DNA of 64,000 bases from Desulfatitalea tepidiphila (GTDB taxonomy: Bacteria > Desulfobacterota > Desulfobacteria > Desulfobacterales > Desulfosarcinaceae): the NCBI RefSeq assembly GCF_001293685.1, contig NZ_BCAG01000006.1, positions 496,001 through 560,000 on the forward strand, in the 5' to 3' direction. This document shows positions 1-64,000 of this stretch, piece after piece (within the stretch, counting starts at the first letter, position 1; each line of letters starts with the position of its first letter). The translations under genes and the position numbers were made by a program. The notes beneath the pieces were generated by a model. That model was not told where the DNA came from. It saw only the letters and a list, made by a program, of their open reading frames with translations, and made no database searches.

Positions 1-72
1 CGGCGAATAACCGCCTCGTCATTCCCTCCAAACCCCTGGGCTGTCCGGGGGCGGCATCTCCCTGACCCCACC

Positions 73-2841
73 TTGTCTTTGCACCCGAATCCGGATATAG
101 CCCACATCATCATGAACGAAATGGCCCCACTGGAAAAACTGCGCATCGCCGATCCGGAGACTCATGTCCGGGTGACCGGACGACTGGCATTGCTCGCCGA
201 CCGGCCCGATGACGAATGGCTTGCCCGGGTGGTGGATGACATGATCTGGGCGCTGACCCAGGAGGCCGGCCTGGGCCGCTCTGTCAGCGACGGTTTGATG
301 CGCCTGGTCGAACGGGGCGATCCATCCAAAACGACCGTTTACATGGATCGGGTCCGCGAAGCCACCCGCACTGGTCCGGCGTTGGGGCGCATCCTGGCCG
401 ACCACCTGGCCGCGGTCCTCTTAGCCGATCCTCCGCTGCTCGAACCCTTCACACACGCCCTGGCGATCATGCGCACCAAGGGCACCTATACCCTCAAAGA
501 GCCCCTGGCCGTCCTGACCGAGCTGCTCCAAGCGGGCGAGGGGGCATCGGCCCGGGCCTATCTGGAACTCCTGTCAACGCTTTTCGAACAGCAGATCAGT
601 TACAACCTGAGCGTCCGGCTGGTCTATGTGGTTCCCAGGGCGGTGCGAAGCTTTGTGCCGCGACGCCGGGCCGCCCAGATCGAAGCCTTTGTCCGGGTGG
701 TGGCGATCGATCTGCAACTGGTGGACGCCTTTCTGGAAGGGATGCAAAACGGATTGGGACTTCTGGCGCCCCGGGACCTGAACGATTACCTCGACCAGGC
801 CCTGGCCAGATATCGCCAATCGGCCAATGCAGGTCTCGCCTTTATCGGGTTGTCCTCCAAGGCGGGCCAGGCGGCCTATGCCCGACTGCTCGTGGTGGTG
901 CCCCTCGCCCAGGTCAAGGGCCCTCTTGACCGCTACCTCAATGCCCGAATCGGTCGGCCGGTGCCCGTCAAGGCGCTCTCGGGCCCCACTCGAACGGACA
1001 TTCAATGGATCGCCTCGGATGGCAGAACGATCTATCTGGCCGACGAGATCGACCGCTTCGAACGCCGCGACGACAACCTTCAACTGGCCAAAATCCTGGT
1101 CCGCCTGGAAGCCGGATATTTCGAAAACGGCACCTTTGCCTTCGATCTCGAGAAAGCTGTGGATCTCTATCCCGAGGTGGCCGAACACAGCACCCGACGG
1201 GAGCAGGCCGCCGACGCGACGGCGAACGATGTCCTGCGGTTTATCAACGGCTTCGACCATCCCGGCCTGGCCGAGGATCTTTTCGAACTCTTCGCCCAGA
1301 CCCGAAACACGGGCTACCTGGCCGGCCATTATCCTGGCTTGATGAAACAGGCCCTGCCCCTGCTGCGGGCCGAAGCGCTGCTTCTGAAGCGATCCTCATC
1401 CAGATCATCTGTTCTGGTGGGACTCTACGATCACCTGGTGCTGGATATGCCGATCGGACCCGCCGGCACGTACCGGCACCCTGCTCCTCTTTTTCACAAA
1501 CGGGCCGCAACGTGGCGCGGCCACCTGAACGCGAACGCCCCGATCGAATGCTGCGCTCGACTGGTCTGCCTGGCCTATGACGACTTCATCGCGGAATTGC
1601 GCGCCTCGCACCGGCGATACGACCGGTTGACCACCCCCTTCGGACGCCGCCTGCACTGGGACCTGGTCGCCAGGGCTTCGGCCGAACAGCAAATGCAAGC
1701 CGCAAGGGTCAAGATCCGGCTGGCCGAACAGGGGCTCTCCGTCTATCTGTCCGACGTGCAGGACAAACTGAGCGACGGGCAGGGCCGCCTCTCCGCCGAG
1801 GACGTGCGCAGCCTCGTCTTGTCGCGCGCCCGGATCAGGGGCCGCCAGGCCGCCTTGTCCCTCGATTTGAACGAGGCTGACCTGAATCTTCTGCTGGAAA
1901 AGGCCGGGGTTCAATCGGCGGGGGTGTCCGGCGACGATACGACCGGGTTTCGTTACCCGGAGTGGAACGACCAACTCCAGGACTATCTGCATGATCATGT
2001 CCGTGTGCAGGAGTCGGTGGTGCCCGCCGGCGGCAACGGCGATTTTTACCGTCGCACCCTGGATCATTACCGTGGTCTGGTGGCGCACATCCGCAGGGCT
2101 TTCGAGTATCTCAAACCCGAGGGCTTGACCATCCTGCGGCAGTGGCCGGACGGCGACGCCTTCGACCATCGCGCTCTCATCGACTTTGCGGTGGACCTGC
2201 GCTCCGGCCGCACGCCTTCGGACCGCCTCTTCATCAAACGGCTCAAACACGAACGGGACGTGGCCGTCCTGCTGTTGGTCGATCTATCGCGATCCACGGC
2301 CAATCCTGTCGTCGGGGGAAGAGGCACGGTACTGGAGGTCGCCAAGGAGGCCCTGGTGCTTTTTTGCGAAGCCCTCCAGGTGGTGGGAGACACCTTTGCC
2401 ATCGCCGGGTTCTCAGGCACCGGCCGTCACTCGGTGGACTATTTCCGCATCAAAGGGTTCGACGATCCCTTCGCCGGAAAGGTTCAGGCGCGCTTGTCGG
2501 CCCTCACGCCCCAACGCAGCACCCGCATGGGCGCCGCCATCCGCCACGCCACCGCCTGCCTGGCGCCGGTGCCGTCGCGGGTGAGACTGATCATCATCGT
2601 CAGCGACGGCTTTCCCAACGACCTGGGCTACAAGGCCGACTACGCCATCGCCGACACCCGGCGCGCGGTGCAGGAGGCCCGCGCCAAAAGCATTCATGTC
2701 AAGGCCATCACCGTCAACATCGGCAGCGATCCGAGACTCGACGATCTCTACGGACGCCTGCACCACCATGTCATCGGAGATGTGCGCGAATTGCCCGACA
2801 AGCTGGTCCGGTTGTACGGCACCCTGACCAAGCGGTTATAA
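73..2841 (+). CDS. VWA-domain protein, NorD/CoxE-like
   Basis: Large, mainly helical protein of up to 922 residues ending in a von Willebrand factor A domain. The domain has a MIDAS motif DLSRST (Asp about residue 737 from this start), the hydrophobic strand LLLVDL before it, and the later VSDGFPND strand. This arrangement is seen in NorD- and CbbO-type proteins, which work with MoxR AAA+ ATPases to activate metalloenzymes; no MoxR gene is visible, but it could lie to the left. The start is uncertain: 73 is a TTG, an ATG lies at 112, neither has a clear ribosome-binding site, and the frame is open back to base 1, so the gene may begin outside the window. The partner enzyme cannot be named from here. 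Confidence 0.75.
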   Translation: MSLHPNPDIAHIIMNEMAPLEKLRIADPETHVRVTGRLALLADRPDDEWLARVVDDMIWALTQEAGLGRSVSDGLMRLVERGDPSKTTVYMDRVREATRTGPALGRILADHLAAVLLADPPLLEPFTHALAIMRTKGTYTLKEPLAVLTELLQAGEGASARAYLELLSTLFEQQISYNLSVRLVYVVPRAVRSFVPRRRAAQIEAFVRVVAIDLQLVDAFLEGMQNGLGLLAPRDLNDYLDQALARYRQSANAGLAFIGLSSKAGQAAYARLLVVVPLAQVKGPLDRYLNARIGRPVPVKALSGPTRTDIQWIASDGRTIYLADEIDRFERRDDNLQLAKILVRLEAGYFENGTFAFDLEKAVDLYPEVAEHSTRREQAADATANDVLRFINGFDHPGLAEDLFELFAQTRNTGYLAGHYPGLMKQALPLLRAEALLLKRSSSRSSVLVGLYDHLVLDMPIGPAGTYRHPAPLFHKRAATWRGHLNANAPIECCARLVCLAYDDFIAELRASHRRYDRLTTPFGRRLHWDLVARASAEQQMQAARVKIRLAEQGLSVYLSDVQDKLSDGQGRLSAEDVRSLVLSRARIRGRQAALSLDLNEADLNLLLEKAGVQSAGVSGDDTTGFRYPEWNDQLQDYLHDHVRVQESVVPAGGNGDFYRRTLDHYRGLVAHIRRAFEYLKPEGLTILRQWPDGDAFDHRALIDFAVDLRSGRTPSDRLFIKRLKHERDVAVLLLVDLSRSTANPVVGGRGTVLEVAKEALVLFCEALQVVGDTFAIAGFSGTGRHSVDYFRIKGFDDPFAGKVQARLSALTPQRSTRMGAAIRHATACLAPVPSRVRLIIIVSDGFPNDLGYKADYAIADTRRAVQEARAKSIHVKAITVNIGSDPRLDDLYGRLHHHVIGDVRELPDKLVRLYGTLTKRL

Positions 2842-2918
2842 GGACCATTCTTTTCCCGGTCTCGACGAAACCGCTTCGCATGATTAGCTTATCTGCCATC
2901 TCAAACAACGGAGTGGCC

Positions 2919-3374
2919 ATGTTGATCCATGACGATATTTTCACCTGGAAGGGGTTCGGCGGCGTCTATCAGCTGGCGGCCGGCAGATGCCGCCTTCGTA
3001 TTTTCGATCTGTCACGGGGCGACCACAGGAACGTCACGCTTCTGAAGCCCATCGTGGTGGTCGTGTCCGACCTGCCGCACACCGGCACCGGCTTGAGATC
3101 GGTGTCGGTACGTAGCTGTACGAGCCACATCGCCACCTGCGTCGCCCATCAATTCAACATCGCACCCCAGCGGATGACCTATGTGGAGTATTACCCCGCC
3201 TCACGCTATGGCATGAACAACGAGCGTGTCATTCCGGCCAAGATCGACGCCGTTGAGTTCACCTGGTTCGACGACAAGGCCATGCACCCCAAATGGCGGC
3301 CATTGCCATCGCCCATGCTGGAAACCGTGATGGAATTGATCGAACAGAGCGAAGCGGCATCGGCGCAACGGTGA
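2919..3374 (+). CDS. Hypothetical protein, 151 aa
   Basis: I do not recognise this protein. It is soluble-looking, without signal peptide or membrane segment, and rich in beta-prone stretches such as KPIVVVVSDL. It contains a Cys-containing block (SCTSHIATCVAHQ). The ATG at 2919 was chosen because GGAG lies just upstream; an in-frame ATG at 2880 lacks one. It follows the VWA gene by 77 bases in the same direction and may be cotranscribed with it. Coding use matches the neighbours, so it is likely real. Confidence 0.6.
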   Translation: MLIHDDIFTWKGFGGVYQLAAGRCRLRIFDLSRGDHRNVTLLKPIVVVVSDLPHTGTGLRSVSVRSCTSHIATCVAHQFNIAPQRMTYVEYYPASRYGMNNERVIPAKIDAVEFTWFDDKAMHPKWRPLPSPMLETVMELIEQSEAASAQR

Positions 3375-3507
3375 AATTTGACGACACCGAAAAAATCCAA
3401 TATCTGCCAAGGCCATTCATGGCTTCTCAGTGTCGGCAAAAGATGGTAAGAGAAGGTTTTTCGCTCGGCGAATGCTCGATTATCGCGAGGATAGGGCCAT
3501 CGACACC

Positions 3508-4296
3508 ATGCGTTTTCGCCCCTGCATCGACCTGCATCAAGGCAAAGTCAAACAAATCGTGGGCGGCTCCCTGTCGGACGACGATCCGGAAGGGGTGCAG
3601 ACCAATTTCGAAACCGGGCAACCCCCCGAGTGGTTCGCCCGCCTTTACCGGCGGGACAACCTGACCGGCGGCCATGTCATTCAATTGGGACCCGGCAACC
3701 GGCAGGCGGCCGAAGCGGCCCTGGCCGCATGGCCCGGCGGTCTGCAACTCGGCGGGGGAGTGACAATAGACAATGCCGCCCGATGGCTCGATGCGGGCGC
3801 CGCGGCGGTCATCGTGACCTCCTGGGTGTTTCACCACGGCACCGTGGATATGGATCGGCTCCGGCAGCTAAGCCGCCTCGTGGGTCCGGATCGCCTGGTC
3901 CTCGACTTGAGCTGCCGGCGCAAGGGCGACGATTATTTTATCGTCACCGACCGATGGCAGACGTTTACGCGTGAATGTATCACGCCCCGGCTTCTGGACC
4001 GCCTGGCGCCTTTCTGTTATGAGTACCTGGTGCACGGCGTGGACGTCGAAGGCCGCTGCCAGGGTATCGAAACCGACCTGGTGGCCCTGCTCGGCCGATG
4101 GGCGGGCATTCCGATCACCTACGCCGGTGGTATAGATTCCCAGGCCGCCCTGGAAACCATCCAACGCTTGGGAGACGGCCGCATCGACTTTACGGTGGGC
4201 AGTGCGTTGGATATCTTCGGCGGCCGCCAGCTGGCGTATCGTGACCTGGCGCGCCGCTATGGCGGCGGCCATTCCAAAAACACCAAGCGACGTTAA
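3508..4296 (+). CDS. Eukaryotic-type HisA-like ProFAR isomerase
   Basis: TIM-barrel protein of 262 residues resembling yeast HIS6, the isomerase of histidine biosynthesis that opens the ribose of ProFAR. The N-terminal strand CIDLHQGKVKQIVGG is very close to the HIS6 form rather than to standard bacterial HisA. Later strands QLGGGVT, LDLSCRR and TYAGGID supply the phosphate-binding and catalytic loops expected of the fold. The ATG at 3508 fits the family N terminus; an in-frame ATG at 3472 would add 12 residues. No other histidine gene is adjacent, so it could serve histidine synthesis alone or have a related isomerase role. The family call is firm and the in-vivo role is inferred. Confidence 0.8.
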   Translation: MRFRPCIDLHQGKVKQIVGGSLSDDDPEGVQTNFETGQPPEWFARLYRRDNLTGGHVIQLGPGNRQAAEAALAAWPGGLQLGGGVTIDNAARWLDAGAAAVIVTSWVFHHGTVDMDRLRQLSRLVGPDRLVLDLSCRRKGDDYFIVTDRWQTFTRECITPRLLDRLAPFCYEYLVHGVDVEGRCQGIETDLVALLGRWAGIPITYAGGIDSQAALETIQRLGDGRIDFTVGSALDIFGGRQLAYRDLARRYGGGHSKNTKRR

Positions 4297-4338
4297 CCGT
4301 CTGCGGACCAGGCGCAACGGCCCCAAGAGGAGGAAAAA

Positions 4339-5013
4339 ATGAAGAAAACGATGACCCGTTGGTTCGCTCTGGCACTGTGTGCCCAATTCGCCCTTTCTGC
4401 CTGTACGACCATCAATCCCTATACCCAGGAAAAACAGGTGAGCAAGGCGGCCATCGGCGCCGGTGTGGGTGCTCTGGGTGGCGCGGCCATCGGCCTGATC
4501 ACCGCCAAGAGCAAGGACCGGCAGCGCAATGCCCTGATCGGCGCCGGCGTCGGCGCCCTGGCCGGCGGCGGTGTCGGCTACTATATGGATGTCCAGGAAG
4601 CCAAGCTGCGCCAGCGCCTGGGCAACTCGGGCGTCAGCGTGACCCGCGTCGGAGACCAGATCATGCTGAACATGCCCGGCAATGTCACCTTCCGCACCGA
4701 CTCATCGGACATCAGCGCCGATTTTTACGAGGTGCTCAACTCGGTGGCCATCGTGCTCAACGAATATAACAAGACCACCATCGACGTGATCGGCCATACC
4801 GACGATGTGGGCGCGGAGAGCTACAATCAGCAGTTGTCCGAACGGCGGGCGCGCAGCGTGGCCGAATACCTGGCGGGCCAGAAGGTGTTGCCAGAGCGTC
4901 TGCTCATCGCGGGCCGGGGCGAAACCCAGCCCATCGCCTCGAACAGCACCCCCGAAGGCCGATCGGCCAACCGACGGGTGACCATTCAGATCAGCCCGAT
5001 CGTTCAGAATTGA
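4339..5013 (+). CDS. OmpA-family outer-membrane lipoprotein
   Basis: Predicted lipoprotein of 224 residues. It has a signal peptide with lipobox L19-S20-A21-C22, then a glycine-zipper segment (GAGVGALGGAAIG and GAGVGALAGGG, about residues 40-75), then a C-terminal OmpA/MotB peptidoglycan-binding domain (about residues 105-222). The OmpA domain has the usual DVIGHTDDVG, LSERRARSVAEYL and RRVTIQI blocks. It resembles YiaD. It should tether the outer membrane to peptidoglycan. A strong GAGGAGG ribosome-binding site precedes the ATG. Its last 23 bases overlap the 3' end of the convergent alanine racemase gene. Confidence 0.88.
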   Translation: MKKTMTRWFALALCAQFALSACTTINPYTQEKQVSKAAIGAGVGALGGAAIGLITAKSKDRQRNALIGAGVGALAGGGVGYYMDVQEAKLRQRLGNSGVSVTRVGDQIMLNMPGNVTFRTDSSDISADFYEVLNSVAIVLNEYNKTTIDVIGHTDDVGAESYNQQLSERRARSVAEYLAGQKVLPERLLIAGRGETQPIASNSTPEGRSANRRVTIQISPIVQN

Positions 5014-6166
5014 GGATATAGACCCTCGGCACCCGATCTGTCAGGGCCGCCACCACCTCATAGTTGATGGTGCTCAGCGTCGCGGCGACTTCATCGGCGC
5101 TGATCCCGGCCCCATTCTGACGGCCGATCAACACCACCTCGTCGCCCATAGATACACCCGGCACCCCGCCCACGTCGATCATGGTTAGATCCATGCAGAC
5201 CCGGCCGACGATGGGCACCCGTTGCCCGCGGACCAGCATGGTGCCCCGGTTGGACAATCCCCGGCTGTAACCGTCGGCATATCCGATCGGCACGGTGGCG
5301 ATAACTGTGGGTTTGCGTGTCTGGAAGGTGCATCCGTAACTGATGCAGGTGCCGGCCGTCACCGGTTTGAGATGGACGATCCTGGCTTTGAGTGAAAGGG
5401 CCGGCTTCAAATCGATGCGGCCGCGATCGACCTCTTCGGAGGGATAGAGACCGTAGAGGGAGATGCCGGCCCGCACCATATCCAGATGGGTCTCGGGCAT
5501 CTCCATGATGGCGCCGCTGTTGGCGGCGTGACGCAACCCTACCTTCACCCCGCGGGAGGCCAACCGATCGAGAAGTCTCGAAAAAAGATCGAACTGCCGG
5601 CGGGCGTAGCCTTTGTCGGCCTGATCGGCGGTGGCGAAATGGGTGAAAATCCCCTGGATGACGAGGCCGTCGATCCGGGAGATGCGTTCGACCGTCTCGG
5701 CGGCCGTGTCGATACCGGCGCCGCCCTGATCCCCGCAAGGAATTCCCAGTCGCCCCATGCCCGTATCGACCTTGATATGAACCGGCAGGGTTCGGCCTTG
5801 GGTCCGGGCTGCGGCGGCCATGGCCCGGGCGTTTTCCAGGGAATAGACCGCGGGCACGAGGGCATGGGTGATCAATTCGGCCGTCCGGTCGGACGGCGTG
5901 AATCCAAAAATCAGGATGGGAGCCGCGATACCGGCCCGTCGCAGCGCCAGCCCCTCGTCGATGCGGGCCACCCCCAGGTCCGTGGCCCCGTTTGTCAGGG
6001 CCATGCGCGCCACCTGCTCGGCACCGTGACCATAGGCATTGGCCTTGACCGCCACCAGCAGGCGCGCCTTCGGATCGACGATGCGCCGCAGCTCGCGGAC
6101 GTTATGGGCAATGGCGGTCAGGTCGATCTCGGCCCAGACCAGGTGCGCAGATGCCGGTCCTGCCAT
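4991..6166 (-). CDS. alr: Alanine racemase
   Basis: PLP enzyme of 391 residues interconverting L- and D-alanine for cell-wall synthesis or D-alanine use. The PLP lysine is K41 in VAVKANAYGHG, and the partner-side SYG motif and the VPIGYADG block are present. Length is normal for Alr. The ATG starts directly after the stop codon of the alanine dehydrogenase gene (TAAATG), with GGAG inside that gene, so the two are translationally coupled. Pairing with alanine dehydrogenase suggests a unit that can feed D-alanine through L-alanine to pyruvate, or run the other way. Both assignments are well supported; the direction is inferred. Confidence 0.93.
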   Translation of the reverse strand: MAGPASAHLVWAEIDLTAIAHNVRELRRIVDPKARLLVAVKANAYGHGAEQVARMALTNGATDLGVARIDEGLALRRAGIAAPILIFGFTPSDRTAELITHALVPAVYSLENARAMAAAARTQGRTLPVHIKVDTGMGRLGIPCGDQGGAGIDTAAETVERISRIDGLVIQGIFTHFATADQADKGYARRQFDLFSRLLDRLASRGVKVGLRHAANSGAIMEMPETHLDMVRAGISLYGLYPSEEVDRGRIDLKPALSLKARIVHLKPVTAGTCISYGCTFQTRKPTVIATVPIGYADGYSRGLSNRGTMLVRGQRVPIVGRVCMDLTMIDVGGVPGVSMGDEVVLIGRQNGAGISADEVAATLSTINYEVVAALTDRVPRVYILNSERSG

Positions 6167-7279
6167 TTAAAGCACCTGCTCCAACGGTGAATAGGTCATC
6201 CCGAAGGCTTCGGCCACCGCCGGGTGGGTTACTTTGCCCAGAACGACGTTGGCACCGGATCTCATCTCCGCGCTCTCCTGCATGGCCCGGTGCCATCCCT
6301 TGTCGGCAATCTCCAGGGCATACGGCAAAGTGGCATTGGTCAGGGCCCAGGTGGAGGTCTTGGCCACGGCCCCCGGCATGTTGGCCACGGTGTAGTGAAC
6401 GATGCCATCCACCACATACACCGGATCGGCATGGGTCGTGGGACGGGATGTCTCGAAGCATCCCCCCTGATCGATGGCCACATCCACCAGCACCGACCCT
6501 GGTTTCATGGTCTTGAGCATCTCCCGGGTCACCAGGCGGGGCGCCTTGGCGCCGGGAATCAGCACCGCACCGATCACCGCGTCGGCCTTCTGGATCAGAT
6601 CGCGCAGAACGGCCGGACTGGACATGAGCAAAAAACAGTTGGCCGGCATGACCTCGGCCAGATGCCTCAAGCGTTGAAGATTGTTGTCGAGCAGATAGAC
6701 CTTGGCCCCCAGGCCGCAGGCCATCCTGGCCGCATGGGTGCCGACCACGCCGCCGCCGATGATCACGACGGTGGCCGGATCGACGCCCGGTACGCCGCCC
6801 AGCAGCACGCCGCGGCCGCCCTGTGCCATTTCGAGGTATTTGGCGGCCTGCTGGATGGCCATGCGCCCGGCCACTTCGCTCATGGGGGTGAGCAGCGGCA
6901 GGGTCCCGTCCGTCTTTTTGATGGTTTCGTAGGCGATGTTGACCGATCCGGCGTCGATCAGGGCCCGGGTCAGCGTTTCGTTGGCGGCCAGATGCAAATA
7001 GGTGAAAACGATCTGACCGGATCGGATCAGCCCATACTCCTGGGGCAAGGGTTCCTTGACGTGCATCACCATCTCGGCCTTCTTGTAGATGGCTGCCGCC
7101 TTGGCCGTGATTTGGGCCCCGGCCTGGGCATAGGCCTCATCGGGAAAACCGCTGCCCCGGCCGGCCCCCTTTTCCACCAGAATAGTATGGCCGGCGCGGT
7201 GCAGCATCTCCACGCCGGCCGGCGTCATGGCCACCCGGTTCTCTTCGGCCTTGATCTCTTTGAGCACCCCGATGATCAT
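6167..7279 (-). CDS. ald: Alanine dehydrogenase
   Basis: NAD-dependent L-alanine dehydrogenase of 370 residues, converting L-alanine to pyruvate and ammonia reversibly. It shows the family N terminus MIIGVLKEIK...ENRVAMTP, the substrate-site MHVKEPLP region and the Rossmann turn GGGVVGTHAARMA. The start at 7279 has AGGAG a few bases upstream; the frame is open further upstream but does not resemble protein. It lies 8 bases after the thiolase gene and abuts alr, so thiolase-ald-alr probably form one transcript. Confidence 0.93.
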   Translation of the reverse strand: MIIGVLKEIKAEENRVAMTPAGVEMLHRAGHTILVEKGAGRGSGFPDEAYAQAGAQITAKAAAIYKKAEMVMHVKEPLPQEYGLIRSGQIVFTYLHLAANETLTRALIDAGSVNIAYETIKKTDGTLPLLTPMSEVAGRMAIQQAAKYLEMAQGGRGVLLGGVPGVDPATVVIIGGGVVGTHAARMACGLGAKVYLLDNNLQRLRHLAEVMPANCFLLMSSPAVLRDLIQKADAVIGAVLIPGAKAPRLVTREMLKTMKPGSVLVDVAIDQGGCFETSRPTTHADPVYVVDGIVHYTVANMPGAVAKTSTWALTNATLPYALEIADKGWHRAMQESAEMRSGANVVLGKVTHPAVAEAFGMTYSPLEQVL

Positions 7280-7287
7280 AAGAACTC

Positions 7288-8538
7288 CTATAGGGTCTCG
7301 ATGGCGCAGGCCATGGATACGCCGCCGCCGCCGCACAGGGTGGCCAGCCCCAGGTTCTTGCCCCGGCTGCGCAGCAGATGCAGGAGGGTGACCATGATAC
7401 GGCAACCGGTGGCGCCCACCGGATGGCCCAGCCCGATGCCCGAGCCGTTGACATTGGTGATCTCGCGGTTGAGGTTCAATTCCCGTTCGCACCCCAGGTA
7501 TTGACCGGCAAAGGCCTCGTTGAGTTCGATCAGTTCGAAGTCGGACAGCTTCAAATCGCTGTGGTCGAGCAGATGGCGCACCGCCGGCACCGGGGAAAGT
7601 CCCATGACCGAGGGATGGCAGGCCCCGCGGCCCACGGCCCGGATGCGTGCCAGGGGCTGCAAGCCGAGCTCCTTGGCTTTTTCGGCGGACATGATCACCA
7701 TGGCGGCCGAGCCATCGTTGATGCCGCTGCTGTTGCCGGCGGTCACCTTGCCGGTGTTGGGTATAAAGGCCGGGGGCAGTTTCTGAAGATCGGCCATGGT
7801 CAGGCCGGGGCGGAAATGCTCGTCCTTGTCGAACACCAGGGGCTCTTTCTTTTTGCGGGGGATTTCAATGGGCACGATTTCGGGTTTGAAGTCGCCGTCG
7901 CGGGTGGCACGCTCGGCATTGTTGTGGCTGCGCAGGGCCACCTCGTCCATCTCCTCGCGGGAAATGCCGTGATGCTGGGCGATGAATTCGGTCGTGTGCC
8001 CCATGATATAGGGTTTGCCTTTAAAGAGGCTCAGCGGCGGCTGGCTTGCATCCACCGGACCGTCTTCGGGATGGGGGATGATGTGCGATCCGCAGTGCAG
8101 GGCCCAGATGAGCGCATCCACAAAGGTGTGGTCCTGGAGGCGGCAGCCCCAGCGCGCCTTGGGCACCTGATAGGCGACGCCGGACATGTGCTCCACGCCG
8201 CCGGCCAGGATGATGTCCGCCATCCCGGTTTGAATCATGGCCATGCCGGAGATGACCGCCTCCATGCCGGAAATACAGACCCGATTGATGGTCACGGCTG
8301 GCACGCTGTCAGGAATACCGGCCAGCAGAGCGCCGACGCGGGTGACGTTCAGCGCATCGGCCGGCTCCATGCAGCAGCCGAAACGCACATCGTCGACCAG
8401 GGCCGGATCGAGTTTGGCGCGCGATAGGGCCTCCTTCATCGACACACTGGCGATGTGGGCGGCATGTTGATCGCGCAAGGAACCCCCAAAACCACCGATA
8501 GCCGTTCGGCAAGCCGAAACGATAACGACGTCTTTCAT
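7288..8538 (-). CDS. Acetyl-CoA acetyltransferase (thiolase)
   Basis: Thiolase of 416 residues. The acyl-accepting Cys is C88 in NRVCISGMEA, the GHP motif His is H372 in GHPVGATGCR, and the second Cys is C402 in LCGGGG, replacing the more usual CIGGG. It condenses two acetyl-CoA or cleaves 3-ketoacyl-CoA. The ATG at 8538 follows a strong GGAGAGG site. It is the first gene of a likely thiolase-ald-alr operon. It could be a biosynthetic or a degradative thiolase; the sequence does not decide. Confidence 0.9.
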   Translation of the reverse strand: MKDVVIVSACRTAIGGFGGSLRDQHAAHIASVSMKEALSRAKLDPALVDDVRFGCCMEPADALNVTRVGALLAGIPDSVPAVTINRVCISGMEAVISGMAMIQTGMADIILAGGVEHMSGVAYQVPKARWGCRLQDHTFVDALIWALHCGSHIIPHPEDGPVDASQPPLSLFKGKPYIMGHTTEFIAQHHGISREEMDEVALRSHNNAERATRDGDFKPEIVPIEIPRKKKEPLVFDKDEHFRPGLTMADLQKLPPAFIPNTGKVTAGNSSGINDGSAAMVIMSAEKAKELGLQPLARIRAVGRGACHPSVMGLSPVPAVRHLLDHSDLKLSDFELIELNEAFAGQYLGCERELNLNREITNVNGSGIGLGHPVGATGCRIMVTLLHLLRSRGKNLGLATLCGGGGVSMACAIETL

Positions 8539-8656
8539 AACCTCTCCTTCAATTTGAATGGGTTTCGGCCACAACACGGATTTGGACCGGGTCTACAGCA
8601 GGGACCTGAAAAGCTCGTGGGTAGAGTTAGCCTAGGGTGGGGTAGCTGTCAAGCAA

Positions 8657-10498
8657 CTAGCGGAGACTTGAAATCTTCATGGCGTATTGTTTGGGATCTT
8701 CCTCGTACTCGGCGATGCGAACGTTTTGCATCTCATTGGGGATAATGATCTTTTTGTGGGGACCGACCACCGAGGTTTTAGAGTAGACCATGCCGCTGGC
8801 CTTGACCACCGGGATGCCGGGATCGAGTTTGGCGGCCTCCTCCAAAACCGCCATTTGTTCCGCCGCGGCGTCGCTCTGCTCTTCCATCTCCTTGATCTGA
8901 TGTTGCAAGGCGGCCATCTTGGCGCGCACCAGGTCGTCCTGGGACATGATTCTTTTGACTTGCTCATCGAGCTGATCGTATTTTTTCCCCAAATCGTCTA
9001 TCAGCTCCTCAATCAGGCTCCGTTTTTCGGCGCTGGCGGCGATGGTCGGCGTCTCGAGCTTTGCTTCAAGCTGACGCTTTTGCACCATGCAACCGTCCTG
9101 GTCCTGTGCCACGGCGCCCAACTCTGCATCCAGATCATCGATTCGGCCCCTGAGCTGGGCCACCTCCGCTTCGGCCGCCGCGCGCGACTCGGCCAACTGC
9201 TCGATCTGTTGTTCGGCCAGCTCCATGTCGCGCTGGAACTTGAAATCCACCCCCACGGTCAGCTCGCTGGGCTTGGACGCCTGGGTGCCGATGTCTTTGA
9301 CCTGGACCCCCTTTTTTGCCGTGATCGTGGAGGCGATGATCTTGCCGCTCTCCACCAGGCAACGGCCGTTGATGGCGATAGTGCAACCGAAGATCTCCTT
9401 TTGCACTACCAGGTCGCCCAGCACCTCCACCGTGGAATTGTGGAGGTGGCTCGCCTTCAGGTTCCCACCGACGATAACCTTGGACCCATAAATGCCGGCA
9501 TCGCTGATCAGATCCTCGCTCAGTTCGATCCTGGCATTCTGAATCTCCTTGACGCTCAGGCTGGCGCCGGTCACCTTGTAACCACTGGTAACGCCGCCAT
9601 TGACCTCTATGTGGCCGTCAAAGTCGATATTGCCGGTTTCGACGCCGATATCCCCATCGATGGGCAGCACCTTGAACACACCGATGCGGCCATCGATACC
9701 GAGCTTGGGCATGCCGTCGCATTTGGCCACGATCTGCTGCCCGTCTTCCGACCGTCCGGCACCCTTGGTAAACTTCAAGGCCGGTTCCTTGATCCGCGGC
9801 GGCGGCACTTCCAGACCATAGACATTGGTTCCCGGCCGGCCTGGGTCACCGCCCTCTTTTTCCGCCAGCAGATCCCCCTCCTTGACCTGGGGGATGTCGC
9901 CACGGTTTTTCCAATCCATGGTGCCATCTTCGAGCAGGGTGCCGATGCGCATGGGATCGGTGTCGAAATAGTAGCGCACTTCGGCCGGTCGTCCTGGAAC
10001 AGGTGGTTCTCCCCGCGCAACGATAAAGGGGTCGATGGGCATGGGGCTCTTTTCGAGGTGGGCGGAGAGCAATTGATCGCTGATCAGGCCGAAAACGATC
10101 TCGCGCTCTGCCAAGAGGCGTTTGACATCATGGATCGGGGGTGCGACAAAGTTATTACCCGCCGGTGCGATGGTAACGGTGAGCTTGTCATCGGAGACGG
10201 CGATGTTCAGACAGGTGTTCGGGTCGCAATACTGGGGGCCGTTGTCAACAGCCGCATCTTCCCCTGCCGCCGCCTCTTCAGGCAGGATGCCGTTTTTCAA
10301 GGCCAGCACCCGGTCCACCTGCTCCTCGGTCAACAACCCCATTTTGTGCAGCACGGATCCGAGGGGCATATAGACTTTGGTTCGGCCCGAAATGCAGCGC
10401 TGGATCACCAGGGCGCGTTCGATCTTCTCCCTGGTCACCAGGTTTTCTCTCACTGCAATGTCGCCGAACATTTCGTCCTGGCGTTGCAAACTCGGCAT
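8657..10498 (-). CDS. FapA/DUF342 polymer-forming domain protein
   Basis: Protein of 613 residues with a C-terminal half typical of FapA (DUF342). There is a repeated beta-helix-like region with regular IDGDIGVETGNI, HIEVNGGV and KVIVGGNL turns (about residues 230-400), then a long coiled coil (about 405-560) and a short C-terminal beta segment. The N terminus has a helical module of the kind seen in DUF342 proteins of this phylum. The ATG at 10498 is preferred because a run of G (AGGGGGGG) precedes it; an ATG 45 bases further upstream has no such site. FapA proteins are loosely linked with flagellar gene control and cell-surface polymers; the exact role is unknown. A YjfB-like small motility protein lies directly upstream. 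Confidence 0.85.
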   Translation of the reverse strand: MPSLQRQDEMFGDIAVRENLVTREKIERALVIQRCISGRTKVYMPLGSVLHKMGLLTEEQVDRVLALKNGILPEEAAAGEDAAVDNGPQYCDPNTCLNIAVSDDKLTVTIAPAGNNFVAPPIHDVKRLLAEREIVFGLISDQLLSAHLEKSPMPIDPFIVARGEPPVPGRPAEVRYYFDTDPMRIGTLLEDGTMDWKNRGDIPQVKEGDLLAEKEGGDPGRPGTNVYGLEVPPPRIKEPALKFTKGAGRSEDGQQIVAKCDGMPKLGIDGRIGVFKVLPIDGDIGVETGNIDFDGHIEVNGGVTSGYKVTGASLSVKEIQNARIELSEDLISDAGIYGSKVIVGGNLKASHLHNSTVEVLGDLVVQKEIFGCTIAINGRCLVESGKIIASTITAKKGVQVKDIGTQASKPSELTVGVDFKFQRDMELAEQQIEQLAESRAAAEAEVAQLRGRIDDLDAELGAVAQDQDGCMVQKRQLEAKLETPTIAASAEKRSLIEELIDDLGKKYDQLDEQVKRIMSQDDLVRAKMAALQHQIKEMEEQSDAAAEQMAVLEEAAKLDPGIPVVKASGMVYSKTSVVGPHKKIIIPNEMQNVRIAEYEEDPKQYAMKISSLR

Positions 10499-10582
10499 AG
10501 GTGCCCCCCCTCGGCCGTACGGACTCATGCCTGCTATCGCCATCGGTGCGCTAAACTTTATTAAAAACAGGCACTTCGGGCA

Positions 10583-10756
10583 TCACCCGTGTAAATCGAC
10601 GCTCAGTCCAAGACCGAGCTGCTGCAACATTTCGGCCATCTCCTGCTGGCTTTCGGCCATCTGCTTGAGAATGGCCGTTTGCATCGTGGCATTGGTCTCG
10701 AGCTGGCGCACGATACCCGCCATTGCCGTATTGGTGCTTATGGGTGATAATTCCAT
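10583..10756 (-). CDS. Small YjfB-like putative motility protein, 57 aa
   Basis: Short coding frame of 57 codons, starting MELSPISTNTAMAG and ending in VDLHG. The pattern is an N-terminal Met-rich start, a single amphipathic helix rich in Gln, Met and Ala (ETNATMQTAILKQMAESQQE) and a short C-terminal tail. It matches the YjfB putative motility protein family in size and layout. A strong GGAAGGAA site lies just upstream of the ATG. It is the gene immediately upstream of the FapA protein, which fits a motility link. Function unknown. Confidence 0.72.
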   Translation of the reverse strand: MELSPISTNTAMAGIVRQLETNATMQTAILKQMAESQQEMAEMLQQLGLGLSVDLHG

Positions 10757-10942
10757 GTACGATTCCTTCCGGGCCGATCCTCATCATGCATGTTATCGCA
10801 CCCTGCGAAAAATACTTGAGTCCGGCTGCATCTCGGCGGCCTGGAACGGGTTGAATTGATAATTGTCAAGTGAATCGGGAGACGATAGAAGGAAATCGCA
10901 ACGGCCGGACCAAAGCCGGAAACCATAGGAGAAATCGAACCC

Positions 10943-11449
10943 TTGAACCCAAGTCGATCCATGGCGGAGGTCACCGGCCGCCAGCGCCACGTGGTCCTGG
11001 TGGCCCCCGAGGTGCATTGGAACACCGGCAATATCGGTCGAACCTGCCTGGGGGCCGGCGCCATGCTGCACCTGGTGCGTCCGCTGGGCTTTTCCCTTGA
11101 CAGCAAACAGGTCAAACGTGCCGGCCTCGATTACTGGCCCAGGGTTTCCCTTTCTGTATGGGACGACTTTGAACACTTCATGGCCGGTATGGCACCCAAA
11201 GAGGAGGAAATCGTCCTGCTGACCAAGGGCGGCCGACAGCCTTACTGGCGGCTGCCGGCGATGACCCGATTGTTTCTGGTATTCGGATCCGAAACCCGGG
11301 GGCTGCCGGCAGCCATCCTGTCTCGATTCGAACGCCATACCTATTATATTCCCATCTGTGAGGAGATTCGTTGTCTCAACCTGTCAACGGCCGTGGGAAT
11401 CGCCTTGTACGAAAGCTTGCGGCCGGTTCAGCCAACCCTCTCAGTATGA
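10943..11449 (+). CDS. trmL: tRNA (cytidine/uridine-34-2'-O)-methyltransferase TrmL
   Basis: SPOUT methyltransferase of about 168 residues that methylates the ribose of the wobble base of tRNA-Leu isoacceptors. It has the TrmL N-terminal strand VVLVAPEVHWNTGNIGRTC, the LVFGSETRGLP SAM-binding knot and the C-terminal PICEEIRCLNLSTAVGIALYE knot segment. The start is uncertain: a TTG at 10943 has AGGAGAA upstream at good spacing, while the ATG at 10961 has none. It is divergent from the YjfB/FapA genes. Confidence 0.9.
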   Translation: MNPSRSMAEVTGRQRHVVLVAPEVHWNTGNIGRTCLGAGAMLHLVRPLGFSLDSKQVKRAGLDYWPRVSLSVWDDFEHFMAGMAPKEEEIVLLTKGGRQPYWRLPAMTRLFLVFGSETRGLPAAILSRFERHTYYIPICEEIRCLNLSTAVGIALYESLRPVQPTLSV

Positions 11450-11511
11450 AATGATTTTCTCATTTTATATTGCCTTTTCCTCTCAAAGTGAAGTGCCCGC
11501 CATGTTCCGCC

Positions 11512-11533
11512 CCTGGATCGAGCCAGGCTTTTT
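11512..11533 (+). terminator. Weak possible terminator after trmL
   Basis: A 5-bp stem CCTGG/CCAGG with a 6-base loop is followed by CTTTTTG. It sits 63 bases after the trmL stop. The stem is short, so this is tentative. Confidence 0.3.
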
Positions 11534-11652
11534 GAAAAATAATATATAAAAAGATCAAACTGTTTCATGGTACCCGCGCGCATTTCGACCTTATGGCAAA
11601 CTAATTGCTTTATCGTTGATCAAAGGAACCCCAAAAGGAAAGGTGTCGTGCC

Positions 11653-11811
11653 ATGATCGACTTTATCATCGCCGCAGTGCTCTACCTGGCATTGATGTTT
11701 GTGTTGTTTTTCTGCCTCTCGTTCGTGACGATCGGCATTACCTATGCGGCCACATCTTTTGTTCGCCGTTGCCTCGGTCGGTTTCGATCCCCCGATCTGG
11801 TCTTGAAATAA
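11653..11811 (+). CDS. Small single-span membrane protein, 52 aa
   Basis: Frame of 52 codons beginning MIDFIIAAVLYLALM. Nearly the whole N-terminal 36 residues are hydrophobic, followed by a basic tail (RRCLGRFR) that should face the cytoplasm. An AAAGGAAAGG ribosome-binding site precedes the ATG at good spacing, and a clear terminator follows at 11866. The combination of site, frame and terminator makes a real micro-gene likely. No family recognised. Confidence 0.55.
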   Translation: MIDFIIAAVLYLALMFVLFFCLSFVTIGITYAATSFVRRCLGRFRSPDLVLK

Positions 11812-11865
11812 CCCGAAGACCGGCCGGCAATTATCGTTGCCGGAGCTTCTGGCCCATCCAACTGC

Positions 11866-11899
11866 AAAGGGCGCGAAACCTGCGCCCTTTTGCTTTTTT
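11866..11899 (+). terminator. Intrinsic terminator
   Basis: A perfect 9-bp stem AAAGGGCGC/GCGCCCTTT with a 7-base loop is followed by a T-rich tract. It ends the 52-aa membrane-protein unit. A second perfect 7-bp hairpin (CCGGCAA/TTGCCGG, 11824-11843) without a T tract lies between gene and terminator. Confidence 0.8.
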
Positions 11900-12095
11900 C
11901 ACCCGCCGCCACCCTTCGCCGTCTCTTCATCCAGGACCGCCTCACCCGTGTCGGATACGGTCCATCGCCGCATTTCCACTGAAACCAAAATCGGGGTTGT
12001 CAAACGGTCCGGTATTGTGATGAGATGATGCCGTTCAAGCAGATGCATGAAATCGGCAAACGAAACGTCATACTCATTTAAAGGAGTCTCTCGCC

Positions 12096-12566
12096 ATGCC
12101 CAACGCGACGATCTGTCAGAAAGTGGCAAGTTTCGTCTTTATAGGCTTGATCGCCCTGATGATCCACACGCCGACAACACAGGCCGAGTACCGCAACCCC
12201 GCCGTGCCGGGGCAAGATACGGCCGCCTACTGGATGGACAAGGGGGGCTTGTACAGTACCTATGGCAATTTTCCCGCCGCCATCAGGGCCTTTGAAAAAT
12301 CGCTGGCCCTGTCCCCCAATAACAGCGAAGCCTATTTTGATATGGGCGTCGCCTACGGCGAAATGGGCGACTATCAAAATGCCCTGGAAAATATGTCAAA
12401 GGCCATTCGGCTCGACCCGACCAACGGTCGGTACCTGTATGGGCGTGCCTGGATCATGCTTCGCTCAGGCCGCCACAAGGAGGCCCAGGTGGAAATGACC
12501 CGAGCGGCCAATTTCGGTAGCGCCGATGCCAAGTTGTATCTGCAGCGAAGCGAAACCGGCCGTTAA
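12096..12566 (+). CDS. Secreted TPR-repeat protein
   Basis: Protein of 156 residues with an N-terminal signal peptide (hydrophobic VASFVFIGLIALMI, cleavage probably after TTQA) and about three tetratricopeptide repeats (YSTYGNFPAAIRAFEKSLAL, YFDMGVAYGEMGDYQNALEN and a third, weaker one). TPRs bind partner proteins, here in the periplasm. AAAGGAG precedes the ATG. It is followed closely by the GerMN lipoprotein gene in the same direction, and the two probably act in the envelope. The partner is unknown. Confidence 0.78.
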   Translation: MPNATICQKVASFVFIGLIALMIHTPTTQAEYRNPAVPGQDTAAYWMDKGGLYSTYGNFPAAIRAFEKSLALSPNNSEAYFDMGVAYGEMGDYQNALENMSKAIRLDPTNGRYLYGRAWIMLRSGRHKEAQVEMTRAANFGSADAKLYLQRSETGR

Positions 12567-12630
12567 CACGCGGGCGCATCCACCGGATGACCGACACGAC
12601 CATCAACCCTTGAAACAAGCGAAATGGCCC

Positions 12631-13227
12631 ATGACATCATCCTGGCGACTGCTTTTAGCTTGCCTCGCCGTCGTGGCCTGCCAGGCGGGCTGTGACAATC
12701 AGAAGGTTGATTCGCTCCGGCATGAACTCGATCAACGCCAAAGCATCATCCAATCCCTCGATGCGCAAAACGCACGGATCGCACAACGTTGTCAACAACT
12801 CGAATCCGAGCTGGCAGACCTGCGGGTGGAACAGGATAACCTGACGGCCCAAAACGAGGAACTCGCCCAATGGTCCCGCAGACTCGCACAACGCTTCGGT
12901 CCAAGCGTCTGGTATTTTGGAGAAGGTGAAAAACCGTTACCGGTCAAGTCCTATGACTATGCCAAACCCACCACCCTTTTGGCCGAACTGAACCGCAGGT
13001 TCGGCCAGTCCAAACTGCCTCGCGCCGATTTGATCAAAATCGAGGGAACTGTCGCCTATGTGCGCATCGTGCCGGACCTGCAACTGACCCAGACCATGGG
13101 CACCACCGGTGCCACGAGCTATCTCCAGTCGGTCACGTACACCCTCACCTCCCTGCCCGGCATCGACGCTGTCGATTTCGACTTTGAGCCCGGGGATCAT
13201 GCCATGCCGGGACGCTATTCAAGATAG
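12631..13227 (+). CDS. GerMN-domain envelope protein with coiled coil
   Basis: Protein of 198 residues from the ATG at 12631. It has a hydrophobic signal (WRLLLACLAVVACQAGC) in which C17 (VVAC) or C21 could be a lipidation site, then a coiled coil (about residues 25-75, heptads such as LESELADLRVEQDNLTAQNE), then a C-terminal GerMN-like domain (about 95-198) ending in LQSVTYTLTSLPGIDAVDF. GerMN domains occur in cell-wall and sporulation proteins. The frame is open upstream into the TPR gene, but that part is not protein-like. Confidence 0.65.
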   Translation: MTSSWRLLLACLAVVACQAGCDNQKVDSLRHELDQRQSIIQSLDAQNARIAQRCQQLESELADLRVEQDNLTAQNEELAQWSRRLAQRFGPSVWYFGEGEKPLPVKSYDYAKPTTLLAELNRRFGQSKLPRADLIKIEGTVAYVRIVPDLQLTQTMGTTGATSYLQSVTYTLTSLPGIDAVDFDFEPGDHAMPGRYSR

Positions 13228-13640
13228 CGGCTATCAGATTGAAAGCGGCCGCTTGTGCCTCGGACCCGTCAACCTGTCAGATTGATCGTCGGATAGGGCC
13301 GCCCCTTTCCCCCCCAAGCCAACCTCAATTATGATATTTTATATTATTTTCAAATTCTTATCCATGTGCGAGGCCCACCCACAACGACGATGGTACATCC
13401 ATTGCTCCCTCTACTGGGCGATATCACACGCATGGAGGCAGTACTATGAACTGGAATTCACAATTCAAAACCCTGTTTCTCAAAAACCATAACCTCCTTT
13501 TCACAACAACCCGTTGCGCACAACTATTCAACCACCTGATTTTTTATATGCATTTATCATTTAACCGCCTTGGCACGATTGTTGATGGTACTGTACTCAA
13601 CCATCAGCGCCACACCGACAGGAGGAACACTTTCTTCAGA
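13228..13640 (+). other. Intergenic region before the transglycosylase gene
   Basis: About 410 bases, locally AT-rich. It holds the promoter region of the lytic transglycosylase and an in-frame alternative start (ATG 13446 with GGAGG seven bases upstream). Translation of 13446-13640 gives a low-complexity 65-residue stretch without family resemblance, so I treat it as leader. Confidence 0.4.
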
Positions 13641-14366
13641 ATGACATGGATGGGTCATATGGAACAAAAGGACCTGCAAAGGACTCTGAAACACGGCATC
13701 GTACTCTATGTCGTGCTGGGCCTGCTGGTCATCCCATCCGGCATCTGCAGCCAGGGCCACCACATTGTTCCGGTCATCGACATCCTTTTACCGGAAACGA
13801 TGGCACCTTCCGTACCGAGACTATCCCTCGACCTGATCGGCAACATGCCCTTGCACGCATTCGAAGATAACCTCCAACCCGCCACCCTTCCCCCACCGGC
13901 CGTCCTGACCGCCGGTGGGGAAGATCGGAAAGAACCTTCAGAAGCGCCTCCATTTTACGAGCACATTCTGCAGGCATCGCAAACCTATGAGGTGGACGTG
14001 GACCTGATCCGGGCCATTATCTTTGCCGAATCCAACTACAATCCCCAGGCCGTATCCCATCGCGGCGCAAGAGGCCTCATGCAACTCATGCCACGCACCG
14101 CAAAGGCGCTGGGCGTGAAAGACAGCTTTGATCCAGCCATGAACATCGATGGGGGCGTCCGCTATTTCAAGCAACTCCTCAACCGCTTTTCGGGGGATGT
14201 GCGCCTCGCCCTGGCGGCCTATAATGCCGGCAGCCGATATGTGCATAAATATGGGGGCATCCCGCCTTTCGGCGCCACCAAGCGTTACATCAAAAAAGTG
14301 CTGCACTACCACAACCGGTTCAAGGCGGAATCCGCATCCGGTCAAGCGGTCAATCCAGCCGTCTGA
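13641..14366 (+). CDS. Lytic transglycosylase (SLT domain)
   Basis: Periplasmic murein lytic transglycosylase of 241 residues from 13641. It has a hydrophobic export signal (IVLYVVLGLLVIPSG), a Pro-rich linker, then an SLT/goose-lysozyme-like domain of about 130 residues. The catalytic Glu is E130 in IFAESNYNP, followed by the family blocks GARGLMQLMPRTA, NIDGGVRYFKQLL and ALAAYNAGS. It cleaves glycan strands to 1,6-anhydromuropeptides. An upstream ATG (13446) is possible but would bury the signal peptide. AGGAGG lies 13 bases before 13641. Confidence 0.88.
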   Translation: MTWMGHMEQKDLQRTLKHGIVLYVVLGLLVIPSGICSQGHHIVPVIDILLPETMAPSVPRLSLDLIGNMPLHAFEDNLQPATLPPPAVLTAGGEDRKEPSEAPPFYEHILQASQTYEVDVDLIRAIIFAESNYNPQAVSHRGARGLMQLMPRTAKALGVKDSFDPAMNIDGGVRYFKQLLNRFSGDVRLALAAYNAGSRYVHKYGGIPPFGATKRYIKKVLHYHNRFKAESASGQAVNPAV

Positions 14367-14400
14367 TTCAACCCCTTTTTACCATAAACGCCCAAACAGG

Positions 14401-14456
14401 CATCGGCCACCTGCCCCACCCTCTCCGGGTTTACTGAATGGCATTCAGTTAGAATC
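14401..14456 (-). repeat. Solo arm of the 300-bp palindromic element family
   Basis: Read on the minus strand, these 56 bases align without gaps with the left ends of the elements at 40871, 43522 and 22525. They start GATTCTAACTGAATG and end GGTGGCCGATG; 45 of 56 bases match the 43522 copy by eye. It contains the inner palindrome ACTGAATG/CATTCAGT. No right arm is present here, so this is a remnant or half element. It sits 35 bases after the transglycosylase stop. Confidence 0.7.
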
Positions 14457-14628
14457 GATAGCCCCAGGACATTTTCCTTGACCTGGGGAAGTGATCCACA
14501 TAAGTTGGTCGTTTTTTTAATCTTCGGAGAGCGCACAACGCCTGCATCTTCCGGACAAACGATCTGCCGATGGGTTGCAGCGCCCGGTACCGGGAGGTCG
14601 GGCGGCGCACCATGACAAAGGAAATGCA

Positions 14629-16479
14629 ATGATACGGATCATCCTCATTTTAATGACCATAGGGGTACCGGCACTGGCTCTGGCCGCTGATGGGCATGGC
14701 GCCGCAGTGGCCGACATGACCGGCACTTTCTATGGATATTTCGGGATCTTCATGTTTGTCGCGGCCTACACCCTCGTACCCCTGGAAAACAAGATCCACC
14801 TGCGCAAAAGCAAACCGGTACTACTGGCCGCCGGAGTCATCTGGGTGCTGCTGGCCCTGGCCTATCTGCAACAGGGCGACACCCACAGCGCCCACGCGGC
14901 GATTCAACACAATCTCCTCGAATATGCGGAGCTGTTCTTGTTCCTGCTTGCAGCCATGACCTACATCAACTCCCTGGAAGAGCGCAACGTGTTCCAGGCC
15001 CTGCGCGCCTGGCTGGTGAGCCGTGGTTTTTCACTGCGGTCGATCTTCTGGATCACCGGTCTGCTGGCCTTTTTCATTTCACCGGTGGCCGACAACCTCA
15101 CTACGGCCCTGCTCATGGGAGCGGTGGTCATGGCCGTGGCCGGCGACAATGTCAAATTCGTGGCCCTGGCCTGCATCAACGTGGTGGTGGCGGCCAATGC
15201 CGGCGGGGCTTTTTCGCCATTCGGCGACATCACCACATTGATGGTGTGGCAAAAAGGCAAGTTGGCCTTTCATGAATTTTTCGACATCTTCCTGCCGTCG
15301 GCGGTCAACTGGTTGATCCCGGCGATTTTCATGAGCCTGGCCGTGGGCAACGAGCCTCCCCAAAGACTCAAGGAGAAGATCCGGGTCAAGTTCGGCGGCT
15401 TCGTCATCATCGGCCTGTTTCTGGCCACCATCATCACCGCCGTGTCGTTCCACAACTTTCTGCATCTGCCGCCGGCCGCCGGCATGATGCTGGGCATGGC
15501 CTATCTGGGCGGGTTTGCTTACTATATCAAATGGTATGAGGGCCGCAGCGAATCCTACGACGGCATCCTCGGCACCCGGGGCGACCTCTCCTACCAGCCG
15601 CTCATGCGGCTGGTGGAACGCAAGGTGAGTTTCGACAAAATAATTGAAAGGATTCCCGAACCCACCTTTGCCATCGATAAAAACCACGTGATCACCCATT
15701 GGAACCATGCCCTGGAGGAACTCACCGGACTCAAGGCCGAAAAGATGATCGGCACCCAGAACCAGTGGCAGCCATTTTACCCGCGCAAGCGGCCCTCAAT
15801 GGCCGATCTGATCATCGACTACCAGCCTGAAAAGGCCATTGAACAACATTACAAACAAGGCTTTCGTAAAAACCCCCATGTAGAAAACGCCTACGATTCA
15901 AGCGCATTCTTTCCCGAGGTGGGCAACGGCGGCAAATGGATCACCTTTTCGGCTTTGCCGTTGAAAGATAGAGAGGGTCGGGTGATCGGCGCGGTGGAGG
16001 TGCTGCAGGATTTTACCGCTCAGAAACAGGCCGTGGCCCACTTCGACATCATGAAGCGCATATCCCAGGCCGAATGGGACACCCTGCTCTTTTTCTATGG
16101 GGTCATCCTCTGCGTGGGCGGCCTGGCCCAATTCGGCTACCTGGCGGTCATCTCCCAATTCATGTATCACGACCTGGGCCCCACCATGGCCAACGCCATG
16201 GTGGGGATACTATCGGCCATCGTGGACAATATCCCCGTGATGTTCGCCGTTTTGACCATGTCGCCGGAAATGTCCCACGGCCAGTGGCTGCTGGTCACGC
16301 TCACAGCCGGCGTGGGGGGCAGCCTGCTGTCGATCGGATCCGCGGCCGGCGTGGCCCTGATGGGAACGGCCCGGGGCAAATATACCTTCGGCGCGCACCT
16401 GAAATGGACCCCGGTGATCGCCCTCGGGTATGTGGCCGGCATCTTTTGTCACTTGTGGATCAATGCCAAGCTGATGTAG
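14629..16479 (+). CDS. NhaD-type Na+/H+ antiporter with inserted PAS domain
   Basis: Membrane protein of 616 residues. Residues 1-330 carry a signal-like first segment and about eight hydrophobic helices with NhaD/ArsB-family blocks (FFISPVADNLTTALLMGAV, NAGGAFSPFGDITTLMVW). Residues about 338-465 form a PAS domain (IPEPTFAIDKNHVITHWNHA, LPLKDREGRVIGAVEVLQDF). Residues about 475-616 resume with membrane helices including DNIPVMFAVLTM and GVGGSLLSIGSAAGVALMG. NhaD exports Na+ in exchange for protons and is normally about 450-480 residues, so the PAS is an insertion in a cytoplasmic loop. AAGGAA precedes the ATG. Confidence 0.88.
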   Translation: MIRIILILMTIGVPALALAADGHGAAVADMTGTFYGYFGIFMFVAAYTLVPLENKIHLRKSKPVLLAAGVIWVLLALAYLQQGDTHSAHAAIQHNLLEYAELFLFLLAAMTYINSLEERNVFQALRAWLVSRGFSLRSIFWITGLLAFFISPVADNLTTALLMGAVVMAVAGDNVKFVALACINVVVAANAGGAFSPFGDITTLMVWQKGKLAFHEFFDIFLPSAVNWLIPAIFMSLAVGNEPPQRLKEKIRVKFGGFVIIGLFLATIITAVSFHNFLHLPPAAGMMLGMAYLGGFAYYIKWYEGRSESYDGILGTRGDLSYQPLMRLVERKVSFDKIIERIPEPTFAIDKNHVITHWNHALEELTGLKAEKMIGTQNQWQPFYPRKRPSMADLIIDYQPEKAIEQHYKQGFRKNPHVENAYDSSAFFPEVGNGGKWITFSALPLKDREGRVIGAVEVLQDFTAQKQAVAHFDIMKRISQAEWDTLLFFYGVILCVGGLAQFGYLAVISQFMYHDLGPTMANAMVGILSAIVDNIPVMFAVLTMSPEMSHGQWLLVTLTAGVGGSLLSIGSAAGVALMGTARGKYTFGAHLKWTPVIALGYVAGIFCHLWINAKLM

Positions 16480-16527
16480 GATGCTTGAATTGTCCACGGC
16501 GGGCTGCGCCGCCCATGAAGACGGCAT

Positions 16528-16809
16528 ATGGAGATCATTGCGCTCAAATACCACACCCGGGGCTATCATGGTTGCCTGATCGATGGAAGCGGGTATGTGT
16601 TTTTCCAATTGAGCCGAAAGGGTAAGTTGCGGCGACTCAAGACCTATGCCCGGGAGGATTTCAGTGACCACGAGCATTTTCAGCACATGATGATGAAATA
16701 TATGACGCCTTCCGCTTTTCTGAATCCACCTGTACCCATCGCGGCCCTGACACTGGCCGAATTGGACCGGGTGTACGACATCGTACGAGAAAGAGCCCAG
16801 GCGGTTTAA
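16528..16809 (+). CDS. Hypothetical protein, 93 aa
   Basis: Small soluble protein with an N-terminal beta-rich part (IIALKYHTRGYHGCLIDGSG) and a Met/His-rich middle (HEHFQHMMMKYM), then a helical C terminus. No family recognised. It lies between the NhaD-PAS and YkgJ genes, 17 bases before the latter, and is probably in their operon. The ribosome-binding site is weak. Confidence 0.6.
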   Translation: MEIIALKYHTRGYHGCLIDGSGYVFFQLSRKGKLRRLKTYAREDFSDHEHFQHMMMKYMTPSAFLNPPVPIAALTLAELDRVYDIVRERAQAV

Positions 16810-16826
16810 GAAAGGAAACAACGATC

Positions 16827-17615
16827 ATGACCGACAATCAAGCCACCGACGCACGCATCAATCCCATGCGGCTCGGATACAATAGCCGATTCAAATTCAA
16901 ATGCCACCCCGGCATCTCTTGCTTCACCCAGTGCTGCCGGGGTATCAACATCATCCTGACGCCCTACGACGTGATCCGCCTCAAGAAGCGCCTGGATCTG
17001 CCCTCGGACCAGTTTCTGGCCATCTACACCGAACCCCACCTGCTGGAAAAGACCGACCTGCCCATGGTCACCCTCAAGCACCTCGACGACGAACAAGAGT
17101 CGTGTCCGTTTGTACGCGAGGACGGTTGCATCGTCTATGAAGACCGCCCCACCGCCTGCCGCTACTATCCGCTGGGCGTGGCCAGCCTGCAACACAAGGA
17201 AGGCGCCGATGACGACGGTTTCTTTTTTTTCATCAACGAACCGCACTGCAAAGGGTTCGAGGAGGATTGCGACTGGACCGTCGCCGAGTGGCGCAAAGAC
17301 CAGGCCGTGGACGAACGCGACGCGGTCAACGCCGAATGGACCGACCTGGTGGTGCGCAAACGCTCGTTTCCCCCCAACATCAAACTGACCGAGCAGGCCA
17401 AACAGATGTTCTTCATGGTCAGCTACAACGTCGACAAATTCCGGGAGTTCGTCTTCGGCAGCACCTTTCTCAAACGCATGCCGGTGGATCCGGAGACCGA
17501 AGCGCAGCTCAAAACCGACGATGTGGCCCTGTTCAAATTCGGCGTGAAATGGCTCAAGGGGTTGCTGTTCAAAGATCGCGATCCCCACGAGCAGGCGGCT
17601 GCCCAGAAAGAGTAA
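16827..17615 (+). CDS. YkgJ-family cysteine-cluster protein
   Basis: Protein of 262 residues with the YkgJ (UPF0153) Cys cluster near the N terminus: CHPGISCFTQCC at about residues 28-39, then CPFVREDGCIVYEDRPTACR at about 92-111. This Cys set is thought to bind an Fe-S cluster or zinc. The rest is helical and polar. Such proteins are very common in Desulfobacterota, but their role is unknown. An AAAGGAAAC site precedes the ATG, and a clear terminator follows. Confidence 0.85.
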   Translation: MTDNQATDARINPMRLGYNSRFKFKCHPGISCFTQCCRGINIILTPYDVIRLKKRLDLPSDQFLAIYTEPHLLEKTDLPMVTLKHLDDEQESCPFVREDGCIVYEDRPTACRYYPLGVASLQHKEGADDDGFFFFINEPHCKGFEEDCDWTVAEWRKDQAVDERDAVNAEWTDLVVRKRSFPPNIKLTEQAKQMFFMVSYNVDKFREFVFGSTFLKRMPVDPETEAQLKTDDVALFKFGVKWLKGLLFKDRDPHEQAAAQKE

Positions 17616-17658
17616 ACCGAGTTGTCCGGATCGATGAGCTTGCCTCTTCTGATTCCTG

Positions 17659-17696
17659 AAATGCCCGCACCGTTCTATCGGTCGGGCATTTTTTTT
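17659..17696 (+). terminator. Strong intrinsic terminator
   Basis: A 9-bp stem AAATGCCCG/CGGGCATTT extended by ACCG/CGGT (one bulged C, loop TTCTAT) runs into eight T. It ends the NhaD-YkgJ unit 43 bases after the stop and separates it from the convergent glycerol genes. Confidence 0.88.
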
Positions 17697-17716
17697 CTGC
17701 GAGACGGCGCCGTCCC

Positions 17717-18430
17717 CTATGCTTTTACCAGTCGCCGCAGGTCGGCGATGTGACGCGCCGGGTAGACGTCGGTAGGGCAAACCCGGCTGCAGTTGAGGGC
17801 GCGCTCGCACAGGCGCTCGCCGCGCGGCGAGGCGGCCGCGGCAAGCAGGTCACGCTGTCGGGGGGAATCCACCTTGGCCATCTGGCGATGTAGGGCAGCC
17901 AAAGCGGCCGGTCCCATGAACTCGGCGTTGCGGTGGGCCGCCGGGCAGGAAGAGACACAGCAGCCGCATTCGATGCAGGCCTCCAGTCGTAGGGGTGGAT
18001 CCGCGGCCGGCTCGGCGGCGCCTTCGATGGATTCGGCCGGTGTGAGCAGCGACCAGGCGGGATCGATATCCCGGTAAAATGGGGTCATTTCCACGGCCAG
18101 ATCTCCCAGGCGCGGGAAGCCGTGCAACGGTTCGAGCACCACGGTTTCCGTATTCAGCGATAATATCAGGGTGGTGCAGGCCAGCCGTTCGATGCCGTTG
18201 ATGCGACAGGCGCAAGTCCCGCAGGCGCTGTGGTGACAGGAGTGGCGGTACATGAGGCCGGCATCCTGGCGCAGTCGAATCTGCTCCAGACCGTCCAGCA
18301 CGCTCATCTGGTCATCGACCGCCACGCGAAAGGATTGAAAGCGGGGCGGATCGATCAGACCCGGCTTGTAGCGTTCGATCCTGAATTCGATTTGAGGCGA
18401 TGGTTTTTTTTCGGTCGTTTCACTTTTCAT
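17717..18430 (-). CDS. SdhB/FrdB-like iron-sulfur protein
   Basis: Protein of 237 residues with the layout of succinate dehydrogenase/fumarate reductase iron-sulfur subunits. An N-terminal ferredoxin domain has the [2Fe-2S] ligands in CHHSACGTCACRINGIERLAC. A C-terminal helical domain has CIECGCCVSSCPA and CERALNCSRVCP for further clusters. It is the last gene of the minus-strand glycerol cluster, behind a GlpA-like flavoprotein, where a membrane electron-transfer subunit (GlpC) would be expected. It may pass electrons from glycerol 3-phosphate or glycerate oxidation to the membrane; that is inference. No SdhA or SdhC genes are adjacent. Confidence 0.85.
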   Translation of the reverse strand: MKSETTEKKPSPQIEFRIERYKPGLIDPPRFQSFRVAVDDQMSVLDGLEQIRLRQDAGLMYRHSCHHSACGTCACRINGIERLACTTLILSLNTETVVLEPLHGFPRLGDLAVEMTPFYRDIDPAWSLLTPAESIEGAAEPAADPPLRLEACIECGCCVSSCPAAHRNAEFMGPAALAALHRQMAKVDSPRQRDLLAAAASPRGERLCERALNCSRVCPTDVYPARHIADLRRLVKA

Positions 18431-18460
18431 GTCACTGTCGTTTAAATGATACGGATGTTT

Positions 18461-18556
18461 CGGGCGGGCGTAAAGCCCGCCCCTACGAGATTCGGGTGGT
18501 GGCACCGGCCGCTACCATGCACCGGCGGCGTAGGGGCGGGGTTAATCCCCGCCCGC
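18461..18556. repeat. GC-rich composite inverted repeat (REP/BIME-like)
   Basis: Two hairpins, GCGGGCG-TAAA-GCCCGC near 18464 and GGCGGGG-TTAA-TCCCCGCC near 18535, flank about 40 bases. Their inner edges CCCCTACG and CGTAGGGG are also complementary, so the whole can form a cruciform. It lies between the SdhB-like and GlpA-like genes. This type of paired GC-rich palindrome is common in intergenic DNA of related genomes. Confidence 0.75.
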
Positions 18557-18586
18557 AGGACACCTGAACGCCTTAGGCAAACGACA

Positions 18587-19756
18587 TTAATTACCCATGT
18601 CACCCCGCCAATAGCGCCGATAAGGCAGCAAGATCGTCTCCCGGGTATGGCAGGCAATGTCGCGGCCGGTCTTGCGGCCGATGAGGTCTGCGGTCTGCTC
18701 GGCCATGGCCCGCATGGTGGTGGCCTTGCCGCCGATCAGGGTGACCAGCCCCTCGATTCCATCCCGGGCGGCGTGGTCGAAACAATCGAAGGTCCGGCTG
18801 ATGGCGAAGGGATCCTGATCCTGGCTGGATTGCAGCAGAGGGCGGCTGGCGCTCCAGACCGCATGGGGCGCCATGGCGGCCACGGCGGGCACCAGTTCGG
18901 CACAGAGTGAGAAGAGGCGGGCCACGTGTTCGGCCGGAGCCGTGACCTGGTCCGGATCGTCGGCCAGCCAGGCGGTGGTGCCCAGCACGCTCAAGCGGCG
19001 CTGGGGCACGATGATGTCGCCCTCACCGGCCGGATGCAGGCGATTGACCACGGCCTGGGTGACCCGGCCGCGCACCGCCACCATCACGCCCGGCCCGGGC
19101 TGGATGGGCACGCCGATACCGGCCATGGCCGCGATGCGGCCGGACCAGGGGCCGGCGGCGTTGACCACCAGATCCGCGCCGATGGTCTCGCTCAGGCCGC
19201 TGCGGTGGTCGATCACCCGGACGCCGGCCACCTGCCTGCCGAGCATCTTCAGGTCCGTCACTTCACAAAACGTTCGGATCGCGGCGCCGTTGGCCCGGGC
19301 CGTGGCAAAAAAGGCCATGGCCAGACGCCAGGCATCCATGACCGCATCGGGCACGCCAACGGCCGCCAGCAACGCCGGGTTGAGCGCCGGCTCGCGGGAC
19401 ATGGCTTGCCGTGGCGAAAGCGGCGCCGTTGGAATACCAGCCGCGTTGCAACCTTCCAGAAAACGATCCTGGTGGGAAATGTCCTCTTCGTTCAAGGCGA
19501 TGAACAGCCCGCCGTTGGGCTCGATGGCCTCGGACGCGATATGGCGCAGAATTCGGTTCTCCTCGTAACACTCCCGGGCGGTCTCCGCATCGTGGAACAC
19601 GTAACGGCCGCCGCTGTGGAGGAGACCGTGGTGTCGGCCGGTGGTTCCGGAAAGCAGCTCGCCCCGTTCCACCAGGGTGACCCGGTAGCCGCGCAGGGTC
19701 AAGTCGTGGGCCAGGGCGCCGCCCACGCCGCCGCCGATGATGAGGATGTGTTCCAT
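18587..19756 (-). CDS. GlpA/GlpD-like FAD-dependent oxidoreductase, short form
   Basis: Flavoprotein of 389 residues with the N-terminal dinucleotide motif IIGGGVGGALAHDLTLRGYRVTLVE, the GRHHGLLHSGGRY block and VVNAAGPWSG typical of glycerol-3-phosphate dehydrogenases. Unlike the full GlpA at 23899 it lacks the C-terminal [2Fe-2S] BFD-like domain. It begins 8 bases after the Fe-alcohol dehydrogenase stop and is probably translationally coupled. Substrate unknown: a glycerol-derived acid or phosphate ester is likely from context. Confidence 0.82.
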   Translation of the reverse strand: MEHILIIGGGVGGALAHDLTLRGYRVTLVERGELLSGTTGRHHGLLHSGGRYVFHDAETARECYEENRILRHIASEAIEPNGGLFIALNEEDISHQDRFLEGCNAAGIPTAPLSPRQAMSREPALNPALLAAVGVPDAVMDAWRLAMAFFATARANGAAIRTFCEVTDLKMLGRQVAGVRVIDHRSGLSETIGADLVVNAAGPWSGRIAAMAGIGVPIQPGPGVMVAVRGRVTQAVVNRLHPAGEGDIIVPQRRLSVLGTTAWLADDPDQVTAPAEHVARLFSLCAELVPAVAAMAPHAVWSASRPLLQSSQDQDPFAISRTFDCFDHAARDGIEGLVTLIGGKATTMRAMAEQTADLIGRKTGRDIACHTRETILLPYRRYWRGDMGN

Positions 19757-19764
19757 AGCGGATG

Positions 19765-20916
19765 TCACAGCGCTCGATTGAGAATGTCGGCCAGTTCGTC
19801 GTCGGTCAATTGGACCGGGTTGCCCTTCATGCTGCTGGCGGCCTTGGCCTTGGCCGCCAGGTCGGGCAGTTCGGCACGCGTCAACCCCCAGGCCGACAAA
19901 CCGGGAATCTCCAGCCGGGCCACCAGATCGTGCAACCAGGCCACCAGCTCCACGGTCGTGGCCCTGGACGAGACCATCATTTGCGCGGCCTCGGTGTAAC
20001 GTGCAAGCGTGGCGTCCCCCGCCTTCCGTCGGACCAGAGCCGCCAGGTTGGCTTCCACCACGAACGGCAACAGCCGGGCGCACAGGGCCCCGTGGGGCGC
20101 GCCGATCATGCCGCCCAGCGGACCCGCAATCCCGTGCACTGCGCCCAGTCCGGCATTGGCCAGGGCCATACCGCTGAAGAGGCTGGCCAGCGCCATATCG
20201 GTGCGCGCCGCCAGATCGTCGCTGCGGGCCACGACCTGCGGCAGGGCCTTGGCCGCGCGCCCCAGCCCCTCCCGGCAGAGGCCGTCGGTCAACGGATTGG
20301 CCTTGGCCGATACGAAGGATTCGAGCAGCTGGGTCAGGGCGTCGCAGCCGGTGGCGGCCGTGACCGCCGACGGCAGAGACAGGGTCAGTTCCGGGTCGAC
20401 GATGGCCAGATCGGGCAGCATTCCCGGACCGCGCAGGCTCACCTTGACGCGGTGGGCGAGGCTCTTTAGCACGGCATTGCGGGTCACTTCGCTCCCGGTG
20501 CCGGCCGTGGTGGGAATGGCGATGGCGGGCAGTGGGGGTTGCGAAAGGGGCCGAGCCGAGCCGATGACCTCCAGATAGGTTTCCACCGGTTCCCTGTTGG
20601 TGGCCAGGGCGGCAATGGCCTTGGCCGCGTCCAGGGCGCTGCCGCCGCCGAACCCGATGACCAGGTCGCAGCCAACCTCGCGCGCCAGAGCAGCCCCATC
20701 GACCGCCTGTTCGACTTCCGGTTCCGCCGACACGCTGAAGGCCTGCCAGGCGATACCCCGGTTTTCCAATTGGCGGGTCAGGGCGGCGGCCCGCTCGGGA
20801 TGGCGTCCAGTGACCAGCAGGGCGCGTCGTCCCAGGCGCGGCGCGGCATCGGCCGCTTCGGCGAGGGTTCCGGCCCCGAAAAGAATCCGGCCGGCCGTGG
20901 CAAATGAGAATCGCAT
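19765..20916 (-). CDS. Iron-containing alcohol dehydrogenase
   Basis: Group III Fe-dependent alcohol dehydrogenase of 383 residues. It shows the NAD(P)-binding GFGGGSALDAAKAIA, PTTAGTGSEVT, and the metal region CDALTQ, GAVHGIAG and GAPHGAL. The usual first metal His (DALTH) is Gln here, a variant found in part of the family. It starts two bases after the glpK stop, so it belongs to the glycerol operon and may oxidise glycerol, dihydroxyacetone-related alcohols or 1,3-propanediol; the exact substrate is inferred. Confidence 0.88.
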   Translation of the reverse strand: MRFSFATAGRILFGAGTLAEAADAAPRLGRRALLVTGRHPERAAALTRQLENRGIAWQAFSVSAEPEVEQAVDGAALAREVGCDLVIGFGGGSALDAAKAIAALATNREPVETYLEVIGSARPLSQPPLPAIAIPTTAGTGSEVTRNAVLKSLAHRVKVSLRGPGMLPDLAIVDPELTLSLPSAVTAATGCDALTQLLESFVSAKANPLTDGLCREGLGRAAKALPQVVARSDDLAARTDMALASLFSGMALANAGLGAVHGIAGPLGGMIGAPHGALCARLLPFVVEANLAALVRRKAGDATLARYTEAAQMMVSSRATTVELVAWLHDLVARLEIPGLSAWGLTRAELPDLAAKAKAASSMKGNPVQLTDDELADILNRAL

Positions 20917-20918
20917 GG

Positions 20919-22430
20919 CTATTCGATCCAGTTGAAGGTCCGTTCGATGGCCTTTTTCCAACCTTCTATGCCCTTGGCCCGCTGCTCGGCATCCATGCGC
21001 GGATGCCAGGTCTTGTCCATGGCCCAGTTGCGCCTGAGCTCGTCGAATCCGCGCACCAGCCCACTGGCCAGCGCCGCGGCCGAGGCGGCCCCCAGTGCGG
21101 TGGTCTCGATGATCCTGGGCCGCACCACCGGCACGCCCAGGATGTCGGACTGAAACTGCATGAGCAGTTCGTTGACCACCATGCCGCCGTCCACCCGCAG
21201 ACTACTCAGGGCCACACCCGAATCCTTCTGCATGGCTTCGGCCACATCCAGGGTCTGGTAAGCCACGGCTTCGAGCACGGCCCGGGCGATGTGATTGCGG
21301 TTGATGTAGCGGGTCAGCCCCACCATGACGCCCCGGGCGTCCGAGCGCCAGTGGGGCGCATATAAACCGGAAAAGGCCGGCACGATGTAAGCGCCGCCGG
21401 TGTCCTCCACCTGGCGCGCCATGGGTTCGATCTCGGCGGCATGCTCGATGAACTTGAGATTGTCGCGCAGCCACTGCACCAGGGCGCCGGCAATGGCGAT
21501 GGAGCCCTCGAGGCAGTAAACCGGATCCCTGCCCCGCATCTGGTAGCCGACCGTGGTGAGCATGCCGTGCTGGCTGGCCACGGCCTCGGTTCCGGTGTTG
21601 AGCAACAGAAAGCACCCGGTACCGTAAGTGTTCTTGGCCTCCCCCACCTCGAAGCAGGCCTGGCCGACCAGGGCGGCCTGCTGGTCGCCGAGCGCCCCGC
21701 ACACCGGCACCTCGGCGCCCAGGGGGCCGTCGGCGCGGGTGGTGCCCCAGGTCTGCGAATCGATGGAAGGCACGATTCTGGGCAACATCGATTCCGGGAT
21801 ATGGAGAATCTTCAAGATCTCGGGGTCCCAAGACAAGGTTTTCAGGTCCATGAGCATTGTGCGGCTGGCATTGGAGACGTCGGTGACATGGGCACCGCCG
21901 TCGGGCCCGCCGGTCAGCCACCAGATGATCCAGGACTCGATGGTGCCCGCCATGGCATGACCCGATGCGGCCCCCTTGCGCGCCGCCTCGACGTTATCCA
22001 TGATCCAGCGGATTTTGGGGCCGGAAAAATAGGTGGAGATGGGCAGGCCGGTCTTGGCCCGGAACCGGTCCTGGCCGCCTTCCCGGGAGAGGCGCCGGCA
22101 GATTTCGTCGGTGCGCATGCACTGCCAGACGATGGCATTCATGTAAGGTCGGCCGTTACGTCGGTCCCACATCACCGTGGTCTCGCGCTGGTTGGTGATT
22201 CCGATGGCCGCGATATCCTTGCCGGTCAGTCCGGTCTTGGCCAGGGCGCCGCGGATCACCTCGCCGGTGTTGTGCCAGATCTCCATGGGATCGTGCTCGA
22301 CCCAGCCGGGCTGGGGAAAAATCTGGGCATGCTCTTTCTGGTCCAGCCCCATGATCCGACCGCGCTCGTCGAAGATGATGAAACGGTTGCTGGTGGTCCC
22401 CAGATCCAATGCACCGATATATTTGCCCAT
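20919..22430 (-). CDS. glpK: Glycerol kinase
   Basis: FGGY-family kinase of 503 residues, the usual GlpK length, making glycerol 3-phosphate from glycerol and ATP. The N-terminal phosphate loop [15 protein letters not shown], the ITNQRETTV block, the [10 protein letters not shown] region and the C-terminal [19 protein letters not shown] signature are present. AAAGGAG precedes the ATG at 22430. It is separated from glpB by 167 bases that contain a palindromic repeat arm, so it may have its own promoter. Confidence 0.97.
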
Positions 22431-22524
22431 GGTTTTTCTCCTTTCGCCCTCGAAAACGATTACGCCCCAAACAAGTTTAGCCCGAACCGGCAAAAATTGT
22501 CCAGGCGCCTGATCGAGCATCAGC

Positions 22525-22615
22525 TATTTTAATTGAATGCCATTCATTAAACCCGGCGAGGGTGGAGCAGATGGCCGATGCGATGCGTAATTCTTTATTA
22601 ATAAAGCTTTTGTAA
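22525..22615 (+). repeat. Truncated copy of the palindromic element family
   Basis: Bases 22525-22580 align without gaps to the 56-base left end of the full elements (TTGAATGCCATTCATTAAAC and GATGGCCGATG). The bases after it (22581-22615) resemble the region near the right end of the 43522 copy (ATGCG, ATT-rich stretch, CTTTTGTAA). The centre is missing, so this looks like an internal-deletion derivative. Its right part covers the last codons of glpB. Confidence 0.6.
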
Positions 22616-23902
22616 AAACCGCGCGGCCGCCCTCACGGCGCCGTAAGCCGTGGCGATGGCCAATCCACTGCCGCATTTCTGCCGGATCCAATCCTGGTGC
22701 GCGAGAATCGAGCCGGCTGCGAACAAGTTGTCGTGCACCGGCCGGCCCTTGGCATCCACGGGGCGGAAATCTGCGTCCACTCCGACGCCGGCCCGATTGA
22801 TCGGATGTCCCTGGAGATCGAGAAGGTCCTTGTGGTGCCAGCTCGCGCGATCCTTGGGCTGGGCGACCGGCAGGCCGAAGAGGGTTTCACGGATACCACC
22901 GCGGTCGGCCTGCAACCCCTTTCCGAAAAAGCGTCCGGTACACAGGACCGCGGCGCGCGCTTTGACCCGGCGAGGTGCATCCTCCGGCGCGATGGTGAAG
23001 GCCATGCCGCCGTCCTTCGACCGCCGGACCGCCAAGACCCGATGTTGAAACAGCGGACGGACGCCCATGGGCGGCAGGCGCTGCTCGAAGAGCTCGCGAA
23101 GACGAAGGCCGGCGACACCCGGCACCATGGTGGGGATCTCGAAGACCGGAAGCCCAAGGCCGCTTTGCAAATCGGCCTGGACCTCCCGGGTGCGGTACAT
23201 GCCCAAAACGGCCGGCAGCCCCACCGCCGCCACGCCGCCCAGATGCGGGCGGATGGCATCGGCCAGCTGTTGGCGGACGGCAGGCGCATCGAGGGCGCGC
23301 GCCATATGCTCCACGTACAGTTCGCCCCGGCCGCCGGGAAAAACGAGCCGCACCGGCTTGAGTACCGGCCAGCGGTCGGCCAGGCCCGCTGCGATCTGAT
23401 GGGCACTGTAGCCCTTCAAGCCGTCGAAGTCCACCAGCAGACAAGGGGCCTGTCGATCCAGGGCCCATGCCCCCGCCTGCATGGTGTGAGGCACGGCATA
23501 GGTGGTTTTCAAAGTGCCGACGGGCGTCACAATCCGCTGGTTGCCGCGTTGGGGAACCGCATGGGGGTACCCGCTTGTCTCGAAAAAATCGAGCAGGGTT
23601 TGAAAGGCCGTACGAATGGTTTCGATATCGAGCCGGGCATATGGGTGGTGAGGTTCGTCCCGGCAAAGCCGGACAATACCCTCCCACGGATCGTCCACCG
23701 GCGTACCCTGGACCACCGGATGAACCCCGAGCAGATCGATCAATCCACTGGCGAAACCGATCTCGCCGGTCAGCCCCACCTGAATCGTGTCGATGCCCTG
23801 GCGTACGGCGAAAAACGCCGCGGCCATACCAGCCATGCCCGTGCCGATGATCATCAGGTCGCAGGAGAGATCGCAAGAGGGCTGTTTCCCAGATACGTTC
23901 AT
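22598..23902 (-). CDS. glpB: Anaerobic glycerol-3-phosphate dehydrogenase subunit B
   Basis: Flavoprotein of 434 residues with the GlpB N terminus LMIIGTGMAGMAAAFFAVRQG, the GRFFGKGL block and the C-terminal GSGLAIATAYGA. In E. coli GlpB works with GlpA and the Fe-S anchor GlpC to oxidise glycerol 3-phosphate and reduce quinone. Its ATG overlaps the glpA stop (ATGA), so the two are coupled. The last codons (RFLQKLY) lie in a repeat-derived tail. No glpC follows. Confidence 0.92.
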   Translation of the reverse strand: MNVSGKQPSCDLSCDLMIIGTGMAGMAAAFFAVRQGIDTIQVGLTGEIGFASGLIDLLGVHPVVQGTPVDDPWEGIVRLCRDEPHHPYARLDIETIRTAFQTLLDFFETSGYPHAVPQRGNQRIVTPVGTLKTTYAVPHTMQAGAWALDRQAPCLLVDFDGLKGYSAHQIAAGLADRWPVLKPVRLVFPGGRGELYVEHMARALDAPAVRQQLADAIRPHLGGVAAVGLPAVLGMYRTREVQADLQSGLGLPVFEIPTMVPGVAGLRLRELFEQRLPPMGVRPLFQHRVLAVRRSKDGGMAFTIAPEDAPRRVKARAAVLCTGRFFGKGLQADRGGIRETLFGLPVAQPKDRASWHHKDLLDLQGHPINRAGVGVDADFRPVDAKGRPVHDNLFAAGSILAHQDWIRQKCGSGLAIATAYGAVRAAARFLQKLY

Positions 23903-25473
23903 GGGGATTTCTCCAACTCCAAACCGAAAAGCCCGCAATGCATGGCCTCGAGCAACTCGGCCTGGGCCAGGTTCATGTCCCACAGCAAGGGTTGCTGGCC
24001 CCGCCAGCGTTCTCGCAAAAACAGACGCAACTGGACAAGGCCATCTGCGCCCTGGAGATGTCCCCGGTCGTAAAGATAGGCCGCCAGCCGCTGGCTGCAA
24101 AATGTCCCCTGGCAAGGGCCTTTGCCGATGCGGCTGCGCAGTCCGATCGCCTTGAGATCCGGTCGGCCGTCCAACGCCTGCAGGCCGGCCACGATCTCAT
24201 CCACCACACTCTGGGAAACCATCTCGCACTCACACAACAGCATGTCGTCGGGCGCTTTTTGGCGCAGCCACACATTGGGTGCCAATCCCGGTTCCGTCCA
24301 ACGGGCATCCACTGTATCGGGCAACGCCGTCACGTCGGTGCGACACCTGGCCGTAACGCCCAGGCGGCTGCACACCAGATCGGCCGTCTTTTCGGCCATG
24401 AGGCGATAGGTGGTCAGCTTGCCGCCGGAAATGGTGATCAAATTGGAGGGAGCGCCGGGTTGCCGGGCGTGATCGATCAGGGCGAAACCGCGGCTCACCG
24501 CACGGTCGTCGTCATCCTCGGATGTTTGGGGATCGTCGGCGCCCAGCAGAGGACGCACGCCGCAATAGGCACGGATGTAGCGGGTGACAGCCAGTTGGGG
24601 AATCATGGCCGCACCCTGGTCGATGATGGTATCCACTTCGTGGACTTCCGGATAGATTACGTCCGGCGAATCCACCCGCACCGAGGTGGTCCCCAAAATG
24701 GAAACCGTGCCGCCGGGCACGAGAATATCCCCATCGGTGGGCATGCGCAGCCGATTGACGACCCGTTCGCACAATCTGCTCTGGGTGACGAGCAGGCTGC
24801 CTTTGGAATAGCGCATCTCGATGGTGGCCCCGGCCAGACCGGCCACCACACCGGCCCAGGCCCCGGCGGCATTGACCACCACATCGGCATCGATCGTCTC
24901 GGATCTTCCCGTCACCTCATCTATTATGGTCGTCCGGCGGATGCGGCTCTGGGCCATCTGGAAGCCGGTCACCCGGCAGTGGCGCCTCAATACGGCACCA
25001 TGTCGACGCGCATCGGCCATGTTGTCCAGGGAGAGCTTGAAGGGATCGACGGTCGCGTCATCCACCAGGTACGCCGCGATGAGCGTATCCGAAAGTGTGG
25101 GCTCCATCTCACGGGCCTCTTTCGGATCGACCTGGCGCACCGGGATGTGGCAACGTCGGCACATCTGGGGAAAATCGGCAATATACCGTTCGTCATCACC
25201 GGCCACGGCCACGAACAGGCCGCCGGTGTTTTCGATACAATGCGGCGCCAACTGTTTGAGACGCTGATTTTCGATATGGCACTCGGCGGCCGCGGCCGGA
25301 TCCGAAGCGATGTAGCGCGCGCCGCTGTGCAGCAGGCCGTGGTTGCCACCCGATGCACCGGCATTGATGTCGCGCTTTTCGACGACGACGACAGAAAGGC
25401 CTCGCAACGCCAGGTCGCGGGCCAGTCCCGTTCCGGTGACACCGGCACCGATGATGAGAACTTGGGTTTGCAT
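23899..25473 (-). CDS. glpA: Anaerobic glycerol-3-phosphate dehydrogenase subunit A
   Basis: FAD enzyme of 524 residues oxidising glycerol 3-phosphate to dihydroxyacetone phosphate. It has IIGAGVTGTGLARDLALRG, GASGGNHGLLHSGARY and GGKLTTYRLMAEKTADLVC. A C-terminal BFD-like domain carries Cys in LLCECEMVS and GPCQGTFCSQR, likely a [2Fe-2S] site. It is the first gene of the minus-strand glycerol cluster and is divergent from glpR, with a 337-base regulatory gap between them. Confidence 0.95.
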   Translation of the reverse strand: MQTQVLIIGAGVTGTGLARDLALRGLSVVVVEKRDINAGASGGNHGLLHSGARYIASDPAAAAECHIENQRLKQLAPHCIENTGGLFVAVAGDDERYIADFPQMCRRCHIPVRQVDPKEAREMEPTLSDTLIAAYLVDDATVDPFKLSLDNMADARRHGAVLRRHCRVTGFQMAQSRIRRTTIIDEVTGRSETIDADVVVNAAGAWAGVVAGLAGATIEMRYSKGSLLVTQSRLCERVVNRLRMPTDGDILVPGGTVSILGTTSVRVDSPDVIYPEVHEVDTIIDQGAAMIPQLAVTRYIRAYCGVRPLLGADDPQTSEDDDDRAVSRGFALIDHARQPGAPSNLITISGGKLTTYRLMAEKTADLVCSRLGVTARCRTDVTALPDTVDARWTEPGLAPNVWLRQKAPDDMLLCECEMVSQSVVDEIVAGLQALDGRPDLKAIGLRSRIGKGPCQGTFCSQRLAAYLYDRGHLQGADGLVQLRLFLRERWRGQQPLLWDMNLAQAELLEAMHCGLFGLELEKSP

Positions 25474-25810
25474 CAGAGGCCTGCCTTTCCGGCGCCTGAG
25501 GTCTGAAGCAATGAGGTCGGGCCGTCACGCTCAGGGTTTTTGCTTGTGAAAGCCCGCAGCGAATGTTAGGTTCTTTTCATTGTCTTACATCATACGCCGT
25601 CGATCATCTGATGGTGAACAATTACCAAAAAAAATTTTTAATGTCACCTCATAATTTTCGTTTTAGAAAATATATTGTTCTTTTTGTTACACCAGTATGA
25701 CCTCACCAGTTCCCGGAGGCTTCATGGCACCATCGATGCACGATCACCAAACAGGCGCATTGCCGTTCAGATCCGAAAATTCCCAGCCGGAGGAAGCGGG
25801 CGGCGACCGC
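25474..25810. promoter_or_regulatory. Divergent control region glpA / glpR
   Basis: AT-rich intergenic region of 337 bases between two divergent starts. It contains a perfect 6-6-6 inverted repeat (annotated separately) that is the best GlpR operator candidate. The upstream part of the glpR frame (25697-25810) is open but the family N terminus starts at 25811. No confident -10/-35 pair was found. Confidence 0.55.
25654..25671. promoter_or_regulatory. Candidate GlpR operator
   Basis: Perfect inverted repeat ATTTTC-6-GAAAAT in an AT-rich stretch midway between glpA and glpR. The layout resembles DeoR/GlpR operators, which hold a TTCG/CGAA core. Assignment to GlpR is from position. Confidence 0.45.
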
Positions 25811-26569
25811 ATGAACCTGGGAGACCGCCACGCCCAGATCAAACAGATCGTCCAGACCAAGGGCTTTGTCACCATCGAGCAACTGGCCCGGGAATTCGGC
25901 GTCACCCCCCAGACCATCCGGCGAGACATCAATGTGCTGAGCAAATCCGGGGCGATTCAGCGGTTTCATGGCGGTGCCGGCATCGCCTCGAGCACCGAGA
26001 ACGTGGCCTACAACGAACGCAAGATCATCTGTTTCCAGGAGAAGCGTAAAATCGCCGCCATGGTGGCCGAACAAATCCCGGACCACGCGTCGCTCTTCAT
26101 CAACATCGGCACCACCACCGAGGCGGTGGCCCAGGCCCTGATTCATCACAAACGTCTGCGCATCATCACCAACAACCTGAATGTGGCCACCATCCTGTCG
26201 TCGAACGAAAATTTCGAAGTGATCGTGACCGGAGGCCTGGTTCGTCACCGCGACGGTGGCCTGATTGGTGAGGCCACTATCGATTTTATTCAACAATTCA
26301 AGGTGGATTTCGGCATCATCGGCATCAGCGGCATCGACCTGGACGGCACCCTGCTCGACTTCGATTACCGCGAGGTGCGCGTTGCGCGCGCCATCATCGA
26401 CAATTCCCGCAAAGTCTATCTGGCCACGGATCATACCAAGTTCGGGCGCAATGCCATGGTCCGCCTGGGAAATATTTCGGAAATCGACAGCCTGTTCACC
26501 GATCAAGCACCGCCCCCGAGTCTGGTGGAAATCATGAACCAGGCCGAAGTGCGCCTGTTTGTGGCATAA
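25811..26569 (+). CDS. glpR: Glycerol-3-phosphate regulon repressor
   Basis: DeoR-family repressor of 252 residues, the same length as E. coli GlpR and very similar to it throughout. It has an N-terminal winged helix (FVTIEQLAREFGVTPQTIRR) and a C-terminal sugar-phosphate sensor with FINIGTTTEAVAQAL, RDGGLIGEATIDFI, GISGIDLDGTLLDFD and DHTKFGRNAMV. Glycerol 3-phosphate should relieve repression. The ATG at 25811 gives the family N terminus. It sits between, and should control, the glpA cluster and the glpSTPQUV operon. Confidence 0.94.
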   Translation: MNLGDRHAQIKQIVQTKGFVTIEQLAREFGVTPQTIRRDINVLSKSGAIQRFHGGAGIASSTENVAYNERKIICFQEKRKIAAMVAEQIPDHASLFINIGTTTEAVAQALIHHKRLRIITNNLNVATILSSNENFEVIVTGGLVRHRDGGLIGEATIDFIQQFKVDFGIIGISGIDLDGTLLDFDYREVRVARAIIDNSRKVYLATDHTKFGRNAMVRLGNISEIDSLFTDQAPPPSLVEIMNQAEVRLFVA

Positions 26570-26679
26570 TGTGCCGAATCCGGGCGCACGCCCGGCCGGT
26601 TCGATGGAAAACATACCCCCTATTCGTAACTGATCATGAAATTCGCAAAGATTTGCTAATGCAAAACCGATTTTTTCAC

Positions 26680-26708
26680 TTGCGAAACACAAACGCCATT
26701 GCTATACA
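26680..26708 (+). promoter_or_regulatory. Candidate sigma-70 promoter for glpSTPQUV
   Basis: TTGCGA and TATACA are separated by 17 bases, 106 bases before the glpS start. A TTCGCAA/TTGCGAA inverted repeat (26642-26648 and 26680-26686) overlaps the -35 box, and TTTGC-TAAT-GCAAA (26652-26665) lies between. These could be repressor sites. Confidence 0.5.
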
Positions 26709-26813
26709 GTTCAAATCCCACCCCAATCATCATCGCCATCGTTCGTTGGCGTAGGGTCAGCATAGAAACAAGGAAGCACCGGATGAGGACCTAGAGATAT
26801 CTTGGAGCTGGCA

Positions 26814-27908
26814 ATGGGTCTGCAGCTTGAAAACCTCGACAAACTGGTCGGCCGGGAAATTTACCTGAAAGATATCCGGCTCGATCTGGCGTCAGGGACA
26901 CGCCACGTGATTCTGGGCCGAACCCTGGCCGGCAAGACGACGCTGTTGCGCATTCTGGCGGGTCTGGACAAGCCCTCCCACGGCCGCATCCTGGTGGACG
27001 GCCAAGACGTCACCGGTGTGTCGGTCCGCAAACGCAGCGTGGCCATGGTCTATCAACAGTTCATCAACTACCCATCCTTGACGGTTTTCGACAATATCGC
27101 TTCACCCCTCAAGCTGGCCGGGATCTCCAAGCAGGAGATCGACGCCCGTGTGCGCCGCACGGCCGCCATGCTGCATATCGACAATCTGCTCGACCGAATG
27201 CCCGCCGAACTGTCGGGCGGTCAGCAGCAACGCACGGCCATCGCCCGGGCCCTGGTGAAAGAAACCCAACTGCTTCTGCTCGACGAACCCCTGGTGAATC
27301 TCGACTATAAGCTGCGCGAGGAGCTGCGGGTCGAACTGCAGCAGATTTTCAAGCAACGCGATGCCATCGTGGTTTACACCACCACCGAACCGGCCGAAGC
27401 ACTGATGCTGGGCGGCAACATCGTCATCATGGACCAAGGACGAATCCTTCAGGCCGGCCCGACGGCCCAAGTCTATCGGCATCCGGCCAGCGCCCCGGTG
27501 GCGGAGATTTTTTCCGACCCGCCGATCAATTTTGTACACGGCCATGTGCGCAGCCGCCAGGCCTGGTTCGGCCGTGGGATCTCCCTGCCGTTGGCCGGAC
27601 ACCTGGCCGGCCTGACCGAGGGGGAGTACACCTTCGGGGTGCGCTGCAACCATCTTTTCCTCAAGACTTCGAATCCGGAAGACATCGAAATCAGGGCCGT
27701 GGTGGAGTTGAGTGAGATCAACGGCTCGGAGACCTTTATCCATGTGAGTTATGACGATCACAAGTTGGTGGTCCAGGACGACGGGATCCACCAGTTGAAG
27801 CTGGGCAGGGAGATTCCGGTCTACGTCAATCCCTGTCATTTTTTCGTTTTCGACGAACAGGGCCGACTGGCCGCCGCACCGGATCAGGCCTGCCACACTA
27901 AACTTTAA
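26814..27908 (+). CDS. glpS: Glycerol ABC transporter ATPase GlpS
   Basis: ABC ATPase of 364 residues, one of the two different ATPases of the glycerol importer known from rhizobia (GlpSTPQUV). Walker A is the variant GRTLAGKT, the signature is LSGGQQQR, Walker B is LLLLDEPLVNLD, and the H-loop region reads VVYTTTEPAEA with no His at the usual place. The C-terminal third is a TOBE-like domain. The ATG at 26814 has GGAG just upstream; a TTG twelve bases earlier is less likely. It is the first gene of the import operon. Confidence 0.9.
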   Translation: MGLQLENLDKLVGREIYLKDIRLDLASGTRHVILGRTLAGKTTLLRILAGLDKPSHGRILVDGQDVTGVSVRKRSVAMVYQQFINYPSLTVFDNIASPLKLAGISKQEIDARVRRTAAMLHIDNLLDRMPAELSGGQQQRTAIARALVKETQLLLLDEPLVNLDYKLREELRVELQQIFKQRDAIVVYTTTEPAEALMLGGNIVIMDQGRILQAGPTAQVYRHPASAPVAEIFSDPPINFVHGHVRSRQAWFGRGISLPLAGHLAGLTEGEYTFGVRCNHLFLKTSNPEDIEIRAVVELSEINGSETFIHVSYDDHKLVVQDDGIHQLKLGREIPVYVNPCHFFVFDEQGRLAAAPDQACHTKL

Positions 27909-27948
27909 TCTTTGACTCCCGGGGAAGCCGGGCCAGGAGCTTTTCGCC

Positions 27949-29034
27949 ATGGCGCGCATCGAGATGCAGGAGGTCGCCCATAGCTATCATGGCAATAGTC
28001 AAAACCTGGAAGACTATGCCCTCAAACGGATCCACATGACCTGGGATGATGGCGGCGCCTATGCCCTTCTGGGGCCGTCGGGATGCGGCAAAACCACCAT
28101 GCTCAACATCATCTCGGGACTGCTCGTCCCGAGTCAGGGAGCGGTCCTATACAATGGCAAAGATGTGACCGCCCTGCCCCCGGAAAAGCGCAACATCGCG
28201 CAGGTGTTCCAGTTTCCTGTCCTCTACGACACCATGACCGTGGCCGACAACCTCGCCTTTCCCCTGCGCAACCGGGGCATGGCATCCGATGCCGTCCGGG
28301 AGCGGGTGCTGGAAGTGGCCGACATGCTGGATCTCGGTGCGGTCTTGAACAAAAAGGCGGCCGGCCTCACCGCCGATGCCAAGCAGAAGATATCTCTCGG
28401 GCGCGGCCTGGTTCGCAGCGACGTGGCGGCCATTCTGTTCGACGAGCCCTTGACCGTCATCGACCCGCACCTGAAATGGCAACTGCGGCGCAAGCTCAAA
28501 GAGATACACGAACGGGCCCGAATGACCATGATCTACGTCACCCACGACCAGGTGGAGGCCATGACTTTCGCCGACCAGATCGTGGTGATGTACGAGGGTG
28601 AAGTGGTCCAGATTGGGAGTCCCGAGGCCCTGTACGAGCGACCCCAGCACAAGTTCGTCGGATACTTTATCGGCAGCCCGGGCATGAATTTCATGGCCTG
28701 CAAGGTGGACGGCGCCGTCGCCCACGTCAACGGTGCGGCCATCGCCCTGGATCCGGCCGTGGCCGAAGCGGCGCGCAACGCCTCGGGGAAGCTCGAAATC
28801 GGCATCCGCCCCATGCACCTGGAGGTGCACGGCACCCCGATGGCCGATGCCGTTCCGGCCGCAGTCAGTTTCGTTGAAGATCATGGCAACTGCCGGATCG
28901 TCAGCCTGGCCCTGGACGGCCAGACCCTGCGCGCAAGGATCCCCGAAGGGCAAAGCGTGCCCGACGACAAGGCCTGGCTGCGTTTTCCACCCCAGTGGAC
29001 GCGGCTGTTCGCCAATGAACGGCTGGTCGCATAG
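27949..29034 (+). CDS. glpT: Glycerol ABC transporter ATPase GlpT
   Basis: Second ABC ATPase, 361 residues. Walker A is canonical (GPSGCGKTT), Walker B is AILFDEPLTVIDP and the H-loop is YVTHDQVEAM, but the signature LSGGQ is replaced by LTADAKQKIS. With GlpS, which keeps LSGGQ but has an altered Walker A and H-loop, it would form a heterodimer with one normal and one degenerate nucleotide site. A TOBE-like C-terminal domain follows. This glpT is an ATPase, unrelated to the E. coli glycerol-3-phosphate permease of the same name. Confidence 0.9.
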   Translation: MARIEMQEVAHSYHGNSQNLEDYALKRIHMTWDDGGAYALLGPSGCGKTTMLNIISGLLVPSQGAVLYNGKDVTALPPEKRNIAQVFQFPVLYDTMTVADNLAFPLRNRGMASDAVRERVLEVADMLDLGAVLNKKAAGLTADAKQKISLGRGLVRSDVAAILFDEPLTVIDPHLKWQLRRKLKEIHERARMTMIYVTHDQVEAMTFADQIVVMYEGEVVQIGSPEALYERPQHKFVGYFIGSPGMNFMACKVDGAVAHVNGAAIALDPAVAEAARNASGKLEIGIRPMHLEVHGTPMADAVPAAVSFVEDHGNCRIVSLALDGQTLRARIPEGQSVPDDKAWLRFPPQWTRLFANERLVA

Positions 29035-29050
29035 GCAAGGGAGTCATTCG

Positions 29051-29931
29051 ATGGAAAAGTGGGAAAACAACCGGGCCTGGTTTCTGGTGTTGCCGGTCTT
29101 CGTGGTGGTGGCCTTCAGCGCCATCATACCCCTGATGACCGTGGTCAACTACTCGATCCAGGATATCTTCGGCCCCGGCAACGCAGTCTTCGTGGGCACC
29201 GAGTGGTTCGAAGAGATGCTCACCGACAGCCGCCTTCACGATGCCCTGTGGCGCCAGTTCATCTTCTCGGGCCTGGTGCTGCTCATCGAAATTCCGCTGG
29301 GCATCCTCATCGCCCTGGCCATGCCCAAGAAAGGCTGGGGCGTATCGGCCAGCCTGATCACCCTGGCCGTCCCCCTGCTCATCCCCTGGAACGTCATCGG
29401 TACCATCTGGATCATCTTCACCCGGCCGGATATCGGCCTGTTCGGGGTGGGTATCAACAGCCTGAATCTTCTCGACGTGCCCTTCGATCACACGGCCCGG
29501 CCGTCGTTCGCCTGGATCACCCTGATGGCCATGGAGGTATGGCACTGGACTCCCCTGGTGGCCCTGCTCTGCTATGCCGGCCTGCGCGCGATTCCCGAAG
29601 CCTACTACCAGGCCGCCAAGATCGACGGCGCCTCGGCCTGGTCGGTGTTCCGCTACATCCAACTGCCCAAGATGCGCGGCGTGCTCACCATCGCCGTGCT
29701 GCTCAGGTGGATGGACAGCTTTCTCATCTATGCCGAGCCGTTCGCACTGACCGGCGGCGGCCCGGGCAACTCGACCACCTTTTTGTCGATCTATCTCGTC
29801 AAGCTGGCCACCGGCCAGTTCGACCTCGGACCGGCGGCCGCCTTTTCCCTGATCTATTTTCTCATCGTCCTGCTGTTCAGCTTCATCTTCTACCAGGCCC
29901 TGCTCAACGTCGGTAAAGGAGAAAAAATCGC

Positions 29932-29935
<4 letters not shown>
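29051..29935 (+). CDS. glpP: Glycerol ABC transporter permease GlpP
   Basis: MalF-type inner-membrane permease of 294 residues with six predicted helices. The EAA loop is IPEAYYQAAKIDGASAWSVF, the site that docks on the ATPases. The start at 29051 has GGGAG upstream, 16 bases after glpT. The stop overlaps the glpQ start by four bases (ATGA). Confidence 0.92.
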
Positions 29936-30735
<800 letters not shown>

Positions 30736-30747
30736 AGGAGGCGCCGC

Positions 30748-31026
30748 ATGAGTCTGGAATGGATGTATTGGACGGTTCCCACGGCCATTTTCTTTATCGC
30801 CATCTTTCTGATGATCGCCGGCATGCTGGTCTGGGAGTTGGTTTCGCCCACCATCGAACGGCGCGGCTTTCTCAGGGTCCCCACGACGCGCGGAACGCGT
30901 TTTTTTATCGGCCTGCTGGGCACCGCCTATATCCACCTGGCCTGGATCGGTCTGACGGACTGGTCTTTGTGGCCGGCGCTGCCCGTTTCGGCCGTATGGG
31001 TGTTTATCGTGATGCGCTGGGGATAA
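30748..31026 (+). CDS. glpU: Small membrane protein GlpU (DUF2160)
   Basis: Protein of 92 residues with two or three hydrophobic segments (IFFIAIFLMIAGMLVWELV, FFIGLLGTAYIHLAWIGL, ALPVSAVWVFIVM). It matches the DUF2160 family that accompanies glycerol ABC importers at this position. AAAGGAGG precedes the ATG. Its function in transport is not known. Confidence 0.85.
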   Translation: MSLEWMYWTVPTAIFFIAIFLMIAGMLVWELVSPTIERRGFLRVPTTRGTRFFIGLLGTAYIHLAWIGLTDWSLWPALPVSAVWVFIVMRWG

Positions 31027-31166
31027 TCGACGCATGAGAAACCAAAAGGAGACAATCCCCTGACCCAACCCGGACGTGTGTCTATCATGGGGCGGCCAAA
31101 GCCTTCACGCCCCGGATAACGTCCAGAACCCAAACCCCACCCCTGAAGGCAAAAAGGAGGAGGCTC

Positions 31167-32897
31167 ATGAAAGGCAAGTTGAAGAAGTCGACGTTCATCG
31201 GCGTCGCGCTGGCCGTCATGCTCGCCCTGGCCGCTGGTCCGGCCTGCGCGGATATGGCTGCCGCCAAGAAGTGGGTTGATTCGGAGTTCCAGCCCTCGAC
31301 CCTGACCAAGGATCAGCAGCTCAAAGAGATGGAATGGTTCATAAAGGCGTCCAAGCCGTTCAAAGGCATGAACATCAAGGTCGTCTCGGAAACCATTCCG
31401 ACGCACGAATACGAAGCCAAGGTATTGGCCAAGGCCTTCGAAGAGATCACCGGCATCAAAGTCTCGTTCGACCTGATCCAGGAAGGCGATGTGATCGAAA
31501 AGCTCCAGACCCAGTGGGCGTCCGGACAAAACATCTACGATGCCTGGATCAATGATTCCGATCTGATCGGGACCCACGCCCGCTATGGCTACGTGGTGCC
31601 CCTGTCCGACTTCATGAAAGGCGAAGGCAAGGATGTGACCCTGCCGACCCTGGATGTGGACGACTTCATGGGCAAGTCCTTCACCACCGGACCCGACGGC
31701 AAACTCTACCAGCTGCCCGACCAGCAATTCGCCAACCTCTACTGGTTCCGCTACGACTGGTTCAAACGGGACGATTTCAAAAAACAGTTCAAGGAGATTT
31801 ACGGCTATGAATTGGGCGTGCCGGTCAACTGGTCGGCCTACGAAGACATTGCCGAATTCTTTACCGAGCATGTCCGTGAAATCGACGGCAAGGCCGTGTT
31901 CGGCCACAACGACTATGGCAAGAAGGCACCGGATTTGGGCTGGCGCTTCACCGACGCCTGGCTCTCCATGGCCGGGGCCGGCGACAAGGGCATTCCCAAC
32001 GGGTTGCCGGTGGACGAATGGGGCATCCGCATGGAAGGGTGCCGCCCGGTGGGCGCCACCGTGGCCCGCGGCGGTGCGGCCAACGGACCGGCAGCCAAGT
32101 ACTCCCTGCGCAAGTACATGGAGTGGCTGAGGAAATACGCCCCTCCGGGCAGTCTCGGCATGGATTTTTACACCTACCTGCCCTTTCTGGCCAACGGCAG
32201 CGTGGCCCAGCAGATATTCTGGTACACCGCGTTCCTGCCCAGCATGGTCGAACCGGGGCCCACGGTCAACGCGGACGGCACCCCCAAATGGCGCATGGCC
32301 CCGTCGCCCCATGGCCCCTATTGGGAAGAGGGCATGAAACTGGGGTATCAGGACTGCGGTTCCTGGACCTTCATGAAGAGCACGCCGCTGGAACGCCGCA
32401 AGGCCGCCTGGCTTTTCGCCCAGTTCTGCGTGGCCAAGACCACCTCGCTTAAAAAGGCCCATGTGGGTTTGACGCCCATCCGCGACAGCGACATTCGTCA
32501 TGCTTCCTTCACCGAGCGCGCCCCCAAACTCGGCGGCCTGGTGGAGTTCTATCGCAGCCCGGCCCGTGTGGCATGGAGCCCGACGGGCGTCAACGTGCCC
32601 GACTATCCGAAATTGGCCCAGCTGTGGTGGCAGAACATCGGCGAGGCCGTTTCCGGTGAAGTGACGGTGGACACGGCCATGGACAACCTGGCCAAGGAGA
32701 TGGACCGCGTGCTCGAGCGCATCGCCCGCTCCAAGACCCAGGGCGAGTGCGGCCCCCAACTCAACCCTGAAAAAGACGAAGCCTACTGGCTGAACCAACC
32801 CGGATCACCCAAGGCCAAAGTGAATGAGAAGCCCAAGGGCGAGACGGTCGACTACGACAAACTCATCCAAGCCTGGCGGGAAGGTCGTGTGAAATAA
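31167..32897 (+). CDS. glpV: Glycerol ABC transporter substrate-binding protein
   Basis: Periplasmic solute-binding protein of 576 residues, the large size typical of GlpV. The signal peptide (KLKKSTFIGVALAVMLALAA, cleavage near CADM) is followed by an extracellular binding-protein family 1 fold. Tryptophan- and tyrosine-rich segments (ANLYWFRYDWF, SAKYSLRKY-like region) could line the ligand cleft. A strong AAAGGAGGAGG site precedes the ATG. It is the last gene of the operon and a terminator follows. Confidence 0.92.
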   Translation: MKGKLKKSTFIGVALAVMLALAAGPACADMAAAKKWVDSEFQPSTLTKDQQLKEMEWFIKASKPFKGMNIKVVSETIPTHEYEAKVLAKAFEEITGIKVSFDLIQEGDVIEKLQTQWASGQNIYDAWINDSDLIGTHARYGYVVPLSDFMKGEGKDVTLPTLDVDDFMGKSFTTGPDGKLYQLPDQQFANLYWFRYDWFKRDDFKKQFKEIYGYELGVPVNWSAYEDIAEFFTEHVREIDGKAVFGHNDYGKKAPDLGWRFTDAWLSMAGAGDKGIPNGLPVDEWGIRMEGCRPVGATVARGGAANGPAAKYSLRKYMEWLRKYAPPGSLGMDFYTYLPFLANGSVAQQIFWYTAFLPSMVEPGPTVNADGTPKWRMAPSPHGPYWEEGMKLGYQDCGSWTFMKSTPLERRKAAWLFAQFCVAKTTSLKKAHVGLTPIRDSDIRHASFTERAPKLGGLVEFYRSPARVAWSPTGVNVPDYPKLAQLWWQNIGEAVSGEVTVDTAMDNLAKEMDRVLERIARSKTQGECGPQLNPEKDEAYWLNQPGSPKAKVNEKPKGETVDYDKLIQAWREGRVK

Positions 32898-32928
32898 CAC
32901 CGACTTCTTAAAAGCCTGCATGTCAAAC

Positions 32929-32969
32929 ACCGCGGCGCACTGCTTTCGGGCAGGGCGCCGCTGGTTTTT
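32929..32969 (+). terminator. Intrinsic terminator after glpV
   Basis: A stem GCGGCGC/GCGCCGC continued by CTGC/GCAG across an A-G mismatch, plus outer ACC/GGT with a bulged T, is followed by TTTTT. It lies 31 bases after the glpV stop and closes the import operon. Confidence 0.8.
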
Positions 32970-33035
32970 AAGCGATAGGGAGTTCAAACACTTTCCAGCC
33001 TTGCGCATCCTTTCCGAAACTCTTCCATAAAAATT

Positions 33036-33830
33036 TTATTTCCGGTACTTGGCAAAATCCGGCTTCCGTTTTTCCATAAAAGCGTTTTTACCTTCCACCG
33101 ACTCGTCCGTGCCGTAAAACATGCTCAGGCCGCCAACGCCCAAATGGGTGATGCCTGTCACACCGTCCGTTTCCGCGTGAAAAGCGTACTTGAGCATTTT
33201 GAGGGCCGTGGGACTTTTTTCGAGCAGGTCCGCACACCATTTAGCGACCTCTTCGTCCAGCTGGTCATAGGGGACCACGGCATTGACCAAGCCCATTTCG
33301 AGCGCCTCTTTGGCCGTGTAGAGCCGGCACATGTACCAGATCTCTTTTGCCTTCTTCAACCCCACACACCGGACCAGATCGCCTGTACCGTAACCGGGGT
33401 CGAAACTGCCGACCTTGGGTCCAGCCTGGCCCAGCTTGGCAGTTTCGGCCGCGATGGAAAGGTCGCAAACCACCTGGAAGACGTGTCCTCCGCCGATGGC
33501 AAATCCGTTGACCCTGGCAATGACCGGCTTGGGGATGGTCCGGATCAGGCTGGAAACCGTCTGCCAACCGACTTCCACCGGCAATGCCGCCAGGGTGCCC
33601 GCATAGCCGCTCTTGTCCCGGATCGACTGATCGCCACCGGTGCAAAAGGCTTTCTCGCCGGCGCCGGTGAACACCACCACCCCCACGGTGTTGTCCACCC
33701 AGGCATCCGTGAGGGCCTGATTCAACTCCAGGAGTGTCAGAGAAGTACAGGCATTGTATTTTTGGGGTCGATTGATCGTGATTTTGGCGACGCCGTCTTT
33801 TTTTTCATAAATGACTTCTTCGAAATTCAT
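33036..33830 (-). CDS. badI: 2-ketocyclohexanecarboxyl-CoA hydrolase (BadI-like)
   Basis: Crotonase-fold protein of 264 residues closely matching BadI of Rhodopseudomonas, which opens the ring of 2-ketocyclohexanecarboxyl-CoA to pimelyl-CoA. Shared blocks include FCTGGDQS, KPVIARVNGFAIGGG, VGSFDPGYGTGDLVR, KEIWYMCRLY and the C-terminal TDESVEGKNAFMEKRKPDF. The related MenB naphthoyl-CoA synthase has a similar fold but different N and C termini. AAGGAGG precedes the ATG at 33830. It is the last gene of the iclR-badH-dehydrogenase-badI unit. Confidence 0.85.
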   Translation of the reverse strand: MNFEEVIYEKKDGVAKITINRPQKYNACTSLTLLELNQALTDAWVDNTVGVVVFTGAGEKAFCTGGDQSIRDKSGYAGTLAALPVEVGWQTVSSLIRTIPKPVIARVNGFAIGGGHVFQVVCDLSIAAETAKLGQAGPKVGSFDPGYGTGDLVRCVGLKKAKEIWYMCRLYTAKEALEMGLVNAVVPYDQLDEEVAKWCADLLEKSPTALKMLKYAFHAETDGVTGITHLGVGGLSMFYGTDESVEGKNAFMEKRKPDFAKYRK

Positions 33831-33890
33831 GTTGTCCTCCTTGTCGAATCCCAGTGGTCCGGCTTTTTCGAGTTGCGCCAAACGTCCGGG

Positions 33891-35051
33891 CTATCGGTAA
33901 TTGTAGGGAAGAAATTCCCGGCCCATCATTTCACGCTGCACCACCAGCTTGGAAACCTGCGAGGTCCCATCCGCAATTTCGATGGCAAGCACATCTCTCA
34001 GGCGCTGCTCGAGGGGGTATTCCTTCGTATACCCGTAATGCCCATGCAGCGTGATGCAGTCCCGGATGGCGTTGGTGGAGAACCGCGGGGCCATCCACTT
34101 GACCATTCCGGCCTCCTTGGTGCTCGATTGTCCCTGGTCGCGCAGCCACAATGCTTTGTAACACAGCAGTCGCACCGCTTCCAGGAGGCTGAAATGCTCG
34201 ATGATCGGAAATGATACCGCTTCGAAAGTGGCCAGGGGTCGTCCGAAGGCCGTACGCCCCTTGACATGCGCCATGGTTTCCTGGAGCGACACGAGGGCCG
34301 GCGCTATGGCTTCCAGACAAAGAAAGATGCGGCTGATGTCGAATCCGCGCATGGCCAGCCGAAACCCCCTGCCCTCCTCGCCGATCCGATAACTTTCCGG
34401 TATCTCAACATTTTGCAGGAACAGCGAGCCCCGGACAATGGCATTGCATCCGAGATCCTCATAGGCTTGCGTGGACATGCCGGGAAGATTACAGGGAACG
34501 ACAAAACAACTGACCCCCCTGGCATCATGGCCGGGTGTGGTCCGGGCAAACACCAGCGCGAAATCGGCATCCATAATCGCCGTGATGCCGGATTTCTCCC
34601 CGTTTAAAACATAGGCATCGCCTTTTCTTACCGCGCTGGTCTGAAGCGCGCCGGCATCAGTCCCGCTTCCCGGCTCGGTCAAACAGAAGGCGCAGACCTG
34701 TTCACCGGCCAGAAAGGGATCGAGAAACGCCTTTTGTACTGACCTGCTTCCTTGCTCCAGAAGACCCGCACACAGGTGGCCGGCCACCTGTGTCGACATG
34801 GGAAGGCTGCAATCTCCCCGGGAAAGCTCTTCGCACACAAGTCCCTCGGTGACGTATGATTCGCCGAGCCCCCCCAATTCTTGACTGACCGATACGCCGA
34901 TATAGCCGAGGTCACCCATTTTCTTGACCAGTTCACGGGGATATTTCCTCTCCCTGTCCCACTGGCTGTACCTTGGCGCAAGTTCTTCCTGGGCAAACCG
35001 CCGGACCTCCTTTTGAATCAATTTTTGCTCTTTGCTGAAATCAAAATCCAT
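33891..35051 (-). CDS. Acyl-CoA dehydrogenase, probable alicyclic acyl-CoA substrate
   Basis: FAD acyl-CoA dehydrogenase of 386 residues: CLTEPGSGTDAGALQT, GRTAFGRPLATFEAV, and TLHGHYGYTKEYPLEQRLRDV. At the position of the usual catalytic Glu (Y-E-G-T-S in medium-chain enzymes) it has D361 (IADGTSQ). An Asp base is reported for cyclohexanecarboxyl-CoA and cyclohexene-carboxyl-CoA dehydrogenases of anaerobes. With badH and badI beside it, cyclohexanecarboxyl-CoA or its 1-ene product is the likely substrate. Electrons would go to ETF. Confidence 0.82.
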   Translation of the reverse strand: MDFDFSKEQKLIQKEVRRFAQEELAPRYSQWDRERKYPRELVKKMGDLGYIGVSVSQELGGLGESYVTEGLVCEELSRGDCSLPMSTQVAGHLCAGLLEQGSRSVQKAFLDPFLAGEQVCAFCLTEPGSGTDAGALQTSAVRKGDAYVLNGEKSGITAIMDADFALVFARTTPGHDARGVSCFVVPCNLPGMSTQAYEDLGCNAIVRGSLFLQNVEIPESYRIGEEGRGFRLAMRGFDISRIFLCLEAIAPALVSLQETMAHVKGRTAFGRPLATFEAVSFPIIEHFSLLEAVRLLCYKALWLRDQGQSSTKEAGMVKWMAPRFSTNAIRDCITLHGHYGYTKEYPLEQRLRDVLAIEIADGTSQVSKLVVQREMMGREFLPYNYR

Positions 35052-35079
35052 GACAGGCCTCTATATACTTGGATGGACA

Positions 35080-35844
35080 TTAGCTCATGGTCAAGCCGCC
35101 GCTGACGCTCAAGGTTTGACCGGTGATAAAATCCGCCTCTCTGGAAGCCAGAAAAACCACCGCGGCGCCAATCTCTTCCGGCGTTCCGGTCCGGCCCAGA
35201 GGAATGATCTTATCCATTTTGGACAATACTTTTGTCGCAAACTCGCTTTCCTGCTTCATCTGCTGAGTCAGCGGGGTATCCGTAGGTCCGGGACATATCA
35301 CGTTGACCGTAATCTGATTCCTGGCGACTTCCCTGGCCAAAGACTTGCTGAAGGCGATGATGGCGGCCTTGGCACCTGCATACACGGCTTCACCGCTGCT
35401 CCCGACCCGGGCGGCATCGGATCCGATGTTGATGATTTTGCCATGCTTCCTTTCGATCATGTCTGGGACCACCGAATAGACACAATTGAGCACCCCTTTG
35501 TAATTGATGTCGATCACTTTATCCCAGAACTCGGGCGTTGTTTTGACAAAGGGGATCATACGGTCCCAGCCGGCGTTGTTGACCAGGATATCCACTGGGC
35601 CGAACTGTTCCTTGATCTCAGTAACCGCTTTCTTGACCTTTTCGATGTCCGTGATGTCGGCTTGCACGGCCATTGCCCTCCCAAATTCCTTATCGATGAG
35701 ATCGGCTGTCTGCTTAGCGACGGCTTCGTCAATGTCGGCAATGGCGACATTGGCGCCCTGCTGGGCCAATGCAACAGAAATGGCTTTCCCGATCCCCTGG
35801 GCGCCTCCGGTCACCAATGCTGTTTTGTTGGTTAGTTCGAACAT
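35080..35844 (-). CDS. badH: 2-hydroxycyclohexanecarboxyl-CoA dehydrogenase (BadH-like)
   Basis: Short-chain dehydrogenase of 254 residues with cofactor loop TGGAQGIG, NNAGW, and the catalytic YAGAK. It shares with BadH the long block NIGSDAARVGSSGEAVYAG, the ICPGPTDTPL loop and the end FITGQTLSVSGGLTM. It oxidises 2-hydroxycyclohexanecarboxyl-CoA to the 2-keto ester that BadI hydrolyses. AAGGAGGGG precedes the ATG. It follows iclR by 21 bases. Confidence 0.85.
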   Translation of the reverse strand: MFELTNKTALVTGGAQGIGKAISVALAQQGANVAIADIDEAVAKQTADLIDKEFGRAMAVQADITDIEKVKKAVTEIKEQFGPVDILVNNAGWDRMIPFVKTTPEFWDKVIDINYKGVLNCVYSVVPDMIERKHGKIINIGSDAARVGSSGEAVYAGAKAAIIAFSKSLAREVARNQITVNVICPGPTDTPLTQQMKQESEFATKVLSKMDKIIPLGRTGTPEEIGAAVVFLASREADFITGQTLSVSGGLTMS

Positions 35845-35865
35845 TTGCCCCTCCTTATTTTAAAA

Positions 35866-36663
35866 TCATGGGTTGGATACATATCCCAGTTCTGCGGATG
35901 TCTTTTCCGCCGCCTCACGCACCATCCGGCCATACGTGTCCAGATCGTCGAGTTCAAAACTGAAAACAGCTGCCGACAGCCCGATACAGCCCACGTGCTT
36001 GCCAGTTGAATTAAAAACAGGGGCGGCAACCCGTCGCACGCCTTCCCGCAACTCCTGATCTTCGAAACCATAGCCGCGCGCTTGCGTTTCCTGGATCTCT
36101 TGTTCGAGACGCGCCATGTCCGTGATCGTATGTTGGGTCATTGCCGGCAGTCCGATTTTTTTCAGAACACGCCGCCGCTTATCCGGATCCATCAAAGCCA
36201 GATAAACCTTTCCAACGCTGACCGCGTGCAGATAGGGAATCACGCTGCCAACTCGGGAATACAATGAGATCTCCTCGGTGCCGCGAATCTGTTCGAGCAA
36301 TATCAGTTGATCCCGGTCAAGGCTTGACAACTCGATGGTCTTGCCCGTTTTTTGCGACAACGCCTTCATCGATTTCCAGGCCGCGGTGCGAAGCTCGAAT
36401 TTGTCGGGCAACCCGTGACCGAGATATAGGAATTTGAGCCCGATTCTGTAGAGCCCTCTCCGGCTGGACTTGTCCAGAAAGCCCCGAATGCACAGGGTGT
36501 TGAGAATTCGAATCAAGGATTGGCGTGGGATATCGACGTTGTCCATGATCTCGGAAAACGATAGCTCCCGTTGAGAAGATGAAATGAATTCCATCACATC
36601 GATCGCGCGATGAATCGCCGTGACAGTGTTATGGTTGTCATTTTGGCCCATTGTGTGTCCCAT
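35866..36663 (-). CDS. IclR-family transcriptional regulator
   Basis: Regulator of 265 residues from the ATG at 36663: an N-terminal winged helix (AIDVMEFISSSQRELSFSEI, PRQSLIRILNTL) and a C-terminal IclR effector domain (AVSVGKVYLALM, ARGYGFEDQELREGVRRVAAPVF). It is the first gene of the operon with badH, the dehydrogenase and badI, so it should sense an alicyclic acid or its CoA ester. Two further ATGs lie at 36705 and 36651; the upstream one would run through the probable operator. Confidence 0.88.
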   Translation of the reverse strand: MGHTMGQNDNHNTVTAIHRAIDVMEFISSSQRELSFSEIMDNVDIPRQSLIRILNTLCIRGFLDKSSRRGLYRIGLKFLYLGHGLPDKFELRTAAWKSMKALSQKTGKTIELSSLDRDQLILLEQIRGTEEISLYSRVGSVIPYLHAVSVGKVYLALMDPDKRRRVLKKIGLPAMTQHTITDMARLEQEIQETQARGYGFEDQELREGVRRVAAPVFNSTGKHVGCIGLSAAVFSFELDDLDTYGRMVREAAEKTSAELGYVSNP

Positions 36664-36678
36664 TGGTGGTTTCAGTTT

Positions 36679-36713
36679 TACCATATATGATTTTTTAAAT
36701 ACCATATTTGGTA
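36679..36713. promoter_or_regulatory. Candidate IclR-type operator / promoter
   Basis: Contains the inverted repeat TACCA-TATT-TGGTA (36700-36713) and, 21 bases away, a direct copy of its half TACCATAT (36679-36686) in AT-rich DNA just upstream of the iclR start. Autoregulation of the operon is likely. Confidence 0.5.
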
Positions 36714-36965
36714 CTTATGAGCGTTGTTTGCCATTGTCAAGAAAAAGATCAATGGCCTCTCATTTTACAGGTACTCGCACCAACCCGCATGAGGGGCGAC
36801 TCACCCGAGCCATGCACTTGCGACCCGTTTTCGAGATTTGTCTACGCAAAGGTCTTTAAAGAAGAGTTGCTCATTTCTGGAGCCGAGAGGAAGGCAGCGT
36901 GAATTCCGCTGAATCTATGATTGGATCAGAACGCCGATATAGGGCTAATGGGTCATTCGTGGATA

Positions 36966-37124
36966 GACTAACTTGTGCCCGTTCACAAATAGGCAAATTG
37001 GGTCGAGATCAAGGCGCGCGAAAAATTTAACCGCAGGCATATGGTCGATATTCCGAGGATTAAATTTTTCGCGCAACGCAGATATCGGCCCAATTGGCCA
37101 TTTGTGGATGGGCACTGACTAACT
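36966..37124. repeat. 139-bp palindromic element with 8-bp flanking direct repeats
   Basis: A near-perfect palindrome spans 36976-37114. The outer arms are TGCCCGTTCACAAATAGGC and, inverted, TGCCCATCCACAAATGGCC; the inner arms contain GCGCGAAAAATTTAA on each side. Two bases outside each end lies GACTAACT (36966-36973 and 37117-37124), a likely target-site duplication. The right copy contains the stop codon of the nitroreductase gene. The rest of the gene-less stretch 36714-36965 shows nothing I can name. Confidence 0.75.
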
Positions 37125-37793
37125 CAACCCGCACCAGGTGGTGTTCTCAGACAGGGGCGCCCGATGGGTTTCAACCCGGTTGGCCGGGTATTCCGGATCC
37201 GGATAGCCGACGGCAATGGCGATGACGATGGTCTTATTGTGATCAATATGGGCGTGCCGCCGAATGACATCCGGATAAAAGATCCCCTGATCTTCGATGC
37301 AGGTCCCTAGACCGTGCTCGAGTGCGAGCAGACAAATGTTTTGCATGACGGCCCCGATATCGAGCAGGGGGCCGACTTCCCCCAGCACCCGGTCGGTGCA
37401 GATGATGATGGCGGCCGGGGCATCGAAAAACCGAAACCCTCGTTCCACCCACTGCTGCCGCTTTTCCGCGTCCTGCCGCTCGATGCCCATCAGGCTGAAC
37501 AGCTGCTTTGCCAGGGCCACCTGCCGTTGCCGGAAGACGCTGTCCCGGGGCCACTGCCCGGTCATGTGTTCGGGACTGCCCGAATGCCCGGACCGAAGGT
37601 TTTCGACATTTTCACTGCGGATTTTGTCCAACACCCGCCCTGACACGACCGTGAATTCCCATGGCTGGGAGTTCAGGGCTGACGGGGCATATGCCGCCGT
37701 CTGGAGAATGGATTCGATCACGCCCGCAGGCACCGGATCCGGCTTAAAACCACGAATGCTTTTTCTTTTACGAATCGCTTCAGTCACATTCAT
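37119..37793 (-). CDS. Nitroreductase-family protein
   Basis: FMN-dependent nitroreductase-like protein of 224 residues: AIRKRKSIRGFKPDPVP at the N terminus, AAYAPSALNSQPWEFTVV (FMN and dimer contacts), and VMQNICLLALEHGLGTCIED. The family reduces nitro compounds, quinones or flavins; the substrate cannot be predicted. GGGGGG precedes the ATG at 37793. The stop codon falls within the 8-bp repeat of an inserted palindrome. Confidence 0.88.
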   Translation of the reverse strand: MNVTEAIRKRKSIRGFKPDPVPAGVIESILQTAAYAPSALNSQPWEFTVVSGRVLDKIRSENVENLRSGHSGSPEHMTGQWPRDSVFRQRQVALAKQLFSLMGIERQDAEKRQQWVERGFRFFDAPAAIIICTDRVLGEVGPLLDIGAVMQNICLLALEHGLGTCIEDQGIFYPDVIRRHAHIDHNKTIVIAIAVGYPDPEYPANRVETHRAPLSENTTWCGLS

Positions 37794-38007
37794 CGTTACC
37801 CCCCGGCAGTGGTTGTTTTCCTGTATCTGAATTATCATTCATGCGTTTTGCTATAGTATGCCGCTCAGTTCCAGACAACCACTATAACAGGCGAACAGCA
37901 CCTTCGACCAGACATCGTTCCATGCCACATTACCGGCAGATGGGACGGGAGTTTTGATTCGGCGCGACAAACCAGGGGCACCTTTCAGGCCCGATCGTAA
38001 CGACCGG

Positions 38008-38217
38008 CTAGACGCAAACTCTGAACACCAATTGACAGTAGGCACCCTCTTCTCGGGCCGACTCTGCATCGGATGTCAGTTGCTGGGTTGCCGAAGCGCA
38101 CCACTCGTCAAAAAGGGGATCGGTCCAATCGTAACGACGCAGATCGTCCACCTCTTCGGCAAGGACGTTGGGTTTGCTCCGGCGGCCGGCGCTCTTTTTG
38201 ATTTTCTGCAAGATCAT
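38008..38217 (-). CDS. Small hypothetical protein, 69 aa
   Basis: Frame of 69 codons starting MILQKIKKSAGRRS, with a basic N terminus and an acidic, Trp-containing remainder (DDLRRYDWTDPLFDEW). AAGGGGG lies just upstream of the ATG at 38217. Size and charge pattern suit a small regulatory or antitoxin-like protein, but no partner is adjacent. The longer open frame upstream to 38517 does not look coding. Confidence 0.5.
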   Translation of the reverse strand: MILQKIKKSAGRRSKPNVLAEEVDDLRRYDWTDPLFDEWCASATQQLTSDAESAREEGAYCQLVFRVCV

Positions 38218-38513
38218 GGTGCCCCCTTGTGTAAGGGAGACGGATGTCCTTGAATGGACAACTTCACGCCTGCAGAGGCTCTGGACCGATGGCAGAAGGA
38301 AAGGTGCTGAAATGATCTGATGAGATGGATGTAGTATCCAAGACGAACGGCCAGCAGCGGCGCTGCATGCGATGCTGTTTTCTCCCGCTAATGACCTGCA
38401 AGATGCGATGCGTTTTACGCGAAAACCGTCGCATCCATCCAATGCCAAAAAATAAAGATGCGAGGATGGTTCGTCAACATTCGAACCGGAAGTATTTTCC
38501 CGTGTTGTTTGTA
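38218..38513. other. Intergenic stretch, nothing identified
   Basis: About 300 bases between the 69-aa gene and the UxaA large subunit. Open frames here have no protein-like composition. No terminator or repeat was recognised. Confidence 0.3.
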
Positions 38514-39668
38514 TCAAAAGGCCGGACCGGTGGTATGAATGGCCACCATCTCCTGACCGTTACGTTCGGCCTGGGTGGTCTGCCCGGCGGCCACGGCCTG
38601 GACGAGGCCGATCAACTCTTCACGGGCATCGGGCAGCGCCCTGCCTTCGATCAACGTCCCGGCGTCGAAATCCATGTCGTCGGTCATGCTCGCAAAGAGA
38701 CGGCTGTTGGAGGCGATTTTGACCACCGGCACCGTGGGAAATCCGGCAGGGGTGCCGCGCCCGGTCGTAAAAAGCATGAGCTGGGCCCCGCCGGCGGCCA
38801 TGCCGGTCAGGGAGAAGATATCCGATCCCGGGGTATCCATGAGCACGAGCCCCTTTTTGGATGGGGCCTGGCCATAGGCCACCAGTTCCTGAATAGGCGT
38901 GGTGCCGCCCTTGACGATGCACCCCATGGATTTTTCGGTGATCGTGGAGAGCCCGCCATCCATGTTGCCCGGCGATATCACCATGCCGGCCCGTTCTCCG
39001 AGCAGTTCTTCTGTACGCCGTCTCTGGCCTTGGATCAAATCGACGATTTCCGATGCCAGACGCGGATCAGCCGCCCGCTTGGCCAGGATCGTTTCGGTGC
39101 CGATCATTTCCGTGGTTTCCGAAAGGATCGCGGTGGCCCCTGCGGCCACCAACCAGTCGGCCACCGCGCCCACCAGGCAGTTGGCCGTCAGGCCGGACAA
39201 GGCATCCGATCCGCCGCACTCCATGCCGACGGTCAACTCGGAGAGCGGGCATGGTTCGCGCCGCTGTTGCGCGGCTGCAACCAGCATGCGCCGGGCAATA
39301 CCGATGCCGGCCGCCGTGGCCTTGACCGATCCGCCGGCATCCTGAATGACGATCGTCTCCACCGGTTTGTCCACCTCTCCGATGGCTTCGGCCAGGCCGT
39401 CAACCTTGATCGACTCGCAGCCCAGGCCCACCAGCAGCACCGCTGCCACATTGGGGTTGCGGCCCAAACCGGCCAGGGTGCGCCTGGCGATAAGCACATC
39501 TGCAGTGGCCCGGCCGCACCCTTCGGTGTGGGTGATGATTTTGACATCCGGCAATTCGCGGCCGATGGCCTGGACCACGCCGTTGGCGCAACTCACCGAG
39601 CTCATGACCAACACATGGTTGCGGGTGCCGACGGCACCGTTCTTTCGTCTGTAACCCAAAAAATCCAT
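38514..39668 (-). CDS. UxaA-family dehydratase/lyase, large subunit
   Basis: Protein of 384 residues corresponding to the C-terminal (catalytic) part of altronate/galactarate dehydratases: GYRRKNGAVGTRNHVLVM, HTEGCG, LLVGLGCES, GMECGGSDALSGLTAN, and MDTPGSDIFSLTGMAAGGAQ. Conserved Cys (TEGCG, GLGCES, MECGG) suggest an iron-dependent active site. With the separate SAF subunit next to it, the pair has the layout of two-subunit members such as sulfolactate sulfo-lyase (SuyAB) as well as split altronate dehydratases. The substrate is unknown. AAGGACAGG precedes the ATG. Confidence 0.8.
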   Translation of the reverse strand: MDFLGYRRKNGAVGTRNHVLVMSSVSCANGVVQAIGRELPDVKIITHTEGCGRATADVLIARRTLAGLGRNPNVAAVLLVGLGCESIKVDGLAEAIGEVDKPVETIVIQDAGGSVKATAAGIGIARRMLVAAAQQRREPCPLSELTVGMECGGSDALSGLTANCLVGAVADWLVAAGATAILSETTEMIGTETILAKRAADPRLASEIVDLIQGQRRRTEELLGERAGMVISPGNMDGGLSTITEKSMGCIVKGGTTPIQELVAYGQAPSKKGLVLMDTPGSDIFSLTGMAAGGAQLMLFTTGRGTPAGFPTVPVVKIASNSRLFASMTDDMDFDAGTLIEGRALPDAREELIGLVQAVAAGQTTQAERNGQEMVAIHTTGPAF

Positions 39669-39681
39669 GCGTGTCCTGTCC

Positions 39682-39939
39682 TTACGCGATGATGTTATGC
39701 GTGTGCACCCACTCGCCGGCCCGGATGGCCGTCCTGGCCCGGGCGATGACTTCGCCGTACTTAACGATCGGCGCATCGGACGCGATATGCGCCACCGCCA
39801 CCTTATGGTGGCGCGGAATGTCGGTGACGGCAGGCAGAACTTCCATATCGGCACCGGTCACTGAGTCGCCCCTGGCGATGGACACCACGGCCACGGCCAC
39901 ATTGTCTTGCGGATGGATGCGAATGACGTTCCGGTTCAT
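39682..39939 (-). CDS. UxaA-family small subunit (SAF domain)
   Basis: Protein of 85 residues forming a single SAF/UxaA-N domain (VIRIHPQDNVAVAVVSIARG, HHKVAVAHIASDAPIVKYG, AGEWVHTHNI). The His-rich VHTHN end is typical. It should pair with the large subunit encoded 13 bases downstream. Its ATG overlaps the stop of the DUF169 gene by one base (TGATG), so all three are cotranslated. Confidence 0.85.
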   Translation of the reverse strand: MNRNVIRIHPQDNVAVAVVSIARGDSVTGADMEVLPAVTDIPRHHKVAVAHIASDAPIVKYGEVIARARTAIRAGEWVHTHNIIA

Positions 39940-40775
39940 CACGGCTCCTCTCCCCAGACCTTTTTGCTTCGGGCGATTTTTTTGAGGACGACCTGCCAGG
40001 TGTCGGTGCCCAGAAACGAGGCGTCGTAGCGCCGCAGCATCTCGGCGAACATGTCGAACGGCACTGAAAACGACAGCTCGTCGGTCTTGAAGAACTTGCG
40101 CGCCGACGGATCCCAACCGCCCAGGGCCGCCTTGCGCAGACCGCGCGCCTGGTAGTGGGCCGGCCAGATCACCAGGCTGCCGCAGGCCGCGCTCCAGGGA
40201 GTGACCACCACCTCCGGATCGTTGGTGACGAAAGCGGCCAGCTGATGCAGGCCGCACATGGACTCGGGCCGGGCGAAAAAGAGCACCATTTCAGGTGTCT
40301 CTTTTTCTACGAAAAGAGGCAGCGGCTTGACCACGCAGTATGTGTGCGGCGCGGGTCGCGGATCGATAAAATCGAAGATCCGGCGCAGTGCATCCGGACT
40401 CTCGCAGTAATACTCGCCGGCCATGTGCCCGGGCATGCCCGAGGACACATAGTGGATGATGGTTTCAACCTGGGGCTTGTTGAATCCCAGCCAGAAGGCC
40501 GCACCGAGGCAGCCGAACTGCTCGGCCGAAAAATAGGCGACGGCCTGTTTCTTGCGCGCCCGCCAGATGTGACCCAGGGCGCACGAGAAGTTGCCAAAAA
40601 CGGCCGGCCAGTCGACGGCATTGGCCCGCTCCTTTTCCACGGTGGGCAGATCGCCCGGCTTGGGCGCGAACCCCTCGGCCGGCTTTTCATCGGTGTAGAA
40701 AAGCCCCATGGGGTGTTCGTCGAGCCCCAGGCGATCTAGAAACCTGGACAGTTCATCGATGATCTTCGGATCCAT
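39939..40775 (-). CDS. DUF169-family protein
   Basis: Protein of 278 residues of the DUF169 family, common in anaerobes and often annotated only as uncharacterised. Blocks include CALGHIWRARKKQAVAYF, SSGMPGHMAGEYYCESPDAL and SMCGLHQLAAFV. Conserved Cys and the SACGS motif hint at a cofactor or metal. GGGAGG precedes the ATG at 40775. It is the first gene of the operon with the split UxaA-like lyase, so it may act on the same substrate; function unknown. Confidence 0.75.
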   Translation of the reverse strand: MDPKIIDELSRFLDRLGLDEHPMGLFYTDEKPAEGFAPKPGDLPTVEKERANAVDWPAVFGNFSCALGHIWRARKKQAVAYFSAEQFGCLGAAFWLGFNKPQVETIIHYVSSGMPGHMAGEYYCESPDALRRIFDFIDPRPAPHTYCVVKPLPLFVEKETPEMVLFFARPESMCGLHQLAAFVTNDPEVVVTPWSAACGSLVIWPAHYQARGLRKAALGGWDPSARKFFKTDELSFSVPFDMFAEMLRRYDASFLGTDTWQVVLKKIARSKKVWGEEP

Positions 40776-40870
40776 AAGCACCTCCCTGGCGGACCGGCCG
40801 GCCCGCAAATGATAAAAATCATTTTACATGCTTCCCCGCCCAGCGTAAAGCCCGGCCTTGGAACATGAGC

Positions 40871-41168
40871 GATTCTAACTGAATGCGGCTCATCAAATCC
40901 GGCCCGGGTAGGACAGGTGACCGATGCCACACGCCTTTCGGTCAAGAGCCAGTAAAATGCACGGCGGGCGGCCCAGAAACTCGCTGCGCTCAAACAGTCT
41001 GGGCCGCTTGTCCGCCGTTTGCATTTAACTGGCTCTAAGACCGCAGGCTCACGTGGCCCTGGCCACCTGTCCTACCCAGGCCTGCCTCAACCGTTGCCAT
41101 GCGAATTTTTTTATCAAACGCCTTTGTAACGCACGCCCTTCAAGGTGAATCACATTCAATTAGAATTG
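40871..41168 (+). repeat. Full-length palindromic element, copy 1
   Basis: About 298 bases with terminal inverted repeats ATTCTAACTGAATG (left) and CATTCAATTAGAAT (right). Inside, long imperfect arms (GGGTAGGACAGGTG on both sides) close to a stem AGAGCCAGT/ACTGGCTCT and a perfect 10-bp inner stem GCGGCCCAGA/TCTGGGCCGC around a 20-base loop. It has no coding frame. A direct repeat GGAACAT occurs at 40860-40866 and 41174-41180, a possible target duplication. The rest of 40776-41258 holds only the flanks. Confidence 0.82.
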
Positions 41169-41258
41169 CTGCCGGAACATACGACAGGACCGACGAAAGA
41201 TGATATGGTACGGTCGTGGACATGACGAACCGCTAACGTCCCGAAGGCGACGACACCC

Positions 41259-42380
41259 ATGGCGACTCGCTTGAAATTGCTCTTCCTGGAACCCTTTTTT
41301 GGCGGATCGCACCGCGAATTCGCAGAGGGCTGGATCGCCCACTCCCGGCATCAGATCGATCTGCTCTCCCTGCCGGCGAGCTTCTGGAAATGGCGCATGC
41401 GCGGTGCGGCGCTCCACTTCATCCGCAGGGTGCCGGACCTGGCCCACTACGACGGGCTCATTACGACCGATCTGATGAGCCTGTCCGATTTCAAGGCCCT
41501 CGCCGGTCCCGGTTGCCCGCCGGCCCTGGTCTATTTCCACGAAAACCAGCTCAGTTACCCCCTGGCTCCGGGCGAGCAGATGGACTTTCAGTTCGGTTTT
41601 ACGGATATCACCACGGCCCTGGCCGCTGACCACGTGTTGTTCAACTCACACGCCCACCTGAAGACTTTCCTGGAGAGTCTACCTCGCTTTCTGAAAATGA
41701 TGCCGGACCATGCACCCAAATGGGTCGTCGAGGAAATCCGCGCCAAGAGCGGCGTACTGTATCCTGGCTGCCGAATTCCCGCCGGCCCTGTCGCCCTCAC
41801 GCCGCCCGATGCGCATCAGCCGCCGTTGATCATCTGGAACCACCGCTGGGAATTCGACAAGGATCCGGAAGCGTTTTTCCAGGCACTGGATGTCGTGTTG
41901 ACGCACGGACACGACTTCCGGCTGGCCCTGCTCGGCGAAAGCGGCCGCGCGGCACCGCCCTGTTTTGCCGCGGCCCGGCAACGTTACGGCCGGCGCATCG
42001 TGCATTGCGGCTATTTGACATCGCGTGAAGCGTACTTGAATTGGCTTCGGCTGGGGCACATCGTGGTCAGCACGGCGATTCAGGAGAATTTCGGCATCTC
42101 CGTGGTGGAAGCCGTCCGCTTCGGCTGCATTCCGCTGCTGCCGGCGCGCCTCTCCTATCCAGAGATCATCCCTGCTGTCCATCACCCCCAGGTGCTCTAC
42201 GACACCCCGGCCGCGCTGCATGAAAAACTCATCGAGCTGCTAACCGAATACCACCGCTTCGAACGGCTGCGCGCGGACCTGTCGTCGACCATGAGCCGAT
42301 TTGCCTGGGCGCGCCGCATCGATCCCTTCGACGACCTGTTCGATATGTGGGTGGCAAAACGCGGTTCAATAAAAGATTGA
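41259..42380 (+). CDS. QTMAN/GTDC1-like tRNA-queuosine glycosyltransferase
   Basis: GT4-type glycosyltransferase of 373 residues whose N-terminal half is the DUF3524 domain of human GTDC1 (QTMAN), which adds mannose to queuosine in tRNA-Asp. Shared features are LLFLEPFFGGSHREFAEGW at the start, LPASFWKWRMRGAAL, YFHENQLSYPL, DFQFGFTDITTAL, ADHVLFNS and MMPDHAPK. The C-terminal half has a GT-B nucleotide-sugar site (IWNHRWEFDKDPEAFF, ENFGISVVEAVRFGCIPLLP). A bacterial Q-tRNA sugar transfer is inferred; another acceptor is possible. Confidence 0.85.
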   Translation: MATRLKLLFLEPFFGGSHREFAEGWIAHSRHQIDLLSLPASFWKWRMRGAALHFIRRVPDLAHYDGLITTDLMSLSDFKALAGPGCPPALVYFHENQLSYPLAPGEQMDFQFGFTDITTALAADHVLFNSHAHLKTFLESLPRFLKMMPDHAPKWVVEEIRAKSGVLYPGCRIPAGPVALTPPDAHQPPLIIWNHRWEFDKDPEAFFQALDVVLTHGHDFRLALLGESGRAAPPCFAAARQRYGRRIVHCGYLTSREAYLNWLRLGHIVVSTAIQENFGISVVEAVRFGCIPLLPARLSYPEIIPAVHHPQVLYDTPAALHEKLIELLTEYHRFERLRADLSSTMSRFAWARRIDPFDDLFDMWVAKRGSIKD

Positions 42381-42498
42381 TCCATGCTTTCGCCGGGATG
42401 AGGGAGAAAGCGAAATTCCGTGTCCTGGGCGTACGGGTCGCACACCGCAAGGCGCACGGGATGAGCACGACCCAGTTATTGGGCTTCTCACGGTGCCG

Positions 42499-43416
42499 TC
42501 AATACTGTTTGCGCCGGCCGAACACCGACCCCAGCACATTGAAGGTGTTTTCCACCACGAAAATGGCGTTCTGATCGACGGTGAACACCATCTCCTCCAA
42601 CTGCTTGAGGTAGATGTTGTTGGTGATGGTCATCAGGATATCCTGATCCTTGCCGCTGTAGGCGCCCTTGGCCTTGATGATCGTCGCCTGCCAGCCGCGC
42701 TCGAGCAGGGCCTGGGCGATCTGGGGATTGTCCTTGCTGATAATGTAGGTCAACTTGCGCTGGCTGAACATGGAAAGGACGTAGTCGAGTGAAACCGACG
42801 AAAGAAAGACAAAGATGACCGACGCGATAAACAGGTCGATGGAGAGGTGGGTCAGGGAAAAAGAAAAAAGCACCACATTGAAGATCATGTAAAACTTGCC
42901 GATGCTGAAGTTGAATTTCCGATTGAGCAGAATCGCCACCACGTCCAATCCACCACCGGATCCGAGGGAACGCAGGATGATGCCCGAACCGCCGCCGCAA
43001 ATCACGCCGCCGGCCAGGGCGGCATAAAACTGCTCGTGGATCCCCAGGTCAAACTCGATCAGCTCGTAACAAAGCGCCACCGTGAAGATGGAAAGCAGGC
43101 TGTAGAGCAAAAATCTGCGGCTGAGAAACACCCAGGCCACGGCAAAAAGCGGCAGGTTCAGCAACAAACTCCAGGTACCGGCACTCAGAAAATCGGTGAG
43201 GTAATACAACAGCAGACTGGCGCCGAAAATACCCCCTGTGATGAAGCCATGGGCCAACACCACCGATTTGGCACCAAAGGCATACAGGGCCGAACCAGCG
43301 AGGATCAGCACGACATTCCAGAGCGGCGTATAGGCCAGGTCTTTGAACGAGAAGCGCTTGCGGTGCGTTTCGGGCGCCGGCACCGGCCGGGCAGCGGGTA
43401 ACTCCTTTTGGGACAT
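42499..43416 (-). CDS. YitT-family membrane protein
   Basis: Integral membrane protein of 305 residues: five or six hydrophobic segments in the first 200 residues (family block GFITGGIFGASLLLYYL, GSGGGLDVVAILLNRK) and a C-terminal cytoplasmic DUF2179 domain (YIISKDNPQIAQALLERGWQ). The family is often called a putative membrane transporter; substrate unknown. Convergent with the glycosyltransferase gene. No clear ribosome-binding site. Confidence 0.88.
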   Translation of the reverse strand: MSQKELPAARPVPAPETHRKRFSFKDLAYTPLWNVVLILAGSALYAFGAKSVVLAHGFITGGIFGASLLLYYLTDFLSAGTWSLLLNLPLFAVAWVFLSRRFLLYSLLSIFTVALCYELIEFDLGIHEQFYAALAGGVICGGGSGIILRSLGSGGGLDVVAILLNRKFNFSIGKFYMIFNVVLFSFSLTHLSIDLFIASVIFVFLSSVSLDYVLSMFSQRKLTYIISKDNPQIAQALLERGWQATIIKAKGAYSGKDQDILMTITNNIYLKQLEEMVFTVDQNAIFVVENTFNVLGSVFGRRKQY

Positions 43417-43521
43417 TTATATAACCATTTGTAATAATGAATGAATTATAAACCTTCGACCTTCATGCGGGCAACCTATGAACCCACATCCGGCTTGTCA
43501 AGCCCAAATGCGCGACCGCGG

Positions 43522-43822
43522 GGATTCTAACTGAATTCTATATATTAAATCCGGCGTGGGTGGACTAGGTGGCCGATGCCACACGCCAAGCGGTCAAGTG
43601 CCGCTAAGAATGCACAGCGGGCGGCCCAGAAACTCGCTGCGCTCAAACAGTCTGGGCCGCTTGCCCGCCGTTTGCATTCGAGCGGCACTAAGACCGCAGG
43701 CGTACGTGGCCCTGGCCACCTGCTCCACCCGCGCCTGCCATCTCCGTCGCAATGCGAATTTTATTATCAAACGTCTTTTGTAATGAATGCCCTTCAAGGT
43801 GAATCACATTCAGTCAGAACTA
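43522..43822 (+). repeat. Full-length palindromic element, copy 2
   Basis: About 301 bases, aligned nearly end to end with the 40871 copy, including the identical core GCGGCCCAGA...TCTGGGCCGC and loop. The stem next to the core reads AGTGCCGCT/AGCGGCACT here but AGAGCCAGT/ACTGGCTCT in copy 1: changed on both sides so pairing is kept. Flanked by direct repeats GCGCGACC at 43510-43517 and 43826-43833. It lies between the YitT and HDOD genes. No coding frame. Confidence 0.82.
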
Positions 43823-43839
43823 CTGGCGCGACCCGAGCA

Positions 43840-43896
43840 ATTCCAACTGAAAGGTATTCAGAGTCCGTCCACAAACAGGCAAATTGGGTTGAGATC
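43840..43896 (+). repeat. Remnants of both repeat families
   Basis: Bases 43840-43861 (ATTCCAACTGAAAGG and TATTCAG) resemble the terminal repeat of the 300-bp elements. Bases 43862-43896 match 30 of 35 bases of the left arm of the 36976 palindrome (ACAAACAGGCAAATTGGG). Two repeat families thus abut here, next to the HDOD gene. Confidence 0.55.
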
Positions 43897-43915
43897 TCAT
43901 GGCCGCGCCGTGGGC

Positions 43916-45514
43916 CTACTTCGATCCCTGGCGATACTTGACGGCCAGGATGAGCTGATTGCGGAGCATGCTCAGGTAGCGGTGCGCCTCGTCACTGACC
44001 GGTTGACCGGCTTGATGGCGGTCGGCATAGAAGGCACCGATGCAGACGTTTTGTACCTTTATCGGCATAAACACAAAGGCTGGCGCATCGATGTGGGTGC
44101 GATACCAGGCTGGGAGCAGGCGAACGGTTTTGTCATCGTGGGCGTCGGCCACGATCAGATCCTTACCCGATGCAATGGACAAATTGAACAGATCCCGACC
44201 GGAGGAAACCTGAAAACCGACCTTGTGGGCCAGTTCATCGCTGCTGAGGCCATATCCGAAGCGTATGGTCATCGTACGGCCATCTCCTTCCCGGGCGAAC
44301 ATAAGAGCGCGGTGAAAGGCCAGTGCCCGGTAGAGAATTTCAAGACTCATCAAGGCGACGTCGTTGACATCGAAATCGGCCATCAGGGCCTCTGAAATCT
44401 CCTGAATACCCGCCAAAATCACGTCCTTGGGACTCAAGACCGCCGGGTCGCCGCTCTCTTCCTTGAATGCCAATCCATCGGTCAACTGGTGGCTTTGAGA
44501 CTCCGGCAAAAGCGACGCTTCAGCCTTCACATCCGGGAGTGCCGCTTCGGCGGTTTCGCAGCCCCTGGCCAGATGTTGGATGAACGCGCTGTTCTCGATG
44601 CTGAAATTCAATGCCTGGGCATGCCGTCGGACGCTGTCGATGGAGTCGAGGACCAATGTCTGGAGTTTCCGCCTGGTCAGCTTCACCCTGTCCTTGTAGC
44701 GGTCGAGCAAGTTTTGCCACTTGCGATCGTCGCCGGTCAACTCCCCTTGCTCGATCAGTTGCCCCAAGGCTTTCACAAAACCCGACACCACTCGCAGTTG
44801 CGTGGGAGCCTTGCGCCGGCCGCGCAAATCGTCCGAGGTCAGGGGCTGCAATCCTTCGCAGATTCGATCGGGAAAATTCCATTGCCCGGCCACGGCCGTT
44901 CCCAAAGCTTCGTAGGTCACCCCGCAGGCCGCTTTGACCGCCTTGGTTTCGCCGTGGCCGTGGGCGGCCATCCAATCCACGACCTTCTGATATTCATCGG
45001 GCAAATAGTAAATCATCACCAGTTTGCCCAATTGGGTCAACATGGCGCACACGAACGCCTCTTCGGGGTCGATGGCCGCACCCGCTCCCGCGATCTCCCG
45101 GGCCACCACCCCGGCCCAGAAAGAAGCGATCAGCGTCTCTTTCAAATCGGCCGTGTGGGCCTTGCCCTGGAAATGGTCCAGCAAGGCCAGGCTGATGGTG
45201 GCCAGCCGCACCCGCTCGTACCCCAGCACCACCACGGCCCGTGTAATGGTGGTCACCTTTCCGGCGACCAGGCCGTAGTAGGCCGAGTTGACCAGCTTGA
45301 GCAGCTTGTTGGTCAGGGCGTAATCGTTGAGGATCAGATTGGCCAGGTCTGAGGCATCGCAGGCCTCCTGGCAGAGGGACAATTTTTGATTGATCTCAAC
45401 GAGGTACTTCGAAATACTGGGAAACTCCTCGGTCCGCCGGATACGTCTGAGCATACGCGTCAGCGGAGTCTCCGGGGGTTTGTCACCTTTTACCGACGCG
45501 TTCGAGCCGGCCAT
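43916..45514 (-). CDS. HDOD-GAF signalling protein
   Basis: Cytoplasmic protein of 532 residues: an HDOD domain (about residues 25-215; EFPSISKYLVEINQKLS, LTNKLLKLVNSAYYG, ITRAVVVLGYERVR), a helical middle and a C-terminal GAF domain (about 370-525; FHRALMFAREGDG, FMPIKVQNVCIGAFYADR). HDOD lacks the HD metal residues and usually acts in two-component or chemotaxis signalling. AAGGG precedes the ATG at 45514. It is divergent from the sigma-54 activator, with 290 bases between them. Confidence 0.87.
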   Translation of the reverse strand: MAGSNASVKGDKPPETPLTRMLRRIRRTEEFPSISKYLVEINQKLSLCQEACDASDLANLILNDYALTNKLLKLVNSAYYGLVAGKVTTITRAVVVLGYERVRLATISLALLDHFQGKAHTADLKETLIASFWAGVVAREIAGAGAAIDPEEAFVCAMLTQLGKLVMIYYLPDEYQKVVDWMAAHGHGETKAVKAACGVTYEALGTAVAGQWNFPDRICEGLQPLTSDDLRGRRKAPTQLRVVSGFVKALGQLIEQGELTGDDRKWQNLLDRYKDRVKLTRRKLQTLVLDSIDSVRRHAQALNFSIENSAFIQHLARGCETAEAALPDVKAEASLLPESQSHQLTDGLAFKEESGDPAVLSPKDVILAGIQEISEALMADFDVNDVALMSLEILYRALAFHRALMFAREGDGRTMTIRFGYGLSSDELAHKVGFQVSSGRDLFNLSIASGKDLIVADAHDDKTVRLLPAWYRTHIDAPAFVFMPIKVQNVCIGAFYADRHQAGQPVSDEAHRYLSMLRNQLILAVKYRQGSK

Positions 45515-45804
45515 GACCCTTTTCTGTTTCACTACCATTGGTATTTTCTGATCTGCATATTCGCGTCGGGTATATTTACCCGGTAAATGGTTCGACTATC
45601 TGCCGGCCCGCTCACGGCCTAAACGTGCCCGCCCGCCACCGGCAACCGCATCTAGTACATATCGGCCGATTCGTGTGGAAGTTGACCGCTTTCGCAGGCA
45701 CCATGTTCGCCCCGGCGGCCCGCCATGGATTGACAATGCGGGCCACGGTGGCCATCTTCACAACACCGCATGTTTCAGTGCCTTCCGTGAAAGCGAGGGA
45801 TCCC

Positions 45805-47742
<1,938 letters not shown>

Positions 47743-47863
47743 CGATTTCTCGTCAAACCCACTCGCGACATCTCGCCACTCACGACATTCCGTCACCCAG
47801 ACCACCGCTTCCGGAATCCCGACAACTACCCAATATAATTTGCCTTTATTGCATATCGGCCGG

Positions 47864-47880
47864 TTGGCACGGCGAATGCT
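47864..47880 (+). promoter_or_regulatory. Sigma-54 (-24/-12) promoter upstream of osmC
   Basis: TTGGCACGGCGAATGCT fits the sigma-54 consensus TTGGCACG-N4-TTGCT except one base of the -12 box (A for T). It lies 64 bases before the osmC ATG and directly after the gene for a sigma-54 activator. Confidence 0.7.
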
Positions 47881-47943
47881 CAAGAACATGTCAAGCGGTA
47901 TGAAATCAACCCAACGAGCAACCCTACAAGGGAGGAATAGATT

Positions 47944-48522
47944 ATGACAAATACAGCCGTCAAAGCCGAAAGGCCGAATGTCGTCAATGGGGTCAATGTC
48001 GATGAATTGTTCGGTACCATCGATGCCGTCAAGACCGCACCTGTCATTGCCAAGTTCAAATTCAAAGCGGAAAACCAGTGGGTGGACGGCGGCCACAATC
48101 GGACCACCATCAAGAACTTCTACGGCACCCAGCAGGAACACCAGCGCCGGGAGCCGTTTGTGCTGGATGCCGACGAACCGCCGATCCTGCTGGGCCGGGA
48201 CATGGGGCCCAACCCCGTGGAGTACGCCCTGACCGCCTTGGCCGCATGCGTCACCTCCTCCATCGTCTACCATGCGGCAGCCAAGGGAATAACCATCCGC
48301 GCCATGGAATCACGCCTGGAAGGCGATATCGATCTTCAGGGGTTTCTGGGGATTCGGGATGATGTGCCCCGCGGATACCAGGAGATCCGGATGTACGTCA
48401 CCATCGATGCCGACGCATCCCCCGAAAAGCTCGCGGAGATCGTGGCGCTGGGACCGCAATACTCGCCGGTCTTCGACACGATCACCCGGGCCGTACCGGT
48501 GAAGGTGCAGTTGGAGAAATAA
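47944..48522 (+). CDS. OsmC-family peroxiredoxin-like protein
   Basis: OsmC/Ohr-fold protein of 192 residues. The conserved Cys sits in LTALAACVTSSIVYHA; the N-terminal extension before FKFKAENQW is longer than in classical OsmC. The family reduces organic hydroperoxides or, in this longer subgroup, acts on unknown thiol substrates. AGGGAGG precedes the ATG. The sigma-54 promoter and the adjacent activator suggest induced expression. Confidence 0.87.
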   Translation: MTNTAVKAERPNVVNGVNVDELFGTIDAVKTAPVIAKFKFKAENQWVDGGHNRTTIKNFYGTQQEHQRREPFVLDADEPPILLGRDMGPNPVEYALTALAACVTSSIVYHAAAKGITIRAMESRLEGDIDLQGFLGIRDDVPRGYQEIRMYVTIDADASPEKLAEIVALGPQYSPVFDTITRAVPVKVQLEK

Positions 48523-48528
48523 TTCTGG

Positions 48529-48557
48529 ACCGGCCGTATCGATCCGATGCGGCCGGT
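48529..48557. terminator. Bidirectional hairpin between convergent genes
   Basis: A perfect 8-bp stem ACCGGCCG/CGGCCGGT with a 13-base loop lies in the 47-base gap between the convergent osmC and kinase genes. T run is short (TTT), so termination strength is uncertain. Confidence 0.55.
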
Positions 48558-48569
48558 TTGCCTCCCAGC

Positions 48570-50351
48570 CTAATCCAGAAGTGCGATCGTCCTGAAGCCC
48601 ACGTCAACGAACCCCTCCCAGGCCTGGCGCTGCAAGGGGGGGGCGATGCCGCCGTCGCGCGGCCACGAGGCGATTCGGCTCGTCAAGCGGTCGTCTCTTT
48701 TATCCGCCCTGGCGACTATCCACTCCTTGTTCACATCGACCGATGCCCCAAACGCCGTACCACTGGAAAGCACAGGACTGCCGCCCGCATCGTTCGGCAG
48801 GGACGTCATCATATGCGCGTGCGGGTCCGGGGTCGATCCTGAACGGTCGAGCGTCCCTCCGGCCGGCGACGGTGGATAAGCGGTCATGATTGCGCGCCAC
48901 TGCACCAAGTCCGGCAATTGTTTCCGGTAATGGCGTGCGTAGGCGCGCGCGCCAAGCCAGGTGACGCGCACCACCGGTCGGGCCGCCCAGCGCGCATCGC
49001 GAAGCTGGAAAGAGCCGTTCTGGTAGATCACCTGTTCGTGGGGGGCACTGCCGTCCCCCAGGTAGATCCATATCTCTTCCCCGTGCTTCACCACGCCGTC
49101 GGCCACGCCCAACCGGTCCGCGACCGAATTCAAAAACTCCAGGTAGTGGTGAAAGGTCACCGGAGAGAGATCGGTGTAGAACGCGGGCCGGTCGGCTGCG
49201 GCCGGAACCAGGTGCATGGTGCGGCCGTCGGCGGCCAAGCGGGTCGGTGCCGGCTTGCCGCGATCTTCCCGGGCTGAACCGGCCGGCGCTTGAACGGCCC
49301 GCTGATTTGGCGCCGACGGCCGCCCTTCGAGGAGGCCGAAGAGATGGTACGCCGTCATGGCGGCCACCGCCAGCACGGCGGCGACGATTCCCGCCCAGAT
49401 CCATCGTACCATGGGAGGTGCCGGGAGCGCGGCAGCGCTGATTTCGCACTCCCGGGCTTTAAGGGCCGCCGCCACGTCCAATTGCAACTCTGCGACGCTT
49501 TGATGCCGCAGATGCTTCTCTTCGCTGGTGGCCCGGCGAATGATGCCGTCGAGGGCGACCAGCAGCGGCGTTCGGGGATCATCCAATCCCACCGATTTGA
49601 ACGGCAGCTGTTTGGGATCCATTCTGCCATGGATCGCCTCGAAAAGGATCTTGCCCAGGGCATAGATATCGGCCTCGCGCCCCGCCCGCCGAAAATCGGA
49701 AAACTGTTCGGGCGCCATGTAGGGCCAGGTCCCCTTGACATCCCAGGAATTGGATACGGCTGGCATCTGCATGGTGCGGGCCAGACCGAAATCTGCGATC
49801 TTGGGCGTTTCCCCATCCATGAGAATGTTTTCGGGCTTCAGGTCGCGGTGGACAATGCCGAAGCCGTGAATCGCCTGCACCCCCTCCAGCACCTGCAGGA
49901 AGTATTCGCGCAGCCAAACGACCAGCAGCGCTTCTTCGTCATCGAAACCCGTTTCGGACATGGTGTAGCGAAACGTATTGCCCGGGATGTACTCCATGGT
50001 AATGTACGCCACCGGTATCTGACGGCCGCCGCGCTGCACGGCCACCGAACCATAGTCGTAAATCTGGAGCACATTGGGGTGGCGCACCCGGGCCATGACC
50101 TGTACTTCCCGCTCGAAGCGGCCGAAGGCCGTCTCGATCTCTTCCGGATTTTCCTCCAGTTCCTGGAGCAGATTCTCCGAAATCAGTTTGATGGCCACAT
50201 CGCGCTTGAGATTGAGCTGATGGGCGCGATACACTTCGCCCATGCCGCCCTTGCCGATGCGCTCCATCAGCAGCCACTTGCCTTCGATCACGCTGCCGGT
50301 ATCGAAGAGCGGTGCCGCATCGGATTCTTGTATGGGTTTAGAAGCCGTCAT
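48570..50351 (-). CDS. Ser/Thr protein kinase with FGE-sulfatase-like domain
   Basis: Protein of 593 residues. Residues about 20-300 form a Hanks-type kinase (GKGGMGEVYRAHQ, VAIKL, HRDLKPENI, DFGLA, MAPEQ). Residues about 318-340 are a membrane helix. Residues about 388-593 resemble the formylglycine-generating-enzyme (SUMF1) fold (TDLSPVTFHHYLEFLN, PVVRVTWLGARAYARHYRKQ, LVQWRAI, end GFVDVGFRTI). Such kinase-FGE fusions suggest a kinase with an extracytoplasmic sensor or binding domain; enzymatic FGE Cys residues were not seen. GAAGGAAC precedes the ATG, which lies inside the PP2C gene. Confidence 0.87.
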   Translation of the reverse strand: MTASKPIQESDAAPLFDTGSVIEGKWLLMERIGKGGMGEVYRAHQLNLKRDVAIKLISENLLQELEENPEEIETAFGRFEREVQVMARVRHPNVLQIYDYGSVAVQRGGRQIPVAYITMEYIPGNTFRYTMSETGFDDEEALLVVWLREYFLQVLEGVQAIHGFGIVHRDLKPENILMDGETPKIADFGLARTMQMPAVSNSWDVKGTWPYMAPEQFSDFRRAGREADIYALGKILFEAIHGRMDPKQLPFKSVGLDDPRTPLLVALDGIIRRATSEEKHLRHQSVAELQLDVAAALKARECEISAAALPAPPMVRWIWAGIVAAVLAVAAMTAYHLFGLLEGRPSAPNQRAVQAPAGSAREDRGKPAPTRLAADGRTMHLVPAAADRPAFYTDLSPVTFHHYLEFLNSVADRLGVADGVVKHGEEIWIYLGDGSAPHEQVIYQNGSFQLRDARWAARPVVRVTWLGARAYARHYRKQLPDLVQWRAIMTAYPPSPAGGTLDRSGSTPDPHAHMMTSLPNDAGGSPVLSSGTAFGASVDVNKEWIVARADKRDDRLTSRIASWPRDGGIAPPLQRQAWEGFVDVGFRTIALLD

Positions 50352-51180
50352 GTTCCTTCACGGTCACGATCAAGGCGGTCACGTTGTCCGCTGTTTGTCT
50401 CTCCAGGGCCGCGGCCACCAGCGCCTTGGCCGTTCGGTCGGCATCATGGCCACGGGCCAGCACGGTGGCGAGCACCTCGGGCGTCAGGACGTTGTGCAGG
50501 CCGTCACTGCAGAGCAAGAACCGGTCGCCGGCCTGAATCCGATCGATGCGGTGGTCCACATGCGAGAGAGGTTCAATCGTTCCGACGACGTTGGTCAACA
50601 GGTGGCGCAGCGGATGCAGATGGGCGCTTTCCGGATCCACTTCCCCCTCGAAAATCATCTCCTGAACGAAGGTGTGATCGGTCGTCAGGCAGGTCAAATG
50701 CTCCCGGCGCCAGCGATAGATCCGGCTGTCGCCCACGTGGGCGACAATGCTGCAGTTCGTTGTCAGCAGCAGGCAGGAGAGCGTGGTGCCCATGTGGCAC
50801 AGGCCTTTCCGGCCAGACGCCATGCGGCGCACAAGACGATCGACGCGCAGGACGGTTTCGACCAGATGGCGCTCGAGCGCTGCGGCCGTCCACGGCGGCG
50901 CTTCGTTCAGCGGCCGCTGGTAGAATGCGTTCAGCGCCCCGCAGGCAAGAGCGCTTGCTAAGCCGCCACCGCTATGCCCGCCCATGCCATCCGCCACGGC
51001 CACCAGCCGGCCTCTGGGGTTTTCGCCCTCCACAGCCGCGGGCGGAGAAATAAACACGGCGTCCTCGTTGTCGGCGCGAACCAACCCGATGTCGGTGCAA
51101 AATCCCATATCCAGCTCGAGACCGGCGGTAGAAGCACCCATCCGGCCGCCGCCTCCGGGGCTAACCGCAACAGCCGGCAT
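50338..51180 (-). CDS. PP2C-family Ser/Thr protein phosphatase
   Basis: Protein phosphatase of 280 residues with all metal-site blocks: IGLVRADNEDAVF, VAVADGMGGHSGGG, HVGDSRIYRWR, LLCSDGLHNVL and TADNVTALIV. It should reverse the action of the kinase encoded directly downstream (14-base overlap). The ATG at 51180 has CAGGAG eight bases upstream; a further ATG lies at 51201. The start overlaps the rseC gene. Confidence 0.93.
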   Translation of the reverse strand: MPAVAVSPGGGGRMGASTAGLELDMGFCTDIGLVRADNEDAVFISPPAAVEGENPRGRLVAVADGMGGHSGGGLASALACGALNAFYQRPLNEAPPWTAAALERHLVETVLRVDRLVRRMASGRKGLCHMGTTLSCLLLTTNCSIVAHVGDSRIYRWRREHLTCLTTDHTFVQEMIFEGEVDPESAHLHPLRHLLTNVVGTIEPLSHVDHRIDRIQAGDRFLLCSDGLHNVLTPEVLATVLARGHDADRTAKALVAAALERQTADNVTALIVTVKEHDGF

Positions 51181-51640
51181 GTCGTCGCTCCTGCGGTGCA
51201 CCGGAGGACTGGACCACAGCCGTTATGGCCGGGGTCAGTTTGCGGCTCAATCCCGGGCTGCGGCCCAGGTGGACCACCGCCCACACACTAGCGACCAGTC
51301 CCGCGAAAGCGCCAATGATCCCCCCGCTGCTGTCCCATCCCAGCCAGCCGCCGATCCACAACCCACCAAAAGCCCCCAGAATCAGCCCTGCGATAGGCAG
51401 GAGATAGAAGAGGGCCGCCCCTTGATAAACAGAAGCGGCGGGTAGCGAAATCTTAACCAGGTCGCCGCTGCGAGCGTTGATGGGATTGATCACCCGGCTC
51501 TCCACCCTCGAATCGGTCAGGCAAGTCCGACATCCGCCGGCACTGGAATGACAACCGCCGCATCCCCCTTTCCGGTCGGTCACCACCCGGGCCCAACCGT
51601 TCATCTCATCCTGCAGTACGATCCCTATTCTTTCGGCCAT
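51161..51640 (-). CDS. RseC/MucC-family SoxR-reducing protein
   Basis: Protein of 159 residues with an N-terminal Cys cluster (GGCGGCHSSAGGCRTC), a short beta domain, and two membrane helices (GAALFYLLPIAGLILGAFGG, GIIGAFAGLVASVWAVVHLG). RseC works with Rnf-type complexes and in envelope stress control. GGGAAGG precedes the ATG. It heads an operon with PP2C and the kinase, so envelope redox state and phosphorylation may be linked; that is inference. Confidence 0.87.
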   Translation of the reverse strand: MAERIGIVLQDEMNGWARVVTDRKGGCGGCHSSAGGCRTCLTDSRVESRVINPINARSGDLVKISLPAASVYQGAALFYLLPIAGLILGAFGGLWIGGWLGWDSSGGIIGAFAGLVASVWAVVHLGRSPGLSRKLTPAITAVVQSSGAPQERRHAGCCG

Positions 51641-52365
51641 AAGACACCTTCCCTACTCCGCCGACGTCCGGCACGATTATCAACAAAGGCCCCATGAAGC
51701 TCTCCCAAGTGTCCGAACCCGCCTTGTATGCGCCGATGCATGAGCATAGGCATCGGAAGGCAGATGAACAACAATTGCTTAATTTTCATAGGAGCACCAT
51801 TCATGCCATTTTGGTGGACGCGAAGACATCAACCTCTATTCCTACCGGTTAAGCGGCTTCCTATGAAATTTTAGAGATGCGTTGCGAGGTTGAAAAAAGG
51901 CGAGCCGGGTAAAAAACACACATCAATGGACCTGTCAACCCGATAACTGTGTAAAAATTTTACAACCCAGACGAAATCAAGATGCACCAAGCCTTAGGAT
52001 TCATGTCCATTTTACGATGCGTTTGCCTCGGACCACACCCAACGAGCACTTCCGGGCCTTGAAATGACTGTGTCATGGCACATTTTGTGTTTAACATTTT
52101 TTCATAATGCTTCTCGTGTGACATCGATTCCGGCCGCATGTCGAGCAACGGACTATCAAGTTTCAAGACGCCTGCTTTCACAACATCGAGATCTTGCCGC
52201 TTCTGCTTCTGTTCGTGCCGCCAGCCCTGGACTTGAATTCCAACGGGCTGTTCGCGTTGCTGTTATCCGACTGTTTTGCGATGGATTTCTGTGACGAGCA
52301 CATTCACCGAACAGCCTTGAGATGCCCGGATCGGGAGTATAGAGCATAAAAAAAGGGAGAAAAAA
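51641..52365. other. 725-bp gene-less region upstream of copA
   Basis: No convincing gene is visible; the 73-codon frame at 51960-52181 (minus) has no ribosome-binding site or protein-like composition. It holds the promoters of rseC (left) and copA (right). Close to copA, CCCG-GAT-CGGG (52326-52336) lies between TTGAGA and TATAGA, possibly a metal-regulator site, but the spacing (15) does not fit a MerR-type promoter. Confidence 0.4.
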
Positions 52366-54720
52366 ATGAAGAGCCAATCCGAATTGACATCATTGACAGC
52401 GGACGGTGAACAGCTTGTCGATCCTGTTTGCGGAATGAGCGTGGATCAGCCGTCCGAAACACTTTCCTATAAGTACGAAGGACAGACGCATTTTTTCTGC
52501 AGCACGCACTGCCTGAAAAAATTCAGGTCGAACCCCGCTCAGTACACCGATGCCTCCGTAGAAACGGATCGTCAGTCCGATACCGGAAGTGAATCGGCCA
52601 AAGGCGCTGTATACACTTGTCCCATGCATCCAGAAGTCCAACAGAATGGGCCTGGTGACTGCCCGATCTGCGGCATGGCCCTGGAACCTCGGACATCAGC
52701 GCCGGAAGAGGAAGAAAACAGAGAATACCTGTACATGCGCAGCCGATTCTGGGTAAGCGCCGTATTGAGTCTGCCGCTGGTGTTGATTGCCATGCGCGAT
52801 ATGCTCGGGCTGGCCTGGCTGGATGCCACGGCGGGACCGGATATCTTGCATTGGTCGGAATTCGTACTGGCCACACCGGTCGTCTTATGGGGCGGATGGG
52901 TTTTTTACATTCGCGCCTGGAAATCGGTGGCGACCCGGCACCTGAACATGTTCACCCTGATCGGTCTCGGCACGGGGGTCGCTTATATCTACAGCGTGGT
53001 CGCACTGCTTGTCCCGCAGATCTTCCCGGCATCCTTCCGAGACCAGAATGGAACGGTGGGCGTTTACTTTGAAGCAGCGGCTGTGATCGTAACGCTGGTG
53101 CTGTTAGGACAGATGCTCGAACAACGCGCCCGCAGCCGCACCGGCGCCGCCATTAAAGCGCTCCTGGGCTTGGCGCCCAAAACCGCCCGGCGCATCGATG
53201 CCGAAGGTGCGGAACAAGACATCCCCCTCGATCAGGTCCAGGCCGGAGACAAGTTGCGGGTGCGCCCCGGCGAAAAGATCCCCGTTGACGGCAAGGTCAT
53301 CGACGGCGCCAGCAATGTGGACGAGTCGATGATTACCGGAGAACCCGTTCCGGTGGAAAAAAATAAAGGCGCCAGAGTCATTGGCGCCACCGTCAATTCA
53401 ACCGGCTCGCTGATCATTCGGGCCGAAAAAGTCGGCGCCGATACCGTCCTGTCGCAGATCGTCCACATGGTGGCCGAAGCCCAGCGGAGCCGGGCGCCGA
53501 TCCAGAAGCTGGCTGATATGGTGGCCGGCTATTTCGTGCCGGCCGTGGTGGCTGTGGCAATCCTCGCGTCCGCCGCCTGGGCTTCGATCGGTCCGGAGCC
53601 GCGCATGGCCTATGCCTTGATCGTGGCGGTGTCCGTTCTGATCATCGCCTGCCCCTGCGCCCTGGGCCTGGCAACACCCATGTCCATCATGGTGGCGACC
53701 GGCAAGGGGGCTTCCTTCGGGGTCTTGTTCAAAGACGCCGAATCCATCGAGACCCTGCGCAAGGTGACCACGCTCGTGGCGGACAAGACCGGCACCCTCA
53801 CCGAAGGCCGGCCGCGGCTAAGCGAGGTGGCGGCCGTCAATGGCTGGGATGAAGGCGATGTGCTCTCGTTGGCCGCCAGCCTGGAGCGGGCCAGCGAGCA
53901 TCCTCTTGCGGCGGCCATCGTGGAGGGCGCGGAAGCAAGGGGTGCCGGGTTCAAAGAGACAACCGAATTCCGCTCTCACACCGGACGCGGCGTTTCCGGC
54001 GTCATCGATACCAAGAAAGTGCTTTTAGGCAATGCCAAGCTGCTGGAGGAAAACAGTGTGCTCACGGAGGCCCTGGACGCCAAGGCTGAAGAGATGCGCG
54101 CCGGGGGCCAGACCGCGATGTATCTTGCGGTAGCGGGCGAACCGGCCGGCCTGGTCAGCGTGTCGGATCCGATCAAGGAGACCACGCCGGAAGCCATCGA
54201 GCGACTGCACGCCGAAGGCATCCGCATCGTGATGCTGACCGGCGACAACCGGACCACGGCCGGAGCGGTGGCCGCCAAACTGGGCATCGACGACTTTGTG
54301 GCCGATGTGCTGCCTGAAGACAAGGCCGACGCCATCAAGCGCTTCCAACAGGACGGGCAGGTGGTTGCAATGGCCGGCGACGGTATTAACGATGCCCCGG
54401 CGCTGGCCCAATCGGACGTGGGTATCGCCATGGGCACGGGCACCGACGTGGCCATGGAAAGCGCCCGCGTCACACTGGTCAAAGGTGACCTGCGCGGCAT
54501 CGTGCGCGCCCGTCTGCTCTCCAAGGCGACCATGCGTAATATCAAACAGAACCTGTTTTTCGCTTTTGTTTACAACGCCCTGGGCGTCCCCATCGCAGCC
54601 GGCGTCCTATACCCGATTTTCGGCCTGCTGCTCTCGCCCATGATTGCAGCGGCCGCCATGAGCCTCAGTTCCGTATCGGTCGTGGGCAACGCACTGAGAC
54701 TTCGCAGAATCGAGCATTGA
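52366..54720 (+). CDS. copA: Copper-translocating P1B-type ATPase with YHS and HMBD domains
   Basis: P-type ATPase of 784 residues exporting Cu+ (or Ag+). Instead of classical HMA domains the N terminus has a YHS domain (about 18-62; [18 protein letters not shown]) and a metal-binding motif (about 82-107; [22 protein letters not shown]). The transmembrane core has the Cu site ACPCALG (about 428), the phosphorylation site DKTGTLTEG (about 473), the SEHPLAAAI motif and [20 protein letters not shown] precedes the ATG. It heads the copper/redox island. Confidence 0.95.
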
Positions 54721-54742
54721 TCGTTTCACAAAGGAGCCCGCC

Positions 54743-54850
54743 ATGAATGGCATCACCGTCGCCACCAAAAGCTGTCAACACTGTGCCATTCTAAATGGGG
54801 AATTCGATGAAGAAGTGGTCCATCACATGCGCAGATGCTGCCAGTCGTGA
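54743..54850 (+). CDS. 35-aa Cys/His-rich micro-protein after copA
   Basis: Frame of 35 codons starting 23 bases after the copA stop, with a textbook AAAGGAG site. The protein has C11-x2-C14, a His pair (H27-H28) and C32-C33, with few other features (MNGITVATKSCQHCA... HHMRRCCQS). The spacing suggests metal binding, possibly copper, in line with the operon. The last 28 bases overlap the 3' end of the degenerate cytochrome gene on the other strand. Too small for family recognition. Confidence 0.6.
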   Translation: MNGITVATKSCQHCAILNGEFDEEVVHHMRRCCQS

Positions 54851-55246
54851 ATCACATGGCACTCCCTGCAATTCTCGCCGAATAGCTTTTCATGAGGATC
54901 GAAATGGCATGTCGCGCACAACAGTTCGGGATTGAGCAGGGCATGGTCCATCTTTTATATCCGACCGACGGCGCCACTGTGCTCCGTATGGCATTCCAGG
55001 CAGTGCGATTCGGCTTCATGGAAGCGTAATTCCCCGCGAAGCACAGAGGCATCCCCGAATGCACGACACCCCAGGCATGCGTCGTTGTGCACACCACGCC
55101 ACGGTTCATGGCAGTCTGCGCATGCGGCGTTTTCTTCATGCACGGCAATCCGGTTGCCCGGCTGTGCGGCCTCCTCATCGAAAAAAAGCCATACCGAAAA
55201 AAGCGATCAGGGCGAGAATATGCGTCGTCTTAAGCGCCGCCTTCAC
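54823..55246 (-). pseudogene. Degenerate multiheme c-type cytochrome
   Basis: Joined frames give a signal segment (MKAALKTTHILALIAFFGMAF from GTG 55246) followed by haem motifs CADCH, CLGC-R, CLECH, CATCH and CRECH. Three lesions interrupt it: a run of seven T near 55180 shifts the frame after the signal peptide (six T would restore it), the second motif has Arg (CGT) in place of the haem His, and an in-frame TAA follows the third motif (G-R-I-stop-K-M-D-H). The GTG overlaps the upstream membrane-protein stop. It would have been a periplasmic electron carrier. Confidence 0.78.
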
Positions 55247-55968
55247 GGGATCCACCTCAATCCATAGTACCAAGTCGTCGCCACATGAACCGTGGCCATT
55301 GCGAACAGGAACCATGTCGATGCGATATGGATCGTATTCCAGAAGGTAAAAAGGGTTTTCGTGTGGGCGTAAAGCTGAAGGCGCTCTTCACGCTCGGCCA
55401 GGGATTCCGCCAGTTTTCTGAATTTCACACATTTTTCCAACAACTGGGCGTCCCTGCGTGTCCCCGCGTCTGTCCCGGCATCCTCCGGGGCCGAGTCTGT
55501 GTCCTCGAGCAGGTTCAGCTCCTTCAGGCAAAAACGAGGGTCCAACTCCCGCTTTAATGTTTTAAGCGACTCTTCCAGTGTGCCCACGTCCGATTTTTGC
55601 TCCTTGATACTTCGATTGAGTTTTACGAAAAGAACCCTACCGACGACGCCGCTTATGACAGTCAACAGCATGCCGACAAAAACAAGCACGCCGATCAAAC
55701 TGGCGGACTTGATGCCGGAATAGACAACCATCAGAATCCCCCCGATCAATCCGAAATAGATGTGGGGGTTCAGAGGGTTGGCCTTGCCTTTACGCTTCAG
55801 AATTCTCTTTCGGTACACATAAATGAGGGTTACGAGCATCAGCAGCGTGCCGATGATCCCCAGGAAGTGACCAACCATGTTTCCGCTGAAATCCTCCAGG
55901 GGGAATGCCAGGAAGAAAATCAGTGCCCCAATGAAACCGATGGACAGCAACTCCGGAAGGTTTTTTAT
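55243..55968 (-). pseudogene. Cytochrome b-like membrane protein with lost start codon
   Basis: Frame of 241 codons with about five hydrophobic segments: two near the N terminus (IGFIGALIFFLAF, GHFLGIIGTLLMLVTLIYVY), two in the middle, and NTIHIASTWFLFAMATVHVATTW at the C terminus. His residues inside helices (MVGHF, NPHIYF, IHIAS, VHVAT) suggest haem b. An acidic coiled stretch with a TDSAPEDAGTDAG loop separates the halves. The expected start, six bases after AGGGGAAGGGGG-type sites, is ATA (55966-55968) instead of ATG; a TTG at 55950 could still allow weak translation. Flanked by broken ferredoxin and cytochrome c genes. Confidence 0.65.
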
Positions 55969-55980
55969 CCCCCTTCCCCT

Positions 55981-56247
55981 TTAGGCCTTCAGCGTGATAT
56001 CGGTAACCGGTACCGCCGTGCAGGTCAAAATCATGCCATTTTCGCGGTCGGCTTCGTCCAGGCCATCGTCGGTCTCCATTTTTACTTCCCCAGACAGCAG
56101 CTTCACCACGCATGTCCCGCAAAACCCCTGTTGACACTCATTCTCAAATTTTATCCCGTGGGTTTCGGCCAAATCGAGGATGCTCTCATACTGATCCTCC
56201 TACGTAACTGTTTTACCCGATCGTTTAAACTCCACTTGATATGACAT
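55981..56247 (-). pseudogene. [2Fe-2S] ferredoxin with in-frame TAG
   Basis: Plant/vertebrate-type [2Fe-2S] ferredoxin frame of 88 codons from ATG 56247, which has AAAGGAGG upstream: MSYQVEFKRSGKTVT, then TAG at codon 16 (56200-56202), then EDQYESILDLAE and the cluster ligands in CQQGFCGTC and LTCTAVP. Homologues carry Trp at the stop position, so a single TGG to TAG change explains it. Only restart at a late TTG (56172) would give the cluster domain. It lies just upstream of the start-less membrane gene. Confidence 0.78.
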
Positions 56248-56298
56248 TTCAATCCTCCTTTAACAACTGCCGCAGAATGCGCGTTGTCCTTGTCGTTC

Positions 56299-56658
56299 TT
56301 AGTGATAAGCGATCAAAGCCCCAAAGAAAAAGCGCACCAGGAAAGACATGGTAAAAAAATGCGCCCAGCTCATCCCCAATATCCCTTCCCTTTTTTCCAT
56401 GTAGTTGGGACCAACCCTCATCTCCATTTTGAACCATTGAATATCGATCTTGTCCGCCTGCTGAAGCATAACATCATCGGCATGTTGCCCCGTATCGCTG
56501 AGGATCGAAGGTATGGAAGGAACGCCTTGCGATAGCAAGGCCAGGATAAGAGTGAACATGGCACGTCGTACCGTTCGCCTGAGAGGCTTTATATCGAACG
56601 CCTTGTGCCAGGACTGGAGATCATGCACGGACCGGATGATGCGTTGGGAGTGGGGCAC
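56299..56658 (-). CDS. Hypothetical membrane-anchored protein, 119 aa
   Basis: Frame from GTG 56658 with hydrophobic segments at MFTLILALLSQGV (about residues 34-46) and FFTMSFLVRFFFGALIAYH at the C-terminal end. No family recognised. It directly precedes the broken ferredoxin gene in the same direction and may be part of the same electron-transfer operon; it could itself be a damaged remnant, as no ribosome-binding site is evident. Confidence 0.4.
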   Translation of the reverse strand: MPHSQRIIRSVHDLQSWHKAFDIKPLRRTVRRAMFTLILALLSQGVPSIPSILSDTGQHADDVMLQQADKIDIQWFKMEMRVGPNYMEKREGILGMSWAHFFTMSFLVRFFFGALIAYH

Positions 56659-56844
56659 TGCTGCATGTCGCTGGACGGATGCTGGCCCTCCACCGTTTCG
56701 GTGCGCTGTATCGCCATCAAGTCTAAGCCCCAGAGAGCCGCGATGACAACCGCAATATTTTAACTTATTGATTTTTCATCATTTTAATCGGATAATGGTC
56801 GGCCCTTCGCCGCCATTTATCGCCTCTCCGTTTTGCCCTACACG

Positions 56845-57207
56845 TCATGAAACAATCAGTTTGCCGCTCATTCCGAAATGGCCCCAGCCGCAAAATGTCG
56901 TGCACTTGATCGTGAACTCACCTTTCTTGGCAGCGACGAACTCAATCACCACCGTCTTATTGCGGGGAAGGTCCCGCTCGATATCCAGCCCCATTATCCC
57001 GATTCCATGATCCCGATCGAGGGCAGTAATCTCCAAAACGACCCTATCTCCTTGATTCACTTCTATCGTGTTCGGCAAAAATTCATATTTCTTCGCAGTC
57101 ATTTTAAACGTTTTGGTTTCCCCGGCGAAGAGATTGGACGAGGATGCCACCAGCGCAAGCAAGATAATGGAAAAAGCCATTATTTCTTTTTGTTTGATTT
57201 TTATCAT
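56845..57207 (-). CDS. CuA-type cupredoxin
   Basis: Secreted cupredoxin of 120 residues. The signal peptide (IMAFSIILLALVASSSNLFA) is followed by a beta-barrel with the copper ligands DHGIGI (His) and C-T-T-F-C-G-W-G-H-F-G-M, the C-x3-C-x3-H-x2-M pattern of the CuA site in cytochrome oxidase subunit II and nitrous oxide reductase. GAGGTGA precedes the ATG at 57207. As a stand-alone domain near copA it could carry electrons or handle copper. Confidence 0.88.
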   Translation of the reverse strand: MIKIKQKEIMAFSIILLALVASSSNLFAGETKTFKMTAKKYEFLPNTIEVNQGDRVVLEITALDRDHGIGIMGLDIERDLPRNKTVVIEFVAAKKGEFTIKCTTFCGWGHFGMSGKLIVS

Positions 57208-57351
57208 ACCGTCACCTCTTTGAACAAAATGCGGTCGCATTAGCCAAAACGAAACCGCCTGAGTTGCTTCATGCTTATCATAATCATGATCCTTAATCTG
57301 TTAAGCACAGGGTGCTGGGACCTCCGGATAAGCAGCTATCACGACTCTTGA

Positions 57352-57987
57352 TCAGGGTACCGCCTCGATCCACCAGACGATGCCCATAGACAGATCTTCC
57401 GCATGCCGCAGATGCCATCCCGCCTTTTTAAGATTATCCATGGTACGCCGGTTGATGTTGGCGCCGGTCGCTCTCACCGCCAAAGGATTGAGCAGGTCGA
57501 AGAGCAATCCGAGCATTCGGTGGCCCGGTCGCATATGCTCCAGAAGCAGAAGCTTTCCACCCGGCTTGCACACGCGGCGTAACTCCCGCAACCCCTGAAC
57601 CGGGTCCGGCACCGAGCAGAATACGAACGTGGCAAACACTGTATCGAAAAATCGGTCCGGGAAATCGAGCCGTTCAACATCCATGCAGCGGAGCTCGACC
57701 GCCGCCGCCTTGTTCTGCAGACCGGCCTGCCGTTTGGCCCTGGCCAGCATCCTTTCGCTGAAATCGATGGCGGTGACGGCCACGTCGGGAGGGTAGTAGG
57801 CCATGTTCCTGCCGGTGCCCACACCCGCTTCCAATGCCCGGGGCCCAGAGATAGAATGGCGCAGTCGGTCTCGCCAACCGCTGAAGCGCACCCTCTCAAT
57901 CGGCCATTCCATCCAGTCGAAGACGGCGGCCAGACGATTGTACCGCCGCTGTATGATCTCCGTTGAATTTGGCCTGGTCCACTGCAT
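57352..57987 (-). CDS. SAM-dependent methyltransferase (UbiE-like)
   Basis: Class I methyltransferase of 211 residues: SAM-binding ALEAGVGTGRNMAYYP, AIDFSERMLARAK, DTVFATFVFCSVPDP, and LRRVCKPGGKLLLLEH. Resembles UbiE/phospholipid methyltransferases. The substrate is not predictable. GGAGGAG precedes the ATG. Confidence 0.88.
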   Translation of the reverse strand: MQWTRPNSTEIIQRRYNRLAAVFDWMEWPIERVRFSGWRDRLRHSISGPRALEAGVGTGRNMAYYPPDVAVTAIDFSERMLARAKRQAGLQNKAAAVELRCMDVERLDFPDRFFDTVFATFVFCSVPDPVQGLRELRRVCKPGGKLLLLEHMRPGHRMLGLLFDLLNPLAVRATGANINRRTMDNLKKAGWHLRHAEDLSMGIVWWIEAVP

Positions 57988-58062
57988 AGATCTCCTCCAA
58001 TTCTCGAGATAAAGGTTTTTCGTGCGATCTATAGTGAATCGACCATCGCGAGATCTAAAAAA

Positions 58063-58356
58063 TCACCAGAGTAAACGCACCTCTCCGGTCTGTTTATCCA
58101 CCAGCAGGTTTTCAATCACCTTTCCATGCTGATCCACCACATGTCCGGTGAAATAACGGCCTCTGTTCTCCAGATGCTTCAGTTGGAAATCTTCGGCATA
58201 TTTGTCGCTCATTGCATCGCTAATGAGAACGGTGGCTGTTCCCGTGCTCATCCCTTCTTGAATGCGGCGGACTCTGTCGCTGACATCGCAGGCTTCGGCG
58301 GAATGCCCGCTGGACACCTCCTGTAGAAACTTCATGATCTGTTTTTTAGGATTCAT
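58063..58356 (-). CDS. Hypothetical protein, 97 aa
   Basis: Soluble protein with a helical N-terminal half (MKFLQEVSSGHSAEACDVSD) and a C-terminal beta part (GRYFTGHVVDQHGKVIENLLVDKQTG) that resembles a PepSY-like or KTSC-like hairpin only loosely. No family assigned. GGGGGC precedes the ATG. It stands alone between the methyltransferase and a gene-less gap. Confidence 0.6.
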   Translation of the reverse strand: MNPKKQIMKFLQEVSSGHSAEACDVSDRVRRIQEGMSTGTATVLISDAMSDKYAEDFQLKHLENRGRYFTGHVVDQHGKVIENLLVDKQTGEVRLLW

Positions 58357-58708
58357 GACTAGCCCCCTGTAGAATCGTCGTTCGTGGTACTTATGGCTAT
58401 TTGTCGGAAAAGCAAAAGGGGTGCCACGACATACAACCTATTATATTCATTGATTATATTTATTTTCCGGCAAGGTACCGGCATTCAAGGACGGGTAATT
58501 CGGATACAGGTTAGGTCGCGGTCCCCAAGTTCAACCCGATAGCTGCAAATAGATACACACTTTTAAATTGCAACCTGGCCGGTGGGCGTGGTATGTAAGA
58601 CCACCCTATCTTACCAATATAATTATACATATGTCCTCAAAGGCCTGAATTGGAAGATAAGTGGTTGTAATCAATGGCGCTTTAAACGGTCGCAAAGGAG
58701 AAAAAAAT
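58357..58708. other. 352-bp AT-rich intergenic region
   Basis: No gene seen. TTGCAA and TATGTA with an 18-base spacer occur near 58570-58600 and could be the promoter of the 53-aa gene. The remainder is AT-rich (a run of TTATAT-type sequence near 58440-58470) and nothing else was identified. Confidence 0.35.
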
Positions 58709-58870
58709 ATGACATCCAAGACCAATCAACTCAAAATGATCCGCAAGCACAAAAAACGCGCCCACAAGGCCAACCGCAAGGCCGATCAAAAACGGATCAT
58801 GCGCAATTATGCCGTGATTCACGGACAACCGGCAGCAGCGACCGATGTGCCTTCAACGCCCGCCGTTTGA
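58709..58870 (+). CDS. Small basic protein, 53 aa
   Basis: Protein of 53 residues with a strongly basic N-terminal half (NQLKMIRKHKKRAHKANRKA, KRIMRNY) and a Pro/Ala-rich tail. A good AAAGGAG site precedes the ATG at 58709, and a strong terminator follows. The charge suggests nucleic-acid binding, possibly ribosome-associated; no family named. Confidence 0.62.
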   Translation: MTSKTNQLKMIRKHKKRAHKANRKADQKRIMRNYAVIHGQPAAATDVPSTPAV

Positions 58871-58902
58871 TCTTCCACCTTAATCGGATCGCACGTAAAC
58901 CC

Positions 58903-58938
58903 AGCGGCCGCTTTTTCTCAAAGCGGCCGCTCTTTTTT
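58903..58938 (+). terminator. Strong terminator, probably bidirectional
   Basis: A perfect 12-bp stem AGCGGCCGCTTT/AAAGCGGCCGCT with loop TTCTC runs into CTTTTTT. It ends the 53-aa gene and lies across the 3' end of the convergent DUF6116-like gene, whose stop codon is in the loop. Confidence 0.88.
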
Positions 58939-59172
58939 GGGCGCCTGCCCATGTGCCGCGTTTCCGCCGCCGGTCCGCCGCTTCTTCAGCATGGCCAGCA
59001 GGGTGGCGCCCAGTCCAAGCAGAATTTCATCGATGAAGGGAATGGCGTCCGGCACGACCAGATCGGCCAGGAAAAGGATGCCCGTCAGCGCCAGCAATTT
59101 GGGAAAGCGCACGCGTGCGGCATAATCCAGCAGCCGTTGGATGGCAAAACCGCCCTTGGAAGTTGCGTTCAT
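58918..59172 (-). CDS. Small membrane protein, DUF6116-like
   Basis: Protein of 84 residues with two hydrophobic segments (FPKLLALTGILFLADLVVP, PFIDEILLGLGATLLAML) and a basic C terminus. The VPDAIPFIDE block between the helices resembles DUF6116 proteins. It begins 13 bases after the aldehyde dehydrogenase stop and is probably cotranscribed. Role unknown. Confidence 0.65.
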   Translation of the reverse strand: MNATSKGGFAIQRLLDYAARVRFPKLLALTGILFLADLVVPDAIPFIDEILLGLGATLLAMLKKRRTGGGNAAHGQAPKKERPL

Positions 59173-59185
59173 CGCCGTCGTCCGT

Positions 59186-60799
59186 TCACTTTCTATCCGT
59201 GGAGGTAGTTCCCTTCGGGATATCGGACGTGAACATGCGCGGCACGATCCACGCCAGACTGGCCAATCCCTTCATCCGCTTGCCCACTCCCCGGCCGTAG
59301 CGCATCTCCATGATACCGCGCAGGCCGCGGTATACGGCCGGTCCGTGGGGGTGCCACCAGAGGTTGCGCCGGATGCCGGGCAGGTAATCGTGCACCAGGC
59401 ACTGCACCTGGGTCATCTCGGCCATGCCGACGGCACCGTGGGTGCGCCCCAGGCCCGACTGCTTGAAGCCGCCCCAGGGGGTTTCGGGCAGGCCGTGGCT
59501 CATCAGGTGGTCGTTGATCATCACCACCCCGGCCCGGATCTGCCGGGCCAGGCGCTCGCCCTCCCGGGCGTCGCGGGTCCAGACGCTGGCCGTCAGCCCC
59601 AGGTCACTGTCGTTGGCCAGGGCCACGGCCTGGGCCATGTCTTCCACGGCCATGACGCCCAACACCGGCCCGAAGGTCTCCTCGCGCATGATCGCCATGG
59701 TGTGATCCACGCCGGTCAACACCCGGGCCGGCATGAAATTTCCCCGGTTGCCGGCCGGCGGATCGGATTGGGCCGCGACAACGGCGCCGGCCGCTACGGC
59801 CGCCGCCACCTGCTGCTCAACCGCCTGCATCTGTTTGACGGTGGTCATGGCACCCAGGTCCACCTGGTGATCCGTGTCCACACCGATACGCAGGCGCCGC
59901 ACCGCATCGCCCAGGGCCGCCACGAAGGGTTCGTAGACCGAACGGTGGACATAGATCCGCTCCACCCCGCCGCAGGACTGACCGCAGTTCTGCAGGCCGC
60001 CCCACACCGCCCCGGCCACTGCGCGCTGCAGGTCCGCATCCGGGCATACGAGCATGGGATCGTTGCCGCCCAACTCCAGCACCAGGGGCGTCAAGGTTTC
60101 CGCGGCCAAGGCCATGAGGCGCTTGCCCACCGGCACGCTGCCGGTGAAAAAAAGCTTGTCCACCCCCGCTTCCAGGAAGGCCGGGCCGGCGGCCCCGCCC
60201 GGCATGTTGATGTGGGTGAACAATCCGGCAGGCAGGGCCAGAGCGCTGAAACAGCGTTCGATGGCCCGCCCCACCAGCTGGGTTTCGCTGGCCGCCTTGA
60301 GGATCACGGCATTGCCGGCCAGAAGGGCCATGACCACCTCGGAAAAGGGGATGGCGAAGGGGTAGTTCCACGGCGAGATGATGCCGATCACGCCGTAGGG
60401 TACCCTCGCGATTTTGGCCGCCTTGCTGGCCATGAACAGGGTGCCGGGCATGAGCCGGCGGTCCTTTAAAAAGCCGTTGGCCTTGCGGCAGTAAAAATCC
60501 GCCGCCAATGCGGCCGGCAGCACCTCCGCGGCCAGGGCATCGGTGCGCGTCTTGCCGTTGTCTTTGGAAATGGTCCCGGCGAGTTCGTCGGCATGGGCCG
60601 TCAACCAGGCGCTCAGGGGCTTCAGACGTTTGGCCCGCTCTTTCACCGTCAGGGCCGCCCAGGCCGCCTGGGCCGTGCGGCCCCTTTCCACTGCGCCGCA
60701 CACATCCGCCACCGTGTTCAACGCCGACCGGCCGATCTCCTCGCCGGTGGCCGGCGACACGCATACCGTCTGCCCTGCATCCGTCGGGTCGTCCACCAC
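59186..60799 (-). CDS. NAD(P)-dependent aldehyde dehydrogenase
   Basis: Aldehyde dehydrogenase of 537 residues: cofactor region SPWNYPFAIP, GNAVILKAASETQLV, FFTGSVPVGKRLM, general-base Glu in VLELGGNDP, catalytic Cys in NCGQSCGGVER, and EETFGPVLGVM. The C terminus is about 60 residues longer than usual (WWHPHGPAVYRGLRGIMEMR onward). The GTG at 60799 has AAAGGAG upstream. The substrate is unknown; the polyamine importer next door makes an aminoaldehyde conceivable, but they are on opposite strands. Confidence 0.9.
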   Translation of the reverse strand: MVDDPTDAGQTVCVSPATGEEIGRSALNTVADVCGAVERGRTAQAAWAALTVKERAKRLKPLSAWLTAHADELAGTISKDNGKTRTDALAAEVLPAALAADFYCRKANGFLKDRRLMPGTLFMASKAAKIARVPYGVIGIISPWNYPFAIPFSEVVMALLAGNAVILKAASETQLVGRAIERCFSALALPAGLFTHINMPGGAAGPAFLEAGVDKLFFTGSVPVGKRLMALAAETLTPLVLELGGNDPMLVCPDADLQRAVAGAVWGGLQNCGQSCGGVERIYVHRSVYEPFVAALGDAVRRLRIGVDTDHQVDLGAMTTVKQMQAVEQQVAAAVAAGAVVAAQSDPPAGNRGNFMPARVLTGVDHTMAIMREETFGPVLGVMAVEDMAQAVALANDSDLGLTASVWTRDAREGERLARQIRAGVVMINDHLMSHGLPETPWGGFKQSGLGRTHGAVGMAEMTQVQCLVHDYLPGIRRNLWWHPHGPAVYRGLRGIMEMRYGRGVGKRMKGLASLAWIVPRMFTSDIPKGTTSTDRK

Positions 60800-60820
60800 A
60801 TCCGCTCCTTTCTCGATAGA

Positions 60821-61189
60821 TTACCACAACCGCCAGAAGACGCGATCCCCGCGTTTTTCGGCGCGCGCCTTTTCCATGTGCCGCAGGGCGGCAAACTCCC
60901 GTTGCAGGTCCTCTGCCGACAATTTGCCGTCCAGCCGGGCCAACAGCTCCTTGGGCTCCAGACCGCCGGTCTGCTCCAGGAGAACCACCATCTCCTTCTG
61001 GATCGGGTTGAGGGTGCTGTCGCCGCCCATGTGCTCTTCGAAGGACTTGGCGCTGTGCACGGCCCAGGGGTCGCAGGTCTTCATGGGCGACAGCGCCTCC
61101 ATGCAGCAATCCTCGCACAAGGTGCGTCCCAGGTGGTCGTGCTCGTCGCCGGCCGGGATATCGGCCTCACACCTATCACACTTCATCAT
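60821..61189 (-). CDS. Zinc-ribbon protein, 122 aa
   Basis: Protein with an N-terminal four-Cys zinc ribbon (CDRCEADIPAG, LCEDCCMEALSP) and a C-terminal winged-helix-like region (PIQKEMVVLLEQTGGLEPKE, LQREFAALRHMEKARAE). Resembles small regulatory proteins of anaerobes that are otherwise uncharacterised. GGAAGGAG precedes ATGATG. It starts 21 bases upstream of the aldehyde dehydrogenase and may be its operon partner. Confidence 0.7.
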   Translation of the reverse strand: MMKCDRCEADIPAGDEHDHLGRTLCEDCCMEALSPMKTCDPWAVHSAKSFEEHMGGDSTLNPIQKEMVVLLEQTGGLEPKELLARLDGKLSAEDLQREFAALRHMEKARAEKRGDRVFWRLW

Positions 61190-61397
61190 GGATCTCCTTC
61201 CTAAAATCGAGTTTCGGTCCTATGGTAATCTTCCGGCGGCAACTTGGCAAACCGGAAGCCACCCCGCCTCTCCAAAAATCCCCTTGACTTACCGGGCGTT
61301 GCTTCATAAAGGCTGGCAGTTCCAGGCCATGGTATGGCCGCATCGCTTCAGCAAACATGGTCCGGAATTTCGTCCCAGGGAGGTTATCCATCTGCCG

Positions 61398-62522
61398 ATG
61401 AACGGTTCAGCCCTCATCCGCCTGCAGCAGGTGTGCAAACACTATGGCGACCAGGCCGCCCTGAGCGACATCAGCCTCGACATTTACAACGGCGAATTCC
61501 TCACCATACTGGGCCCCTCGGGGTGCGGCAAGACCACCTTGCTGCGGCTCATCGCCGGCTTCGAGCCCCTCACCTCCGGCCGCCTCTTTCTCAACGGCCG
61601 CGACATGGCCGACGTGCCTCCCGAAGGGCGCGAGGTCAACACCGTCTTTCAGAGCTACGCCCTCTTTCCCCACATGTCGGTGTTCGACAACGTGGCCTTC
61701 GGCCTGCGCATGCACCGCCAGCCGACCGACGACATCGCCCGTCGGGTGGGTGAGGCCTTGCAGCTGGTGCAGCTCAACGGCTTCGAACGCCGCCGCCCCG
61801 ACCAGCTCTCCGGAGGCCAGCAGCAACGCGTGGCCGTGGCCCGCGCCATCGTCAACCAACCCGTGGTGCTGCTGCTCGACGAACCCCTCTCGGCCCTGGA
61901 CTACCGTCTGCGCAAGCAGATGCAGCTCGACCTCAAGCACCTGCAGCGCCGCCTGGGCATCACCTTCGTGCTGGTCACCCACGACCAGGAGGAGGCCTTT
62001 TCCATGTCCGACCGGGTGGTAGTGCTCAACGCGGGCCGCATCGAGCAGATCGGTGCGCCCAGTGAAGTGTACGAACAGCCCCGCAACCTCTACGTGGCGC
62101 GCTTCGTGGGCGAAATCAACCTGCTCGACGGCGCGGTGGACCGCATCGACGGGGACCGCATCGTGCTGCAGATCGACCATCTCAAGGTGCAAGTGCGCAC
62201 CGGCCGAAGCTTTGCCGTGGGCGACCGGGTACACGTGCTGCTGCGGCCCGAAGACCTGCGCGTGGAGACCCTGCGCGACCTGGCCGAGAATCCGGCCCTG
62301 AAGAACAGCTTCACCGACGGCGGCTACTTCACCGGCACGGTGGAGGAGACCATCTACAAGGGCGCCACTTACGACGTGGCCATCGTGCTGGACAACGGCC
62401 GCCAGATCCGGGCCACCGAGTTTTTCAACGCCGAAGACGCCACGGTCTACTTCCGCGCCGGTGACCGCGTGGCCGTGAGCTGGATCGAAGGGTGGGAGGT
62501 GGTGCTGCCCCATGAAGGATAG
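61398..62522 (+). CDS. potA: Spermidine/putrescine ABC transporter ATPase
   Basis: ABC ATPase of 374 residues with Walker A GPSGCGKTT, Q-loop FQSYALFPHMSV, signature LSGGQQQR, Walker B LLLDEPLSALD and H-loop VTHDQEEA, then a TOBE domain. The PotA-specific context is given by the overlapping potB and potC. The ATG at 61398 fits the family; the frame is open far upstream but is not protein-like there. GGGAGG lies 17 bases upstream. Confidence 0.92.
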   Translation: MNGSALIRLQQVCKHYGDQAALSDISLDIYNGEFLTILGPSGCGKTTLLRLIAGFEPLTSGRLFLNGRDMADVPPEGREVNTVFQSYALFPHMSVFDNVAFGLRMHRQPTDDIARRVGEALQLVQLNGFERRRPDQLSGGQQQRVAVARAIVNQPVVLLLDEPLSALDYRLRKQMQLDLKHLQRRLGITFVLVTHDQEEAFSMSDRVVVLNAGRIEQIGAPSEVYEQPRNLYVARFVGEINLLDGAVDRIDGDRIVLQIDHLKVQVRTGRSFAVGDRVHVLLRPEDLRVETLRDLAENPALKNSFTDGGYFTGTVEETIYKGATYDVAIVLDNGRQIRATEFFNAEDATVYFRAGDRVAVSWIEGWEVVLPHEG

Positions 62523-63366
62523 CCGCGTCTTCAAACGCCTGGTGATAGCCGCCGTGCTCGTCTGGATGGTGCTCTTCGCCTTTGCGCCCAACCTGCTGGT
62601 GCTGATGGCCAGCCTGGGCCGCACCGGCGACACGGCCTTCGTGGTTCCCGGTCTCTCCCTGGACGCCTACCGCCGCCTGCTCGAACCGGTCTATGGCCAG
62701 ATCCTGCTCTCCTCGCTCTACCTGGCCGGCGGCGTGACCCTAATCTGCCTGGTGTGCGGCTACCCCTTCGCCGCCATCCTGGCCCGCACCCGGCCGCCCT
62801 GGCGTGGGTGGTTGCTGCTCCTGGTGGTAATCCCCTTCTGGACCAACTCCCTGGTTCGCACCTATGCCATGATCGCCATCCTCAATGCCAACGGCATCGT
62901 CAATCGGCTGCTGACGGCCACGGGACTGATTTCAGCCCCCCTGCCCCTGATGTACACCACCGGCGCCGTGCTGGCCGGCCTTGTCTACACCCTGCTGCCC
63001 TTCATGGTGCTGCCCCTCTACGCGGCCCTGGAGCGCCTGGACCCGCGCTACGTGGAGGCGGCCCGCGACCTCGGCGCCACGCCGGCGCGCACCTTCGTGC
63101 GCATCGTGCTGCCCCTTACCATGCCGGGTATCGTCTCGGGCTGCATGCTGGTCTTTTTGCCGGCCGTGGGCATGTTCTACGTGGCCGACGTGCTGGGCGG
63201 CGCGCGCACCATGCTGCTGGGCAACTTCATCCGCGACCAGTTCCTCACCAGCCGCGACTGGCCCTTCGGCGCAGCGGCCAGCGTGGCCCTCACCCTGGTG
63301 ATGGGTCTCATGCTGCTGCTCTACTGGCGCAGCAACGTGCGCCTGGCCCGAAAGGAGCTGGCATGA
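62512..63366 (+). CDS. potB: Spermidine/putrescine ABC transporter permease
   Basis: Inner-membrane permease of 284 residues with six helices and the EAA loop YVEAARDLGATPARTFVRIV. The PotB segment NSLVRTYAMIAIL is typical. Its start overlaps potA by 11 bases and its stop overlaps potC by four (ATGA). Confidence 0.93.
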   Translation: MKDSRVFKRLVIAAVLVWMVLFAFAPNLLVLMASLGRTGDTAFVVPGLSLDAYRRLLEPVYGQILLSSLYLAGGVTLICLVCGYPFAAILARTRPPWRGWLLLLVVIPFWTNSLVRTYAMIAILNANGIVNRLLTATGLISAPLPLMYTTGAVLAGLVYTLLPFMVLPLYAALERLDPRYVEAARDLGATPARTFVRIVLPLTMPGIVSGCMLVFLPAVGMFYVADVLGGARTMLLGNFIRDQFLTSRDWPFGAAASVALTLVMGLMLLLYWRSNVRLARKELA

Positions 63367-64000
63367 AGCGCCCGGTCAAGATCGCCTACGCGGCCCTGGT
63401 CTACCTCTTTCTCTACCTGCCCCTGGTGGTGATGGTGATCTACTCGTTCAACGCCTCGCGCTTTTCCATGCGCTGGAAGGGCTTCACCCTGCAGTGGTAC
63501 GACCACCTGCTGCACAACGCCACCCTGCTCCAGGCCGCGGCCCACTCCCTCTACATCGCCTTCCTGGCCGCCACCGCGGCCAGCCTGGTGGCCACCATCA
63601 CGGCCCTGGCCATCTATCGATGGCGCTTCACCGGCCGCAAGACCATCCACGCCGCGCTCTTCGTCATGATGATGTCGCCGGACATCGTCATCGGCATCTC
63701 CCTGCTGGTCCTCTTCATGGCCCTGGCCCTGCCCCTGGGCTTCTGGACCCTGCTCATGGCCCACGTGACCCTCTGCGTCCCCTTCGTGGCCATCACCGTG
63801 CACAGCCGGCTGCACGGCTTCGACCCGCATCTCATCGAAGCGGCCCGGGACCTGGGCGCCGGCGAGGCCGAGGTTTGGCGCCACGTCGTCATTCCCATGA
63901 CCATGCCCGCGGTGCTGGCCGGCTGGTTCATGAGCTTCACCCTCTCCCTGGACGACGTGATCATCTCCTTCTTCACTACCGGACCGACCTTCGAAGTGCT
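63363..64000 (+). CDS. potC: Spermidine/putrescine ABC transporter permease, partial
   Basis: PotC-type permease running off the right edge; 212 complete codons are visible. Segments include YLFLYLPLVVMVIYSFN, PDIVIGISLLVLF, the EAA loop LIEAARDLGAGEAEVWRHVV, and FTLSLDDVIISFFTTGP, which is characteristic of PotC. The binding protein potD would be expected just beyond the window. Confidence 0.93.
   Translation, partial: MKRPVKIAYAALVYLFLYLPLVVMVIYSFNASRFSMRWKGFTLQWYDHLLHNATLLQAAAHSLYIAFLAATAASLVATITALAIYRWRFTGRKTIHAALFVMMMSPDIVIGISLLVLFMALALPLGFWTLLMAHVTLCVPFVAITVHSRLHGFDPHLIEAARDLGAGEAEVWRHVVIPMTMPAVLAGWFMSFTLSLDDVIISFFTTGPTFEV

Follow-up and report, generated by a model that had tools for sequence, protein, structure and literature searches.

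A transposed element of Desulfatitalea tepidiphila carries a hairpin with covarying arms and a loop shared with other phyla

The window, a stretch of 64,000 nucleotides of the Desulfatitalea tepidiphila genome (contig 6, 496001-560000), contains two copies, A and B, of an element in which terminal inverted repeats enclose a hairpin of ~180 nt, a GC-rich foldback whose tip is a 20-21-nt loop (Table 1). The 24-nt core of the hairpin, CAGAAACTCGCTGCGCTCAAACAG, matches the window twice, at 40974 and 43627, and never in 100 shuffles; throughout the genome (5.6 Mb, 7 contigs) the core was found at up to three mismatches in 107 places, 52 on the plus and 55 on the minus strand, and the reversed pattern in none, which excludes chance. 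Two ORFs of at least 80 aa overlap copy B, 43576-43941 (121 aa) and 43787-44395 (202 aa), and both extend outside the element; the first, on the plus strand, crosses copy B and is probably no gene. An earlier note on this DNA had described compensatory base changes between the two copies. The three double changes in helix 1 (A-T to T-A, A-T to G-C and G-C to C-G) were confirmed, as was the identity of the inner 10-bp stem (GCGGCCCAGA/TCTGGGCCGC) and of the 20-nt loop. The paired change described for the outer arm is looser, copy A reading GGGTAGGACAGG/CCTGTCCTACCC and copy B GGGTGGACTAGG/CCTGCTCCACCC, with lengths that differ too.

Table 1. Features of the two copies in the window, and internally deleted elements of the same genome
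Feature	Position	Strand	Remarks
Copy A, full element, 305 bp	40867..41171	+	terminal repeats 40867-40885 (+) and 41153-41171 (-)
Copy A, left 9-bp target duplication TTGGAACAT	40858..40866	.	right copy CCGGAACAT at 41172-41180, 7/9 identical
Copy A, helix 1 left arm AGAGCCAGT	40945..40953	+	partner ACTGGCTCT at 41028-41036
Copy A, inner 10-bp stem and loop	40968..41007	+	stem 40968-40977/40998-41007; 20-nt loop 40978-40997
Copy B, full element, 307 bp	43519..43825	+	
Copy B, left 9-bp target duplication GCGCGACCG	43510..43518	.	right copy GCGCGACCC at 43826-43834, 8/9 identical; direct repeat
Copy B, left terminal inverted repeat CGGGGATTCTAACTGAATT	43519..43537	+	
Copy B, right terminal inverted repeat	43807..43825	-	reads CATTCAGTCAGAACTACTG on the + strand
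Copy B, outer helix left arm	43553..43582	+	partner at 43706-43735; inverted repeat
Copy B, helix 1 left arm AGTGCCGCT	43597..43605	+	partner AGCGGCACT at 43681-43689; inverted repeat
Copy B, inner stem left arm GCGGCCCAGA	43621..43630	+	partner TCTGGGCCGC at 43651-43660; inverted repeat
Copy B, conserved loop AACTCGCTGCGCTCAAACAG	43631..43650	+	complementary strand GAGC-GCA-GCGAG, includes GC-GNA-GC
Internally deleted own elements with both ends, 68-199 bp	L262, L264, L265, L266, L269-L272		

When the copies of this genome (n = 96) were aligned, conservation reached well past the hairpin. The elements start with CAGC[G/A]ATTCTAACTGAATG and carry its inverted copy at the other end, which gives terminal inverted repeats of ~19 bp, present at both ends in 82 of the 96 copies (at most 6 edits). 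In the full-element alignment, formed by the 77 copies with both ends located and a length of 285-325 bp, 68 measure 302-308 bp. Repeated 9-mers outside the element ends are the mark of transposition: among 71 copies (295-320 bp, with sufficient flank), and with a boundary shift of 2 allowed to copies and permutations likewise, the target duplications were perfect in 20 and had at most one mismatch in 39, against 0.23 and 0.73 expected with permuted flanks. Outside this genome, target duplications were spotted, by eye, in G039 (e.g. L306). A covariance model built from 90 copies placed at least 117 hairpins in the genome (147 matches minus 30 opposite-strand readings discounted by hand), a lower bound because 150 of 3608 candidates were scored; four of these places (L375-L378) are of a divergent type and were counted without an end check. 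No copy out of 94 lies inside an ORF of at least 130 aa (11 had no called neighbour, and element-overlapping ORFs under 700 bp were ignored), and the orientation of the neighbours is mixed (-+ 27, -- 22, +- 21, ++ 13). The eight shorter forms listed in Table 1 have the same ends, with the hairpin mostly or wholly missing, and fit the expectation for deletion within a palindrome; the clearest target duplication among them is that of L271 (TTACCTTGT/TTACCTTCT). A search of the genus for an empty site corresponding to copy B found none. In G007 the matches break off within the element on one contig and resume within it on another, so that copy B seems to be present there, split by the assembly. 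At L439 one flank matches the own locus L257 without the element and the other flank is unmatched, which does not establish an empty site.

The nearest kind of known element are the MITEs. Like bacterial MITEs, which the available part of PMC10969869 describes as short, non-coding, intergenic and foldable, with terminal repeats, target duplications and many copies, the element has terminal inverted repeats and a target duplication, lies between genes and spans ~305 bp without a transposase gene of its own. AT-richness, a feature given there as typical of MITEs and not defining, is missing, the GC content being 0.56 in the element, 0.665 in the hairpin and 0.598 in the window. The element differs from MITEs in this GC-rich hairpin (66.5% against 40.3% in the ends), in a loop shared exactly with hairpins of other phyla and in that its parent IS was not found: the terminal ends have 219 matches at up to three mismatches, and the ORF listings of 20 stretches around terminal-repeat matches, read by eye, showed no recognisable transposase. 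Searches of the element against plasmids and phages, and of a Bacteroides element against plasmids, gave no match. On contig 1 of G039 an end-like 19-mer (CTCAACTTTCGACTTTCAT) occurs 330 times at up to two mismatches; in the part listed it lies on the plus strand before 2.4 Mb and often on the minus strand after 3.0 Mb, which suggests an orientation with the replication arms.

Covariation of the arms was measured as cells with double changes, compared with slid partners and shuffles and not by R-scape. Two alignments were used: A1, with 90 own copies, and A2, with 42 sequences (12 own, 30 from relatives) picked for variety. The core occurs at up to three mismatches in 11 of 59 related genomes, own genome excluded, and the relatives' inner hairpins are mostly homologous and strongly changed; 122 unique inner hairpins were retained from 142 matches once L300, L304, duplicates, sequence ends and N had been excluded. 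In A1, 96.2% of the cells pair, and double changes occupy 73 cells, against 3-6 for the slid controls, at 4 of the 31 pairs, all in helix 1. The number of double-changed pairs is not above that of shuffles (reached in 255 of 500), so the own-genome signal is made of few variants common to many copies, that is, of a handful of subfamilies. The outer helix behaves likewise, with double changes at 38/213, 39/212, 41/210, 42/209 and 44/207 of the 77-copy alignment. In A2, 20 of the 31 pairs show double changes, in 159 cells (shuffled mean 50, slid partners at most 75), cell counts that kinship inflates, and 84.3% of the cells pair, a value lowered by the imperfect alignment of the G002 and G009 types. 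RNAalifold predicted 25 pairs on A2, 17 of them with double changes; the apical loop pairs it proposed were set aside because those positions are invariant in the alignment. The check by covariation over more copies that had been proposed was therefore positive, both within the genome and with the relatives.

Rare changes draw a different picture. Among stem transitions present in at most two copies, 18 of 39 leave a G-U pair, where half of the possible ones would; the pair is kept by 10 of 17 single-copy transitions and by 18 of 48 of those in up to three copies. Rare changes are thus neutral for pairing, and single copies seem unselected for it. Rare double changes in the 90 own copies amount to one paired and two unpaired, against 68 one-sided changes, so the arms seldom correct each other. 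Hence the claim that pairing is kept stands for the compensatory change itself, which is real, and does not seem to hold for the individual copies, whose rare mutations ignore pairing. The element is mobile DNA and not a set of guarded RNA genes.

The loop reaches far beyond the order. Its exact form, AAACTCGCTNCGCTCARACAG, was found in at least 119 stretches of genome contigs, and the 80 titles listed belong to about seven phyla: Bacteroidota, Bacillota, Pseudomonadota, Desulfobacterota, Nitrospirota, Patescibacteria (one Vogelbacteria MAG) and Gastranaerophilales (one MAG), of which the single-MAG groups could be contamination. Two stretches come from viral contigs (L102, L103). With one mismatch allowed, three of eight genomes searched contain 77, 38 and 37 loops, and the reversed pattern gave 3 matches in one of the eight and 0 in the other seven. 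Within the phylum of the window the exact loop occurs in 7 of 297 genomes, own included, a patchy distribution. The arms beside the loop were compared in 115 unique pairs out of 130 with full flanks (the two viral ones among the loci), with redealt right arms as control: 79 match at 7/7 positions, against 1.75% of the swapped arms, and 101 at six or more, against 7.8%; on inspection, three of the four lowest-scoring pairs pair well at a larger offset. The left 10-mers share a mean of 3.0 of 10 bases. With the loop constant and the arms dissimilar yet paired, the arms keep little except pairing. The N and R of the loop pattern were chosen from variation in the relatives and from similar strings, and its fixed positions cannot show variation because the pattern defined them; mismatch searches reveal changes of the final G to A and of CGC to TGC, and inserted bases also occur. 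Rare changes per site and copy run at 0.0013 in the loop, whereas the hairpin arms have 0.012-0.0215 and the ends 0.034-0.056, the loop value being biased since the copies were found by their loop; the covariance-model search, less dependent on it, gave 117 places against 107.

The clustering of 2598 ORFs from the cross-phylum loci revealed no shared neighbour gene family in the 25 largest clusters, which consist of common cellular families and of phantom ORFs overlapping the repeat. Rfam 15 gave no match above the gathering score in the window or in 16 loci of several lineages, and the sole sub-threshold match of copy B was MIR1437 (42.8 bits, gathering score 168). Literal 15-nt forms of the loop were not found in the open-access literature searched, figures excluded, which is weak evidence of absence; matches to 12-nt forms and to phantom peptide strings were unrelated, judging by titles, and topic searches of that literature brought nothing recognisable as the loop family in titles and the starts of abstracts. 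The combination, in several phyla, of a constant loop with arms that are unrelated but paired is undescribed, as far as Rfam and the searched open-access literature reach. Several lineages show peculiarities of their own. In records of Flammeovirga, Flavobacterium and Ralstonia (L277-L296, L232, L233, L241, L256) a similar block, T-rich/A-rich (TTTGTCTTG..CAAA..G.AAGCAAA), lies left of the hairpin and may itself fold into a hairpin and possibly a pseudoknot; the opening ~50 bases of the Ralstonia query, which include some of this block, also match four plasmid records from Paraburkholderia, Variovorax and Chitinibacter. The Lachnospiraceae records (L205, L179, L227, L235) have outer arms tens of bases longer, which vary between copies and still pair. 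Many contigs of the Peptococcaceae MAG G067 end within the element. At L304 (G039 contig 1, 888800-891200) four loops lie in 1.4 kb, their left arms cut near CTAAAG behind other sequence, and the ~100 bases after each loop are identical; this may be an unusual rearrangement or a fault of the assembly.

On the complementary strand the loop is TGAGC-GNA-GCGAG, with the variable base at the N of GCGNAGC. The available part of PMC4686876 presents GNA and GNNA loops with two or more closing G-C pairs as extraordinarily stable DNA mini-hairpins, and the d(GC-GNA-GC) type resembles the loop complement also in its free position at N. Those are synthetic oligonucleotides, whereas here the sequence sits in a 20-nt loop and its fold is putative. 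ViennaRNA with DNA parameters predicted no mini-hairpin in the wild-type loop. Natural variants of the tip lengthen a small hairpin in the middle of the loop: in four own loci (L371-L374) the centre is a CCCCGGC..GCCGGGG hairpin, with one base changed in two of them, for which a 7-bp DNA stem is predicted, and in G006 the centre GCC-TGC-GGC has one extra base pair around the same three bases. One-base insertions (GCATGCGC in L375-L378, GCTTGCGC in G001) are at odds with a strict GNA or GNNA loop. The tip may thus adopt a mini-hairpin, on the strength of the partial description of the oligonucleotides, the free base at N of GNA and the tip variants. We infer that the tip must be folded and is read by a trans-acting factor.

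The element has transposed and multiplied, it sits in intergenic DNA, its arms covary, and in other phyla hairpins with unrelated arms end in the same loop. These observations are best explained, with a probability of about 0.6, by a non-autonomous MITE-like transposon of ~305 bp in which the loop hairpin is kept in the spreading lineage for a mobilisation protein, while the copies afterwards mutate freely. A single strand in folded form, which is more likely to be DNA than RNA, would present the loop to the trans-acting mobilisation protein, and the need for this presentation would keep the hairpin in the source lineage. After insertion, copies would gather mutations regardless of pairing; the compensatory changes that separate copies A and B would then be differences between subfamilies of the source lineage, possibly exchanged between copies by recombination. 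Neither the neighbour-ORF clusters, nor the stretches around end matches, nor the co-occurrence of Y1 transposases in loop-bearing relatives revealed the mobilising protein.

Divergence from the consensus reaches 16.4% of sites in the ends and 6.8% in the hairpin, and per copy the two are uncorrelated (r -0.017): left and right ends diverge together (r 0.52), and each independently of the hairpin (-0.09, 0.02). Hairpin divergence that ignores insertion age counts against simple decay after insertion. Either other copies renew the hairpin and its own arms flip it, or it is constrained in place. Renewal at the site, in which the hairpin is repeatedly replaced or flipped by recombination, either with another copy or of one of its arms with the other, would leave it young while the ends age, the trigger being perhaps cleavage of the extruded palindrome; compatible with the MITE-like transposon, it has in our view nearly even odds. 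SbcCD-like enzymes cleave extruded palindromes, and an SbcD homologue is present in the genome, although the model also has matches in 13 of 14 control genomes. Renewal would also account for the free combination of outer and inner helix types (34/14/14/12 for positions 38 and 81) and for chimeric arms, as in L061 and L089. At the site shared by the own copy L047 and L427 of G007 the flanks are co-directional (1760 bp, 95.6%) and a 176-bp core matches inverted (96.6%); relative to the asymmetric ends, the core is reversed in 2 of the 96 own copies, normal in 80 and unclear in 14. Twelve shared sites were first aligned, from which L427/L047, L434/L073, L438/L014 and L439/L257 were omitted; in the first three of these the flanks match on both sides, with elements inverted or truncated. 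Three of the eight sites retained differ by fully paired double changes (L444/L035 at 3 pairs, L425/L045 at 1 and L441/L081 at 1; 9 pair positions compared), the matching flank of L441/L081 being mainly one-sided; the comparison L432/L007 uses the other copy in L007. On the other hand, most shared sites keep similar hairpins, with 1-5 differences in the inner block, and the opposite direction of the whole element between the matching flanks of L014 and G007 L438 could reflect either an inversion or two separate insertions. Common variants show low linkage throughout, ends included, so that separate genealogies of nested rings, suggested by a sharp Mantel boundary, are not claimed; after the linkage analysis much of that boundary appears as copy age. 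The balance tips towards renewal, given the flip and the neutrality of rare changes for pairing.

Constraint copy by copy would be expected of a dispersed structured RNA or protein-bound hairpin working at each site, for example on neighbouring mRNAs; the earlier note had named a structured RNA or a hairpin read by a protein. Covariation in both alignments, a hairpin less diverged than the ends and independent of them, and the slight excess of single-copy transitions that keep pairing agree with it; the transitions in up to two and three copies, which keep pairing no more often than the half possible, the mixed neighbour orientation, the absence of Rfam matches and the patchy distribution do not. 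The anatomy of transposed copies, with terminal repeats and 9-bp duplications, is absent from that note. Selection of pairing in each copy is rather improbable. Slightly less probable still is that paired changes, with pairing unselected, arise by copying from arm to arm, through template switches within the palindrome. Quasi-palindromes are known to be corrected in this way, and the process could produce the unrelated yet paired arms of other phyla, but it leaves the constancy of their loop unexplained, and the near absence of rare paired double changes in the own copies speaks against it. The gene conversion between arms that the earlier note had offered as an alternative is, by the same count, infrequent in place; exchange between copies is possible.

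A REP-type element mobilised by a RAYT (Y1 HUH) transposase is very unlikely, even though the element is palindromic, intergenic and present in high copy and Y1 transposases have 4 matches in its own genome, because three loop-bearing relatives, G005, G008 and G010 (13, 9 and 17 loops at up to three mismatches; completeness 100%, 64% and 95%), have 0 Y1 matches, the CTCGCTNCGCTC core is absent from ~3.3-kb stretches around the four own matches, and 9-bp target duplications with terminal repeats suggest a DDE-type enzyme. In the genus, own genome included, 8 of 11 genomes have Y1 matches. G001 and G006 belong to these eight, and their hairpins have variant loops whose inserted bases escape a pattern that allows mismatches only. 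REPs, in the available part of PMC3733652, measure 20-40 bp with a GTAG or CGTC tag (GTAG and CGTC super-families), and RAYT genes can be lost in some species. The element resembles these repeats in being palindromic, intergenic and spread over several phyla, and differs in its ~305 bp and in its relatives that bear loops without Y1 transposases; GTAG, CTAC, CGTC and GACG are absent from both strands of its consensus. Three Y1 loci (L224, L225, L226) encode RAYT-like transposases with a long C-terminal part, and in the one scanned, that of L226, DnaA models match residues 238-323.

An invariant loop on unrelated paired arms hints at a recognition system for the tip. It is possible, though doubtful, that AAACTCGCTNCGCTCARACAG is the recognition tip of an undescribed system for mobilisation or homing, one that crosses phyla and works on single-stranded DNA in its folded state, through the GC-GNA-GC mini-hairpin of the complementary strand. 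Such a system would accept any paired arms and different ends, with hairpins renewed or flipped at old sites. A constant 21-nt loop on stems that share little but pairing implies a strong constraint on the single-stranded tip and almost none on the stem sequence. If the loop marks a trans-acting recognition system, a single pattern could serve to look for this system across many bacteria, and a great number of intergenic repeats would find an explanation. Moreover, compensatory change, the usual evidence of a functional RNA, can arise in mobile DNA without visible selection for pairing in each copy.
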